Below, piece by piece: positions 1 to 64,000 of a DNA stretch of 64,000 nt. The first letter of the stretch is position 1. Each line of letters starts with the position of its first letter. The notes below the pieces were generated by a model. The model was given only the letters and a program-made list of their open reading frames with translations, was not told the origin of the DNA and did no database searches. Source of the stretch: Thecaphora thlaspeos (lineage: Eukaryota; Basidiomycota; Ustilaginomycetes; Urocystidales; Glomosporiaceae); assembly GCA_900291925.1 (NCBI GenBank), contig UWYS01000018.1, positions 124,001-188,000 of the forward strand, in the 5' to 3' direction. A program made the position numbers and the translations under genes.

Positions 1-991
1 AAAGGTGTCAAGAATCACTCTGGAATGCAACCAGCAGCAGGACAGAAAAAGCGCCTCTATTCTTCTCAAGAGTGCTCACTTGCCAGATCAGTTTGCACTG
101 GGGCATACAGGACAGAAACAGAAGCAGCAAGAGCAGCAGAACAAACCCACAGCGCTCAAATCTCAAGACAGACAATTGCATGGGCACTACACAGGCAAGG
201 GTTGAAGGTGCACATCATGAAAAGAAACCCCGGTCTCACAAAAAAGCACAAGCAGACCAGGCTTGCTTTTGCTTGACACTACAGCAACTGGTCCATGGAG
301 GACTGGAAGAGGGTCATCTGGAGCAACAAAGCAAAGATCAATATGGTTGGAAGCAATGGCAGGAAGTACTATTGGGGGCCAGTCCAAGAAAAAGCGATTC
401 CAGAGCAGGAGATTCAGACATGCAAGAAGTATGGAGGTGGTGGCATCATGTTTTGGGCCTGTATGGGTTGGAATGGCATAGGCAACATCTGCAGTATCAA
501 GGGGAGGACAAACAGCCAGATGTATGTGGAGATCTTGGAGGATCACTTGGAACCCAAGGTGGTGTGCCAAGATGGGCTTGAGGTGGCAACACTTTTACTT
601 CCAGCAGGATAAAAACCCCAAGCACAAGAGCAAAGTGGCAACAGAGTACCTCAACAAGCAGTCCTTCAAGGTCTTTGACTGGCCAAGCAAGAGCCCCAAC
701 CTCAACCCTATTGAAATTGCTTGGGCAGAACTCAAACAACACCTCTACAAGAAGACACCAATTTTCAAGAGTTTCCATGACCTTGAGGAGGCTGCAGTTT
801 CCAAGTGGACCAAGATTGAGTCAGCAGTCATCCAGAAGTTCATCAAGACTATGCCCAAGCAATTGAAGGCAGTCATTGCAGAAGGGCGGCATCACAAAGT
901 ACTAGAGCAAAAAAGATTGGGGTATGAGGAGGTGGGAAATCATGTGCATGTTTGTACAGGAAAAACAAAGGGCTCAATGTTGTTCAATTGA
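1..991 (+). pseudogene. Tc1/mariner-type DD34E transposase, decayed
   Basis: Remnant of a Tc1/mariner transposase, which would cut and paste its own DNA element. Two overlapping frames give the catalytic core. The first (about 295-612) has the RNase-H-like start with WSNKAKIN and GSNGRKYYW. The second (about 524-991) has FQQDKNPKH, then WPSKSPNLNPIE and WAELKQ. Counting from the Asp of QQD to the Glu of NPIE gives 34 intervening residues, the DD34E spacing. It is broken: a frameshift near 570-590 separates the halves, and the first catalytic Asp is Asn (325-327), with the following residue Lys. The 5' part may lie outside the window; no terminal inverted repeat was found. CpG is very scarce, unlike the host genes from 4.8 kb on. 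The family call is confident; function is certainly lost. Confidence 0.85.
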
Positions 992-1727
992 AGATCTGAG
1001 ACTATCATTAGAGAAGCGTAATCCTAAGCTTCCAATTGATACCAGGGAAAGATTGCTATGTCAAGCATTGGCTGTAATAAGAGAGGTCCAAGTCACATCA
1101 ACAAAAAAGCAATGCGTTTTTGGAGTGCCTTCCAGAGAAAAGTCTCTTTCAGTGGAAAAACGGTCAAATCAAGATTCTAAAGGGCCATTTAGATAGCTGA
1201 GAAGTAGATCTCTTTAATGGTAGCTGTTTGACATTGTTCCAATGAGTACTGCATGCAGCAGAAAATATACAAGCTAAAAGCAAGGCAGAGGTTCATAATT
1301 GACTCAGCCATCACAAGAAACCCAAAAAACGCGATTTGCTCTCCTGGCATCAACATGTGTTGTTTTGATATATTTCTTATATGGTTAGAAAGCTCTGAAG
1401 CTCAGCTTTCCAATGGTATAAGTTACATTGCCACAGCACTGTTTGACATTGAGAGAGCAGTGTGTACTTCTCAAAAACCTGGTTGCTGTCATTTACTGCA
1501 GTCAAAAATGGATGCAACTGTATGTGTTGGCCTTGGGCCAAGTTTGCATCAGCATTGGGTGTCAAGCAACACTGTATGGGTCTTGATTAATAAGTCTAGT
1601 TACTTAGCTCTCTATGTCTATGTATATTTGAAGGCTATTGACTTCTTGCCTGTTTTAAAATTGGCTAGCCTGCATTGACACCAACCTTGTTTGCCTTCTT
1701 CTTGTCTTTGAGGCCAAACTTAGCTAC
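992..1727. other. CpG-poor unassigned repeat-like DNA
   Basis: No coding region that I recognise. Base composition (AT-richer, CpG nearly absent) matches the transposon remnants on both sides, so this is probably more decayed mobile DNA. An open frame at 1253-1678 has no recognisable motif. Confidence 0.4.
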
Positions 1728-2090
1728 TGTCAGGTGTGGCCCACAGAATCTTGAGATTACTGCAGGTGCAGCCTTGGGTGTGGTTGGGACTTCAGGAGAG
1801 GCCAAGGGCAATTGGGTGTCAACAGCATACCTTGCTGTTTAGGAGACAGTGTATTATATTTGAAAAGGAGGACTGTGGGGGACCACAGTCCTGCTAGTTG
1901 GAATATTGGGTCACAGAGCTTGGAGGAGCTGGAGCCCCAGGAGATGGGCCACACATATTTCCCCCACATCAGAGCCAATGTGCCAGCTGGCACTCCTTAA
2001 TCAGCCCACTTGTCTGCTCCTCTCTGTATATATAGCCAGTTCCTTGATTGCTCTCTCTCTACAAATCACCAATCATCATCACCATTGACA
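1728..2090 (+). repeat. LTR-like segment upstream of copia gag
   Basis: Candidate 5' long terminal repeat of the copia element that follows. It starts TGTCA (1728-1732) and ends TGACA (2086-2090), a perfect 5-bp inverted terminal pair of the usual TG...CA form. It carries a TATA-like run, TATATATA, at 2027-2034, about 60 bp from its end, and lies 111 bp before the gag start codon at 2202. No second copy is present in the window, so the boundaries rest on the end motifs and position only. Another TGACA at 2106-2110 could be the true end. Confidence 0.45.
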
Positions 2091-2201
2091 TGGTTGCACC
2101 TCACTTGACAACTGATCAAGAGTCTGAGTTGCTCTTTTGAGCTACACCTCTCTCCTGGTAAGACACATTGCAGCATCATCACCACCCTCAGCACAGCCAA
2201 C

Positions 2202-3870
2202 ATGGCTGACAAACCATATGTGACCACCATCATCTCCTGCCTTGAGACAGAGCTTCACCAGCTCAAAGCTGTCCAGAGGCTCAAGAATGAGGAAGAGGCT
2301 GCCAATTCCAGCAGCCTCAGCATCAAGACCAAGACCAACATCAAGAAGATTGCTGGCACCATTGAGAAGCTCAAGCGCTCCAGCTTGGCCTTCTACACCT
2401 GGAGCAAGATGCTTCAGGATGCCCTTGACAACATCCCCAATAGCTATGCCATCCTTACCCAGTAGGACCCCTCCTTCCAGCTTGGAAGCCCCAGCTATGA
2501 TGCAGAGATTGACACCTTCCTCAGCATCATCATCTGCTTCACAGCCAACACCAGCAACAATGATGGCAATGTCAAGGACATCATTGAGTGTGTCCCAAGC
2601 AAGCACTGCCACCAGGGTAGTGTCCTCTACAGGATGCTCAAGGAGACTCTCACCATTGGTGATGCTGCTATGGCCTGCCAGATCAAGAAGGAGCTCATGC
2701 AGCTCAAGCTTGAGTTGACCATCAAGGCCCTTGGCAAGCGGATCAACAAGCTTGCCATCACAGGCAAGCACACTGGCATCACCATCACCGAGCAGGACCA
2801 GAAGGAGGCACTCCTCTCTACCTGTGAGGAGGACCCCAAGCTGGCCATCACGGTCTGCACCATTGAGGCTGGCAATAACCTGGCCCACCAGTCCTACCAT
2901 GGCACCCTCAGCTTCCTCATGGCCCAGGACTGCAAGTACACCCAGGAATCCAGTGTGCATTTGGGCTGTAGCAGGGCTGCAGCCACCAGTCCCAGCAGCA
3001 TGAGCAGCAGATGCAACCAGCAGCTCAGCAAGAACTTTTTCTGCAGCTTCTGCTGCAACCATGGCCACTGCACCAGGGATTGCAATGACCCCAGGTTTGA
3101 CATCAACATCTTCAACAAGGCCAAGGCCAGGCACAAGGAGCGCGACAGTTGTCAGCAGGACAGCAAGAAGAGCAGCAAGGGTAAGACCAGTGGCAAGACC
3201 AGCAAGACCATCAAGAGCAGCAAGGCCAACCAGGCCTTGACCACCACCAAGGACAGTGAATCCAGCGCCAAGGGCAGCACCAGCTTTGAGGACTCTGTGA
3301 GTCTCCACAACCACCAGGCCATGCACTCCACCCTCAGCAATGCCAAGACCAATGCCTGGATCCTCAACTCTGGCACTGCAGCTCACATGAGCCACCAGGA
3401 GTCAAACTTCCTCAAGCTGTGCCACACCCAGGGTTCTGTCACCCTGGCTGACAGCAGCCACACCAGCATCAAGGGAATTGGCATGGTCTACCTCCCCATC
3501 AAGCAGGAGTCAGAGCTGTCCAAACACCTTGCTCTCTGCCACTGCCTCTATGTCCCAGGACTAAAAAAAAAAACAACCTCATCTCAGGCATCCAGCTCAC
3601 AGGTGCTGGCTATGGAGTCCTGCTCACAGATGCTGAAGCCACCCTCAGTCATCCCAAGCATGGCACCTACAGCTTCCCAAAGCTCAAGGACTCCTGGCAG
3701 ATTGAGGCACCACCAGCAGCTGCAGCTGCTGCTATACAGCACTTCCTGCTTCCTCTGCCCCTGATGTCACTGCCCTCTGGCATGCTTGTATGGGCCACCC
3801 AAGCAATCAAAGGCCCTGTCACCTCCCTGACCTGGTCATTGGCATTCCTGCCAATGTTAGCAAGTGCATG
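2202..3870 (+). pseudogene. Ty1/copia gag-protease-preintegrase fragment, decayed
   Basis: Five-prime part of a Ty1/copia polyprotein. From ATG 2202 the frame reads a Gag-like alpha-helical region, is stopped by TAG at 2463-2465, and continues in the same frame to 3764. It includes a retroviral-type zinc knuckle, CSFCCNHGHCTRDC (C-x2-C-x4-H-x4-C, about 3040-3090), and a Lys/Ser-rich linker. The copia protease motif reads WILNSGTAAHMS (about 3357-3392), where the catalytic Asp is Asn (codon 3366-3368). After an 11-A run (3563-3573) the homologous reading switches frame: NNLISGIQLTGAGYG, then the preintegrase zinc motif LWHACMGHPS near 3775-3800. Similarity fades near 3870, before the integrase core and reverse transcriptase. 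The element is truncated and cannot be functional. Confidence 0.85.
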
Positions 3871-4805
3871 TCTGAGGCTTTGATGTCAGTTGGAATGAGA
3901 GGTGTGACTATGCTGATACTGATGATGGTTGGTAGTACTGAGAAGGGAAAGTACAAGCAAAGAATTGGCTAATATACAAGAAGAGAAGGCTGGTATGCCC
4001 CATATCAATTGCTGGCAGCCTCTTGGATATGCTGCCCCACCTTCCAGCTCAGATCTGTACCCCACTCTCCAACTCCACTCATGCCTCACATGGGTGCAAT
4101 CACAAAAATATCTGGGAATACAATGTTGCCACTGCAGCAACCTGGCTTTCAAGCTTTTCTTCTGGTTGGCAAGGTGCCAATGATGTGTGAATAGCCAGTC
4201 TGGTTCAGCATGATTATGCCCTTATTCCAACAGCAGATAATCATGACAGCAAGGAAGTGCTGTACTGAAACACTGTGCCCCTGCTTTTGTTCCCAACTTT
4301 TTTGCCTGTGCAAAAGTGGCTGTGCTTTTGACAAGCATTACAAAGATGAAGCTGTGATGCACAGCTTGCTAGCTGGCACTTGTGTTCATATGTTCAATCC
4401 TTTGCTTGTCACTCATTGTAGCAATGTCACTGATTTCATTGGTATCATGTATTGATAATGTAGTTCCTTCACCTGACAGCATTGGACCTCTTCAGGCCAA
4501 AGGCATAGGCTGCTCTCTCTCTTGACAGCAAGCAAGATCTTCTGCATGCAGGCTGCTGTATGTGAAGATGAGAAGTCTGTTGCAATAAGACAACTTGGTA
4601 TGATTGGTACAGGTTGGTGAGCAACTACCATGTGTACCAGGCCAAGCAGACAAATTGACCAGGGTGCTGGCATGTTTGTGAGTTCTGAGAGATATGCATA
4701 ATTATGACTTGTCTTCCCAAAATCCTGCTCCTCCAAGCCTCATGACCCAAATGTTCAATTGGACAAGATATCCACAGGGTCCTCACCCCTTTAGGCAAGT
4801 GCAGG
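3871..4805. other. CpG-poor unassigned repeat-like DNA, ends at island border
   Basis: No recognisable gene. Composition matches the transposon remnants upstream. CpG dinucleotides become frequent abruptly at about 4805-4830, which I take as the right border of the first repeat island. It may be degraded distal copia sequence, but no integrase core or reverse transcriptase motif is visible. Confidence 0.4.
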
Positions 4806-5184
4806 ATCACCGGAAAGTTCTCTTCAGGTGATGTTTCGCGTCAAGCAGATCTCCGCTCGTCGCCCAGGTTGGGTCAGCGCAATCTTTCTGGCACGATCGC
4901 GGCAGCATCAACTTTTGTATCTCACTATGAGGTTAGAGAAGAGAAGAGAGGATGATGTCATTCAATTCTGACGACAAGAACAGCCAATGAATGCGACAAA
5001 GGGAGGTCATTTGAGGAGACCACCCATCGAAAGGTACAAGGAATGAGACAGGACCGGGAGGGTCTGGGGAGGGGAAGGATGTAAGATGCAACTTGTGTCT
5101 CGCAACGTAGCAGGGGAGCAGATTTCCGGGGACAGCCCAGAAGTGCGGGCGCTGAGGAGCGGAGGCGACCAAGAGCACACGATC
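4806..5184. other. Intergenic, 3' flank of Reg1-like gene
   Basis: Host-like CpG-rich DNA between the repeat island and the stop codon of the leftward Reg1-like gene. It presumably holds that gene's 3' UTR. No other feature seen. Confidence 0.5.
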
Positions 5185-8133
5185 TCAGCCCTCCCGCCAT
5201 GACCTTCCCCGGTCTCCGGTACCTAGCAGCGCGCCGATAAGATCTCTTGCGGTGTTGACGATCTCGACGGCCCTTCCCACGATGCCTCCTTCATCCTCCT
5301 CGACGTAGTCGTGCGCCAGGGGAACCCGTGGTTCCGAGTTGTGCGGCGCTACGAGCGCGCCGGTCGCGCTGGTCCGGCGAGGCAATGTGGGCGAATTTGG
5401 TCCGCCGCCCGAGATGGCGTCATTCGATGATGACGACGACGTCGGCCGTCTCTTGCCACTCGCCTTCGACAGGATATATGTGGGCGTGTTCAGCGGCGTG
5501 GGACCGACCTGGATCGAGCTGTGGCCTCCCGGACTCTCGCTGTTCGAGGTTGACGAAGGTGCGTTGCTAGGCACGTTCTCGGTGTCGACGCTGAGTTCGG
5601 CTCCGCCAGCCACTGCGGCCGTCGTGGTCGTCCTGGTGCCGGCCGTCTGCGTCCGTGAGGGTGTACCGGGCGCTTTGCCGCCCGTCCTCCCCGGACCTGC
5701 TGCCGGGCCGCGCGCGGGTCTGTCATCCGACCAGTAGCTGCGCTCGTCGCCGTACATGAAGCGGTCGCCGTCCCGATCTTGAGACGCCGAGCCGGATCGA
5801 TCGTCGTCGCGCGCGTCAAGAGGAGGGCTGGCGAGGAAGGTGGGGCTGGCGAGCCCGTAGGAAGCCTGGCCGTTGGACGAGTCCGAGTCTACTCCTCCGC
5901 CCGTTCGGAAGACTGCCGAGCCCGACCTGCCTGCCTTACCTCTGGCTGCGGCAACGGCTGCTCCGATGCCGCCTCCCGAATCGGATCCCGAATCGCCAGC
6001 TCTTCGGCTCTCGCCTCCAGCATCTCCCTGCGTCTCTTTCTCGCCGCTCCGAAAGGACCCGCTGCTGGCGCCGTCGCTCGAAGACCTGCCGTCGACCTGG
6101 TCCGTGCCACGATGTGCATTCGGCGAGATAGAGGAGCTCGCTGCGGTATACCGATCGTCGTAACTCCCGTTGACGCTGTTGGGGCTGTGCGACGCTGCGC
6201 TGCCTCCAGAGTTGCCCCGGGTGCGGCTGGACCGCGCCGCTTCCTGGATTCGCTCGTAGGACGTGGAGCTGCCCGACCTCTGGGATGTGCGGCCGCGCTC
6301 GCTCCGGGCCTGATCGCTTCCTTCGCTAAACGATCCGGCCGAGTCGGCCTGCGACGAACCGAGGCCGCCACTGCCATCGCCGCTCCCGAGCGCCACTTCA
6401 GCCGAGGGGCAGCCGTCGAAGTCATCCTGGACCGACTGCTGCAACGATCGCTTCTTGAGGATGCCACGTGGTTCGACGCTCGCGGCGCTGCCCTGTGCCG
6501 GCTCCGACGTCGACGCTGAGGTCGAAGAGACGAGGTCCTGCGGCGACGACGAGGTGGCAGAAGCTCCATCTAGTCTGTCCGAATCGCTCGTGTCAAAATA
6601 GCTGGTGTAGTTCCGCGTGGCGTCCGGAATGCTTGCCGCATCCCCAGTATTGAAGATGGGCCGGCTGTCCGGGCCGCTGCCGTGCTCGCGCGACCCCTCG
6701 GTCAGGTCGGGACCGTTGAAGTAGTCAAAATCGCCCGAAAAGTCCTCGTCCACGTCCCACTGCACGCCGTGAGCGGTCGACTCGCTTGCCTTTCCTGCGA
6801 CAGCAGCAGCATAGCCATAGCTTGAAGGATACGTCGGGGCTGTGGCGCCACCAGCACCCGGCTGCGAGCTGAGGAATCCGCTCGGGTCGACGACCGCAGG
6901 TGACGGAGCGGGATACGTCTCCGACGTCTTGAGACCGGTGGGAGCCAGCTTGGCGATGATCGGATGCTCCGGATTCTTGGAGGTGAATGCGTTTGCCGGC
7001 GACGTTCGCAGACTTGACTTCATCGTCAGTACCTCTTCCTCCTCGCTGCTCTCATCATCATCATCTTCCTCGTCCTCCTCGCTGTAATCGTCGTAGTTGG
7101 CATAATTTCGATCGAGCGCAATGCACTGCTCTACGCGGTGGTTGAAGCTGATGTGCCGCTTGTCTTCGGACGCCGCGCTCTCCGTGCGCGGGAGCGAGGG
7201 CTGTCGCTCGTCGTCGTGCATCGGCAGGGCAAATCCCACCGGCGAGCCGATGTTTCGCTTGACGTTCTGGCCGACCAGGTTCGAGTCCGACTTGACCGAG
7301 AAGAGCAGACCGCGGCGCTCCTCTTCCATCTTCTGGTCCTCGGCGGTCATGTGCTTGTCGATGGGGTTGACGTCGAGCTCGACGCCCGGTGAAGCGGCCT
7401 GTCCCGGGGTCGTGAGGAGCTCCGAGATGGTTCGGTGCTTGAGGATGGATCGCACCGCGTGACCGTCGTCAAGATCCAGGCGGTCCGCGGTGGTCGCCTG
7501 CTTTGGCGCAGGTACGGGATCGGCGTGCTCGTGAAGCGGGCCGTACAGCCACGTTACATCACTGTCCTTGAGCCTGTGTGGCATCGACGGCACAGAGTGA
7601 GGCAAGGCGTGGGGCAAGTTTCAGGGCAAAGGGTGGATGGATCAGACAAAAGTGCGGCTCTCTTCGCCCTGGAGCCGACACTTCCATCAGCGTCGTACAG
7701 GAGAGCAGGGCCCTCTTCAGCGACCGGGCTAGACCGTGCTGGCCGGCGGCGCTGCAACCAACTGAGCGACCGATTGGCAGAGGACGTGCTGGCCGGCCAG
7801 CCAGCCAGCCAAAAACCGTGTAGGGCTGCACCTTGACCAGGTCTGCGCCGCGACTGGAAAGACTCACCAATTGAGCGTCTCGGGGCTGATAGTCTTCAGC
7901 TTGCCCCGCTGCTTCGCCCATGTCCTCCAACTCGCATTTTCGAGGCGCACGCCGTTGGCGATCTTGTCCTTCTGCTTCGTCATAGCCTTCCAGCTGCTCC
8001 AGACGTCCTCGTCCGTCCACTGGTGGCTGAGATAATCAACACAGATGCTGGGCATCTTTGACTCGATCTGCGCGTCGTCCGGGGCCGGTGCGTTGTTGGC
8101 CACGGTAGGGTAGGGTTGCGGTGTTGACATCAT
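5185..8133 (-). CDS. Reg1-like protein phosphatase 1 regulatory subunit (DUF1752 family)
   Basis: Model: exon 1 8133-7868, intron 7867-7574 (GTGAGT...CACAG), exon 2 7573-5185; about 884 residues. Exon 1 carries the conserved fungal DUF1752/GATA-like N-terminal block (VDYLSHQWTDEDVW ... LENASWRTWAKQRGKL). It continues across the splice as ETLNW-LKDSDVTWLYGPL, which confirms the junction. Later conserved blocks are SILKHRTISELL (about 130-141) and KRHISFNHRVEQCIALD (about 227-243). The latter contains an RVxF-type PP1 docking site and matches yeast Reg1/Reg2. An acidic run (YSEEDEEDDDDESSEEEE) follows, then a long Ser/Gly-rich, probably disordered tail. Reg1 targets PP1 (Glc7) to Snf1 kinase in glucose repression; that role here is inferred from family. 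The family call is firm; assignment to Reg1 rather than another DUF1752 member is moderate. Confidence 0.8.
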
Positions 8134-9356
8134 CTTGAGAAGAGACGCTCTGCGTTACCAAGAGAGGATTGCGTGAGGTGTTTTTCCGTCTTTCTGTGCC
8201 GGTAGAGACGCGGGTCGAGGCGACTGGCCGGTACAGCGCCGAGCTAGCGCGGGGCGGCTGTCTGTGAGCCACGGTTGTCTATCGGCGGAGAAGGTTTGGA
8301 AGGAGACCAGTCCACCTTGGCGTCTTGATAACGTCCAAGCGCCGAGATTGAGGTGGTGACAGGGATCTGTCTAAAAGCGCTACGGTGGCAGAGGGAAGGG
8401 AGCCGCCTAGACGAGGGAACCGCCCCAACTGCGCTACAGCCGAAGAGCCGAGACAGGCGCGAGATGTTCGAAGCGGAAGCTCTGCAACGACTGCCGAAAT
8501 GGACGGAAGGCGGGCCTCGGCAACTGCCAAGGGTGGGAGCGTACCGTGGAGAGACGAGGCTGAAGGCCAAGACTGGCGTTGGACGTCGAGGGCGGCTTTG
8601 CTGCGAGGAGCCTCTGCAGCAAGTGCTGGACCCGTTGCAGACGAAGATGAGGCCGTTCAAATGAGAGTGGCTCCGGCGATGAGCATAACTCTCGAAAGGG
8701 AGGAAAGGCGGGATCTAGGGGCCGGTCGAGGCGAGTGACGAAGGCGACAAAGGGGGCCCGAGTGTATCGTGCGCAAGTAGGAGCCGGTCGTCTAGTAGAG
8801 GAGAGAACGAAGATGGAGACCGCGAGACGAACAGAAACGAAGGCGCTGGCGTGCCGAAGACCGGATGGAGGTCTGGCGAGAGGGACAGAGAGCAAGGTTG
8901 CCGCCGGCCTTGGTATGTCGGGGTGGGTCTGCGACGCGGAAGCGTTTACTGAGAAGACAGCGGGTCTGAGCCCACGAGATGAAGCTTAGGTGGCAACCTG
9001 CGCGCTGGCTGGACGATGGCACCGTGAAGTGTTTCGAGAGGTGGAAGTGCTTGATTTTATCGAGAGACGAGAAGAGAGAGAGGGGGGGAGAGACAAGGAG
9101 AGCGAAGTGCGAAGGGAACGTGGAAGGGAGAGGCGACGACGAGTTGGGCGACCAAACAAGCAAGCCGCCACCGTCAGCTCCTCTCTGCCTGCCTCTCTCT
9201 CTCTCTCTCTCTCGCTGCCTGCCGGCCGGGAGGTCTGCCGGCCGAGAGGCCTACTGCTGCTCTGAGGCGACGCCCTCGGATTCTCGTCCAGCCTGTACTC
9301 CCTCCTACGCTGACACTTTACTCTGGTGGGCCTTTTGCACTTTTGTATCTTGACCT
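8134..9356. other. Upstream region of Reg1-like gene, no gene seen
   Basis: GC-rich, CpG-rich DNA between the Reg1-like start codon and the second repeat island. Open frames here overlap on both strands without motifs and look like GC-driven noise. A (CT)n run lies at about 9195-9213. It probably contains promoter and 5' leader. CpG stops being frequent at about 9350-9360, the edge of the next repeat island. Confidence 0.4.
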
Positions 9357-9987
9357 GGTTACTAGGTTAGCAGGCTTCCCACATTTGAATCCAAGGTTTC
9401 TTCAACTTAGTTAATTGATGCTTTTTGACAGGCCAACTCTTTCCCCTTATGCATTGCACCCTGCCAGGCCAGGCATGAGGAAGGAAGGGGGCAGCAGCAG
9501 GCAAGGGTTGCCTCAGCAATCCTGACACCATTGGCCTCCAGGCAGCATCACAAGCACAACCTTGTTGCCAGCATGCTGCTTCTTTTCCCTTGCCCTCACC
9601 CTCATCCTCATCCTTGCCAATGTTGTCCTTGCTGCTGCCATCAGAGCATACACTGCAACAGTTGCTCAGCCTATGTAACTTATATGCTTCAGCCCCAGAT
9701 CTCAAGGTGCAGTACCAACAGGAGTGGCAGTGCAGGGTGCAGGGTACAAACAAGGGGAGCTGGGAAATGAGGCAGGCACTGCACACCCATGTGTTCTTGC
9801 AGAGCAGGCCAGGGTTCAAAAGTGTTGTGGATCAAAACAAGAAACATGGCATGCCATGCCATGGGCTCTGCCTGCAATATTATTGACCCTATGATGATGC
9901 TTGATGAGATCAGCTTGGGTTCCAGGACAGAGGAAGCAAGCCGGCTTGCTACAGAGTACATACTATGCTATGTGCTATTAATTGTGA
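9357..9987. repeat. CpG-poor repeat-like DNA adjoining the left pogo copy
   Basis: I could find only one CG dinucleotide (in AGCCGGCTT near 9930) in this roughly 630-bp stretch. No reading frame with a recognisable motif. It is probably another decayed mobile element into which, or beside which, the left pogo copy lies. Confidence 0.45.
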
Positions 9988-11499
9988 GCAATATGTCTCC
10001 CTGGGAAGCTGTCCTCCCTTTTCTACCACCATCTCTTGTGTTGATGACCACACCAAAAAGGCAATACACTATGTTTCAGGTACAACTACATGCAATGCAC
10101 AACTAGTCCAGCTTGCCAAGTCCTCCACAGCCACCATAGGGGTCACAGAAGATCAGGGGGACATTGTAGGCCTCAAGCCTGCTTGGCCTGGGCAGGGAGG
10201 GGTCCAGTGCAAGTGACTCAGTCATTGTGGGTGGCTTGGCAGTCTCAATGGGTGGTGAGCCACTCTCCTATGGCCCTGCCAATCATCTGGTCCTTGCAGA
10301 TGTAGCAGCAGTCACCTGGCTTGGTGATGGTCTTGAGCAGTGAGGCACTGCAACACTTCTTCTTGTTGGCAAGCTTGGCTGCATGATGCCAAGTCTTGGC
10401 TGCCTTGAGCAGCTTGTGCCAGACAAGGCTGCCCTTTTTCTCATCTGTGCTGCCCTGCAGTTTGCACAGGAGGTGGTTGAAGCAATGCAGAGTTGTTGGC
10501 ATCTCAATGTAGGGTCCCTCAATGGCTTGTGGTGGCATCTGCAGGCATGCTGGCTTGTATCCAGGGAGTGTTGCAAGAGCACCTTGTTGGGGTTTGGCAG
10601 CACTGTGAGGCCAACATTGGCAAAAGCCTTTTGGATGGCAGTCTTGCTGATGGCATTGTGAGCCTCTGTGTAGAACTTGGCAAACAGAAGCTGGTCCACC
10701 TTCTTGTTCCCTCCAATTGCTGCAACCCAGCAGCTGTAATTGCTCTTGATTGGACCAAAGATGCCAATGTCAAGGGGCTGGATGATGTGGGTAGCATGGG
10801 CAGGGAAGCAGACTGGCTCAATCCAAAGCACCCAGCACTTGTTGCAGAAGTTGAGGGACACATGCAAGGTGTGGCTGTCAAGGAGGAGGAGGTGTCATTT
10901 GCCAGCTTGTGCACCCATTGGCTCTGTTGCTCGCTCAAAGACCCTCTCAAGCCACTCAAGGGCAAGGTTGTTGTTTGTCCAGCCCTAGGGCAAGATGGCA
11001 AAATGCCAGTTGGGCCTTGGGCCCTCCATGTGGCAGTAGTCCCCAAGGTGATGCCACTGCCCATGCCAGATGACAAGAGAGTCCAAGAAGAGGCCACTCA
11101 AGCCAACACACTTGATGATTGTTGTTGACTCTCAATTGCTGGGCTGGACATGGAAGGTGTTCTTCTTTCCTGCTGGCACAACAACCTTTTGCCTCCTGGA
11201 AAAGCCCATGATCATGCCTGTCTTGTCCATGTTGTACAGCTGGTCCCATGTGATGCCATACTCCTTGATGGTGCAGGCAAAGATGTTGTAGAAGGTGGCA
11301 AGGTTGTCAAGCTTTGCTGCCTCTTTGCAGACAGCTTGGCAGTGTGACAGTAGGACTGTGTGGCACAGCCTGATGGCAGAATAGCAGTGAAGACCACTTT
11401 GGCAATGGTGGAGTCAGAGAGAGGAAATAGCAATACAGGAGGAGATGGTGCACCATGGTGGTAGAAAAGGGAGGACAGCTTCCTAGGGAGATGCATTAG
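9988..11499 (-). mobile_element. Dead pogo/Fot1-type DNA transposon, left copy
   Basis: Mirror image of the right copy (13998-15509), read on the minus strand. It has the same three in-frame stops and the same retained DD35D-type residues. Its outer terminus (about 9988-9993) has diverged from the expected CTAATG end. No intact transposase can be made. Details of motifs are given with the right copy. Confidence 0.85.
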
Positions 11500-11523
11500 C
11501 ACCTCTGCTTTTTGCGGAGGAAA
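9994..11523 (-). repeat. Left arm of 1,530-bp inverted repeat
   Basis: Reverse complement of 13974-15503. Paired coordinates always sum to 25497. Every translation I compared across the arm (for example the 194- and 192-residue frames) is the same in both arms, and both arm ends were aligned base by base. The arm contains the left pogo element plus 24 bp of non-element DNA on its inner side (11500-11523). At the outer end the match fails at 9993, where the left copy's last terminal bases differ from the right copy's. Confidence 0.9.
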
Positions 11524-11775
11524 AGGGAGGCGTGCTCCAAAGGTGGCGCAGGCGCGGGTCGAGCCTCCACGTAGCCCTCATCCACCCGCACGCCCGCACG
11601 GTCCACACGCCCGTCGCCTGAACGCTGGCCTGCCACTCACGACTGGATAAGGGCGGAGGCCGCAAAAGCTCAGCAACCCGCTCCGCCGCGGAAGGGCAGC
11701 GCCAGTCGGGCCCCGCCTCGCCGCAAGACGAGCAAGAACGAGGCTGCACGCCATCGGCATCACTACTCTTCCTCG
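11524..11775. other. Spacer DNA between left arm and the enclosed gene
   Basis: CpG-rich host-type DNA just inside the left arm, probably the upstream region of the gene at 11776-12943. No motif identified. Confidence 0.35.
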
Positions 11776-12943
11776 TTGACCACCATCATCTCGCCAACAT
11801 CGCACATCGCCTCTCTCGGCCATGCCGCTCCGCCTCACCGCTGCTCCAGACCCGCTGGCATACGACTCGTGACGACGCAACGGGCCATGCTCATTTCGCC
11901 CCGACCCGTCATGGACCCCGCAAGAGCAAGCTTCGATCCTCCGCTGGTCGACGGGGCCTCGCTCCTCCCAGAAACCCAGTCACCGTCAACGGGTCCCATC
12001 AGCGTGGCCGAGGCGAGTGCGTCGCATGGTCAAGCACGGCCCCTCGAACCTATCTCGTCGTCTCCGGTCGAGGCGTTTCCCTCGCCACCTCCTCCATCCA
12101 ACCCTTCCGCCACCTCGCCTAGGAAATTCTTTCCCAGACCTCTTCCCTTCCGCGTCGTCTCGAGTACTAAGTTGCCGAGCCAGGCGCCTTTCTCGACTGA
12201 GGACAAGGATATGCTGCGCCGCGACGACGACGTCAATCTTCGCACCAACGCGGCACAGGACAAGAAGGCCGAAGGTAGCGGCGACGATGATGACTATGGG
12301 CCAGAGCTCGACGACGATGATCGTAAGCATCATCCTCGCCGCCGTGTACAAGGCACTCCCAGCAGCGATTGCTAACCTATGCATCGCATTCCCGGATGTT
12401 GTTTCGATCGGTTCCCGCTCCTGAACCACAGTGGCCAGACTGGCCGAGATTGAGGCCGAGAGCGTACAGCCCATGGCAGCGGCGTCCACTTTGCCTAGGA
12501 TGCAAAGTGGCATGGCTCGCAAGGTGCCACCGCTATCGTCATCTCCTTATCAGGAACCCCCTTCCGATGGGCACCACGAAGCCATGGCGGGCAGACGATC
12601 CTACTTCGAGACTTCCCTTACGTCCGGACCGGCGCCGCGGGACTCTTCGACTCGGACCGTCCAGCTCGATGCTTTGTCGACCCCGGCAGTCCTCCACGGC
12701 CAGCCACACGCTACACCTGCCCTCTCGGCATCGAGAGGCGAAGGTGACTTGCTCCAACCGCTCTTCGAAGAGGTGCACTCGGCGCTCGAAGAACTGAGGC
12801 GAAGGTGCGGTCACCAGGTCAAAGCGCTGCAGGGCGAGATTGCGAGGCGTGATCTGATCATCAGCCAACTCCGCGACGAGATGTCCATCGCCTTGCACGG
12901 TCGGTTGCCGTCGCGATCCCAGAGCGCTCCCCGAGCGACGTGA
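11776..12943 (+). CDS. Unrecognised spliced protein inside the inverted repeat
   Basis: Model: exon 1 11776-12322, intron 12323-12431 (GTAAGC...CACAG, branch-like GCTAAC at 12370), exon 2 12432-12943. Phase is kept across the junction, giving about 352 residues. The start is uncertain: the frame is open from 11776, and internal Met codons near 11887 and 11911 are alternatives. The N-terminal part is Pro/Ser-rich, with an acidic patch (EGSGDDDDYGPELDDDD) just before the splice. The C-terminal third reads as a likely coiled coil (LFEEVHSALEELRRR, then VKALQGEIARRDLIISQL). I do not recognise a family. It is the only plausible gene in the 2,450-bp spacer between two inverted dead transposons, and its CpG-rich composition is host-like. 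Confidence 0.5.
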
Positions 12944-13973
12944 ACCGGGACGTCCGACCGTTGCGACTCGCGCCGTCATGCTTCTACTCGAAAGCTTGCC
13001 CAATTCTCTCACGAACACGCTCTAGTCATCTTTCGGCCTTGTTGCTGGAGAGCTCCTCCAAGGAGCCGCACTCCGCTGCTCTGCCCCTCCAGTCTACGAC
13101 GCTCTACGGACACCGCGCTCTGTGCTCCTTACAAGACCTCTGCACCGTGGCGCGGCCGCTCACAAGTCACCGCCCCTTGCCTGTATCAGTACCCACCGAC
13201 TTGCTTGTTGCGTTGTAAATGTACCTAGCTCCTCCAAGGTGTCAATTGCCACTTGGACAGATTGCTGATAGCGGCGGCGTCGAGCGATCGGGGCAAATGC
13301 GGAGATGCTCTCTAGCGATATCGAGAGTCAGCAAGGCACCACTGGACCGCACGTAGTCGGACGCAGCCCGTCGCAATTGCGGCGTCAGCCAAGCCTCTTT
13401 GAACCTCGTACGCACGACGCAGGCCCTCTTGTTGGCACAAAGTTGCAAGAGAGAGATGCGATAGAGGCGGACGGGGCTTCACCGTGTGCCTAATCGACAG
13501 GAGGATTTCGTCCTCCTCCCCCGGCGACTCTCTCCTCGTCCCCAGGGTCCTCTCTCTGCCGGGCTCTCGGTACTGGGTGGTGCCTCGTTCGTGGTTCTGC
13601 CCAGTAGCATAGCGGCCGTCAGGTCTTAAGGAGCACACGGAGGCGAAGGTGTCGGCGGCTTCTTCTTGACGTGGGCCGGCAAGCTTGCGAGCAGACCAGG
13701 CGCGGACGTTCCAGGGTCAGGTGTGAGTGACTGGCGGTCGATTGGACTGTGGGCTCGACGAGCCTCCTGCCAGGCTTTCGCAGGACCAACATCCTTCCGG
13801 CGGCGGCACTACTCTACTACCTAGAGTGAGAGATAAAGTACAGTGCTGCAGAGTCAAAGAGGAGATGCCACAGCATGCTCTTGCGTGGGTCGTCGACACT
13901 GCCGCTGATCAGAAGCGGGCTGTGGAAGACGCGTCAGCCAATCTCGAAAAAGATGGCGGATCGGAGCGTCAGC
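12944..13973. other. Spacer DNA, no gene seen
   Basis: About 1 kb of CpG-rich DNA between the enclosed gene's stop and the right arm. Open frames use non-ATG starts and show no motif. It presumably includes the 3' UTR of the enclosed gene. Confidence 0.35.
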
Positions 13974-15503
13974 TTTCCTCCGCAAAAAGCAGAGGTGCTA
14001 ATGCATCTCCCTAGGAAGCTGTCCTCCCTTTTCTACCACCATGGTGCACCATCTCCTCCTGTATTGCTATTTCCTCTCTCTGACTCCACCATTGCCAAAG
14101 TGGTCTTCACTGCTATTCTGCCATCAGGCTGTGCCACACAGTCCTACTGTCACACTGCCAAGCTGTCTGCAAAGAGGCAGCAAAGCTTGACAACCTTGCC
14201 ACCTTCTACAACATCTTTGCCTGCACCATCAAGGAGTATGGCATCACATGGGACCAGCTGTACAACATGGACAAGACAGGCATGATCATGGGCTTTTCCA
14301 GGAGGCAAAAGGTTGTTGTGCCAGCAGGAAAGAAGAACACCTTCCATGTCCAGCCCAGCAATTGAGAGTCAACAACAATCATCAAGTGTGTTGGCTTGAG
14401 TGGCCTCTTCTTGGACTCTCTTGTCATCTGGCATGGGCAGTGGCATCACCTTGGGGACTACTGCCACATGGAGGGCCCAAGGCCCAACTGGCATTTTGCC
14501 ATCTTGCCCTAGGGCTGGACAAACAACAACCTTGCCCTTGAGTGGCTTGAGAGGGTCTTTGAGCGAGCAACAGAGCCAATGGGTGCACAAGCTGGCAAAT
14601 GACACCTCCTCCTCCTTGACAGCCACACCTTGCATGTGTCCCTCAACTTCTGCAACAAGTGCTGGGTGCTTTGGATTGAGCCAGTCTGCTTCCCTGCCCA
14701 TGCTACCCACATCATCCAGCCCCTTGACATTGGCATCTTTGGTCCAATCAAGAGCAATTACAGCTGCTGGGTTGCAGCAATTGGAGGGAACAAGAAGGTG
14801 GACCAGCTTCTGTTTGCCAAGTTCTACACAGAGGCTCACAATGCCATCAGCAAGACTGCCATCCAAAAGGCTTTTGCCAATGTTGGCCTCACAGTGCTGC
14901 CAAACCCCAACAAGGTGCTCTTGCAACACTCCCTGGATACAAGCCAGCATGCCTGCAGATGCCACCACAAGCCATTGAGGGACCCTACATTGAGATGCCA
15001 ACAACTCTGCATTGCTTCAACCACCTCCTGTGCAAACTGCAGGGCAGCACAGATGAGAAAAAGGGCAGCCTTGTCTGGCACAAGCTGCTCAAGGCAGCCA
15101 AGACTTGGCATCATGCAGCCAAGCTTGCCAACAAGAAGAAGTGTTGCAGTGCCTCACTGCTCAAGACCATCACCAAGCCAGGTGACTGCTGCTACATCTG
15201 CAAGGACCAGATGATTGGCAGGGCCATAGGAGAGTGGCTCACCACCCATTGAGACTGCCAAGCCACCCACAATGACTGAGTCACTTGCACTGGACCCCTC
15301 CCTGCCCAGGCCAAGCAGGCTTGAGGCCTACAATGTCCCCCTGATCTTCTGTGACCCCTATGGTGGCTGTGGAGGACTTGGCAAGCTGGACTAGTTGTGC
15401 ATTGCATGTAGTTGTACCTGAAACATAGTGTATTGCCTTTTTGGTGTGGTCATCAACACAAGAGATGGTGGTAGAAAAGGGAGGACAGCTTCCCAGGGAG
15501 ACA
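13974..15503 (+). repeat. Right arm of 1,530-bp inverted repeat
   Basis: Inverted counterpart of 9994-11523; the arms enclose 2,450 bp (11524-13973). The shared sequence begins at TTTCCTCCGC (13974), 24 bp before the transposon end, and stops at 15503, six bases short of this copy's outer terminus. Confidence 0.9.
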
Positions 15504-15509
15504 CATTAG
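13998..15509 (+). mobile_element. Dead pogo/Fot1-type DNA transposon, right copy
   Basis: Terminal inverted repeats begin CTAATG (13998) and end CATTAG (15504-15509) and extend about 45 bp (TCTCCCT.GGAAGCTGTCC, then CTTTTCTACCACCA). TA flanks the outer end (15510-15511), fitting the TA target preference of the family; the inner side reads TG. The transposase remnant has NMDKTG (first catalytic Asp), LLLLDSHTLHV (second) and IIQPLDIGIFGPIKSNY (third), with 35 residues between the second and third Asp. It is broken by stops at 14363-14365, 14510-14512 and 14600-14602. It also lacks room for the usual N-terminal helix-turn-helix/CENP-B DNA-binding domains, so it is short as well as dead. I count one CG between 14000 and 15500. 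Confidence 0.88.
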
Positions 15510-15740
15510 TATCCTCCAGCTGCTGTCCTCGACTCGACGGGCCAACGCCGAAGGGGAGGGAGAAGGGATGATTTAAATCGGCAGGCGAGCGCAGTCCAGC
15601 TTGCCGTCCGCCTTGCTGCTTTGCTTCTCTCTTCCTGTGCTTCCCACCACCACCATCACTACCCCTCATATCACCACACCAGGACCATCATCCGGCGCAG
15701 GCCGCACCAGATAGCAAAGGAAGCCGAGCAGAGCCTTTAC

Positions 15741-18156
15741 ATGATGGCCGAACTCGAGGTAAGCACGTCATCCGCACTGCCCCACTGCCTTTGCCCCGTC
15801 GAGCGAGCACCGGCTGACCGCCGCCACCTTTCCCATCGCCGACTTCCCTTGGTGCAGGACCTCCTCAAGGTACTCCATGATACTGTCTCCGTCAACAAGC
15901 TCTCAGGCTCGCGTGTGGACCGTGTCAAGATCAGTGCCGCAAAGTGCTTCCATGTGCGTATCCCAACTATCGGCTGCCCACTAGATGACGACACGACCCG
16001 GCGACATGCTGCCAGCTGGTTGTTGTTGGCGAACTGTTGGATGTCGATCATGGGCTAGTTGATGGAAGGGTATCAGCAAATGCTCGTCGGAACACAACAG
16101 GACAGCTTCCCTCGGAGTGCCGGCGTGCGAGAGAGCATGGACTTCAGGGCAATCGCCGCTGATCAAGACCCCTGACATGCCTCCTATACCTTCGTCCCCT
16201 TCGCCTAATCGTCTGCAGGACGCCAACACTGCCACATCGATCCTCGAGCAACACACACGAGCCTCTGCCAGCACCAAGATCTCATCGCTCTATCTCTTTG
16301 ATGCCATAGCCCGGCACGCCAAGGATGCTGTGAAAAAGCAAGGAGCGGGCTACGATGCTGGCGAGGCTCGGGCTCCGCCAGGGAGCGATGCGATCGACGG
16401 CACAAACGAAGCTCTGGTAGCGGGCGCGATATACTTCCATTCGCAGGCTTCCCGGGTCGCCAGTGACATCACACTTGACACTATGAAGAGCGTGGCAAAG
16501 GATCAGCAGGTGAGTCGACACTCCTCTGATGCTTCTCGATACCATCACAATGCAGAAACAGCAGGCAGCGGACGGGAGCCCATCGTGGCAGTACACACGA
16601 CGACCGAGGCGAGAACGTGCCCAGTGCGTTTCTCGCCCAGTCTTGCCCGGCCTCCGGGCGGGACGATGCGCACGCACTGCCAGTCTCACTGTGCCCATCT
16701 GGATGCGGCCTTCGGACCTCCTTCTTGTGGACCCTCATGTTCATACATCGTCGCCTTACTCTTACCTCGTCTTATGCAATCGATTCCTGTCCCGTCAAAT
16801 CGAACCGCACTCGCCTGGACTCGCCTGTCGCCGTGACCTGTGGCTGCCGCTACGGAATCTCGCCGGGAACCCAAAACAGGAAAAGGTCAAGAAGGTCGTC
16901 GACATCTGGATTCGCGCTTCCACCTTCGACCAGGCAATGCTCAAGGAACTGCAAAGGGATGTCCAGCGACTCGGATCGGCAGCCTCGTCGGCGAGACATC
17001 AGGAGGCTTCTGGGACGTCTTCATCATCGAAAGGTGCAGATCAGACTGCCGTGTCGCAGGCCGAGACGGGTCCCTGTGTAGCAAAGCGTAGATCACAGAC
17101 TGAAATACAGACGCTCGCTCCGCCTCCTTTCTTCCTACCTTCCGTCCCGCCTTGTCACATTCACTCCTTGTCTGCAATGGCTTTGCGACATGGCGGCCAA
17201 TCAACGCCGCCGCAGCATCAGCGTCAAAGCGGACTACGACACCACCTACCGATCCCCGGGACGCCAAACGCCGACCGCCCTATCCGCTCCCAGCTGCGCT
17301 ACAAAGTTTCCGCGAGACTCCGACCGCAGCGCCACTAGGCCAGCCTGGTCTCCCCGCGAACATCCTCGCTCTGCTTGGTGGCGGCAGCGGTGGCGAGAAG
17401 GGTGCCGCCTCTCCGTCCACCGTATCGTCTAGCATCCTCGGCGGTGGCCAACAACCTAATCCATCCAATGTAGTAGTAGGACGATCGACCTTGCCGACCT
17501 CTTCTTCCGCACCTTTGACGACGAACACGGCACCGACTTTCGATCTGAGCCAGCTGGCGGCCTTGCAGCAGTTCACCGCGCAGCCGCAGCCGTCGTCATC
17601 GTCGGCCGTACCGTCACTGGGTCCACCGCCACGGCGTCCCCCTCCGACCAGGACAAGGGACGGACGCTCCCGCTCACCCGCTTCCGCCGCCACAGCCTCG
17701 CGCACCCTGAACGATACGAGGAGAGCGTCCCGATGGCCCACCACCGACCCAGGCGCTGGTGCGACTCACGCCACCTCGAACGCCACCGTCGTTGCTCCGC
17801 CTCCGTCGCTAACGCCTCCATCGTCATCGGCGAAGGAGGATCTCTCCACGATCGACATGTCGGCATTCGACCCGACCGACGCCAAGTGCTGGGAGAGGGT
17901 GGGAGAGGCCTTTGAGGTGACGTACGGCTACAAGCCCAGCAACCAGCAGGTGATGGCGACCGTCATGGGGTTCCCGCCCATGCCCATGGGGATGCCAATG
18001 ATGGGGATTGGGGCGATGGGGCCCGAGATGGGAAACATGAGCATGGGCACGGGCACGGGCACGGGCGAGCAGAATCCAGGCTGGCAGACTGGAGGGCAGA
18101 TGCACAGTCAGTCGGGCGCTGGTTGGAATGATGGGCAGCATCCCCGGTACGCGTAG
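15741..18156 (+). CDS. CID/RPR-domain protein binding RNA polymerase II CTD
   Basis: Five exons: 15741-15758, 15858-15953, 16219-16509, 16880-17033, 17216-18156; 499 residues. All junctions are GT-AG and in phase. The start is ATGATGGCCGAACTC, chosen because MMAELE leads straight into the domain. Residues 1 to about 165 form a CTD-interacting domain (ELEDLLKVLHDTVS, KLSGSRVDRVKISAAKCF, SSLYLFDAIARHAKD, KVKKVVDIWIRASTF). Such domains bind the phosphorylated C-terminal tail of Pol II and act in termination and 3'-end processing (Nrd1, Seb1, Rtt103/Rhn1, SCAF4/8). The middle is Pro/Ser/Thr-rich and disordered. Near the C-terminus is a conserved-looking block, FDPTDAKCWERVGEAF, followed by a Met/Gly/Pro-rich tail. 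No RRM is visible, unlike Nrd1/Seb1, so the exact orthologue is open. Confidence 0.82.
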
Positions 18157-18369
18157 CCTCCTTCCCTGCGGCTCCTCTGGGCAAGAGGGCTCCATCGTAC
18201 ATCGCATGTGTGCACGTATGTGATCCCGTCAGGCGCGCTCGGGGACCCGAGCTTCTTTTCGTATGATATGGTTACGGGAAGAAGGTGAATCCTGCAACGC
18301 GAGAAACCGTCTAATGAAGATAGTCCCTTCCATTCTTCTCTTGATGCTTAATTAAGTTGATGCCCGCCT

Positions 18370-21300
18370 CTATAGCTTTACGACGGCTCTCGCCCCTCTG
18401 CCCCACGTGGTCGTGAGCCAGTCCGTCATCTCCTCGTACAGCTCTCGGAACGCACCTCTGATCTGCATGCTGTGTGCGCTATCGGTAAACATCCTGAACC
18501 TCCAGCCTCGGACCTTGGTCTTGGTCAGCAGATCGACGAGGTGGGCGGAATTGGAGAAGTGGACATTGTCATCACCCGTGCCGTGTGCCAGCAGCAGTGG
18601 TACCTTTTGATGCCCCTTGCCGACGTGGACCGCTGCGTTGGCGTAGCCGACCGTGTTGACTCCGGGCGTTTTCATGTAGCGCTCGGTGTAGATGGAGTCG
18701 TAGAATTCCCACTTTGTCACCGGCGCCACCGAGATTGATAGGTTGAACAGGTGCGAGTTGCGCTCGACGACCTTGTTGGTGAGGTAGCCGCCGTACGACC
18801 AACCCCAGATGCCCAGCCGGCTGGGATCGACGTAGGGCAGACGCGAGATGAGGCGAGTGGCCTCGGTGACGTCGCGCGATTCGAGATCGCCCAGGTTACC
18901 CGCGACAGAGGCTCGGTAGTCCTGCCCCCGGAAGCCCGTCCCCCGTCCGTCGATGGTGCAGACGATGTACCGATGTCCCGTGGCGAGGTACTGGTGCCAA
19001 TCGGCTCGGTCCCACTTGGCGTGGACCATCTGGGAGTCGGGCCCGCCGTAGACCTGCACCAGGACCGGGTACTGCGTCTTGCCGCTCGCGTCAAAGTCGT
19101 GAGGCCGCAGCTCCTTGACGCTCACCATCACCCGCGAGCCGTCGGGAAGCGTGGTCCCGTTGAGGGTGAGGTTGTAGAAGACCGACTGCGGCCGGACGTA
19201 CTGGGACGAGATCTGTCGCAGCAGCGAATTGTCCTCGAGCGTCATCTCCCACTGCGGATCGTCGACGCCTACCACTTTCTGGTAGGGGACGTCTGGGCCT
19301 TGGTAGTCCAGAACGTAGTAGGCGCCCTTTGGATCGAAGTTGGCCGAATAGTAGCCGGGCTTGGTGTGATCCGTCAAGGGCTGGGGCTCCTGGATGCGGT
19401 AGCCGGCCGCCGAGGTCGTTGAAGCGGCGGTCCAGTCCGGGATGTCGACAGAGTAGAGGTGTCGTTCGGCGGGGCTCGGCCTGGCGGCGGTGAAAAAGGC
19501 TTTTCGCCGCTGGGCGTCGACGTGGACGAGCTTTTCGACCTCCCACCGACCCTCTGTGAGGAAGACGGGCTTGTCCGCGGTGGCCGACGCGAAAAAGGCG
19601 AGATGTCGGAAGCCTAGCGGCGAAACGACGACGTCGAGGTAGGCCGACGCCTCGAGGGAGAGGTTGTGGTGGGTGAGTGGTTCGAACGTCTGGGCGGCGC
19701 GTATCCAGCCTTTGCCATGCGTGCGTGCGTCGTCGCGTCGTACCACCCGGCCTTCCAGGTCGATGGCCGACGATGCGGCGACGGTGGAGGCGCTTTGGGT
19801 GCGGCCGTCCTTGCCGAGCTCGTAGAGGAGGATGCGCATCACGTCGCTGGCTCGATCCGTCTCGCGCACGAGCAGCTCGTCGTCGTTGAGCCACGTCACC
19901 TCGGTCACCAGCCGTTCCTTGGCAGCAGCCGGTTGCGAGAGGAGCGCATCGACGTCGTGCGCCACCTTGTCCGTTTCAGCTGCCGCGACTGTGGTGGAAC
20001 TGGTGAGGACAAAGGGCATGCCGCGGATCGCCTCACCGCCGGCCCTGCTGACAGCCTCGTAGATCTCGTTCAGATCGACCAGATGGACGCTGACCAGCGG
20101 GTTCGGGAAGCCGGGCTTCGGATAGCGCATCTTGGTCGTCTGCAGGTAGGGCGTCGTCTTGCCGGCATTGTACTGGTCAGGGTTGTAGACGGGGAACTCG
20201 TAGACGGGCACCTCTGTCTCGTCGAGGCGGAGGTAGACAAGCTTGCTGCCGCCGGGACTGAACCACATGGTCGAGTCGCTGCCAAAGACCTCTTCCTCGT
20301 AGACCCAGTCCGGCACGCCGTTGAAGACGGTGGTGTCGCCGTCGTGCGTCACCTTGACGGGCAGCGCGCCTGGCCGAGGGATGAAGAAGAGATTGTTGTC
20401 CTGGACGTAGACCACGCCGGGCGTCTCCTTGACCGCTGCACCCTGGCGAAGCGGCGCCCATGCCGCGTACGAGATGGTCGGCGGCCAGGTGGGACCTTGG
20501 CCGATGGCGATCGTCTTTTTTTCGGCGACGTTATGGAGCCAGACGTTTGCGTGCTGCGAGTACCGCCACTGCTTTTGCTCGTTCGTAAATAGAATGATCC
20601 ACTGCATGTCGGGCGAGATCTTGTAGCTGGTCCATGAGAGTCTGTTGTTCTTTCCGTCCAGCACGTCCTTGCCACGGAGGTAGAGGACCTTGCCACCGCC
20701 CTTTGCCACCTCGCCCTCACCCGTCTTGTCCTTGCGAGCGTGGGTGACGTCCTCGATGTAGATGTCTCGCTCGACCCAATCGACGTGCGAGAAGACGCCG
20801 ACGTCGGGATCCTCGGCCGACCAGGTGAGGTCTTCTCTCTGCGGCCGGAGCGTGCCGCCGAGGACGATATCGAGGTCGATTGGCATCAGGTCTTTGCCCT
20901 CTGAAGTCTTGAAGCTGGCCACCTCGGCGTCCGAGAGGCCGGTCCCAGCTGCGGCCTGCGCCGTCGTGTCCCAGCCGGGCACCTGGAAGTTTACCTGGAC
21001 GTTCCCTACATGCGCTAGGCCCCAGTGTCCCCCGGCGTCGTTGCTCGAGGCGGCGAACCGAGGTGCGCTGTTTGCCGCTGCTGCCGCTGCTGCAGACGGC
21101 TTGCCCGAGCTGGGCAGCGCCGAGGATGCAAAGGGCTCGGCCTTTGCATCGTACGAGGCGGACGAGGAGAGCCACTGGAGGAGCGATAGGGAGAGCGCAA
21201 AGCCGGCCAGCACGCCGACAAAGATGAGGACGCCGCCCGATGCGATGCTGCGTCTGCCCTTGCTGCCTCGTCGGTGTCGGGCAAAGAGCGAGCCTCTTGG

Positions 21301-21648
21301 CTTCCGTGTCGCCGACGTGCTGCCGTCGCGGTCTAGCTGCATCAGACCCACCTCCTCCTCTTCGTCGAGTCCTAGCCTGCGCTCGCCTGCCCCGGCGTCA
21401 TCGTCGCCGTCGTCGCTGCTGTCGTCCTCTGCCTCGTGATTGGTGTGGCGCTTCGAGGCGGGGCGTCGTGTTGGTGGCGGGTAGGTCTGAGCGGCAAAGC
21501 TGTGCAAGCTGCTCGCGGCCGCATCTTCGTCGTCTCTGTATGTGCCAAGTGCGGTGGCGCTCTTTTCGTCGTCGAGGGTGGCGTCGGAAGCGGTGCGGTC
21601 CGAGTCGATGCTGTGGGCGTGTCGATAGTCTGGGTATGAGGGCGGCAT
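18370..21648 (-). CDS. Dipeptidyl aminopeptidase, S9B family, type II membrane protein
   Basis: Single exon, 1,092 residues. ATG at 21648 (MPPSYPDYRHAHS) is preferred over an upstream in-frame start at 21861. The protein has a cytosolic acidic N-terminus, one transmembrane segment at about 140-160 (VLIFVGVLAGFALSLSLLQWL), then the luminal beta-propeller and alpha/beta-hydrolase domain of DPP-IV-type peptidases. The catalytic serine sits in GWSYGG (about S951), the acid in HGTGDDNVHF (about 1026) and the histidine in DSAHSM (about H1059), so the triad is complete. Relatives are yeast Ste13 and Dap2, which remove X-Ala/X-Pro dipeptides in the Golgi or vacuole; which of the two it matches cannot be told from sequence alone. 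It is longer than Ste13 (about 930) mainly at the N-terminus. Confidence 0.93.
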   Translation of the reverse strand: MPPSYPDYRHAHSIDSDRTASDATLDDEKSATALGTYRDDEDAAASSLHSFAAQTYPPPTRRPASKRHTNHEAEDDSSDDGDDDAGAGERRLGLDEEEEVGLMQLDRDGSTSATRKPRGSLFARHRRGSKGRRSIASGGVLIFVGVLAGFALSLSLLQWLSSSASYDAKAEPFASSALPSSGKPSAAAAAAANSAPRFAASSNDAGGHWGLAHVGNVQVNFQVPGWDTTAQAAAGTGLSDAEVASFKTSEGKDLMPIDLDIVLGGTLRPQREDLTWSAEDPDVGVFSHVDWVERDIYIEDVTHARKDKTGEGEVAKGGGKVLYLRGKDVLDGKNNRLSWTSYKISPDMQWIILFTNEQKQWRYSQHANVWLHNVAEKKTIAIGQGPTWPPTISYAAWAPLRQGAAVKETPGVVYVQDNNLFFIPRPGALPVKVTHDGDTTVFNGVPDWVYEEEVFGSDSTMWFSPGGSKLVYLRLDETEVPVYEFPVYNPDQYNAGKTTPYLQTTKMRYPKPGFPNPLVSVHLVDLNEIYEAVSRAGGEAIRGMPFVLTSSTTVAAAETDKVAHDVDALLSQPAAAKERLVTEVTWLNDDELLVRETDRASDVMRILLYELGKDGRTQSASTVAASSAIDLEGRVVRRDDARTHGKGWIRAAQTFEPLTHHNLSLEASAYLDVVVSPLGFRHLAFFASATADKPVFLTEGRWEVEKLVHVDAQRRKAFFTAARPSPAERHLYSVDIPDWTAASTTSAAGYRIQEPQPLTDHTKPGYYSANFDPKGAYYVLDYQGPDVPYQKVVGVDDPQWEMTLEDNSLLRQISSQYVRPQSVFYNLTLNGTTLPDGSRVMVSVKELRPHDFDASGKTQYPVLVQVYGGPDSQMVHAKWDRADWHQYLATGHRYIVCTIDGRGTGFRGQDYRASVAGNLGDLESRDVTEATRLISRLPYVDPSRLGIWGWSYGGYLTNKVVERNSHLFNLSISVAPVTKWEFYDSIYTERYMKTPGVNTVGYANAAVHVGKGHQKVPLLLAHGTGDDNVHFSNSAHLVDLLTKTKVRGWRFRMFTDSAHSMQIRGAFRELYEEMTDWLTTTWGRGARAVVKL

Positions 21649-22507
21649 TGTCGTATGGGCCGTGCCGTCGACGATCGATGGAACGCGCCTCCTGGGCAGA
21701 GTCGTGGGTCGTGGGTCGTGGTTTGGCGTAGATGGAGTGTACCATCTATCTGGCTGATGCGTGTGTGGGACGGTGGCGACTACGAGGCGTGCGGGGTGGG
21801 CCTGTGCGACGTGTCGGCCGTGTGAGCTGACTTGGCCACGCGCCCAGCCACGTCGCACCAAAGCTTGGTACGGTCAAGTTACGTACGGTACGGTGTTCTG
21901 TGGCTCTACGTAACTCGCGCCTTGTCCCGTTGCATCGCCTCGTCGGTGCCTGTGCCTACGCTTCTTCTGCCGCTTCTACTGCGCTTCGCGAGTATGCTGT
22001 ACTCGTCACCCAAGGCAGCCAGAGTCGTCTGCCTCGCAATCACCACGTCTACTGTACTGACTCGCGCGCACATCCGCTCGTCGTCTTTCTCTTCCTCTTC
22101 CTCTTGGTCGTCGACGGCGACGACTACAACGACCCCCAACAGTGGCCGAATCAGAGGCAAGGGTGGCCAGGAGGAGGCAGAGGGCAAGAGGAGCGCCAAA
22201 AGTCATTGCACAAGGAAGCCAAGGCGCTCCTAGGCACGGCATAGCGACCCGCCGGCGACGCAAAGCTTCACGAGCAAGCGCACACTCGGTCAAGCTCCGC
22301 AAAAGCTCGAGACACGCCGCAACGTCCACAAGCGCAGACGCAGCCTGTCCAAGTGCCGAGCAGCTCTTCGCCCAGGCGTACCTGTCACGGCGAAGAATTG
22401 CATTTACGTGGCTCTCGTAATCCGTGGGGCATGGGGGGGTACAAAGCCAAGCTCGGTCGTGACGCCGCACAATGCCGAGCTTGGCGTGCACAGGGAGCGA
22501 TCCAAGT

Positions 22508-22538
<31 letters not shown>

Positions 22539-22673
22539 GAGCCAGCAAGAGGCCAAAGAGGGGATGATGGCAGGGTCCAAGAGGCCGCACCGAGCTGTGC
22601 CAGTCGCATCCGCTGAGCTGCCATGCCAGGCAGGGTCCGAACAGCACAATGCAGCTGGTTCCGCCGTAGCATC
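21649..22673. other. Intergenic between peptidase and HSF-type gene
   Basis: Promoter region of the leftward peptidase and 3' region of the leftward HSF-type gene. A (CGT)n run of about ten units lies at 22508-22538. No further gene seen. Confidence 0.45.
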
Positions 22674-24597
22674 TCAGACCGGCGACTTCCGCTTCATCAG
22701 CGCCGGCGAGGCCATGGAAGCTTGCATCCCCGCTTGCTGTCCCAGTGTCGGGGTGTCGTGCTGGCTGGGCCCCGAGTTCGAGGCGGTCCGCTTCAGCGGC
22801 GTCCGCATCGCCTTTGCGTTGGGGCCCTCAGCCTCTGCGCCGCCGCCGCCGAAAAAGCCGGCGTCCTTCACGCCATTCAGGTGCGGCGCGCCGCCCAACT
22901 GCTGCTGGACAAAGCCGTTGCCCTGTAGGTAAGGCGAAGATGGATCAAACGGCCCAAACTGACCGCCGTTGAGCACACTGGGCGCCGGTGACGGTGGCAG
23001 CAGCATATTGATCGCAGCAAACATGGCCTGGTGATTGGGCGTCAGCGGGGTTGATGGCATGCTGAGGTGACCGTAGCTGGCATTGCTCGCCATCAGACCA
23101 CCAGGCGCCGAAGTTGGCGAGACGCCCTGGTGGACTGGGTGGTTTGGGAAAAGGGGCCCGGTCGCTGACGTGTCGATGGCCAGACCCGCTAGCGTCGGCT
23201 TGCCTCCGAACGAGGCACGCTGCGAGCCGTACTGCGGCGGCAGCATCTGCCCCTCGAACGAGACGCTCCTCTGCGGCGGCGCCATGGCCGGGGCGCTCAT
23301 CGTGAAGGGACCCTGCCCGCCACCGCTGGCAAACATTGGGTCGGGGCTGCCCGACCCAGAGGGCCTTGGCTGCTGCCCGCCATACTCGGGCTCAGTCACA
23401 AAGATAGGCGGGTTGTCGTGCAGCTGGGGCGTCCACATGCCCGACGGGGGCATGGACGAGGGCAGGTCGAGGGTCGGGACGCGCACATCGAACGGCGCCT
23501 GGCCGCCGTTGGACTTCTTGATGTGCTCCAGCACGACGCCGAGCACGTCACGAAGCTGTGTGCTGAAGCTCCGCAGCGCCGCATTCTGCTCTGACAGGTC
23601 GTCGAGACGATACGACATCTCTTCGACCCGCTGCCGCAGCTGCATCTGGCCCACACTGACGCTGTACTGGAGGTCGCGCGCCTCGACCCGCGCGTGTTCC
23701 GAGTCGAGCGCCTTCCTCCGGATATCGTCGAGCAGATCAGGCCGTCCGCGCAGAAACTTAGGGTGCGAAAACTCCCAGGTCTGCGTGTCGACCGACTGGC
23801 GGTGGCCGCGCGGCGTCTTGTTGACCTTGTAGAAGCCGTACATGTTGAGCTGGCGAATGAAGCTCGAGAAGTTGCTGTGCTTGAAGTGCTTGCCGAGCAC
23901 CTCCTTGGCAAACTCGTCAAAGTTGCAGACCAAGACGCTGGTCCCGTTGCGGTTCCAGCTGATGAGGTGTTGGTAGTCCTGGTCGCTGACCATGCGGAAA
24001 AGCTTGTAGACGAACTTGCTGCTCTGCCGCTTCTCTGCGGCCAATTCGGCCTCGCTCTGACCGGACAGCAGCTGCGCATCGTCGAGGGAGGCGTCGACGT
24101 CGTTGAGGCCCTGCACCCCGACTTGTGTGTAGGCGGCGCTTGCGGAGCCCTCGGCTGGCGCCGAGGTCGACGCGGACGTCGAGCCGCGTTTGGTCGGCTG
24201 CTCGCCGAACGAGCAATTCGCGGCGGTGGAAGTGGCGATGCCTCCGAGGCCGCCAGCGGCCATCTCGCCGTGCGGCATCATCGAGACGTGAGAGGAAGTG
24301 CCGAGTTCCGGCTCGATGTTGAGTCCGCCCGCTCGTGCTGGCCCAGAGACGCCGCCATTTTGCATCATGTAGCCGTTGGCGGCGGGAGGTGCCTTTGACG
24401 CCGGCGAGCCGGCCGATGTGGTGGCGTTGGCGTGGAACGAGGGGGACGAGGGTAGGACCGATCCGTGCACATCTGAGCCTGGCGACGCCCCCACCGAGTG
24501 CGGCGATGAGGCCGGCGCTCCACCTCCTAGCATGAAGTCGTTCTGCAACCTATGCTGCGAGGCGTGCGACAGTGCTCCGGTGACGTACCTGTCCGTA

Positions 24598-24632
<35 letters not shown>

Positions 24633-24926
24633 CTGCTGTTGCTGCTGCTGCTGCTGAGTGGCAGCGGCGGCGTGTAAGTCGTGGTCGGACGAAGTGTCCA
24701 CAGAGAGGTTGGAGATGTTGAGATGAAGGTTGCCGCTGGACGAGCTTGGTCTCATTGGGTCGGTGCTATCGAGGCCGAATGCGTCGGCGGAGCCATCGGG
24801 CAGACGAACGTGAGACGGTGACGAAGCCGATGGCGGCTGGAGGAAGTCGAACGACTCGTCGAAGCTCTGTTCGGCATCGAGGGCGTTCATGCTGCCGAGC
24901 AGGCCAACGAAGCTAGCCCGTGCCAA
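22674..24926 (-). CDS. Heat-shock-factor-type transcription factor
   Basis: Single exon, up to 750 residues; a start at Met 13 (24890, MNALDAEQSFDE) is an alternative. The HSF-type DNA-binding domain spans about 302-404 (KFVYKLFRMVSDQDYQHL, SNFSSFIRQLNMYGFYKV, WEFSHPKFLRGRPDLLDDI). A heptad-repeat region for oligomerisation follows at about 412-472 (MQLRQRVEEMSYRLDDLSEQN). There is no receiver domain, so it is not Skn7. Whether it is Hsf1 or another fungal HSF paralogue (Sfl1/Mga1-type) cannot be settled by eye. The N-terminal third is low-complexity and holds an uninterrupted run of about 19 Gln (24600-24656). The C-terminus is Pro/Gly/Ser-rich. The role, inferred from family, is nuclear promoter binding at nGAAn-type elements. 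Confidence 0.88.
24600..24656 (-). repeat. CAG/CAA repeat coding for polyglutamine
   Basis: Nineteen consecutive Gln codons, a mixture of CAG and CAA, on the minus strand inside the HSF-type gene. The mixed codons argue for selection on the amino-acid run rather than simple recent slippage. Confidence 0.9.
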
Positions 24927-26624
24927 AGGAGACAGGGCCCTGTGAGACGAGGGCCTGAGGGAAGACGTTAAAGGCCGGAAGACTCTGTATCCCGTGGCTC
25001 GAGCGGTGTGGTTCGTAGGTGGCTAGCAAGCGAAGTCGTAAACGGTGGTGGCCTGCGAAGGATAGTGTAGAAGTGGCAGTGTGGCGATCCCTAAGCAAGG
25101 TGCCTTCGATCCTCGTATAGCTTTGAGCGATACGCTGCAACTACCCCGACAGAGTCGCAACTCGGACTGCTGGAACCTCTCGAGGAGGTGGCGGGAGAGG
25201 GGCGTCAATGGCGGGGAGGTGGGCTGCGAGCAAGCTCAGGGACAGGCGATGGGGGAGCGGTCGTAAGGTGCGTAAGCAGCGCGTGTGGCAGCAGCTGTTG
25301 AGCAGAGGCGAACAAGGCAGGACGGCGACAGGGCAAGAAGGGGATGGGCTGGAAGACGAAGGGAAGACGGCGAGGTAACACGACTAGCACCGCCGAGGCA
25401 GGGCAAGAGGGGAGGAGCGGCGGTCGCCGAGGCGTGCTGGCTCGCTCACGGCTGCGATCCCGGATCCGAGGGGACGCTACCTCTCTGTGCTTAGCGCTGG
25501 GCTGTCGAGCGAAAACGCGCTGCTGCCAGGCCACCAGCAGCGCTCGGGCAAAACAGGGTGGCAGCGCGGGGTGCGGGCGCGCGGGCGAGCGGGCGAGCGC
25601 CGTGTTGCCTTTCCCCCGCCTTGCAGTAGATATGTGTGTCAGTCCTCACACGGCCAGCCCTCGCTCGCTCGAATCGTCCGGGAGTGCCCCATCCTCTTTA
25701 TCGCTACAACTCGCCCTCTCACTCCCAGTCTCTCTCGCATGCTCGCGCTCAATCGGGCTCGCCGTTGTTCGTCGGCATAGGCACGGAGTAGTGCCGATCA
25801 GAGGCAGAGGCGACGGCCGCGTCGTCGGCGGCGTTGCAAAGAGGCGTGCCTTGTCAGTGTACTTGGTTTACAGCGCCGAGCATGATGGACAAGTCGGGGG
25901 CGAGCGAGAGGGGGTGACGTGTCGAGGCCTCTTACCTCGGACGGGCATCTGAGGGGGCCGACAACGAGAGGACAAGGCAGAATTTTAGGGTGGTATCGAG
26001 GATCGTCCGGAAACGAGTGGGTGGAAGAGCCAAGTTCTGTTCTTGAGAAGAAGATCATTTCTGCCGCGTCTCTGGAAGGAGGCAGCCAGGGGCGAAGGGC
26101 GAAGGGCGAAGAGCGAAGAGCGAAGGAGCGAGGGAGCGAGGGGTCGTTGCTATCTAGACTTTGCCGCGCCACCGGTCCGTCAAGACTGGCTGGAGCGGAT
26201 GATCCCCCACATCCTGCGTCTGGCTGGGGCGTCTCGCCTCATCCTGGTGCGCGTCTGACGATGACGAAAAGATGCCAACGGGATCGATGCGTGAGCTCGG
26301 CACCGGCGGCGGCGGCGTCGCCGGCTCGCTGCGCTTCCTCATCCAGCCCCGCCAGCTCGCGGCAAGCAGCGACAGCGGCTGCCAAAGCATGTCAGGTCCA
26401 AGACGGCCTTGCAAAGGTCGTACCGGCGATGGTGAGGGCAAAGGCAGGGTTGAATGCAAAGGCCTGTGGGAGGGCGCAGGCATAGTGTCCCGACCCTCCT
26501 CGGCAGAGGAAGGGCCTTGCACGCCTCTTTGCCTCTGCCTCGCCTCCCACTCCGCCGCTGCCATCAGCTCCACCTCCTTCGCCTTACGATTGATCTTGCG
26601 ACCGAGCTTGGACCTGACCGTATC
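24927..26624. other. Intergenic between HSF-type gene and mitochondrial kinase
   Basis: Upstream region of the HSF-type gene and downstream region of the kinase. A degenerate 7-bp tandem repeat (GGGCGAA / GAGCGAA) runs about 26089-26141. A frame continuing that of the kinase past its stop (26624-26154) is treated as a finding, not as a separate gene. Confidence 0.4.
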
Positions 26625-28661
26625 CTACGGCAGCGGCTCGCTACTCGACGACAGCCGGTTGAGGTGCAGGTACACATCCGTCCCGTACCCCTCCATTGAG
26701 ATCAGCTTTAGATCGCCGCCAAAGTAGCGCGCATACTGTCGGGCCACGACGAACATGTGAGGAGACGTGACAACGTTAGAAGGCTGTACTTGCAGGCGGC
26801 CCAAAGCAGCGCAGTGCTCTCATCTCGACTTCTGAGTCGTACTCACCAGCCTAGCCAGTGGGAGGCCGTATCCGAAGCCGGCCATCGGCGCCTTGAAGTC
26901 CGATGCACTGAACTCGGGGTCTGTGGGACGCGGGCGACACCGAGTAGCCAGGCAAACCAGGCAGATCGTCAGTGAGGATCCTTTTCGTTCTCATCGACGG
27001 GCTGAAAGGCAGATTGATCCGGGACAGACAGGCATGGATGCTTACCGAGGTCTTCCGACTGCGCCGTTGTGTACATGTAGGTCCATACGAGGGGCATCTC
27101 GCTCCGCGGGATTCCGCCACCTTCGTCGCTGATCTTGATCGTGATGTCCTCCTTGCCCTCGACGACAATGACTTTGATCGGTGGGAAATTGTCCTCGTTC
27201 TCGACGCCGTACCGCTCGACGACGGCCCGCAGCGAGTTCTTCAGCAGCTCGAAAAGCATGTGCTGTCGCGGTTCGAGGAGGGAAGGAAGGAAGGGACCGA
27301 CAGAGGCCGGTGCGAAATACAGCGTACAAAGGCCACGGTCAGCAAGGGGAGGGGGGAGGGGGGAGTGGGAAGAATGCAAGGGCCTTAGACGCGAGGCAAG
27401 CCCGAGTTGTGACCAGCCGGTCCACCTAGGAAAAATATCCGCTACTCACATTGAGATGGCTAGGGACGTACATGAACTCGAGGTCGTCTGGGCAGACGAG
27501 CTGGACCGGTGGGCCCTTGAAGAGGCCGTAGTGCTCCTCGCAGACGAAGCGTGCGTTTTCGATCGCCTCGTGGGCCATGGCACCGACATTTGTGTTTGTG
27601 CAGATGATGCCGACGTATTGCTCGCCCTCGGGCGAGCTGGTGCCGGCGCTGCTGGCGATATCGTTCGAGAGGCCGGCCGAGCCGCCTTCGAGCAGCGCCG
27701 ACGACGTTGTCGGCGAGGTCCGGCTCAGCGCAATGTGCTGGCCGATCAGGATGCGGATCCCGATGCGCGACATGTAAAAGCGGTCGAGGAAGCTGTGTAC
27801 GTCGGCCTGGATCGTGTTGAACTTTCTCGACCTCTTGTACTCGAGCACGCCCTGTGCCACCGTCGTGACGACGGCGTCGTGGCGCTTTTTGATCTTCTCC
27901 AGCGCCTTTGTAAAGTCCTCGTTGTACTGCACAATTTCGGCGGGCCACTGCTGATCCGGCAGGTTGGCATAGTAGCGGTGCTCCAGGACAGCTCTCCTCT
28001 TGAGGCCGTTGCTTCGGGAGCTGCTGCCATTTTTACCGTTGCGGCCGCCGAGGGCCACGGAGTCATTGCCGTTGCCGTTGCCGTTGCCGCTGCCACTGCC
28101 ACTGCTGGTGCCGACACCGCCGTTGCGGTGCTTGACTGTACCGTCCCAGCTTGAACTGTCGGCGGGACCATCTTCTAGCGCCGCCGAGTCGAGCAGACTC
28201 GGATTTGGTCTTGATTCGGGCAGCGGTTCCGCGGACTGGGCCGACGCCGCCAGCACCTTCTGCACCGACTCGGGGAGCTGCGGCCTCGGAAAGTTGACGA
28301 GCTCCTCGAACGACTGAGCGTACCAGTTCTTGACCTTGACGATCGACGGTATAGATGAGAGCTCGTGCGGCAGCTCATCGAGCTCCTTGACCCTGTGCGC
28401 GAGACGAATCGGCAGCTCCTCTGAGAGGAAGCTACCTGCCTGGAGAACGGTCCCCGGGTTGGGGTTGCGGCCGAACTGAACCATCTGACGGAGCGAGATG
28501 CCTGCCTGCGGGAACGTCGCAAAGTGATGCAGCTGCGACCGTAGTCGCTGAGAGATCTGGTAGCTCCTGTTGTAGACCGGCGCACCACGGCGCGATCCCG
28601 GAAGCGAGGGAGCGGGCGGGGTTGGAGATGTGAAGCAATGGGGGAGGAGAGAGGGTGGCAA
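26625..28661 (-). CDS. Pyruvate/branched-chain dehydrogenase kinase (PDK family), 5' end unresolved
   Basis: Mitochondrial GHKL protein kinase that phosphorylates an alpha-ketoacid dehydrogenase E1 subunit. Exons: 28661(or less)-27450, 27262-27046, 26920-26847, 26735-26625; introns 27449-27263, 27045-26921, 26846-26736, all GT-AG and in phase. Family signatures in order: HFATFPQAGISLRQMVQFG, ELPIRLAHRVKELDELP, NWYAQSFEELVNFP, YVPSHLN-HMLFELLKNSLRA (N box across a splice), ISDEGGGIPRSEMP (G1 box), MAGFGYGLPLARL-YARYFGG (G2 box across a splice), and ISMEGYGTDVYLHLNRL. An insertion of about 90 low-complexity residues sits in the N-terminal half. The frame at 28661 opens with TTG and no suitable in-frame ATG precedes the conserved part. 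An upstream exon with the mitochondrial presequence is therefore expected, perhaps joining at TCTACAACAG. PDK versus BCKDK is unresolved. Confidence 0.88.
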
Positions 28662-31022
28662 GAGTCAAGACGGGCACACTAGGTCAGTCTTGATTATGCA
28701 GGCGTCTATGGGCTTGCCGCTGTGCAGAGGAGGAACACCCACATGGTTCAAAACCAGACAGACCCCAGAGACGGATGGCTCGGAGCAGGGATGGCTGAGG
28801 CGGTTGACGGCGGACGTTCGGTGAAAGAAGACAGGCAGGATGCTGGCTTTGCTGTGTTTGATTCCTAGCGAGGCAGCAACACGTCGAGCTCCTGGTGGAA
28901 GCGGAGAAGAGCCTGAGTCCGAGCGATGAGGCCTCTTGAGGGCCCCGCGTGGGTCGGTCGAGTGTGTTTTGAGGAGCGGGGGGGGGGCAGGTGGGAAAGA
29001 ATAATGTACCAGAGGGGCGGAGAAAGATCAATTTGCGAGGAGAGGGATGACGAGAGCGGGAGGGTTGCTACGCTGTGACTCTGGGAAGAGAGAAAGGGTG
29101 GATGGAGAATGGGAAGGAAGAGCAGGTGAAGGTAAGAGGTCCGGACCAAGAGGGAGAGGTCCGACGACGACGGCGACGAGTCAGAGAGGTGAGCCGGTGG
29201 GCCAGGCGCGGGGGGCTGTCCCTCAACGCTTGGACCAGCGCCGTCCAGCGCCGTCCAGCGCCGTCCAGCGGCAGCCAGGCAGCGACCGCCTTTTGCAGCG
29301 CGGGGTCAGAGCGGGGCTGTGGGGATAACGCGTGAAACCGGCACAGCTCAGCCCCGGACCGGCCAGCAGCCCCTTTGCTGCCATCGTATGTTCTTCCAAT
29401 ATATATTTTGGTGAACCAGCAAGGCTAGTACATCCCTCCCCTCTTGCTCGCTCCCACAGCCAGGCAGCTTCCGTCGCGACCGCTCATTCGCACCTCTGAT
29501 CGGATCTCGGGAAGAAGCTGTGTCCATACCCAGTTTCCAGAGACACGCAAGGAGACCGTCACCACAGGGCCAGGGCCCGACGAAGCGGCCGATCAGGATG
29601 GATCGTCACACGCAGCGGTCGACGCCTGTGGATGCCGGTGAGGTCGGCGGCCTGGCTCGAAAGGTCACCCGCCCTTCTTCCCCTCCTGCCGATTCAGACC
29701 GCCCTGGCAGGCTGCGCTTCGAGATATCAAGCTTGTCTGTCGAGGCGGCCAGAGGTGAATTGGGGAAGCAAGACAACCCACCTGCTCGTCGATAATCTGC
29801 TGGTCGCTCTTTCCTGCGTAGGCCTCAGACATGATTTCGGACTTGGTCGAAGAGGCGGGTTAAGGGTGGGCTGGGTTGGTGCGCTGCAAGTGCGGTAGGT
29901 GGGATACTGGCATGGCTGGCGCGAGTGCGGGCGTGGGTATGGGCGCTGATGGCCGTGGCGAAAAGATGGTGAGCCTTCTGCTACTACTTACAAGTTAAGG
30001 CTCTGCCTCGTAAGGGTTGAAGGCGCACAAGAAGGGGGGTGACGACCAGCTCGTCTCGGCGGCGAGAGCAAGCGTCCGAGGGACGATATCGTCATGGCTC
30101 GACGTACGCAAACAGGCGCGCTGCTCAGCTGACGAACTCTAGGTCTCGTGCCGCCACTGCCGCCACCACCTGCCTGCTGCCGACAGGAGTCGACAGCAGC
30201 GGAGCGTTCCTTCACCTTCGAACGACGACCCAGGTGAAGGCGCCAAGCCTACAGGCCGGCAGTGACGCAGACGGCGCAGGATGAAGCCACCACGCTGCCG
30301 CGAGCCCAGATCGCCGGAGCGACGTCGGGTGGAAGGACCCTCGGGGCACAGTCCCGTCTCGACGCAGGCGGAGCAGCCAGAGTGTCGCCTCTCGTCTTCG
30401 CAGCGCTGACCCTAAGCTTGCCGTCCTCGGGACAACTCTCCAGTTGATGCTGTCGCGGATCGATGCTGGGGTCCGCCGGGAGACGGAAGGAAGCCAGGTC
30501 GCTTAGGGAAGGCCCGGGAGAGGGAGGCAGGGCTGATCCATCTTTGCTTGCGGATGACTAGTGACTGATGGAGGCGGCGAGGGGAAGGCCTGTCATCCTC
30601 CAAACTCTGTACCCGGCGTTCATGGCAAGGGGAAATCTGCCTGCCTGGCGCCTTCAGGAGACGGCGGCGGTATGTGACCCTCGTGCCCGCGGGACAGCTG
30701 ACTTCGTTTGATCGGGCTGTAACGCATCGGGGCTTGTTCGTCGGCTTATGTCAGGCTGACCAGCGTCTGCAACGGGGCACAACGGGGCAGATCGTGATCG
30801 ACGGCCCCGTCCGCGCCTGATCGCCCAGCGCCTGGTCGGGCGGGGCGTGCCCAGGCAATCCGCGCTTTTGCTCGTCGTTCGTCGGGCGGTAGCGAGCCCG
30901 CGAAGCCCGACTGTAGCCTGTGGCTGCCGCTGCGCATCTCGACCTCTTGGCCTCTCACCACCACCCCTCATCTTTCCCCTACCTTTATCCCCCTCCGTCT
31001 CTTCTTTCGCCGCACCGTCGTC
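28662..31022. other. Long intergenic region between kinase and ATP synthase b
   Basis: The kinase and the ATP synthase gene diverge across about 2.4 kb. The left part should include the missing 5' exon of the kinase. A 10-bp unit, CCGTCCAGCG, is repeated three times at 29241-29270, and an imperfect CAACGGGGCA doublet lies near 30768-30787. A tentative spliced small gene at 29598-30258 is listed separately. Confidence 0.4.
29598..30258 (+). CDS. Tentative small multi-exon gene, unrecognised
   Basis: Weak candidate. ATG 29598 opens MDRHTQRSTPVDA, then a 60-bp GT-AG interval (GTGAGG...GATTCAG) leads in phase to DRPGRLRFEISSLSVEAARG, followed by another donor GTGAAT near 29755. Further downstream, a Met/Gly-rich frame near 29912-29968 ends at a GTGAGC donor, and an acceptor (CTCTAG, near 30143) precedes an open stretch beginning VSCRHCRHH that stops near 30258. 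The middle splicing is not resolved and I recognise no domain. The evidence is only matching splice signals and protein-like composition, so it could be noise in a GC-rich region. Confidence 0.2.
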
Positions 31023-32660
31023 ATGTCGTTCCGCGTCGTTGCGCAGCGGGCCTCCAGGGCCGCCGTCGTCCGCCCCGCTACCGTCGCCGTCGCTCCCCGT
31101 CGGGCCACCGCATCGACTCTCCGCTTCTACTCCGACAAGCCTACGCCCGAGGCCAAGGCGTCCAGCCTGATCGACTCTCTTCCCGGCAACAGCCTCGTCT
31201 CTAAGACCGGCTGGGTCACTCTCGGCACTGGTCTCACCGCCATCGCCATCTCCAAGGAGATCTACGTCGCCAACGAGGAGACTGTCATCTTTGTTGCCTC
31301 TCTCGTCTTCGCCGTCATCGCCGGCCGAGCCGTCACTGGCCCTTACAAGGAGTGGGCCGACAGCCAGATCGAGGTAAGGATCTCCTGGTCATCTTGTCGC
31401 CTTGGTCGTCGTCGATGTACTGGATATGCCGCCATCGCCGTCGATATCGGTTTACAAGCGCCTGGAAGCCAGCAGGGGGGCGAATGAGGGCTGACGGGAT
31501 GGACCGAGCTGGTCCGGCTTTCGTTTGTTCAAAGGGGCACGACGATCGTGACTTGCTTTGACTTGCTGCCTGTCCGCCCTTAAACGACGGTGGTGGCCGC
31601 CTTGCACTCGTGGCGGGCCCGTCAAAGGCAGGCCCTTGGCTGCATGGTCGAGCCGGCGAACGGTCCGGTCCAGCCCCTCAACCCCTCGTTCCCTTGCAGG
31701 TGCGATCCTCGTGACCGTCTGACTACGGCTGGAACGACGGTTTCTACCTTGAGGTTTCCGGGAAACAGCGCCGGGTCATACAGCATCCTCTCGGCAGACA
31801 AGGACGCGGGCACAAACGGCTTCCTATCCTACATAGTTGCTCTCGTGGCGCGACTCTCGAGAGAAGCGGTGGGGTCTCAGGGCCCTTGTCCGACGGCTGC
31901 CATCGTCCGGTCGAGCCTTGATCTCAGAAGGCGAACGGCGCGGCGCCATTACCTACTGCGACAATGAAGCTCGCGCTTCCCAACGCTGACGACCTGGACG
32001 CTTCTTTCTCTTCCTCTCTCTTCCTCCTTTTCCCTCCGTTCCTCCACCCCTCCGTCCCTCCCTCTCTTCCTCCCTCTCTCTCTCTTTCCCTCTTCGCCCA
32101 TCTCGTCCCCGATCAGAAAATCTCCGGCATCCTGAACGGAGCGCGCAAGATCCACACGCACGCTGTCCAGGCACGCATTGACTCGGTCGAGCAGCAGAAG
32201 GACGTCGTCGACATCACAAAGGCGCTCTACCAGATCGCCAAGGAGACGGCTGAGGCCGAGAAGGAGGTCTTTGAGCTCAAGCAGAGGACGACGATCGCTA
32301 CCGACGTCAAGGGCGTCCTGGACAGCTGGGTTCGATACGAGGCTGCCGAGCGCGAGCAGGAGCAGCGACAGCTGAGCGAGGCCGTCATCAAGAAGGTCCA
32401 GGACAGCCTCAAGGATGACAAGCTGCAGAAGCAGATCCTCGACGACGCTGTCGCCGAGATTGAGCGTGAGTAGCGTCGCGGAGACGGGACCCTCGGAATG
32501 CCCTCGCCCTCGGTAGCGTATGCGCGCCCAGAGGGTGCACTAGCTCTCGACGATTTGAGCATGCCTAAAGACTGACAACACGTCCTTTCACGTCTTCCTG
32601 ATCACTCGGTCTCCCTCTTTACCTGCACTCACAGAGCTCGTCAAGAACAAGGTTCTCTGA
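31023..32660 (+). CDS. ATP4: Mitochondrial F1Fo ATP synthase subunit b (subunit 4)
   Basis: Peripheral-stalk subunit b that holds the F1 head still against the rotating c-ring in the inner membrane. Exons 31023-31373, 32117-32465, 32635-32660; 241 residues, close to the yeast 244. The N-terminus (MSFRVVAQRASRAAVVR) is an Arg-rich presequence. A hydrophobic hairpin follows (WVTLGTGLTAIAISKEIY, then VIFVASLVFAVIAGRAV), then the long charged helix (ARKIHTHAVQARIDSVEQ ... KEVFELKQRT). The last exon supplies only QLVKNKVL plus stop; the split codon C|AG fixes the junction. The first intron is 743 bp, long for this window, with a strongly pyrimidine-rich stretch before its acceptor. Divergent from the kinase gene. 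Confidence 0.95.
32002..32096 (+). repeat. Polypyrimidine tract in first intron of ATP synthase b
   Basis: About 95 bases that are almost wholly C and T (CTTTCTCTTCCTCTC type), ending about 20 bases before the intron's AG acceptor at 32115-32116. It far exceeds the usual fungal polypyrimidine tract. Confidence 0.85.
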
Positions 32661-33172
32661 AGCGTCGAGCTTTGATGCCGCACGGCGGTGAAAAGCCAAG
32701 GGGTGCAGGATCCACGCGCAGAGGATCCCACACTGCCCGTCCCTGACAGCGCATGAAGAAGAGACTGTCACAAGGACTGAGATAGAAGGAGCCTGACGTT
32801 GCCGCTTGTCATCGAGGGACGTTGGCAAAGCCACGCTCACACGCAATAAGACGCACAGAAGCACAGACCGAACTCGCTAGCTTGGGATACTGCGTGACAT
32901 GGCCTTCAGCTTGCGCTCTCCTCGCGCTTGTGATCGACGCGGTGCAACGTTGCGGTACGATCATCACGAGGAAGGCCGGTCGACTGCGCTGCTACTGTTC
33001 GATGGAGACAAAGTCGCGCTCTGGTCCGTCTCGCACTTTACGCTTGCTCAACGAGAGAGGCGGGGCACGTACGTACAACCAGGAGGGTCCGGGCCACAGC
33101 CAACGCCAGGCCACGCCAGGCCTCACGTGGCAACTACCGACTTGGACGCGGAACGTCGAAAGCCTGGCTGCA
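32661..33172. other. Intergenic, no gene seen
   Basis: Convergent 3' region between ATP synthase b and the ankyrin gene, about 510 bp. Nothing recognisable. Confidence 0.5.
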
Positions 33173-34013
33173 CTAGGCGTCGTTCACGCTGAGCTTCTCA
33201 GCCTGGAGTTCGAGTCCCTCGTCCTGGTCGTAGTTCTGGCCCTGTTGCTTGTCCTCGACCTGCTGGCTCGAGGTGGCGGGCGCGCCCTCGCCCTGGCCTC
33301 CAATCATGCGCTCGAGGAGAAACTTTACGACGTCGTCCCTCTGGTTCATCTGAGCCTCGCTCATCGGGCCCCTCCCGGCCTTGTTCCTGACGTCCCACAG
33401 CCTGCGCTCCGAGCCTTGCTCTTGTTTTTCATCGCCCGAGGGTTGGACGTGGAGGAGGAGGTTGAGCTTGCTGGCCTGTTGCGGGTTGGCACGCTCGCAC
33501 GCTTCGATGCGGTTGATGAGCAGAGTGACGACGGCGAGGTGCCCGTTCAGGCCGGCCCAGTGGAGGGCAGTGTTGCCCGAGGCGTTCTGATGGAGGAGGT
33601 AGGGGAGCGTGCTGTGTGGGAGCAGATAGTTGACCATTTCTGCGCGAGGGTTGTCGCAAGCAGAAGAGGAGGCGAAGAAAGGCGGCAAGAGGAAGCGAGA
33701 GGGAAAGGGGAGATATACCTCTTGGATGTCAGTCTCGCGACAACCAGACAAGGTGGAGCGAGTCTCTGTTAGAGATGTTGCGTGGCTCGCGCGTGGGCTC
33801 ACCTCGGTGTCCGTTGGCGGAGCAATAGTGGAGCAGGGTGTTGTCGGAGTCGTTCTTGAGCGACATGAGCAGCTGCGGTATATGGTCTGGAGAGGAGGCG
33901 AGCACGGGATCGAGCAAAGCGGCCACATCCTCGAGGTCTCCAGCTCGAGCGGCAAAGAAGAGGTCGTCGACCTGGTCCTCTGTGAGAGCGGGGATCGGAG
34001 CTGTGGGGACCAT
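33173..34013 (-). CDS. Ankyrin-repeat protein, Yar1-like
   Basis: Two exons, 34013-33803 and 33639-33173, with intron 33802-33640 (GTGAGC...CGCAG); 225 residues, near the yeast Yar1 size (200). ATG 34013 starts MVPTAPIPALTEDQ. Ankyrin units: FFAARAGDLEDVAALL; then NTLLHYCSANGHR-EMVNYLL, whose helix pair spans the splice; then NTALHWAGLNGHLAVVTLL. A charged helical region and an acidic/Gln-rich tail (QQVEDKQQGQNYDQDEG) follow. Yeast Yar1 is a chaperone for ribosomal protein Rps3 (uS3), and its compact ankyrin domain plus acidic tail resemble this. Ankyrin repeats are common, so the Yar1 call is moderate. It diverges from the ribosome-assembly gene NOP53 next door, which agrees with that role. 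Confidence 0.72.
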
Positions 34014-34722
34014 CACGGGAGGATGTGAAGGTGGACGGAGGAGCCGACAGAGAGACGGGGGATGCGATGTGGTGGTGGTGATGGTGGTGGCCTTGTTGGA
34101 TGTCGATGATAGCGTGCGGGCTGGACGACGCAAGAAGGGATGAGAGATGCGAGTGCAGCGTAGTCATCCAAGTCAGGCGAGGCTTCTCTGGCTGGCATGG
34201 AGGTTGGGTGGAAGGTGTCGTGGCTCCGCCCTGTGCTCCGCAAGAAGAAAGCAGCAGCGGCAGCACCGCATTATGGCCTGGCGCACCCGGAACTCGGGAG
34301 TTGGTGGCCGCACGCTTACCTTTTGACTGCCCACTCGCAGCAGGCCGCCGCCGCTTTTGAAATTTCGACTGGACAAATTTTGCCTTTGCCCTTTGCCCTT
34401 TGCTGCTTGAGAGCGGCTCGCTCAGTCTGCTGGCCGGCCTGCGCTGGTGCTGGCGTGGGCCGGGCGGCGCGCTTCTGCGCGTCAAAGAGCCATGGCCACA
34501 CGCAGGCAGACGGTCTGCTCCCTCGACGCCTCATCCTATCCTCCCATCCCATCCCTTTACTCGCCGAGATCATCACCACCCACTGCAGCCTTCCCACCTC
34601 GTCGGTCTTCTCTCGATTCTACCACGCCTCCCTCCCCGCTCCCTCCCCGCCAGCCATCGAGACGCTCGGCCGTGCGAACGCTCCCGTCTTGGCGCCTCCC
34701 AAACACCACCTTCTCAGCAGCC
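34014..34722. promoter_or_regulatory. Shared divergent promoter region, Yar1-like / NOP53
   Basis: 709 bp between two start codons pointing away from each other. It must hold both promoters. CpG-rich; no TATA box or known motif identified. Confidence 0.5.
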
Positions 34723-36337
34723 ATGGCGCCAATACGGACCACCAAGGCCAAGAAGGCCACCTCGTCCAGGCTCACTACCACCGCCGAGCCCGTCGCCACC
34801 GGAAAGCCCGCGCAGCTGGGTCAGTCTTCGCGCAAGGGCAAGGCGGCATGGCGCAAGAATGTCGACCTCTCTTTGACCGAGGCGCACCTCGAGCAAATGC
34901 GCGACGAGGAAAACATGACCGTCTATTCGTCCGCCGACGCATCCCTCCCATCCACCGGTGGCAAGCCCTTGCATGCCGTTGACGATGATGCTCTCTTCGT
35001 CGAGGACCGCTCAGGTCAGGAGACTACGCTCGCCAGGAGGGCGAGGCAAAGGAAGCCGCTCAAGTCGCTCGAGATCCTCTCGAGCACCACCGGCGCCGCT
35101 CCCGTACAGGCAAAGGCGCGCGCACAGTTTAAGCTGCTCGAGGGCAAGGCAAAGAGCCAGGGCATGTCCAAGAAGATGAAGGACAAGCTTAGGAGGATGG
35201 TGGGCAGGGCCGACCAGATCACTGCCGAGGACAGGCCGGGCGCACGCGAGCAGAGTGAGGCCGTCAAGCTCGCCATGAAGGACATCCACGACGTGTGGGC
35301 CGCCGGAGATCCCAGCGCCATCGCCACGGGCAAGGGCAAGGGCAAGGGCAAGCAGGTCACCGGAGACTGGATCGAACAGAGGACGATCAAGATGCCCAAG
35401 TCTTACCTTCAGGACGAGCTGGGCTCGGTGGCGCGCTCGCTGCCTTCGGTCTCGTTGCCGCACCCAGGCACGTCGTACAACCCAGACCTCGAGTCGCACG
35501 ACCTCCTCATCCAGCAGGCCCACGAGATCGAGCGCAAGCTCGAAGAGGCGGAGCAGGCCGACGACCAGGCTTCAAAGGACTGGGCACGGAGGATGCGCGA
35601 GGCCGCCCACCGTGAGGCCGCCCTCGAGCGTGCCGAAGGAGACAAGCGCTACAAGGGCATGGAGATCGACCTGCCCGGCGACCAAGACGACGATGACGAG
35701 AGCGAGGGCGAGGGCGAGGGCGAGGGGCGGGAGAAGGCAACGGTGGCGCGGCCGCAGCGAAAGACCAAGCAGCAGAGGGCAAAGGCACGGAAGGCTGCGG
35801 AGCAAGTGAGTCTTGGAAAAGAGCGACGATGTGCCCAGCTTCCTCTGACGACAATGCAACCGCCGATGCTGACTGTCTCCTATCTTTATACCTTTTCCGC
35901 TATTGCTTCTCCTTTTCCCTCTCTCGCTTCGCGCTCGACAGGCCGCACTGGCTCAGGCCCGCAAGCAGGCACGGATGGAGAAGGGCCTGATCAGCGAGCT
36001 GCCCAAGCTGCGCAAGCAGCAAGAGGCTGCGGCGCGGGCGCGGAAGGCGGCGGCGGAGGAACGGCGGCTGGCCAAGGAGCAGCGGCTGCGCACCAAGGGC
36101 GTCGAGGGCTACAAGCTGGGCAAGTACAAGGTGCCCAACGAGAAGATCGACGTTCAGGTGGGCGAGGAACTGAGCGAGAACCTGCGCACGCTCAAGCCCG
36201 AGGGAAGCCTGCTGCGCGACCGGTACACGATGATGCAGAAGCGCGCGCTGATTGAGCCGCGCCGCAAGATCCAGCCGACCAAGCCCAAGACGGCCAAGAA
36301 GCTCGTCGAGACGCACGCCTACAAGCGCTTCGTCTAA
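34723..36337 (+). CDS. NOP53: Ribosome biogenesis protein Nop53
   Basis: Nucleolar factor for 60S assembly; yeast Nop53 recruits the exosome helicase Mtr4 for 7S/5.8S rRNA processing. Exons 34723-35805 and 35942-36337, intron 136 bp; 492 residues (yeast 455). ATG 34723 has a strong context (CAGCCATGG). Conserved features: the N-terminal block SSRKGKAAWRKNVDL; basic motifs SKKMKDKLRRMVGR; an acidic stretch (DQDDDDESEGEGEGEG) before the intron; a Lys/Arg/Ala-rich coiled coil (RKQQEAAARARKAAAEERR); and the C-terminal signature ENLRTLKPEGSLLRDRYTMM then QKRALIEPRRK. It is divergent from the Yar1-like gene. Confident assignment. Confidence 0.92.
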
Positions 36338-37802
36338 GCGCACGATGCTTCAGACCGACAGACGATCGCACACCGCGCTACACTCCTGTTCACCTTGAGC
36401 CTCGGATCGCCACCCTCGTCCTCCGCCTTGCTGTTTTATCCCCTTGTACTCGCGCTCCCCTCGACTACCTGCCATCACCTACATACAGCCGACCTGTGTT
36501 GCGCAATCAGCGCCGCTTTAGAAATGCACGGCGGCCATCCCATGCCACCCAGTCTCGTGGCGTCGGGCGTCGCACGTAACGAGGAGGCTTTGATTGTGAC
36601 GGTGTGGCGTGAATGCTGTATAAATATAGGCCGAGGCTGCGGTGCGCGAGGTTCGAGTGGGAAGAGGCAGGATGCCATAAAGACGGGCAGAACGGCGCGG
36701 CCCGATGCCGGGCGACATGAGGGACGGCGGTGCGTGCGAAAGGAAGAGAGGGCCGAAAACGGGATCGGGGCAGGCGCCGCGTCAGTCGTGAGAGAGAGAA
36801 GTGTGTGTGCTCACAGAGGAGGCCAAAAAGTCATGGGACTCGGGAGATGCGGAAACACGTCTTGCTCGCTGGCTGGCCGTCGCTGGCTGGCCGTCGCTGG
36901 CTGGCCTTGGTGCTCGCTGCTCGCTGCTCGCTGCTCTGCCTTTCTGCCCGGTCGCGCTTTGTCGCGCCAGGCGGGGCGGGCAGGTGCTGACTGAGCGTGG
37001 TGGATTCACCAAAAGAGCTGAGCTTGGGTCGAGCCTGGCATCCATGCATCGGCCTCGCTCAGCCCATCCTCCCTACCACCACCTCTCCTTCCACCCTCCA
37101 CCCTCCACCCTCCATTGCCCTTGGACGCGCCGCGCTGCACAGTCACCACGCAGCATCCTCCATCTCAGCTTCTCTCCAAGCACGCCCCAACGGCTGCCGC
37201 CACATCACACCGCAGCGTCGACCGCACACTCAGCGACCCCTCTGCGCTCGACGAGCTCACACTCGTCTGCTCGTTCGCACTTCTCCTTCCATCTCCGCAC
37301 CGAGCTTCTGCGCCTCTGGATCGCTTCCGCTGCACCCCCTTCTCCCTTCCAGAGACCCCGATTGAGCTGTGTTCGGACGGCATCACCATGCCATCTCCGC
37401 GGTCCTGCTGAACCTTGAGCCCCACTGCCTCTGCACTCTTCGCTTCTCTACCCTCGAGACCTCTTCGCGTATCCTGCTCAGCCCAACGTCTACATCCGCC
37501 TGATAACTCCTCCTACCAAGTCATCGCTACTCCAAGTGCGTAAGTGCGTGCTAGCCAATTCTCTTGCCCGCCGTTAGTTGGCCATCCGCTCTGCTTTCGC
37601 TCGTAATCCGCCCGGTCTTCGACACCCTCGAGTCAGTGGCCATCTCTCCAGATTTTCCCCTCCTACGCCGCAGCTATCGTGTCCGTGTCCGAGCAGCTGT
37701 CAAACGGCAAAGGGCTCATCGGAAGAGGGCTTGAGGCAGGACGCTGGTCAACGAGCTAGGGCCGAGCCTTGCAACTGTCGCGGTCACAGAAGCCTGCTGA
37801 CG
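36338..37802. other. Intergenic upstream of Sds3-like gene
   Basis: About 1.46 kb without a supported gene. It contains short tandem repeats: a GGCTGGCCGTCGCT-type unit repeated near 36865-36905, a GCTCGCT heptamer near 36910-36937, and CTCCACC units near 37085-37112. The Sds3-like frame is open back to 37578, but the first good ATG is 37803. A long 5' leader is likely. Confidence 0.45.
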
Positions 37803-40800
37803 ATGCCCAACAAGGCAGCTGCAGCAGAGGCCACCACTGCTATCGACAGCAACGGAACATCCTTCATAAAACCTTCAGCCAACGGCGACACCGCCTCCGC
37901 CGCTACAACGTGCGATCAACAAGCTGCTGATCACCAGCAGACCTCGTCCGCAGCCGCCTCCTCCCTCTCTTCGATCGTATCAACGGGCATCGACGCCGAC
38001 GCCGACGCCGACGGGACTTCGGACGCCGAGACCGAACCTCTGCCCTACGACGACGACGACGACGACGAAGAAGGACACCAAGACGCAGAGGTCGACGACG
38101 ACGCTATGGACACCTCTGCCTTCGATCAACAGGTGGCTTTCACCGGCTTCTCCGCCGCTTCAAAGGGCGAAACGCCGGTCGGCCTCGCCAATCTCGCAGA
38201 CGTCTCGATGGCGTCGGTACCCGCAAGCGAGTCAGAGGCGGCGGACCGGCCGCCATCACAAACCGGCATTGTTGCCGCTTCATCCACTCAGGACCTCAAC
38301 TCGAGCATGAGCTCGCCACAGAAGACCGGCGGCTACACTGGCGACGAGCTGAGCGCCGAGAGCGACCTGACCGATGAGCCCGACGAGGACGACGACCCGA
38401 ACGATGCCAACGACAACGACGACGATGAGGGCGAGGATGATGAGGGCGAGGATGATGAGGACGACGAAGATGACGATGCCTCGTCGCTCTCCGAAGACCT
38501 CGGGTCGGACGACGATACCCAGCAGCCGCGTCCCACCTCGCAGCAAGGCGACGATCATGCAGATGCCGATGCCGATGCCGATGTAGAGGGCGATGAAGAG
38601 GACGATGATGAAGAGGCGGAGCTCCGAGACGAGGACAGCGGCGAGCGGAGGTCCTCGAACCGCTTGGATCGGCGAGGTACGTCAACTCGCTCGTCGCCTC
38701 GCAAAAGCCGGGGCCAACACAGTGACGACGACGAAGAAGAGGATGACGATGATGCGGACGAGGAAGACGACGATGATGACGAGTCCGATTCCGGTCACGG
38801 CCGCGATCGCGATCGCGCGGTGAGACCTGCGTCTGGCGAAGACGAGGCCGCCGAGGCTCTTGCAGCCCTCACGGGAGACGTAGCTGCCACTAGTGCAGCA
38901 ACAGACAAGATAGCCGAAGAGGTGGTCAACTCTGTCGAAGGGCTCGAGGGCCTCGCCGCTCTCGCCTCGGTCGGCGTGGAGCACCGTACTGCCACCCGCG
39001 GCAACGGCGATCAAGTCTTGGGCGACAAGAAGAAGCCGCGCGTCCATCAGCTGCGAGCGTCTGGCGATGACATCGGCACGCCCAGCTCCGACATCACTCC
39101 CGAACCGGAGGACGATGATGGCGAGCTCTCGGACCTTGACGACGAGGACTCCGCTGAGCAGAAGCAGAGGCTAGCGATGATCGCATCGATGAAAAAGCGT
39201 GCGGCCGCTACAGGTGGCGCCGTCAGTCTTTTAGGGCCGGGGCCGATCGACAGTCTACCTGGTTCCGCGGCCACCTCTCGAGCGGGATCTGAGGTCGACG
39301 AGGATGAAGACGACAAGGCGACTAAAGCCAAGGATCTCGAAGCTGACGACAAGGACGAAGGTGCGGGCGAGGGCGAGGCGGCTGCCAACGAAGCTGAGGC
39401 TGCCGGGGCCGAGACGCCCGCAGTCGAAGTCGCCGAGCAGGAAGAAGGTGAGTTGATGACATGTGCAAAAGTTGGAGAGGCTGCCTTGCTGGACCTAGGG
39501 AGCGATGGTGGCTGACAGCCCCACTTTCCTTACCCTGTGCATCACGATCTTCAGACACCACAACCGACGAGGCGGCCGTCCGCCGACAAGAGGCTATGGA
39601 GGCTCTGACCAAGATTGAGATCGGCTTCGCGATGCTGCGGGACCGTCTCTATGTCGAACGCCTCGAGGAGATCTCGAAGGAAGGCGAGATGATCGCAGAT
39701 GGTGAGTCCAGCGAGGGCGGGGGAAGGCTCGCTCATGTCCTCATCGACAGCGCTTGATCATAGGGATTGGACCACGGACTGAGCGATAGTCCTCATCGAC
39801 GTCTTTCACTCGCTTCCCTTCCCTCTTTGCGCTGCGCAGGCACCCACCCAGAGCTGCAGCACCTCACCAATGCCATCGAGCTTCGACGGCAGCGACGGAT
39901 GAAGCTGGTTGAGATGTGTTTCGAGCAGCAAGAGGCTCAGTACGAGAGGGTAGCCAAAGCCGAGGAATCGGCTGCCTGGAGCGTCTGGAGGGTAAGTCGC
40001 AGGCAGACCCTGTCCAGGTGCTAACACGAGGTTGAAGCCTACTTGGTGGGGCTCGAACATTAACAATTGACTCTCCCCTTTCCGCTCTCTATGCTGCTCG
40101 CCTCACAGACGAGTTCGGCCTCGCTGCGCAGGGATACGATGGACGACTATAGCCGCAAAAGGCGGAAACTCGATCGAGAGAAGAGGTCGCTCGATGCCCC
40201 GCGTCCCGGTGAGATTTGATATAGGTCGACCAGCGACGTCCTGACCGCTCAAGCGCGAAATGCATACTGACCATGCCGAACAACGTCGCCACATTGCTTT
40301 GTTGCTGTCCGATGCGGCCACACATATGCAGCACGACGCCATCAGGTCTTTGAGACGGAGCTGGTGCGCAATCCGGATCGTTTGCACGCGCCGATGCTCA
40401 GCACGGCCAACAGCGAACAAGGCGAGCGGACCGGTCCGGCGCGGAAGCGGAAGGCCGCAGCCATGCGTCGCGCGGTCGCCGAGGAGAGCGAGGCGGCCAA
40501 CGAGTACGTTGCCTACCCCGACCTGCGAGGGCTCGGCGAGGCCGACGTGTGGATGGACATCGAGCGTATGGGCATCCGCCCAGCCGAGGCGCAGGCGGCG
40601 ATGTACGACCCCTTCTACGGTGTTCCCGGCGGCGAGATCCACCCTGCCGATTTCCACGCCATGTTTGGACCCCAGGCGGCGGCGGCGGCGGCACAAATGG
40701 GCGTCCCTGTCGGCATCGGTGGCAGCTTCGGGCCGGCGGGGTATGGAGTTACGAGGATGCCGGTGGCCCCGGACACTCCGGGCTCTCAGCACACGCCGAT

Positions 40801-41212
40801 CCGAGCGGGACCTCACTACGCAGGCGCCGCAATTGGCCACCCGATGCACGGCTACGACGCTTACGCGGCCGCCGAGCTGGAGCATGCGCACCTTCAGCAG
40901 CAGCAACAACTCCAGCCCCAACAGCACGCCATACATCGCCTGCCACCGCACCACGAAATGATCGACGCGCACGGCCGAGCGCTTGGCTCTCCATATCCGC
41001 CAGAAATGTACGGCTACCCGCCACATCTCACACAGGCGCAGATGCAAGAGCAGTACCGTCACCACCACCACCACCACCAGCAGATGCAGCAGCATTATCA
41101 GCAGCAGCAGCAACAACAGCAACAACACCACCAACATGGCCAGGGCCGACAGTACAGCGGGATGGGCATGCCCGCCTCTGTCGCTGCGGCATCGCACGGG
41201 CCGAAAGGCTAA
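37803..41212 (+). CDS. Sds3/Dep1-family subunit of an Rpd3L-type histone deacetylase complex
   Basis: Five exons: 37803-39447, 39555-39701, 39840-39991, 40109-40208, 40332-41212; 974 residues, all junctions in phase. The Sds3-like core is at about 560-645, split over exons 2-3: EALTKIEIGFAMLRDRLYVE, RLEEISKEGEMIAD-GTHPEL, then IELRRQRRMKLVEMCFEQQ. Sds3 and Dep1 scaffold the Rpd3L/Sin3 deacetylase in the nucleus. The first ~548 residues (exon 1) are extremely acidic, with many Asp/Glu runs and (DA)n repeats, resembling Dep1. The C-terminal exon has a segment around YVAYPDLRGLGEADVWMDIE, then a His/Gln-rich tail. The protein is about three times the length of yeast Sds3 (327). The family call is good; Sds3 versus Dep1 is uncertain. 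The exon 5 acceptor was chosen on phase among close AGs. Confidence 0.8.
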
Positions 41213-41725
41213 GCACGGCGTCAACGTGCTCGACAAAGAGCCGAGCTCCGCCGCCAGTGTCGGCCCCGACGTGGTTGAGCGCAGCGGCAGCGGTCGCAGT
41301 GGGAGCGGCGGGTGCCAGTGGACAAGAGGGGCGTTGAAGGAGAAGCCATGCACGACCGGATGCCAGCGTGTAGGGATGCCTACAGATCGCCGCGTTTTTA
41401 ATAGACACTCGAGTGGACTTGTTTTGCTGGCCTGATGTGTGAGAAAGAGAGAGGGAAGAGGGAGTGTGTGGGCGTGAATGTGTGATTGTTGCGGGCTGCT
41501 GTGAGAGCGGCTCAAGGGCGCCCGTTGGAGGGGCCAAGGTGGTGTCGGGTAGCGGACGACCTGGCCTCGGTGGAGGGAGTGCTCACATAAGCCGGACTCC
41601 AAGTCGGCAGCTTGGCCGGCCATTTGCAAGTTCTTTCGGCCCCGACCCTCGTCGGGTTTCTTGCACCACCACCACCACTGCCACCACCACCACACCTACC
41701 GCCGGCCTCCCCACAACGCTTCGCC
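41213..41725. other. Intergenic between Sds3-like and NDOR1 genes
   Basis: About 510 bp with both genes on the plus strand; the 3' end of one and the promoter of the next. A CACCAC-rich run lies just before the NDOR1 start. Nothing else seen. Confidence 0.5.
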
Positions 41726-43963
41726 ATGCCGCAGAACCACGACCCACCTACCACCTCTCTGTCCTCCCTGACCCTTTCATCGTCCGACAGCAACACACCA
41801 CCCCTACCATCACTCGAGTCGTCCTCCTCCCCCGACTTCGACTGCCCCCGAAATGTCCTGGTCCTCTACGCCACCGAGACCGGCACTTCCCTTTCCCTCT
41901 CTGAAACCCTCTACAGCCTCTTTCTTCGCAAACGCTTTGACTCGGTCGCCCTCTCATCGCTCGACGAGTTCGACCCGCGTTCCCTCGTCGAAGAGAGCCT
42001 GGTCGTCTTTGTTGTCTCCGTGACCGGTCAGGGCGAGTTTCCTACGGCCGCTAGGTCCTTTTGGCGCTTCCTGCTCCGCAACGACCTGCCCTCGGATGCG
42101 CTTGACCATCTTAGCTTCGCAGCATTTGGATGCGGCGATTCGTCCTACCCTCGCTTCAACTGGCCGGTCAGGATGCTGACGCGCAGGCTCGAAGCATTGG
42201 GGGCCGAACAGCTGGTGCAGCACGGCGAGGGGGACGAGCAGCACTACCTTGGGTGAGCTTTGACAGACGAGACTCTCACAGACAGATGAAGACGATGCTT
42301 TGAGTCCCCATGCTGACGCCCACCTTGCTGCGTCGACACACAGCATCGAGGGAACGTTCCTGCCCTGGCTCGAGACGCTCTGGGCCAAGCTGGACGACGT
42401 CTTGCCTCTTCCGACCGGCGTGAAGGAGATACCGGAGGAAGAGACGCTACCGCCTCGTATCAGCATCAAGCTCCTCCCAGAAGAACCCACAGCAACCTCG
42501 AGTGGAGCTTCCTCATCTCGTTCGTTCGGCCTAGCTGCTACTCCGCCACCGCCAGGCATGGTATGGGCCAGGCTGACCCGCAACGACCGCATCACAGACA
42601 CAACCCACTTCCAGGACGTCCGACGCATCACCTTTGTTTCTTCCGACCCTTCTAAACCGCTCGAATACGACACCGGTGGGGTCCTCCACCTCCGCCCCTC
42701 CAATCCACCTGCCGAGGTCTCTTGCCTTCTCGCCCGACTGGGCTGGAGCGACATCGCCGACACACCGCTGCGTCTCCTTCCCTCTTCCGCCCAGCCTCTC
42801 CCTCCATCTCTTCCACAAGGTCTTGCCACGTTGAGAGAGCTGCTCACCGACCACCTCGACGCATTTTCTGTCCCACGTCGGTCCTTTTTCGACTTCATCC
42901 GACGCTTTTCGCCGGCAGGGAACATGGAACGTGAAAAGCTAGACGACTTCGTCACGCCGGGAGAAGGGTCAGAGGAGATGTACGAGTACGCCCAGAGGGT
43001 GCGTAGGACGATGGCGGAAGTGCTGTACGAATTCAAGAGCGTAGAGGTGGGCCCGGAGTGGGTGATGGAACTATTCCCGCTGATGCGGGAACGGGCGTTT
43101 AGCATCGCCTCGAGTCCGGAGGTGAGTCGTCCTCAGCCAGGCATGGCATGTGCCTTTCTCCTGAACGCGAGATGGAGCGCTGATTCGCTCATCTTCCTCC
43201 AATGTCACTCTCCTCGCAGGTATCGCCAGGGGAGGTCACGCTGTGCGTTGCCATGCTCACCTACAAGACGCGGCTACACGACGCAAGGTGGGGCGTCTGT
43301 TCTCGCTACCTCTCCACGCTCTCCGACGTCCCCACCACCGTCCCCGTCCGAATTACGAGGGGAACCTTTAGCTTGCCACCGTCGCACCAGACCCCTATCC
43401 TACTCGTCGGACCGGGGACTGGCGTCGCGCCGCTACGAAGCTTGCTGCATTCCCGTATCCAGCAGACGTACGATGCCGTCGTCGCGGGAGGAGACGAGGG
43501 AACGACGAACAACGTCGGTCAGGCAGGTGACTGTCTGCTGATCACGGGATGTCGGTATAGAGACAAAGACTGGGCGTTCAAGGAAGAGTGGGAGGCCCTC
43601 TCATCCTCGTCCTCGTCCTCATCATCATCATCATCACAAGACAAACAGCTTCAATCGCTGATCGACAAAGTACACACGTCCAAGCTACCACTTACGATCT
43701 CCCTTGCGGCCTCTCGGGACCAGGCGGACAAGGTGTACGTGCAGGATATGATCCTCGAACATGCCACGCGCATCTGGGACATGATAGGCAGGAGGGGCGG
43801 ATACATCTATCTCTCCGGATCGGCGGGCAAGATGGCTCAAAGCGTAAGGAAGGCCATCGAGAAGGTATGTGTCCAGCACGGTGGTCTGGACGAGGAACAG
43901 GCGCGACGCTTCGTAGAGACGCTAGAGGCGAGACGACGTTGGCAAGAGGAATGTTGGAGTTAG
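41726..43963 (+). CDS. TAH18: NADPH-dependent diflavin oxidoreductase (Tah18/NDOR1)
   Basis: Electron donor of the cytosolic Fe-S assembly pathway: NADPH to FAD to FMN, then to Dre2. Exons 41726-42252, 42344-43121, 43220-43963; introns 91 and 98 bp; 682 residues (yeast 623). The flavodoxin domain starts VLVLYATETGTS (about 43-54), with VVSVTGQGEFPTAARSFWRF and AAFGCGDSSYPRFNW. The FAD-binding linker region has FDFIRRFS and RERAFSIASSPE-VSPGEVTL across the last splice. The NADPH part has ILLVGPGTGVAPLRSLL, a GCRYRDKDW block and YIYLSGSAGKM. A serine run (43605-43637) sits in the NADPH domain between conserved blocks. All domains are intact; the assignment is confident. Confidence 0.93.
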
Positions 43964-44487
43964 CACGAGCGAACAAAGACACTAAGCGGTTCGATGTCGC
44001 TGCAAGACGGTATCGTCACTGTGTGGACGTCAAGATTGGCCTGTTGAAATCGTCGATACCGCCATCGCTCTTCCAAGGCCATCTTGGTATGTTCCGGGCG
44101 ACGTCTCTACGGATCGGCTTCAGACAGAGGCTGGATGGAAATCTCACGGTGGCAGATGGCGTGCAAGAACGAGGTTTCTATCAAAAAACCGCGAACGTGC
44201 GCATGCGCGAGAGTGATAGATCGAGGTGCGAGAGGAAGAGAGTGTGTGGTGCTGTCGCTGTTCCTGCGGGGAATGTAGCGCGGCGATGGCTTGGAAGAGA
44301 CTGAATGAGTATGTGTGTAGCAGGGGAGGGGCGCAGATGCGGTGTCCCTGACGATGCGATGCTGGAAGTGTGAGAGACAGTGAGAGAGGCGTCGGATGGA
44401 AGTGCTGGAACGGAATGCGGAAGATATCAAGTCCTCCAGAAACAGGAACAGGGAACAGGGGGAGAGCGAGGCGGGGATGAAAACCAA
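43964..44487. other. Convergent 3' region, no gene seen
   Basis: About 520 bp between the stop codons of NDOR1 (+) and the acyltransferase (-). It presumably holds both 3' UTRs. Confidence 0.5.
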
Positions 44488-46668
44488 TCAAGCCCGCATC
44501 TCCTGCTGCGTGGGCTGTGCCGTCTTGTTGGTGGTCTCGACGAACGCCTTGAGGATCTCGCTGAAGACCTCCATCCAGAGCTGTAGGATGCTCTGATCCC
44601 TCTCGTGCTCGTCGCCCTTGCTCTTCTGCAGCTTGCCATTCCTGTGTACCCTTTTGCCGTCGGCTCCCTGGCGATCGTAGTACCAGTCGGCGTAGCTGAG
44701 CTGCGTCACCATCTCTCCGCGCTGCGAGTAGACGTGCAGGACGGGCTGACGGATGGACATGCGTCCCAAGATGCGGCTCGACGACACTTCGAGCGTCTGT
44801 GCGGTCGAGCCGGGGATGGGCCGCGATGGCTTGAGGATGCCGTCGATACGGCCGATCGAAGAGAGCCACAGCATGGAAGGGTAGTGGTTCTCGTTCGTGA
44901 GAAACATGTACTCGGTCTCCATGGTCCCGAACATGGTGGCCTTGCTGAAGCGGATCCAGTTGGGATCCGTCTTGCCCTCGTTGTACTGTTTGGACAGAGC
45001 GGCGGCGGCATTGCTGAGCGTCTCGACGTCGGCAGGCGAGATCAGGGCGGGCACCTTGTCGCGCGCATCGAGCTTCGAGGGACGGACGTTTGCGATCGCC
45101 TCGTCGCTCCATCGGACTTGGCTTGCTGCGATCTTGGTCGGAAGGCCGCCGAGGCAGATGCCGTGGTACCTCTGCTGATCGGGCCGCAACGTGTTGCGCC
45201 GGTCGACGGCATTGGAAAAGGAGCCCAGCACACGGTTGGCCGGATCGGCTCCTTTCTTTGCGTCGAGGACCAGACCGCGTTCGCGCCGAACCCACGTGGT
45301 GGCCATGTGCATCGCCGCCTCCATGAACGGGGCGGCGGTCAGCTCGCGCTTCTTGATCGCCGCCAGCAAGGCCTTCGCCTCGTCCGGCGGCAGCGTGGCT
45401 ACCAGTACCCCGGTACCGCCATAGGGGCCCTCGTAGTTGGCCGCAGACTGCGGTAGGAGGCCGAGCGGGAGCATGTCGCCGCTGCGCGCGATAGAACGGC
45501 AGAGAGCGACGAGCGGCTTGTTGAGCACCTTGCGTCGCAGCCAGCCCTTGCAGTTGTTGCGCTGTGTGAGGGCGACGACCTTGTTGCCGATGCGGTCGAT
45601 CAAGTTGGGTGCCGAGGCCTTGCCGTTGAGCCGGTCGGAATTGAGGCGATCAATCTGCTTCTTTTCCTCCTTTGAGACCTGCCAGGTCTCGTGCTGGACT
45701 GCAGTAGCGTCCTGGATGGACTCGGGTAGGTTGCGTACCTCTGGACCCCACTGGATCTGGACGGGCGTGGCGTCGGCCAGGACATCGGCCAGAACGGTGA
45801 GAAGGTCGTCGTAGAGGAGCAGCGTGCCGATGCCGTCCGAGATGTTGTGGCACTGCTCGAGCGTCAGGCGCGGCGGAACGCCCATCGCGCGGGAACCGGG
45901 CCAGAAGTGGACGGTGAGCCGGTTGGCCATCTCTGGCTGGCTGCTCCTGTGCCTGACAAAGTCCGAGTGCTCCGGCTGGAGCGGGTCGAAGGCGGCCTCC
46001 CTGGTCCTGGGCTCGTGGTGGACGGTGATGAGCCTGTCAAGCCAGCGTTCGACATCGAGATCGTCGCGGACGATCTGGTAGGTCTGAGCGACCTGGAGGT
46101 CAACGTTCTTCTCTACAAACTTTGGGATGTCGGGGAGAGGTTCGACGCCGTGGATGTCGGATCGCTTGACGAGCTCGACGGCGACAAAGGGGAACTGGGC
46201 TCGCATGCGGCGCATCGTCTCTCGGATGTGGTGAGGTTCGACCGGAGCGGGCAACAGGGGTGCCGTGGGATCGCCTGCCGCCTTCTGCTGTAAGAGACCC
46301 GTGGCGTACATGTCGCCGTGGCCGTAGAAGCGCTGCTGCCAGTGGAGGCAAAAGTCTCCGATGATGTCCTGGCGACGGTACCAGTACTGCTTGCCGTCAG
46401 GCGAGCCGTCGGGCGTCTTCTTCCAGGCATATTCGCTCGACGTGGGCCGCGGCACGTGCGACGACGACGACGACGACGACGCTGCTGCCATGGTGCTGTC
46501 GGTGGAGGTCTTGGTGGCGGTGGCAGTGACAGTGGTGTTCTTCAGCCTTGCGCTGCTGGCGCGCGGTCCGAGCGAGGGACTCGACGTGGCGGCGGTTGAA
46601 GGAGCATAGCTGGGGGTGGGGCTGGGCGGGGCCAGGAGGTTTGGCGTGGTGGCTTCCAAGAATGTCAT
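44488..46668 (-). CDS. HxxxDG acyltransferase (CoA-dependent acyltransferase / condensation-like fold)
   Basis: Single exon, 726 residues, ATG at 46668. The catalytic signature HNISDG (H274, D278, G279) in LEQCHNISDGIGTLLL is the HxxxDG motif of BAHD, alcohol O-acetyltransferase and NRPS-condensation-type enzymes. Residues before it (ANRLTVHFWPGSRAMGVPPR) fit the strand preceding the active site. The C-terminal half has MEAAMHMATTWVRRERG and a block around NVRPSKLDARDKVPALISPA. There is no signal peptide or transmembrane segment, and the first ~75 residues are Ser/Thr/Pro/Ala-rich. The substrate cannot be deduced. Neighbours are housekeeping genes with no P450, PKS or glycosyltransferase, so there is no sign of a biosynthetic cluster. 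Confidence 0.72.
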   Translation of the reverse strand: MTFLEATTPNLLAPPSPTPSYAPSTAATSSPSLGPRASSARLKNTTVTATATKTSTDSTMAAASSSSSSSHVPRPTSSEYAWKKTPDGSPDGKQYWYRRQDIIGDFCLHWQQRFYGHGDMYATGLLQQKAAGDPTAPLLPAPVEPHHIRETMRRMRAQFPFVAVELVKRSDIHGVEPLPDIPKFVEKNVDLQVAQTYQIVRDDLDVERWLDRLITVHHEPRTREAAFDPLQPEHSDFVRHRSSQPEMANRLTVHFWPGSRAMGVPPRLTLEQCHNISDGIGTLLLYDDLLTVLADVLADATPVQIQWGPEVRNLPESIQDATAVQHETWQVSKEEKKQIDRLNSDRLNGKASAPNLIDRIGNKVVALTQRNNCKGWLRRKVLNKPLVALCRSIARSGDMLPLGLLPQSAANYEGPYGGTGVLVATLPPDEAKALLAAIKKRELTAAPFMEAAMHMATTWVRRERGLVLDAKKGADPANRVLGSFSNAVDRRNTLRPDQQRYHGICLGGLPTKIAASQVRWSDEAIANVRPSKLDARDKVPALISPADVETLSNAAAALSKQYNEGKTDPNWIRFSKATMFGTMETEYMFLTNENHYPSMLWLSSIGRIDGILKPSRPIPGSTAQTLEVSSSRILGRMSIRQPVLHVYSQRGEMVTQLSYADWYYDRQGADGKRVHRNGKLQKSKGDEHERDQSILQLWMEVFSEILKAFVETTNKTAQPTQQEMRA

Positions 46669-48208
46669 TGTGGAACGGAGGGGGCGGTAGCGAGCATGGG
46701 AGGTGTGCGCTGTCGATGGCAGACGGGAGAGGCTGTCGAGCCAAGTCGACGGCGGATGAGCGGCGGTGAGGTCGAGGAGAGGAGAGGAGAGGAGAGGGGC
46801 GGGGATGGCAAGATGGGAGGATGAAGATCTTGATGGAGGCGGCCGACGACGCAGCTGTCGGAACGCCCGCCGTTATGTAGGGTCGCTCGAGCATGTGACT
46901 GGACGTGGCCGAGGGATGCGCTGGCCAGAAAATTCGGCAGCTAGCCCTGAGGAGAGATGTGGGTGTACGGTAGTTGGCGCAGTGCTGAAACGCAACGGCG
47001 GGGCGGGAAGCGCTAAGGGCGGACGGAAACGCCCCGCCTCGCTTCTCCCAACATTCGGAGCGCCCGACACGGCTGACGTGCTCACTTAGCACCTTTTCGC
47101 TGAGGCCGGAGCCACACCGCTCGACAGTCTAAGGGGTGCGGTGCCAAGGCAGGTCGAGTAACTAGTGTAGTACTGTAGTGCTCTGTGACTAGATACATAA
47201 ACACATGAGCTAAATACGGTAAGCGATACCACTTTGCTTCGGCACATCCACACAACGGCCAGCTCGGAGCGGTAGCTTAATCTAATCTATGTAGTCGTCC
47301 GCGCTAAGGCCCTCTAACATATGGAACTTTGACTCGGCAACGCCCCATCGCCTCAACTGCGGCGGCCTACACCGTTCAAAGCACTTCTGCTTGAAATTGA
47401 GCCGATCTGGAACGACTACGGCGCCGCAAAGCTGGCAAAGCGAGTCGCGGCGAGTCGCAGCGAGCGGGTGTATCGCGCTCACGCTACAGCTCTCTACAAT
47501 ACTGTACACCCTGGTGACTGTCCCCCATCTGCTGCTGATCCAGCAATGGCAGAGTCCGGCTTGCTGCCTCTGCACCGCTCTGCAATAACGACGACGCTTC
47601 TCGTTGCCAGTGACCTTGACACCTCGAGGCGCACGCCGAAAGCATGTACAGTATCGGCTCCGAGGGGCGTGACTACACCGAAGCGGCTCATAGTAGTGCC
47701 AGCTGCTCATGGTAGTGCCAGCTTGCCTGTGACAAAGCGTGGCAACGGGCACACACTATCGTGAGGTAGTACTTACCGTAGTGATTAGTGAGCAGGTCCG
47801 ACCAAATGTTGCAGAACTCATCCACGAGGACGGCAACCGCCGAAGGTATAGCACAACCGCACACAGGCTCGACCACCGCACATCCGCCTCCTCCTCCCGC
47901 AGTGTATCCATCGACTAGCGCTAAGCGTCTTACGGCGTCACGTGCAGTACGCCTGCAATCACTGCCTTGTGACAGAACCATCAGCACCACACGTCGAGTC
48001 TTTGCAACCAGCCACGTCCGGCCGTATCGCACACTCACAGCCCTTATGAAGAACGATAGGAGAGCGATGCATCATCCGTGGTGCATGGATGATAAGAAAG
48101 AACTAGAATACAGCGTAGCAAGGGAGAGTGTGTAAAGCTGAAAAAGGCAGTAGTGCCCTTCGAAAACCAAGAAAAAGGGATGTAATCCCCCTCCCCCCCG
48201 GCGACGAC
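46669..48208. other. Intergenic, possible degraded sequence
   Basis: The promoter side (46669-47100) has a GAGGA-type pentamer run at about 46774-46797. From 47100 to 48060 the DNA is less GC-rich. It has an imperfect 20-bp tandem duplication (about 47688-47727, GCTCATRGTAGTGCCAGCT) and motif-free frames at 47282-47752 and 47688-48038 (-), the second opening with GTG. One frame has a Cys pair, SLCQLCGAVVVPD. I do not recognise a gene. Confidence 0.35.
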
Positions 48209-51121
48209 CTACGACGGGAGTGGCGTCGGCCCAGGGGTCATATCGTTGACCAGATCCCGCCTCCCATTGCCGCCGCCGCTGCCGCTGCACGGCCATCCAC
48301 TACCGCTCCATCCGGACAGGTCGTACTGATCCGCCGGGTAGTTGCAGCCCGCGATCGGCGTCACCATCGGTCTGGTTTCGGCGCCGTTGAACCAGCCCCT
48401 CAACGTCGGCAAAGGGTTCGGGTCGCCCGAGACGATGGCCGTCTGCGTAAACGTCGGCGTGGGCAGCGGCTCGACCGACTTTGTCCGCGTGTAGCGCGGC
48501 AGCTCCGAGACGGGCGCGCTCGCCGAAACCATCGACTGAGGCGGCCACGGGTTGGCCGCCGTGTTGGGCGAGAAGCTGCTGGCCGCGCCCGTCTGCCAGC
48601 CGGCATACCGGCCGTTCCACTGCGTCGTCTGCGGCGTAAAGGCGTTGACGCGCGCCGCCTGCACCTGGCACGAGCCGGCCAAGGAGCGCAACGGGTCGAG
48701 CGGCATCCAGCCATTCTCCAGCCCGAGCTTGTACGACCACATCGGTGCAGTCGGCTTGCCCGTGCGCAACGAGTCGCCAATCTTCCACGTCCAGAAGAAG
48801 AAGTTGTGCAGCGAATCCATCGCGTTGAGCGCGAACCGACGCAGTCCGAGCTTCATCTCGTCGCTATAGTTCTCCCAGTCGTCCCACGTCTGGCAGCTGC
48901 CCATGCGCGGAAAGTTGCCGGCATCGCTTCCACGGTAGCTCCCGTCGTACCGCGTCCCCTGGCCCACGCCATTCAGGAAGAGGCCGCAGTCGTTGATCGC
49001 GAGCGACGTCTCGCCGCCCATCGTCACGCCCAGGTTCGCCCGTCCGTTGTCGGTGATCGGCCCAAACGTCTGGCAGGGCTTCATGATCTGGACGTCCCAC
49101 GGGTCCGTGTTCTGCTGTCCGAAGCAAAGGTACGGATGCGTGTCCCAGGCGATCCGGTCCGCGCCCGAGAGGAAGTCGTTCCAGTTCGAGAGGGGTAGGA
49201 AACCGTCGTGGATGACGATGTAGGGGCCTTTGCCCTCGCCCGTGCCCGTCACGTTGCGCACTACCTGGTAGACCTCATTGTACCACGCCCGCGCCGTCTC
49301 TTCGCCTATCGTGATGACCCACGGCTCGTTGATGACGCTGAGCATCGGCACCACGTTGCGGATCTCGGGCTGGCTGATGAATTCGGTAAGTCGTCGCACA
49401 TAGTCGAGCATCCGTTGACCGTTGGCGTAGCCCATCGGACCTTGTAGGAAGTTGATGGAGCCGAACCGCCCCGAGTGGTTGTAGCCGTTGTTTGAGCCCG
49501 GCGCCGAATGGCAGTCGAGGTTGATCCGTAGGCCGTATTTGCGCGCCCATCCTATGGCCTTGAGGAAGTATTGCCACGCGACGCCTTCGAGGTACGGCTC
49601 GTTGTCGTATGTCTCCAGAGCCCAGAAAGGCAGCGGGAGCCGGACCCAATTCAGACCTGCTCCGGCGATGTCAGCAAAGTCTTTCTCGGTGATGAAGGTC
49701 TCGTAGTGCTGGGTGAGCTTGGCGCGGAGGTTGTCCAGCCCGCCTTCCGCCCGGTACTTTTGCGAGAGGGTGAATTCGTCAATGGCCGGACTCGAGTCGT
49801 TCTCGTAGGGCTCGTACAGCGCTGGCGTGATGAAAGGCTCGGTTATCCTATCGTGGTGTCATCGTGAACGAGAGAAGGGATTGGGAGGGTTCCGAGGAAG
49901 CGCAATGTCAGCATCCGTCGTCAAGCATAGCGTGGATGGCATACGGCAGGATGTACTTACAGCCAGCCGCCAAGATTAACACCGAGCATCCGGTTTTGAA
50001 CAAAGTCAAACCTTTCGTTGAGCGGCGGCGTGTAGTTTTGCGGCCGCGCCGTATCGTTGAGCGGCTGCGACGCCCAGTGACCGCCAAAGTCTGTGCACAT
50101 AGACGGAACGGCCGGGGGAACAAAGTCGAGACAGACAGGTTAGTGTGGGGGGGGATCATAGTCGAAGCCTCGCTGCCACAACGCCGCTCCGGCGAAACTC
50201 ACTGTTTCGGTAGGCGAAGCTCTGTCCGTTGTCGAGCTGGATGGTCGATCCATCGGTGCCCCAGGTCGCGACCAGCGTCTTTGGATCGACAGCGGCGGGC
50301 TTGCCGCCGTTACTCGATGCGCCATTGCCGCTACCATTTCCGCTCGTTCCTGATGACGAGCCTGACGACGAGGCGTTGTTCTTGCCTTTAAAGACGGTCT
50401 GCGAGAGCGGGACGACGATGGCGAGGGCCAGCAGCCCGAACGCCAGAGCCGCACCGAGTGCAATGAGCCACTTTTTCTTCCTCGACATCTGCTTGTCTTG
50501 GCCCGGACCGTACTTGGCGAGCCCGACGGCACGGTAGTCCTTTGGACCCTTCTCGCCGCCGTGGCCTCGAATCAGGCTTGCCAGCCCCCTGCCGCCACCG
50601 TCGCCGTTGCCGCCGCTGCTCGTTGGCAGCGTCCCCGACCTGTACTGTTCGATCAGGGCCAGTTCTGCGGCCGAGGGCTCGCGACTGGCGGCCGACATGT
50701 AGGATCCGCGTCGGTCTGCCGCGCCCAGCGTGCTCGGCGTGCCGCTGTTACGCCATAGCTGGTAGACGGTGTCATAGTCGCTGCCGGATATGGAGAGCAT
50801 GTTTGAGCTGGCCATCGACGTGACGCGCCCGGAAGAGTCGCGCGGGAACATGGGCAATGGTAGCCCGGCAGAGGATGCTGCAGAGAATGATTCGATCATC
50901 TCGATACCGCTGCGTGTGTGAGGTTGGAGGTCGTCGTCGTTGTAGGCTTGTTGGCGGTGGCTGGCAGACGAGGAGATTGTCTGGTTGCTGTAGCGAGACG
51001 ATGGACAGACCCACCGCGGCGCGCAGCGGGACGCGCCGGCGGCCTCCTGGTCGAAATTGGAAGCATCCCTATCGTCTCGCGGGTTGCCGCGCCGCGAGTT
51101 GGAAGCTGAAGGCGGGCACAT
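48209..51121 (-). CDS. Membrane-anchored GH5 exo-beta-1,3-glucanase (ExgD-like)
   Basis: Cell-surface glucan hydrolase of glycoside hydrolase family 5, the glucan 1,3-beta-glucosidase group. Exons 51121-50203, 50090-49961, 49847-48209; introns 112 and 113 bp; 895 residues. An intracellular low-complexity N-terminus (about 217 residues) precedes one signal-anchor segment at 218-240 (LIALGAALAFGLLALAIVV). A Ser/Gly/Asn linker follows, then the catalytic domain: FDFVQNRMLGVNLGGWL-ITEP, NWVRLPLPFW, INLDCHSAPGSNNG. The acid/base Glu is in VINEPWV (about E524) and the nucleophile in TMGGETSLAINDC (about E629). The C-terminal tail is Ser/Gly-rich. ATG 51121 was used; a later Met near residue 75 is possible. 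Similar type II enzymes in fungi are called exgD. Confidence 0.9.
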
Positions 51122-53035
51122 GCTTTAATGGCGGCAAGTCTCGCGTGGCGACGCCGGACTAGGCCGGGCGGCTACGGATCGGTGGGGCTTGTTAGGGCAG
51201 TGAGCCACTGGACGAGCCGTTTGCGGAGGAGGGTCTGTGCAGTCCATAGGGACTGGCAGACGCAGCGAGTGGCGGGCGCAGCGATCCTCTGTAGACTAGG
51301 CGTCATTAGTGGCACCGGCGGTGGCGGCACCGGGGGAGGGGGCGTCTTCGCGCTGGAACCGGGATAGGTCCGAGGAGGTGGTCTGTGCTGCCAAGAGTGG
51401 GTTTCGGAAGGGCTCCGTGTCGATAGGTGAGGCGCCAAAGGTCGAAGCAGAGTGGAAACGATGGAGGATGCGGGAACCGAGCGGCCGGATGGTGAGGGAC
51501 GGCAACGACGAGGCGATGCCAAAGGACAGGCGGAAGGGAGACGGGAAGGGGCGAGAAGGGATAAGAGGGGAAGAGGGGAAGAGGGGGTCACGGAAGGCAT
51601 AGCTATTAGAGAGGTAAACCCCTCTGCCTCGTCTCCATCAAGCTACGGCACAAGCCGCTCATCCCGCCCCCCCTGCCTGGACGAGATCAGAGCAGGAGGG
51701 GGGGGAAGGGGGGGAGGGAGGCAAGATGGAAGGGCCAAGGTAGAGGTCGGGGCGAGCCAAGGGCGATGCTGTGCAGGACTCAACTGACACCAAGAGGCCA
51801 GAATGGGGAGTTCATGTCAAGCCAGCTTGCGGCTTCTCTCTCTGCGTCTTGCGGTCACCGGGACGGCCGTGAAGGAGGCAGAGCGAGACGGCGGCGGCGG
51901 CGGCGGCGGCGGGTGATGCCATGGCCAAGAGGAGATCTCGTGGGCGCTGCCTGCTTGAGTTGGCAGAAAAATATGGCGTAGCCGAGAGAAAAGGAAGGCA
52001 GCGTCCATCGCCCGCCAGGCAGGCGGCAGGCAGAGGCAGGCTCGCTCGCTGCCCCTAACATCTTGCGCGCCACCCACGAGCCAGACAGGGGGTCGGAACC
52101 CCTCCGCTTAGCCATCCACGCCGTCGCACCAGCGCACACCTGCCGTTGCCTCGAGACGAACTGGACAGAGATAGAGTAGAGTTATGACGAGATCAACTCT
52201 GGCCTCGGCAGGCAAGGAACGGTAGAGTCGGCCTGTTGCCGCCGCTGTGCAAAGGTCATGTCGAGGGCGGGTAAGTAGAGGGCGTATGTAGTTACTGTAC
52301 ATAGAAGGCGCGACTTGACTTGCGCCTTCGTGCGCTGCCGCCATTGTTTCGCCCTGCTACAGCAGTTGGTACTGTACCTCTCCGCTGGCCTTTCTCGCTC
52401 CGACCATGGGGACACGTCGCTATGTACGATCTCGACCCTGTCTCCGCAAGTTCGTCTACCCTTAGACGCTCTTCGCCCCTCCACCTCACTTGCATACAGT
52501 AGTTGCCACCATGCTCTGGCCATTCTGTAAAGCGACGACACACACCCTCCGCCCATTGTAGTCTGTTACCTAGTATCGTACATACGCACAGCTGTACGAG
52601 GCACGCCTGCAAAGTCAAGCAAAGCAGAGCATGCGCACATATCGCGCTGCGTAGCCTTGTCCCGTACCTCGCGCATGCATGCATGCACACGCCTCTTCAC
52701 ACCGGCTGAAATGTCTGTTGTTTTGAGTATGAGGCCTATAGGATGACACGACCAGGCGGGCAGGCGGGCAGGGCAGAGGGGTGCTTGGATCGTCGAGGCA
52801 AGCAGGCCCGTAGGCAGGGATCGACGACGCCAGGACTCCGCCGTGTGCCGCTACGCTGCAGGGTCGCCGCTTAGCCTGCCTAGCCTGCCTTGGTGGGCCA
52901 CCACCCTGTCTGCTTAGCCTTTCCACTCAACTCTGCCAAGACGGGCGTCGTGGACATGGCGGATGGTCGTCGCGATCCCTCCACCTCATCTTGTCCTTCC
53001 GTTGTTGCCAACCTGCCAAGCCATACAGCACCACC
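51122..53035. other. Long intergenic region, no gene seen
   Basis: Upstream region of the glucanase. Features noted: G-rich and purine-rich runs near 51540-51730, a (CGG)n run near 51888-51911, and GCATGCATGCATGCA near 52674-52688. Open frames conflict on both strands and carry no motifs. Confidence 0.4.
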
Positions 53036-53320
53036 ATGACGCCTACACGCCAAGGTCCCACCCAAGAGCTCGCCAACGAAAAGGAGTGGGTAAAGCCCCA
53101 GTGGCCACCGCGCTCCCACCTCTTCGCCTCCAGCTCCTCGCTGGGCGGGGACGGTCGAGACACGCCTTCGTCTCTGCCAGACAAGCAGACGACTACAAGC
53201 GGCACGTCCATCCCCAGCCCAGTCGAGACAGGACAGCAAGAGAGAAAGAGTACGGCCGCTCACCAGGGTGGAGAGAGACTTTTCGAGACTACTGACAGCG
53301 CGCTCAAGGAGTGTGGTTAG
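53036..53320 (+). CDS. Possible small ORF, unrecognised
   Basis: ATG 53036 in a good context (CACCATGACG) opens 94 residues starting MTPTRQGPTQELANEKEW, with a Ser/Thr/Gln-rich remainder. No domain is recognised. It is convergent with the HAM1-like gene, whose stop is 180 bp away. It may be a real small gene or part of a UTR. Confidence 0.22.
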   Translation: MTPTRQGPTQELANEKEWVKPQWPPRSHLFASSSSLGGDGRDTPSSLPDKQTTTSGTSIPSPVETGQQERKSTAAHQGGERLFETTDSALKECG

Positions 53321-53498
53321 TCAGAGGCGTCGGTCGACTCGCCCCCCACAGAGGTGAGGGACAGATCGCCGGCCGTAAGAAGGTCAAAGGAGGGGAATTA
53401 AAGTTGGAGAGAAAGCAACGGACAAGTTTGGGTATACCATGAACGGTATCATGATTCGGCTTGGTCGTTAAGAGCGGACCGGCGAGCGCGCCGCCGGC

Positions 53499-56400
53499 TT
53501 AGAGGGTCGAGGTGGTGTTGGGCGCTGCTCCTGTCGTGGTCGTGGGGAGCGCGTTGGTGATGGCAGGCGCCGCCTTGGTAGCGGCCGCCGGCTCCTCCTG
53601 GTAGTAGATCGAGTTGCCGTTGTGCGGGGCGCCGACGCCGGTCGAGGCTCCACCGTGGACGGCCGTAGCGCCCGTACCGGCGGTCAGAGGCGCCGTGGTA
53701 CCAGCGAGGTTCGAAGGCGCAGCTCCTCCGGCGACGGTGCCGGTCGGCGAGACGATCGCGCCGGGAGCATTGCCTGTGGGCGCGGCGGCCAACGCAGGGA
53801 TGGACGAGTAGACGGTAGACGTCTGACCGGGCTGACCCGCGCCGTGGGCAGCGGCCGCAGCAAGACCGGCAGCGCCGGCACCGACACCGACGCCCGCCGC
53901 ACCCGCAGCTGCAGCGCTGCGCGAGCCGAGGCCGGACGTCCTGGAGCTCTCGGTGTTCTTGGGGTCGCGCTGGCCCTCCGCCACGATGCTGAAGGCGGGC
54001 GAGTACCACTCCTTATTCTTGGGGTTGGCCTTGGCGAGCTGGCTGCGCTCGTCGACCTTGGCGACCCAGCTGTCGGGGTGGCCGACGTTGGGCATCATCG
54101 ACTCGCGCTTCGAAGTGACAAACTTGAAGGTGCCCTGGCTCTCCTTGTCCGAGCCGCTCTTCTCCTTGCGGAACGTCTCCTTGACGGCGTCGGTGAAGCT
54201 GTTGCCCTCGATCTGCTTGTTACGCTCGGCGCGGTCCCGCAGCTCAACCATCTGGCGGTCAAGGTCCTCGAGTGCGTCGCGAATGCCCGACTCGGCCGCC
54301 TTGCAGATCGACTTCTTGATGAGGCTGGTAGCGAGCGGTCGGACCAGCTTGGCCAGCTGATCGTGGCTGTTTGTTGGAGGAAAGGAGGGGGAGAGGGGGA
54401 TTGTAAATTTGCGATGGAGTAAGAGGTCAGTGTTTGCGGGCAACAATTTGATGCGAACGGGCGAGCAGGAGCAGCCAAGACAGAGCCAGACCGCGACAAC
54501 GCCGCGAAACTTTCCCGCACTGTGAGCACAGGAGGCCGATCTTCGGGTGCGCCGACACAACCATGTGCGCAAAGGGCATCGTGGATGCGAGTCCGTGGTG
54601 TTACCGCAATAGCGCGTTACCCCGCTTACGAGCAAACACTACCACTAGAGCCACGAGAGGAACACGAAACTTAATACATACCTGGTACCCTTGAGAGCGA
54701 AGTCAAGCTTGTCGATCGTGGCCTTCACTTGCTTGACCTTGAACATATGCCTCTTGCTGGCGCTCTCGGCGTCGATGTGGATGGTGACGGTCAGACCTTT
54801 GCCGCCCACAAAGATGTCGGCAGTTCCCGACTCCTTGAGCCTATAGGAGTGAGGCAAGGGCGAGATGGTCAGCAACGACGGCCCCAGAGCTCGATTCAAT
54901 CGAATTGGTCAACTCACTTCGGGAATCTTCGCTTCTTCTCAAAAGCGAAGTGTACACCCTTGAGGTCCGTCTGTCATTCGGGACGAGGGGAATGAAAGAT
55001 ATGGAAGTGTGAAGACAGGTCAGCAATCGGATGGCGATGCACAACGACTGATGGCGAGAGAAGAAAAAAGAAAAAGAAAAAAAAAATAGGCGAGACGGTT
55101 GCGGAGCGAACTCACCTGAATCTGGTGAAGTGTGATCTTGAACGAGTGCTGGTGGAAGTCACCGAGCTTGGAGAGATGGCTGATCTTGACGTGGTTGCGG
55201 ATGTCGGCCTCGACCATGCTGGGGATAACGTTGAGCACGTCGATCGCAAGGTTCTCGATGACCAAGTCGACCTTGGGGTCGGAGTACTCCATCCTAGGAA
55301 GAGGAACGGATCCCACGTGTGCCAGCAGAGTCGGTCCAATCGTCTTGCTGATGTCGGACCAGAGGTGGGGCTTGAAGGCGGGATTGCCCTCGGCATCGAG
55401 GAAGAGGTCGTGGACGAGGCGCTTGATGTCCTCGCCGAGCTTGACGTTGAGCTCGTCCTCACCCATGGCCTTGAAGAAGACGTCGATCTCCTTGAACAGG
55501 CGGTCCTTGTGACCGACGTACTTTCCTTCGCTGCGGCCGTCGGCAGCGACAAAGAACTTCTTGCCCGACTCGCGCAGCTGCTTCGCCTGGCTATCGGCCT
55601 CATCCTTCATGATGAAGCCGGGCTCCTGGAGCGCGCGGCGGATGTACGAGTTGAGGCTGTGGTACCAGCCACGCAGCTCCGAGTCGTTCGCTGCGTCGAT
55701 GTAGAGCTGGTCGACGGTGTCGAGGATGGGCTGTGTGGGCCTGCCGTTGGCGAAGCTCTCGATCAGGGTGCGGAAGCTCGACTCGGCGGTGGCAACGTTG
55801 TTCTCGCCGCGGACCTGGCTGGCGCTCTGGGCGGCCTGCTCATGGACCGACTTGGCGTGTCCCTTGTAGCTCGAAGCAAAGTTGAGGAAAAAGTCGATCG
55901 ACTCCTCGTAGTCGCGGTGCTTCTGGCACTCGACGACGACCTTCTTGAGGCGGTAGATGAACTGGTCGCGGCGCTCCTTGGGGAACTTTTCCTTGAGGTA
56001 GTCCTGCGTCCTGTCGGCCTGCTCCTTGATGTTGTCCTTGTGCTTCTGGGGGATCTTTTTCGAGATGATGCTGGCCTTTTCGTTCGCCTTGTCGGCGTGA
56101 CGCGCCTTGTTCTCGTCGCGCGACGCGTTGGGGTCGACGGTGTTGGCGACGTCCTGAGCGTGGTCAGCGCCGTCAGTCCTGGCCTGTTGCTTGACCTCCT
56201 CAGCCTTTGCCTCAGCCTTCCTCTTCTGTAGGGCGCCGGGAATCTCGTCGTGGAACTCATTGTCAGGGGCAGGCTGGTCAACCTGGTTGAGCTTGTCTTC
56301 CTGCGGGCGAGAGACCTCGGCGGCCTTTGCCGCGCCATCGGCAAAGATGTCGCGGCCGACGTAGCCGAGATCCTGGAAGATCTTGCGGAGCTCGCCGTTA

Positions 56401-56858
56401 CGGAGGAAGAGGGTGACGAGGGTGCGGAAGGCCTCGCCGGCCGACTCGCCGTGCTTCTGCGCCTCGTCCTTGCCGACGGGGGCCGAAAGGTTGATGTTGC
56501 CGGCAATGTCCGACTTGCGGGTGGCGTAGAGGAAGTTCTGGAACTCCTCGTTCTTGTTCTTCTCGAGGACCACCTGGCGGGCGGTCTCGATGATCTCGCG
56601 AACGTCCTGGACGAGCTTGCGGCCGTCGGAGCTGAGCTTCTCAGTCTCGATGGGGCTGTTTGCGAGCGTGTACTTGAGCGTGTCGTCAATCTGCTTGTTG
56701 TCGGGGTATCGGCCTTCGCGGAAGGCTTGTACGATGCCAAACATCCTCGAGGCGCGCTCTACATCGGCATCGCGCGTAGCCGGGTCGACGGCCCTGGTGA
56801 CCGAGTTCTTGGAGGGGTGCTCCGAGATCTCGGTCTTGTGCTGGGGGAGGATGGACAT
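53499..56858 (-). CDS. HAM1-like protein (DUF5923/DUF4449-type)
   Basis: Four exons: 56858-55116, 54970-54918, 54840-54682, 54366-53499; introns 145, 77 and 315 bp; 940 residues. It resembles a widespread fungal family with an N-terminal HAM1_N-type region and a C-terminal DUF4449-type region. Recognisable blocks are EEFQNFLYATRKSDI, FRTLIESFANGRP, LLAHVGSVPLPRMEYSDPKV, LVIENLAIDVLNVIPSMVEA and SHDQLAKLVRPLATSLIKK. The tiny 53-bp second exon (TDLKGVHFAFEKKRRFPK) joins in phase on both sides, which supports the model. A very charged middle (about 200-300) looks helical. The C-terminal ~140 residues are Ala/Gly/Thr-rich low complexity. Members have beta-rich segments likened to lipid-binding BPI-type folds, but the function is not established and I claim none. 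The family name is from memory of its domain layout. Confidence 0.7.
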
Positions 56859-58815
56859 GGCTGCTGTTGGCCGTCGCGGGGATACGTGAGGCGTGCCGGT
56901 AGGGTATGGGAGGGATATCGACGACTAAGACGGCGGTCGTGGCTGTGTGGATGGTGTTGGGTTGCTACAAAGACCAAGACAGGTGTTTGCGGCTGTGTGG
57001 GTGTGTATGAGCGGGAAAAGCTTTCTAGCTTGCGGTGGTACGCGGATGCGGTGGTATCACGGAACGAGAAGAAAAGGTATTGGTGCGAAGAAAAGGAGAG
57101 GGAAGAAGCCGGCCGACGAAAGCGGATGGCACGGGCTGCCTCTTATAGACCGGCGCCCGCCGACGGTCCCAGATCGGTCAGGCAGGCGGCCAGGGTGGGA
57201 TGGATGGCGTGACTTAGCGGCCATGGCCGGGGGCAGCCGGTCAGAGGGAAGGGCTACAGGCAGGCCGGGGGGGGTTGGCACAGTCATCATCAGCACGGGA
57301 CGGGGCACGTCGGCCTGAGCCAGGCCAGGAAAGGCAAGAAAAGGAGGGGGCCGACGGACGACGTTGTGCTCACGACCTGTTTGTAAAATTACGCCCGATG
57401 GACGGTCCAGCCGGCTCGGCCAGGCGCCGTGAGGGCGTGAGAGAAGGGAGCTACGCACGCTCCTCTCTTGCCATCGCCGCCGCCGCCGCCGCCGCCTCGG
57501 GCCTCTGAGTTTGGTCGCAACGCCCGTGCGTGCGCGCCATCGCATCCATCCGCCTCTGCGTCTGTATGTCGGTGACAGAGGCAGGCGGGAGAGGCGCGCT
57601 TGGACCCTGGCGAGGCGCACGCTGCCGTCATTTTCGCGACGCTCGCCGTGGAGCGGAGGAGGGTGGGCGGTCTGGACCGCCCTCGGTGCTTCGGCCAGCT
57701 TGACTCAGAGAAAAACTTAGCATTAGCTAGCGCTAGCCTTGCTTGCTGTTGGGATCGTCGTCGTCATCTGCATGCGAGCTTGGACGGCAGGTGGCGGCGT
57801 CGGCCCTCCCTCGCCATCGGCACATCCCTCGCCGCCGTAACTTTTGTTGAATGCCAGCTTGCTTGCTTTGCTCGCCCGATTGCCTGCTTGCTTGGCTAAC
57901 GACGACGGGTGATCTGCTGTGGCCAAGGACTCCCTCGACCCCTCGGTCATCTTGGCCGCCGCCCTGTACAAGCGGAGCCTGCGCCCGATTTGGGCAGCCG
58001 ACGGCCTGTCGTATCGATCTTTGTTAACGAGTCCGCATCTTTTCAAGGCTTCCATCTCGCCGTTTAGTTCTGGATCAACCATCGACATGTGAGATTTAAG
58101 CCCCAGCATGGGGCGAGAGGTGGATGCAACAGAGATCCGTCAATCAACCCCTCCTCCAAGTCTCACCTCGAAGAGAGATAGTTACGATAACCTAGAGGTT
58201 TGCGTGCGTACGTCTTGCTGGCTGGCTTGCTTGCCTCTCACCGCCACCGTCGCTGTGTGAACCATGCAGGGTCAAACGGTCTCAAGTCCCTTGGCTCTCC
58301 TTAGTGCTTGTCAAAGAACAGGAGAGAACAGGATATATCCCGTGTCCATTGTACGTGTCAACGCCCGCCTGCCTGTGCAGCGGTAGATGTTGCCACCCCA
58401 CGGACACTGAATCGAGGCAGGCGGTTTTCTTCTTCAGCTACGTCAACCCGCATGCGCTAGCTTGGACCCTTGCCAGCCGTGCGTGTCAAGACGCCGCGTC
58501 GATACTCGGGAAGCGGGCAAGACGTGACGTCATCCATATCCATCCCAGCACATCCTTACCGACACCACCCTCTGACCAGAGTTCTGCTCCAAATAGACAC
58601 CACCGACGACAACGCCAGAGGCAAAGGTCACGGAGTTCGGTCGTACGGCCCGGTCGGCTAACAAGGCAGACGGACAAATGAGGCACAAAGCTCTATATGA
58701 AAGGCGTCGGGCTATCGGGCTTTTCCCGAACAACACGCGTCCCACCTAACTCGGACCCGCTCCGCCCGAGTATCGCAATACAGTCATCTTTTCTCTTCCT
58801 CGCCACGGATCCACC
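56859..58815. other. Intergenic between HAM1-like and Vps10 genes
   Basis: About 2 kb. The part next to 56858 should be the HAM1-like promoter. A (CCG)n run lies near 57475-57499. A short minus frame (57723-58109) is listed separately. Nothing else recognised. Confidence 0.4.
57723..58109 (-). CDS. Short unrecognised ORF
   Basis: ATG 58109 opens 128 residues beginning MLGLKSHMSMVDPELNGEM, then ALKRCGLVNKDRYDR. The first 50 residues read like protein and faintly recall the GLK...EALKRL...YDR pattern of the small bc1-complex subunit Qcr7. The rest of that family's sequence is absent and no upstream exon with an ATG was found. It may be a fragment or chance. Confidence 0.18.
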   Translation of the reverse strand: MLGLKSHMSMVDPELNGEMEALKRCGLVNKDRYDRPSAAQIGRRLRLYRAAAKMTEGSRESLATADHPSSLAKQAGNRASKASKLAFNKSYGGEGCADGEGGPTPPPAVQARMQMTTTIPTASKASAS

Positions 58816-61800
58816 TTAGCGATCCAGCTCCTCGTCTTCGTAGTCTCGCAAGATCTGCATCGTCGTCGCCAATTACCACGAGAAGAAAGAAGGGAGAATC
58901 ATCGCCGAGACATGGCCATCAGCAAGGAACCGGGGCGACACCAAAGCCAACCGACAATTCAGTGAACTCACCTCGGCATCTTCGTCCATGGTAAGGTTGC
59001 GGTAGCCGCCGTAGGAGCCGCGCGAACGGCGCATTCGATCGCGCACAAACGGCAGGCCCTCGACCGTCTCGAGCAGCTTCGACCAGCTCAGGCTCGCCAG
59101 ACCCACGACGAACCGAGGGATGGAGACGACGTTCTGCGCAAAGTCGGAGCCGGTGTAGCGCGAGGTGTCGGGTAGGCGGATGCTTCTGTGGGCCGAGCGG
59201 AGCAGTAAGAATGTGGACGGGAGATAGAGAGAAGGGGAGAGGAGGAAAAGAGCGTCAGCAAGGCCGCCCTACACAAGCACAACTAAGCCGTCGCGAGCAC
59301 ACGCGTTCGCCCGCCGGTCGAAGACTCACCCTCGCCCCGCTTGGTGCTGTTTCTTGTTCCACCACCATCCGACGAAGCCGGCCAGCGCAAAGGGGCACGC
59401 TACCACCGTCGCCCACCAGAAGAAGCCGTGCCTGGCCGGGTTGTTGCTACAGATGTGGCGCGTCCCGCGGTCGGGCCGCTTGCCGCCGCTGCACGAGGAG
59501 TGCGGGATCTTGCGCATGCTGGTGCGCTCGTACCAGTAGCCATCGTTGTCAGCGGCCCAGCACTGCGAGTCCTCGTCCGTCGCGAGCGCCGTGGTGCCCG
59601 GGTAGAGGACGCACTCGTTGGTGTCGGCGCGCCGGTAGTGGTTGAACTCGCACTCAAAGTCGGCGTCGGTGCAGCTGCAGTTGGATGTCACCTCGTGCGG
59701 CTGGACGATCGTTTCGCCAACGTAGCACTCGGCCTGGCGCTTGCGTTTGTAGTAGTACGTCTGTCGCCCGAACAGACACGGCTCCTGCCGGCTCTCCGAG
59801 GGACTCCACAGCTCGAAGTCGTCCTTTTCAGGGTGCGCAACGTCGAGCTTGCATTTACGCGTCTGGAGCGCGGAAAAGTCAAGAAAAACCGAGACCGACT
59901 TGCCGGAGGAGCTCGTCGGGCTGCCAATCAGGATAAATCTGCGGTGCGTGTCCTCGGGAACAGTGAGGATCTTGGAGATGCGCAGCTTCTGGCCGAAGGC
60001 GTACGACTCCCAAGTGAGGCCCTCGTTGAGCGAGTAGAGCACGGTATCCGTGGCGTCCTCGTCGTTGACCAGGATGATGATGGAACCTTGATCGCCAAAC
60101 TCCCACCGATGAGCGTCCTTGTGCACCTCCTCCCACGTGAAGCCGCCGTCGCGCGTGAGGAAAGTGTCGCTGTCGCGATACGGTGCGAGCTTGCGGCCAA
60201 CGTTGCCGACGCCCAGCATCAGACCAACGGCCGAAGGGCTGCTGAACGTCGCCTTGGGATCGTCGCGCTCGGTGAAGCCGTGGATGTGGAGACTGCAGCC
60301 GACGGCGTTGCACTCGTACGGGTTGCCGAAGGCGTCGCGGGCCGGCGGCGTCAGCGGCTTCCAGCGCCCGCCGTCGTTGTGCGTGATCCGGCTGACGAGG
60401 TCCTTGCGCCCGGAGATCGCCGCCTCGTCCGGGTTGGCGACGGCGTTGATCAGCGCGACGCCGTCGAGGCCAAGCATTTTTTCGAAGTCGACAAAGCCGC
60501 GGTCATTACGGTTGACGTACTCGAGCGAGCGCGAAAAGTACGTCCCGTTCGAGTTGCTCTTGAGTAGCGTTCCCCACTCGCTGCCGGCGCCCGAGTGAGT
60601 GGTGAAGTGGAGGAAGATCGAATCGGTGACCGAGTCGAGTACGGTGTAGGCGCGCGTCTTGACGTCCAGGTCCGGCGGGAAGTGGAGGTCGGCGAAGCGG
60701 CGGGCATCGAGCGAGACCTTGAGCCGCATCGTCGGCGGCATCGTCGCATCGTCGTACTTGGCTACGATGAGGTACTGCTCAAAGGTTGCCCAGCCGATGA
60801 TATTCTCGAAGATGACCGCCTTCTTGTCGCGGTAGAAGTTGGCGCCCGAGATGAGCTGGAGATGGTTGGCCGAGGTGAAACTCTTCTGGTTGCCGCGCTT
60901 GTCCTTGTAGCTCTCGCAGAAGATGGTCCGGGCGTCGACCTTGAGGCGCGCGTCGCGGACAAACGAGCAGATACGGACGTAAGTGTCGAGGCGGCGGAAG
61001 TTGCGGCCGTGATCGGTGGTCACGTAAGCGACCGCCTGACACTCGCCTCCGTCGGTCGCGACGACGCAGTTGCGGCTGCCCGTCCAGATCAGCCAGTCGC
61101 TGCGCTCGGGATGGAAATCGAGCACGGGGATTCCGATCCCGTTGGCGGGGAGCGGGGCGCTGAACCAGTCCCACGAGACGCCCTTGTCGATCGTCGAGTA
61201 GACCTTCTGTCCCGCCGTGACGAGGTAGCCGCGGCTCTTGTCGTACGCGTGGAGTGCCATGGTGAGGACCATGGAGTCCGGATCGCGGGCCGCGTTGGGC
61301 GCCAGCAGCTCGCGCCACGAGTAGCCGTCGTTGATCGACAGCCACGCCGATCCGTCGGTCAGCTGGACGACCACGTTGGATGACTCAGGGAAATACATCT
61401 GGTCGATGACGATCCCGGGGAATTCGTGGATCGCGTGCGCCACCTGGCCCGCCTCGCGCTGGCCCTGGTCGCACGGCTTGTTGACGGGTTCGTCCTTCCG
61501 GAGGCCCTTGCCGCGGTCGCACGTGTCGCCAGGGATCAGTCGGTAGCCCGACGAGCCGCGGTACGTCTTCTGCGATGACGACGTGCACTCGCCGGCCGGG
61601 ATCTTCTCGAGGCCCGTCGCGACGCACTTGCCGGACGAGTTGCGGACGAAGCCGAAGTCGCATTCGTAGTCGGCGTCGGTGCAGGGGCAGGGGTCCTCCT
61701 TGCCCTCGGGGTCGTGGAACTTGTCGGCGACGACGCAGTCGGCGTCAGGCTTGCGCCGCTTGTACCACTGCCTGTGGCCCATCAGGCAGCTCTTGTCGGC

Positions 61801-63717
61801 GGCCGCCTGGGCGTACCATCGCTCCATGTCGGCCGAGCCGCACTTGCGTTTGCCAAGCGTGGCAAAGTCGAGGAAGACGGCGACGTTGCGGTCACTGGTG
61901 CCGGCGTCTTTGCGCGTTTGCGTTCCGACCAGGAGGAACTTGAGCGAGGTGCTGTCCGGAATCGTGGTGAGCAGCTTGGCGCGCAGCTTGATGCCGAGGT
62001 CGAGCTTGCGCCAGTCCTTACCATGGTTGAACGAGTAGCTGACGTGGTCGGTCGTGTCTTCGTCGTCGACAATGACAAGCACCGAGCCCTGGTCGCCAAA
62101 CTCGTACTTGTGCGCGTCGAACGAGACCATTCGCCAGGTGCGGCCGGCGTCGGTGCTGAGGAAGGTGTCACATTCCTCGTACGGCAGCAGGCGCCGTCCG
62201 ATCGAGCCGACACCCATCACGAAGCCGGGCGCTGTCGACGAGAAGACGCGGCCGGTGTTGTGCAGCCTGGTGACCGAGTAGAGGTGGAGCGAGCAGGCGT
62301 CGGCGTCGTTGGGGTCGCAGCCGGTCCGCTTGCCCGCCGCATCGACGGAGGGCGCCTTGAGCGGATGCCAGTGGCTGCCGTCGTCAAACGTGATCACGGT
62401 CCGCGTCGAGCCGTCCGACTCGACCTTGACGTTGGCCAGCCCGACGCCGTCGATGTTCTCAAGATGCTCAAAGTCGACGAGGCCGTACCTGTTGCGGCTG
62501 GTGCCCTCGAGGCTCTTGACGAACTGCGTCCCCGTGCTGTCGCTGGTGAAGAGAACGCCCGTGTCGGAGCCGAGCTGGTCGAGGACGTCGACCATTAGCG
62601 AATGCGTCGTGCTGTCGACGACGGTGTAGGCGTTCTCGCGCAGGTCGGAGCCATGCGGGAATTGGGCCTTTTGCCACTTGACGCCGTCGCGCGTGACAAA
62701 GAGGGCCATGCCCGGGCTGTCGCCCCTGCCCTGGCTCTCGCGCAGCGCCGTGACAAGGAACTTCTTCGACGGGCCGAGGCCAGCGAAGCTGCGTGCGTTG
62801 CGACCCATGTCGAGCTCGACCATCTTGCGCGACTTGTAGAAGTCGTCGCTTTGGAAGAGGCGCGTCGACGTCGTCGCCGCTCTAGGCAGGGCGCGCTTCC
62901 ACTTGGCGGCGGACGAGAGCGAGGAGAGGGAGAGCGAGGTCGACGTCGTAGGCGCGTCCTCCCAGGCGATGCAGAAGATGCGCTTGATGGCGTCGGCGTG
63001 CACCTCGATGCCTTTCGTCGCCTTTGCCCAGCTGCAGTGCATGGCGTACTCAATAAGCGTCTTCACGCCCGAAGCGAATGCGTCGGTGGTGTAGTAGGCC
63101 TGGTTGTGGCAGATTGCGCCGCCCCACGGCGTCCACATGGTACACTTCTTGCCCATGAAGATGATATGGTCCCAGTGCCGCTCGTCGGCGTGAAACTCGA
63201 GCGGCGGGCCGGCGCGGACCGCCGGCGGCTCAGGCGTTTTGAACTCCTGCCACAGGGCGCCGCGGTTTGTGGTGCGCCAGTGCGTTTTGCCGTTGGAGAG
63301 AATGTAGGCCTGCTTGGTGTCGTGCGGGTGTTGTACGAGCGTGTAGGCGGCGCCCTTTGTGGGACCGGTGACGACCTTCCAGCTCTTGCCCTCGTCCTCT
63401 GAGCGGTAGACGTCGCCCTCGCCTCCGTCGTGGTAGAGTAGGGATGTGCTGTCGTCGAAGTAGGCGAGCTTGGACGGGAGGTGGGCAAAGCGGCTGATCG
63501 ATACGCCCGGACTGGAGGCTTTGGACTGCTTTACGCCGCCGCCGCCGCCGAGCAGCGCCGATACTTGCGGTGTATGGACGAGGAAGGCTAGCGCACAAGC
63601 TAGCGCTGCGAGCCAGACGAACGGCTGCAGCAGGCGCCGCAGCGACGTCTTAGCTGATATGTGTGGTAGTGTTCCACCGCGCTCCGACGGGCGAGCCCGT
63701 ACTGTGGACCTTCCCAT
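58816..63717 (-). CDS. VPS10: Vps10 sortilin, vacuolar hydrolase sorting receptor
   Basis: Type I receptor that carries soluble hydrolases such as carboxypeptidase Y from late Golgi to endosome. Exons 63717-59330, 59185-58972, 58854-58816; introns 144 and 117 bp; 1,546 residues (yeast 1,579). The longer frame opens with TTG at 63813, so ATG 63717 (MGRSTVRARPSERGG) is used. Hydrophobic signal segment at about 31-48. Two VPS10 propeller domains carry Asp-box-type repeats (SEDEGKSWKVV, STDAGRTWRMV, TRDGGFTWEEV, NDGYSWREL). Each is followed by a cysteine-rich 10CC-type module (CPCTDADYECDFGF and CSCTDADFECEFNHY). Transmembrane segment about 1432-1453 (WWATVVACPFALAGFVGWWW). The cytosolic tail, encoded mostly by exons 2-3, has a tyrosine sorting motif YRNL and an acidic end (ILRDYEDEELDR). 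Confident. Confidence 0.95.
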
Positions 63718-64000
63718 CGCCGTGAGCCTGGCAGGGTGAGTCTGCGTCGGTCTCCCTCTCCACGTCCTACGAAGAGGCTCAGTGGGTGTACGTGCTCGCT
63801 CGTAGTGTCGCAAGGATTGAGCGAGGAAAAGGTGGACTGAAAGGGAGGGATATGTTTCTATGCGGCGCTCGCGGGGTCGGGGGGCCGTGTCGTTGCTTGG
63901 CTGCGATCAGTTGGCGTACTTGGAGAGGTGGGATGCGCTTGTGCTTCCTGCTGGTGGCAGTAGCCGTGTCGGTGGCGGTGGCGGTGGCGGTGGCAGTGGC
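63718..64000. other. Upstream region of VPS10 with hexamer repeat at window edge
   Basis: Promoter side of VPS10. From about 63954 to 64000 the sequence becomes a GGTGGC/GGTGGCA-type tandem repeat that runs off the window. Confidence 0.5.

Follow-up and report, generated by a model that had tools for sequence, protein, structure and literature searches.

Two identical CpG-depleted pogo-type arms around a gene in Thecaphora thlaspeos: copying after decay and a probable origin in templated repair

The inverted repeat and its surroundings

The window analyzed here is a 64,000-nucleotide stretch of the Thecaphora thlaspeos genome (positions 124001-188000 of contig C18 in assembly G000, which comprises 20,591,595 bases in 32 contigs), and it contains a perfect inverted repeat whose arms consist almost wholly of a dead transposon. 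The left arm (copy C18L) occupies 9994-11523 on the forward strand, of which 9994-11496 is element, and the right arm (copy C18R minus its outer 3 bp and TA) occupies 13974-15503 on the reverse strand. An earlier note on this DNA had described the arms as identical mirror images, and base-by-base comparison of the left arm with the reverse complement of the right bears this out with 0 mismatches in 1,530 bp. Tolerating one mismatch extends the match to 9990-11523 and 13974-15507 (1 mismatch in 1,534 bp). By the rule of three (our own arithmetic), the absence of differences over 1,530 bp places a ceiling of about 0.2% on the divergence of the arms. Because the other ten decayed copies in this subfamily lie 4.2-11.1% away from C18L, chance identity of the arms is excluded.

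As a normal insertion of pogo type, the right copy runs from TIR to TIR over 1,506 bp (14001-15506, reverse strand), carries the family TIR motif and a DDE_1 match, and has TA on either side (13999-14000 and 15507-15508). A DDE_1 domain, a TA target, and TIRs are features of pogo / Fot-type DNA transposons, and the same three features support the putative assignment of this element to pogo. DDE_1 (PF03184) scores 83.2 bits in each arm against a cut-off of 22, with one TGA and one TAG inside each match, and a single arm ORF piece scores 47.1 bits. The element frame holds 9 stops in total; three in-frame stops, the number that the earlier note had given for both arms, fall in the DDE part (11132-11134, 10985-10987, and 10895-10897 in the left arm). 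No HTH was reported in the two arm pieces scanned. The one relative scanned, which has an open frame, gave HTH_Tnp_Tc5 at 27.9 bits and DDE_1, along with HTH_psq at 19.9 bits (below its 20.4 cut-off). Ahead of the first DDE motif (MDKTG), the arm copies have only 89 codons compared with 184 in this relative, so both copies have little room for a DNA-binding part. Relatives with a stop-free DDE match do exist, and a solved-structure search returned no match at E ≤ 0.1.

The two copies part ways at their outer ends. Ends in this family are variants of TA-ACGCGTCTCCCTGGGAA (35 loci); a recount of 56 ends found a TA start in 45 and the exact TAACGCG in 23 (31 loci), after 2 of 58 motif hits had been set aside as not TIR-like. 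All TIR-end counts exclude C18L/R and C17d/e, and a first count of 55 ends also excluded one C13 end that is included among the 56. The right copy has the TA target and TIR at both ends, whereas the left copy lacks them at its outer end, where it reads CA-ATA-TGTCTCCC against TA-ATG-TGTCTCCC in the right copy. The description of two identical elements needs amending here: the left copy departs at 9993, the last base before the match, and has no outer TA. Measured by the family's end statistics relative to random sequence, the right outer end gives a ratio of 42-55 and the left outer end one of 0.004, or about 0.2 (our own estimate) when rare substitutions are permitted. On its outer side the left copy shows a C at the T of TA and a TA at the first CpG, neither of which was seen among the 55 ends of the first count or the 56 of the recount. 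Three of the five bases adjoining the left breakpoint agree with the right copy's end, for which we estimate a chance of about 10%; at most the few bases beside the breakpoint could be older sequence kept by the left copy, and they are statistically not TIR-like.

The repeat cannot be equated exactly with two elements, as the earlier note had done, because each arm also continues past the inner TA into 25 bp of chromosomal sequence. This flank lies at 11499-11523 (forward strand) in the left copy and at 13974-13998 (reverse strand) in the right copy, where it is probably native given that each end of the right element shows TA and a TIR. Its 22-bp core occurs at only these two places in the assembly, with no third match when up to 2 mismatches are allowed. 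A hairpin in the flank near the copy's end (z of -1.93 and -1.85) was too weak for use. The adjoining 11524-11537 resembles a TIR end by eye and was left out of the counts. On its other side, the left arm adjoins a CpG-dead block at 9380-9993 (left edge approximate), with CpG o/e of 0.00-0.30 in 250-bp steps of 9251-10000. Assembly searches that passed over very common words returned only self matches both for the left flank (8700-9993), with no second copy of the CpG-dead block, and for the spacer (11524-13973), and a larger segmental duplication was rejected on these grounds. Blocks 1-4800 and 9300-9993 and the spacer likewise had no match to the other family loci fetched. The 2,450-bp spacer accommodates the gene that the earlier note had placed between the arms: a two-exon model on the forward strand (11887-12943; exons 11887-12322 and 12432-12943) has an open frame, a GT..AG intron, and a 315-aa product with no assigned function. 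Of 7,992 candidates scored, one matches this predicted protein at E ≤ 0.001: Pseudozyma flocculosa PFL1_05378, with 46% identity over 33%. Elsewhere, a protein encoded in the window shows 66% identity to a T. frezii protein, the best of 7 matches. The repeat sits 5-11 kb from a candidate centromere.

CpG decay and the order of events

The near-total loss of CpG that had been noticed in the arms is confirmed by a CpG o/e of 0.019, compared with 0.98 for the whole window, and is accompanied by TpG, CpA, and TpA values of 1.66, 1.86, and 0.31. Around the right copy the loss is confined to the element, with normal CpG directly outside (o/e of 0.95 and 0.83 in its 800-bp flanks). Over 28 copies of the family, CpG o/e is two-peaked, with 14 old copies at 0.01-0.14 and 14 young copies at 0.41-0.67. 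C18L now has 47 TG, 50 CA, 2 TA, and no CG at the 99 sites inferred to have been CpG in the ancestor. The decay is thus a loss of CpG on both strands. RIP is biased toward changing CpA to TpA, and it was rejected as the cause because TG and CA are about equal at former CpGs and TpA is depleted. The DNA methyltransferase domain (PF00145) that decay through CpG methylation would require has matches in the genome at C21:100715-102128 and, within a frame of 2,575 aa, at C4:59711. An Argonaute (Piwi) match is also found on C4.

The decay of ancestral CpGs to TG or CA was close to random in each dead copy, so the outcome at each site can be read as a barcode. The barcode was compared in 12 old copies, with C17d and C17e excluded as a distant subfamily and C18L excluded from the resulting 55 pairs because its sequence is that of C18R. 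Background agreement, taken over the 43 pairs with the weakest block signal, is 1388 of 2581 sites (54%). For the other old copies, agreement with C18L ranges from 16/40 (C17c) to 76/95 sites (C23), with C7a at 36/84 and C16 at 40/92. The two arms, by comparison, have 97 sites at which each of them reads TG or CA, and they agree at all 97. Because most other dead pairs agree at about half of their sites, this result strongly supports the order proposed in the earlier note, in which decay came first and copying, inversion, or conversion followed. Outside of CpG changes, C18L differs from C5a by 3.4% and the arms do not differ at all, which makes the copying recent on the family's own scale.

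Exchange and likeness among other copies

Other dead copies have also swapped blocks after decay, and the arms themselves carry blocks common to copies on C23 and elsewhere on C18. C18R and the copy on C23, another contig, show about 9 differences per 100 bp as far as position 635 and few from there to about 1400, and the barcodes agree at 61/62 sites within this block and 15/34 beyond it. C18R and C18c, which lie about 108 kb apart on one contig, agree at 30/30 sites within 316-679 and 26/44 beyond. Similar contrasts are found for C2a/C2c (22/22 within, 13/25 beyond) and C5a/C7a (20/21 within, 29/60 beyond). In all four pairs the other substitutions follow the block, with 8/803 inside and 13/504 outside for C18R/C23, 4/301 and 22/732 for C18R/C18c, 1/233 and 16/484 for C2a/C2c, and 0/227 and 45/1062 for C5a/C7a. 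They do not for C23/C2a (11/202 inside, 37/1098 outside), a pair that was not counted, and do not clearly do so for C2a/C2b (3/136 inside, 15/581 outside). The C18R/C23 and C18R/C18c blocks have the mosaic form by which non-allelic gene conversion is recognized. In a longest-run test, 6 of the 55 pairs pass the Bonferroni threshold of 0.0009 (C2b/C2c, C18R/C23, C18R/C18c, C2a/C2c, C2a/C2b, and C23/C2a), and C5a/C7a fails it at 0.0021. All 4 same-contig pairs among the 55 fall within these six (hypergeometric 4e-5), although C2b and C2c are near-copies and the four are not independent cases.

A neighborhood effect is also apparent across the family. The 35 copies form 588 pairs that align over 300 bases or more. 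Of the 10 closest pairs, 8 have both members on the same contig, a number reached in 0 of 20,000 label shuffles. A first alignment covered 28 of the 35 loci (7 were dropped for one unclear end or for lying within a larger repeat), and the ten closest pairs keep their order when all 35 are used. The top four pairs (C18L/R, C17a/b, C9a/b, and C17d/e) are all inverted. Local hopping, same-chromosome conversion, and deletion of direct pairs could each contribute to same-contig likeness. C9a and C9b, inverted on the same contig, show no difference over 894 bp, a stretch that takes in 27 bp beyond the donor's TIR. The body of C9a is CpG-bearing C9b sequence, but its left end (TAATGTG...) is still its own, decayed and set in CpG-dead surroundings. 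C9a is the clearest conversion case in the family. Copying probably left the C9 tract where the flanks share a short homology (CTGCTGGGGG), judging from the C9a relatives C21a and C15a. These relatives carry a similar flank stretch, and the pair was dropped as an exact parallel for run-off into donor flank. C17a and C17b, also inverted, have 2 differences in 1,259 bp, end at TA, and have unrelated flanks, a picture that fits transposition as well as conversion. Two further pairs, C17d/e and C2b/C2c, are CpG-dead and alike, so the pair in the window is not the sole case of alike dead copies: C17d/e has 1 discordant against 357 equal TG/CA dinucleotides (every TG or CA counted, not former CpGs only), and the barcodes of C2b/C2c agree at 46/49 sites, and their flanks are unrelated.

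Origin of the arm pair and comparison with known systems

We consider it probable that templated repair synthesis copied the right copy, inverted, to the left site. The tract includes donor flank and ignores the ends of the element, running 25 bp past one and stopping 3 bp inside the TIR at the other, and repair-type copying is favored over transposition because this flank is shared and the left outer end is missing. The right copy is taken as the donor because its outer end fits the family statistics and the left outer end does not. The history would begin with insertion of a pogo-type DNA transposon at TA (13999-15508), followed by CpG-to-TpG/CpA decay limited to the element that stripped it of CpGs, with its lineage trading blocks with other dead copies. 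Long afterwards, a DNA break near 9993, at the edge of the CpG-dead block, would have been repaired with about 1.53 kb of the right copy as an inverted template, the copied tract starting 3 bp inward of the outer end of the right copy and ending 25 bp past the inner TA in the chromosomal flank. SDSA-like synthesis of this kind could have made a fresh templated insertion or could have written over an older insertion at the same site. We infer break repair, the right-to-left direction, and a single recent event each from this pattern, and one recent event and ongoing homogenization of the arms would be expected to look the same in one genome. The junction sequences by themselves are no proof of repair.

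A sub-variant of repair-type copying, which we hold to be possible but not the expected case, starts from two independent inverted pogo insertions, the right of which overwrote the left almost wholly through non-allelic conversion with flank capture; the arms may still be homogenized. That the left site may be an older, overwritten insertion is suggested by the three breakpoint bases shared with the right copy's end, and both the C9a/C9b conversion, with its retained end, and the block exchange among dead copies provide precedent. However, the two features of the left outer side that no counted family end shares speak against it, and nothing further of an independent left insertion is preserved. 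A broader proposal, which we regard as doubtful, is that in this smut dead CpG-free transposons are actively and preferentially homogenized within a chromosome, especially as inverted pairs, such that palindromes of a few kb to tens of kb stay perfect long after the element's death and a gene between the arms can flip. Transposition of an already dead copy by transposase from another element is quite unlikely. Near-identical pairs that end at TA with unrelated flanks are known in the family (C17a/C17b, for example), C2b/C2c are alike, CpG-dead, and have unrelated flanks, and relatives with no stop in the DDE match exist. Cut-and-paste transposition nonetheless moves an element from TIR to TIR with TA and takes no flank along, and an aberrant event at a cryptic end would be needed to account for 25 shared bp beyond the TIR and a left copy without a canonical end or TA. 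It is more improbable still that a single real copy was placed twice during assembly. The perfect identity within the repeat, as judged from the assembly and not raw reads, would suit such an artifact, but the four flanks are unrelated, the two boundaries of the repeat are placed differently with respect to the element, and inverted pairs less than 1% different recur on C9, C17 (two), and C14. Independent decay of two insertions into one sequence is practically impossible and was rejected on the 97/97 agreement (fair-coin p = 6e-30), given that most other dead pairs agree at about half of their sites.

The TG/CA pattern of a dead element is in effect a binary barcode of its own decay, and shared blocks reveal exchange after death with no need for outgroups. 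Ectopic conversion between dead transposons can therefore be measured within one assembly, and element ages drawn from pairwise identity can mislead. With perfect 1.5-kb arms flanking a gene, inversion of the spacer gene also becomes testable. A narrow literature search turned up no earlier use of TG/CA decay as a conversion barcode, and similarly limited searches on Thecaphora yielded no published description of the arm pair, which together make a thin basis for novelty.

The elements share DDE_1, the TA target, TIRs, and, in a relative, a Tc5-type HTH with pogo / Fot-type transposons, but both arm copies are dead and short. C-to-T decay limited to repeats is shared with fungal RIP; here, however, it falls at CpG, with TG and CA about equal and TpA depleted. 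In another fungus, gene conversion is described as commoner in heterochromatin in the part of the study drawn on here (PMC10294615). Filler DNA left by SDSA repair at DNA-transposon excisions in rice averages 13 bp (1-123 bp) in the results drawn from that study (PMC4423477). Foreign segments copied into a break would be common to both systems, as would a tie between such breaks and DNA transposons; in comparison with the fillers described there, the present case would be one 1,530-bp inverted tract from a source about 2.5 kb away, with no excision in evidence (PMC4423477). The portion of a review on non-allelic conversion between transposon copies that is used here, with Alu, LTR, and Ty/Tf2 examples, describes mosaics, the overwriting of old copies by younger ones, and stronger effects for nearby copies (PMC6598467). 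The family resembles those cases in its mosaics, in the replacement of old sequence by that of younger copies, and in the greater exchange between close copies, and differs from the examples given there in that the arms are CpG-dead DNA transposons, the tract is nearly a whole element, and flank was carried along (PMC6598467). The arm pair most likely reflects an established kind of process, seen here in an unusually clear form: templated repair or non-allelic gene conversion between transposon copies.

A decayed copy with a replaced body, and the larger repeat around its donor

Two copies of the pogo-type family lie 10 kb apart in inverted orientation on one contig: the decayed C9a (locus L046, C9:344353-345275), whose surroundings are CpG-dead, and the CpG-bearing C9b (locus L047, C9:355168-356058). 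The body of C9a has been replaced by the sequence of C9b. The element of C9b sits inside a larger repeat, as do those at loci L007 (C24), L017 (C21), L020 (C19) and L060 (C15). The copies on C24 and C19, C21a and C9b have 1.1-2.0 kb of this repeat in common, C15b carries at least 191 bp of it, and in C21a a CCAGCAGG..CAACTAA motif flanks the pogo element on either side.

CpG retention at element ends, and plausible methylation and silencing

In the old copies C5a, C7a, C18c, C2b, C2c and C17e, CpGs remain in one or both terminal repeats, and the interior is almost without them. Either the ends of these six copies were spared decay or mobile ends were selected. Domain matches to DNA methyltransferase (C4:59711-60268 and C21:100715-102128) and to Argonaute (C4:324887-325813) make both CpG methylation and RNA silencing plausible in T. 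thlaspeos.

CpG-dead sequence beside the left arm and at the window start

A CpG-dead block (window 9380-9993) adjoins the left arm of the window's 1,530-bp inverted repeat, and a search for a second copy of the block found none. The CpG-dead nest at window 1-4750 (C18:124001-128750) combines a Tc1/mariner-like piece, recognized by DDE_3, with a Copia-like element that has Pol_BBD and LTR-like ends. Among the matches listed for this nest, with 40 of the 59 candidates scored, a single cluster of less than 9 kb per contig occurs on 23 of the 32 contigs (C1-C22 and C29), a distribution from which we infer a candidate centromere marker, one per chromosome.
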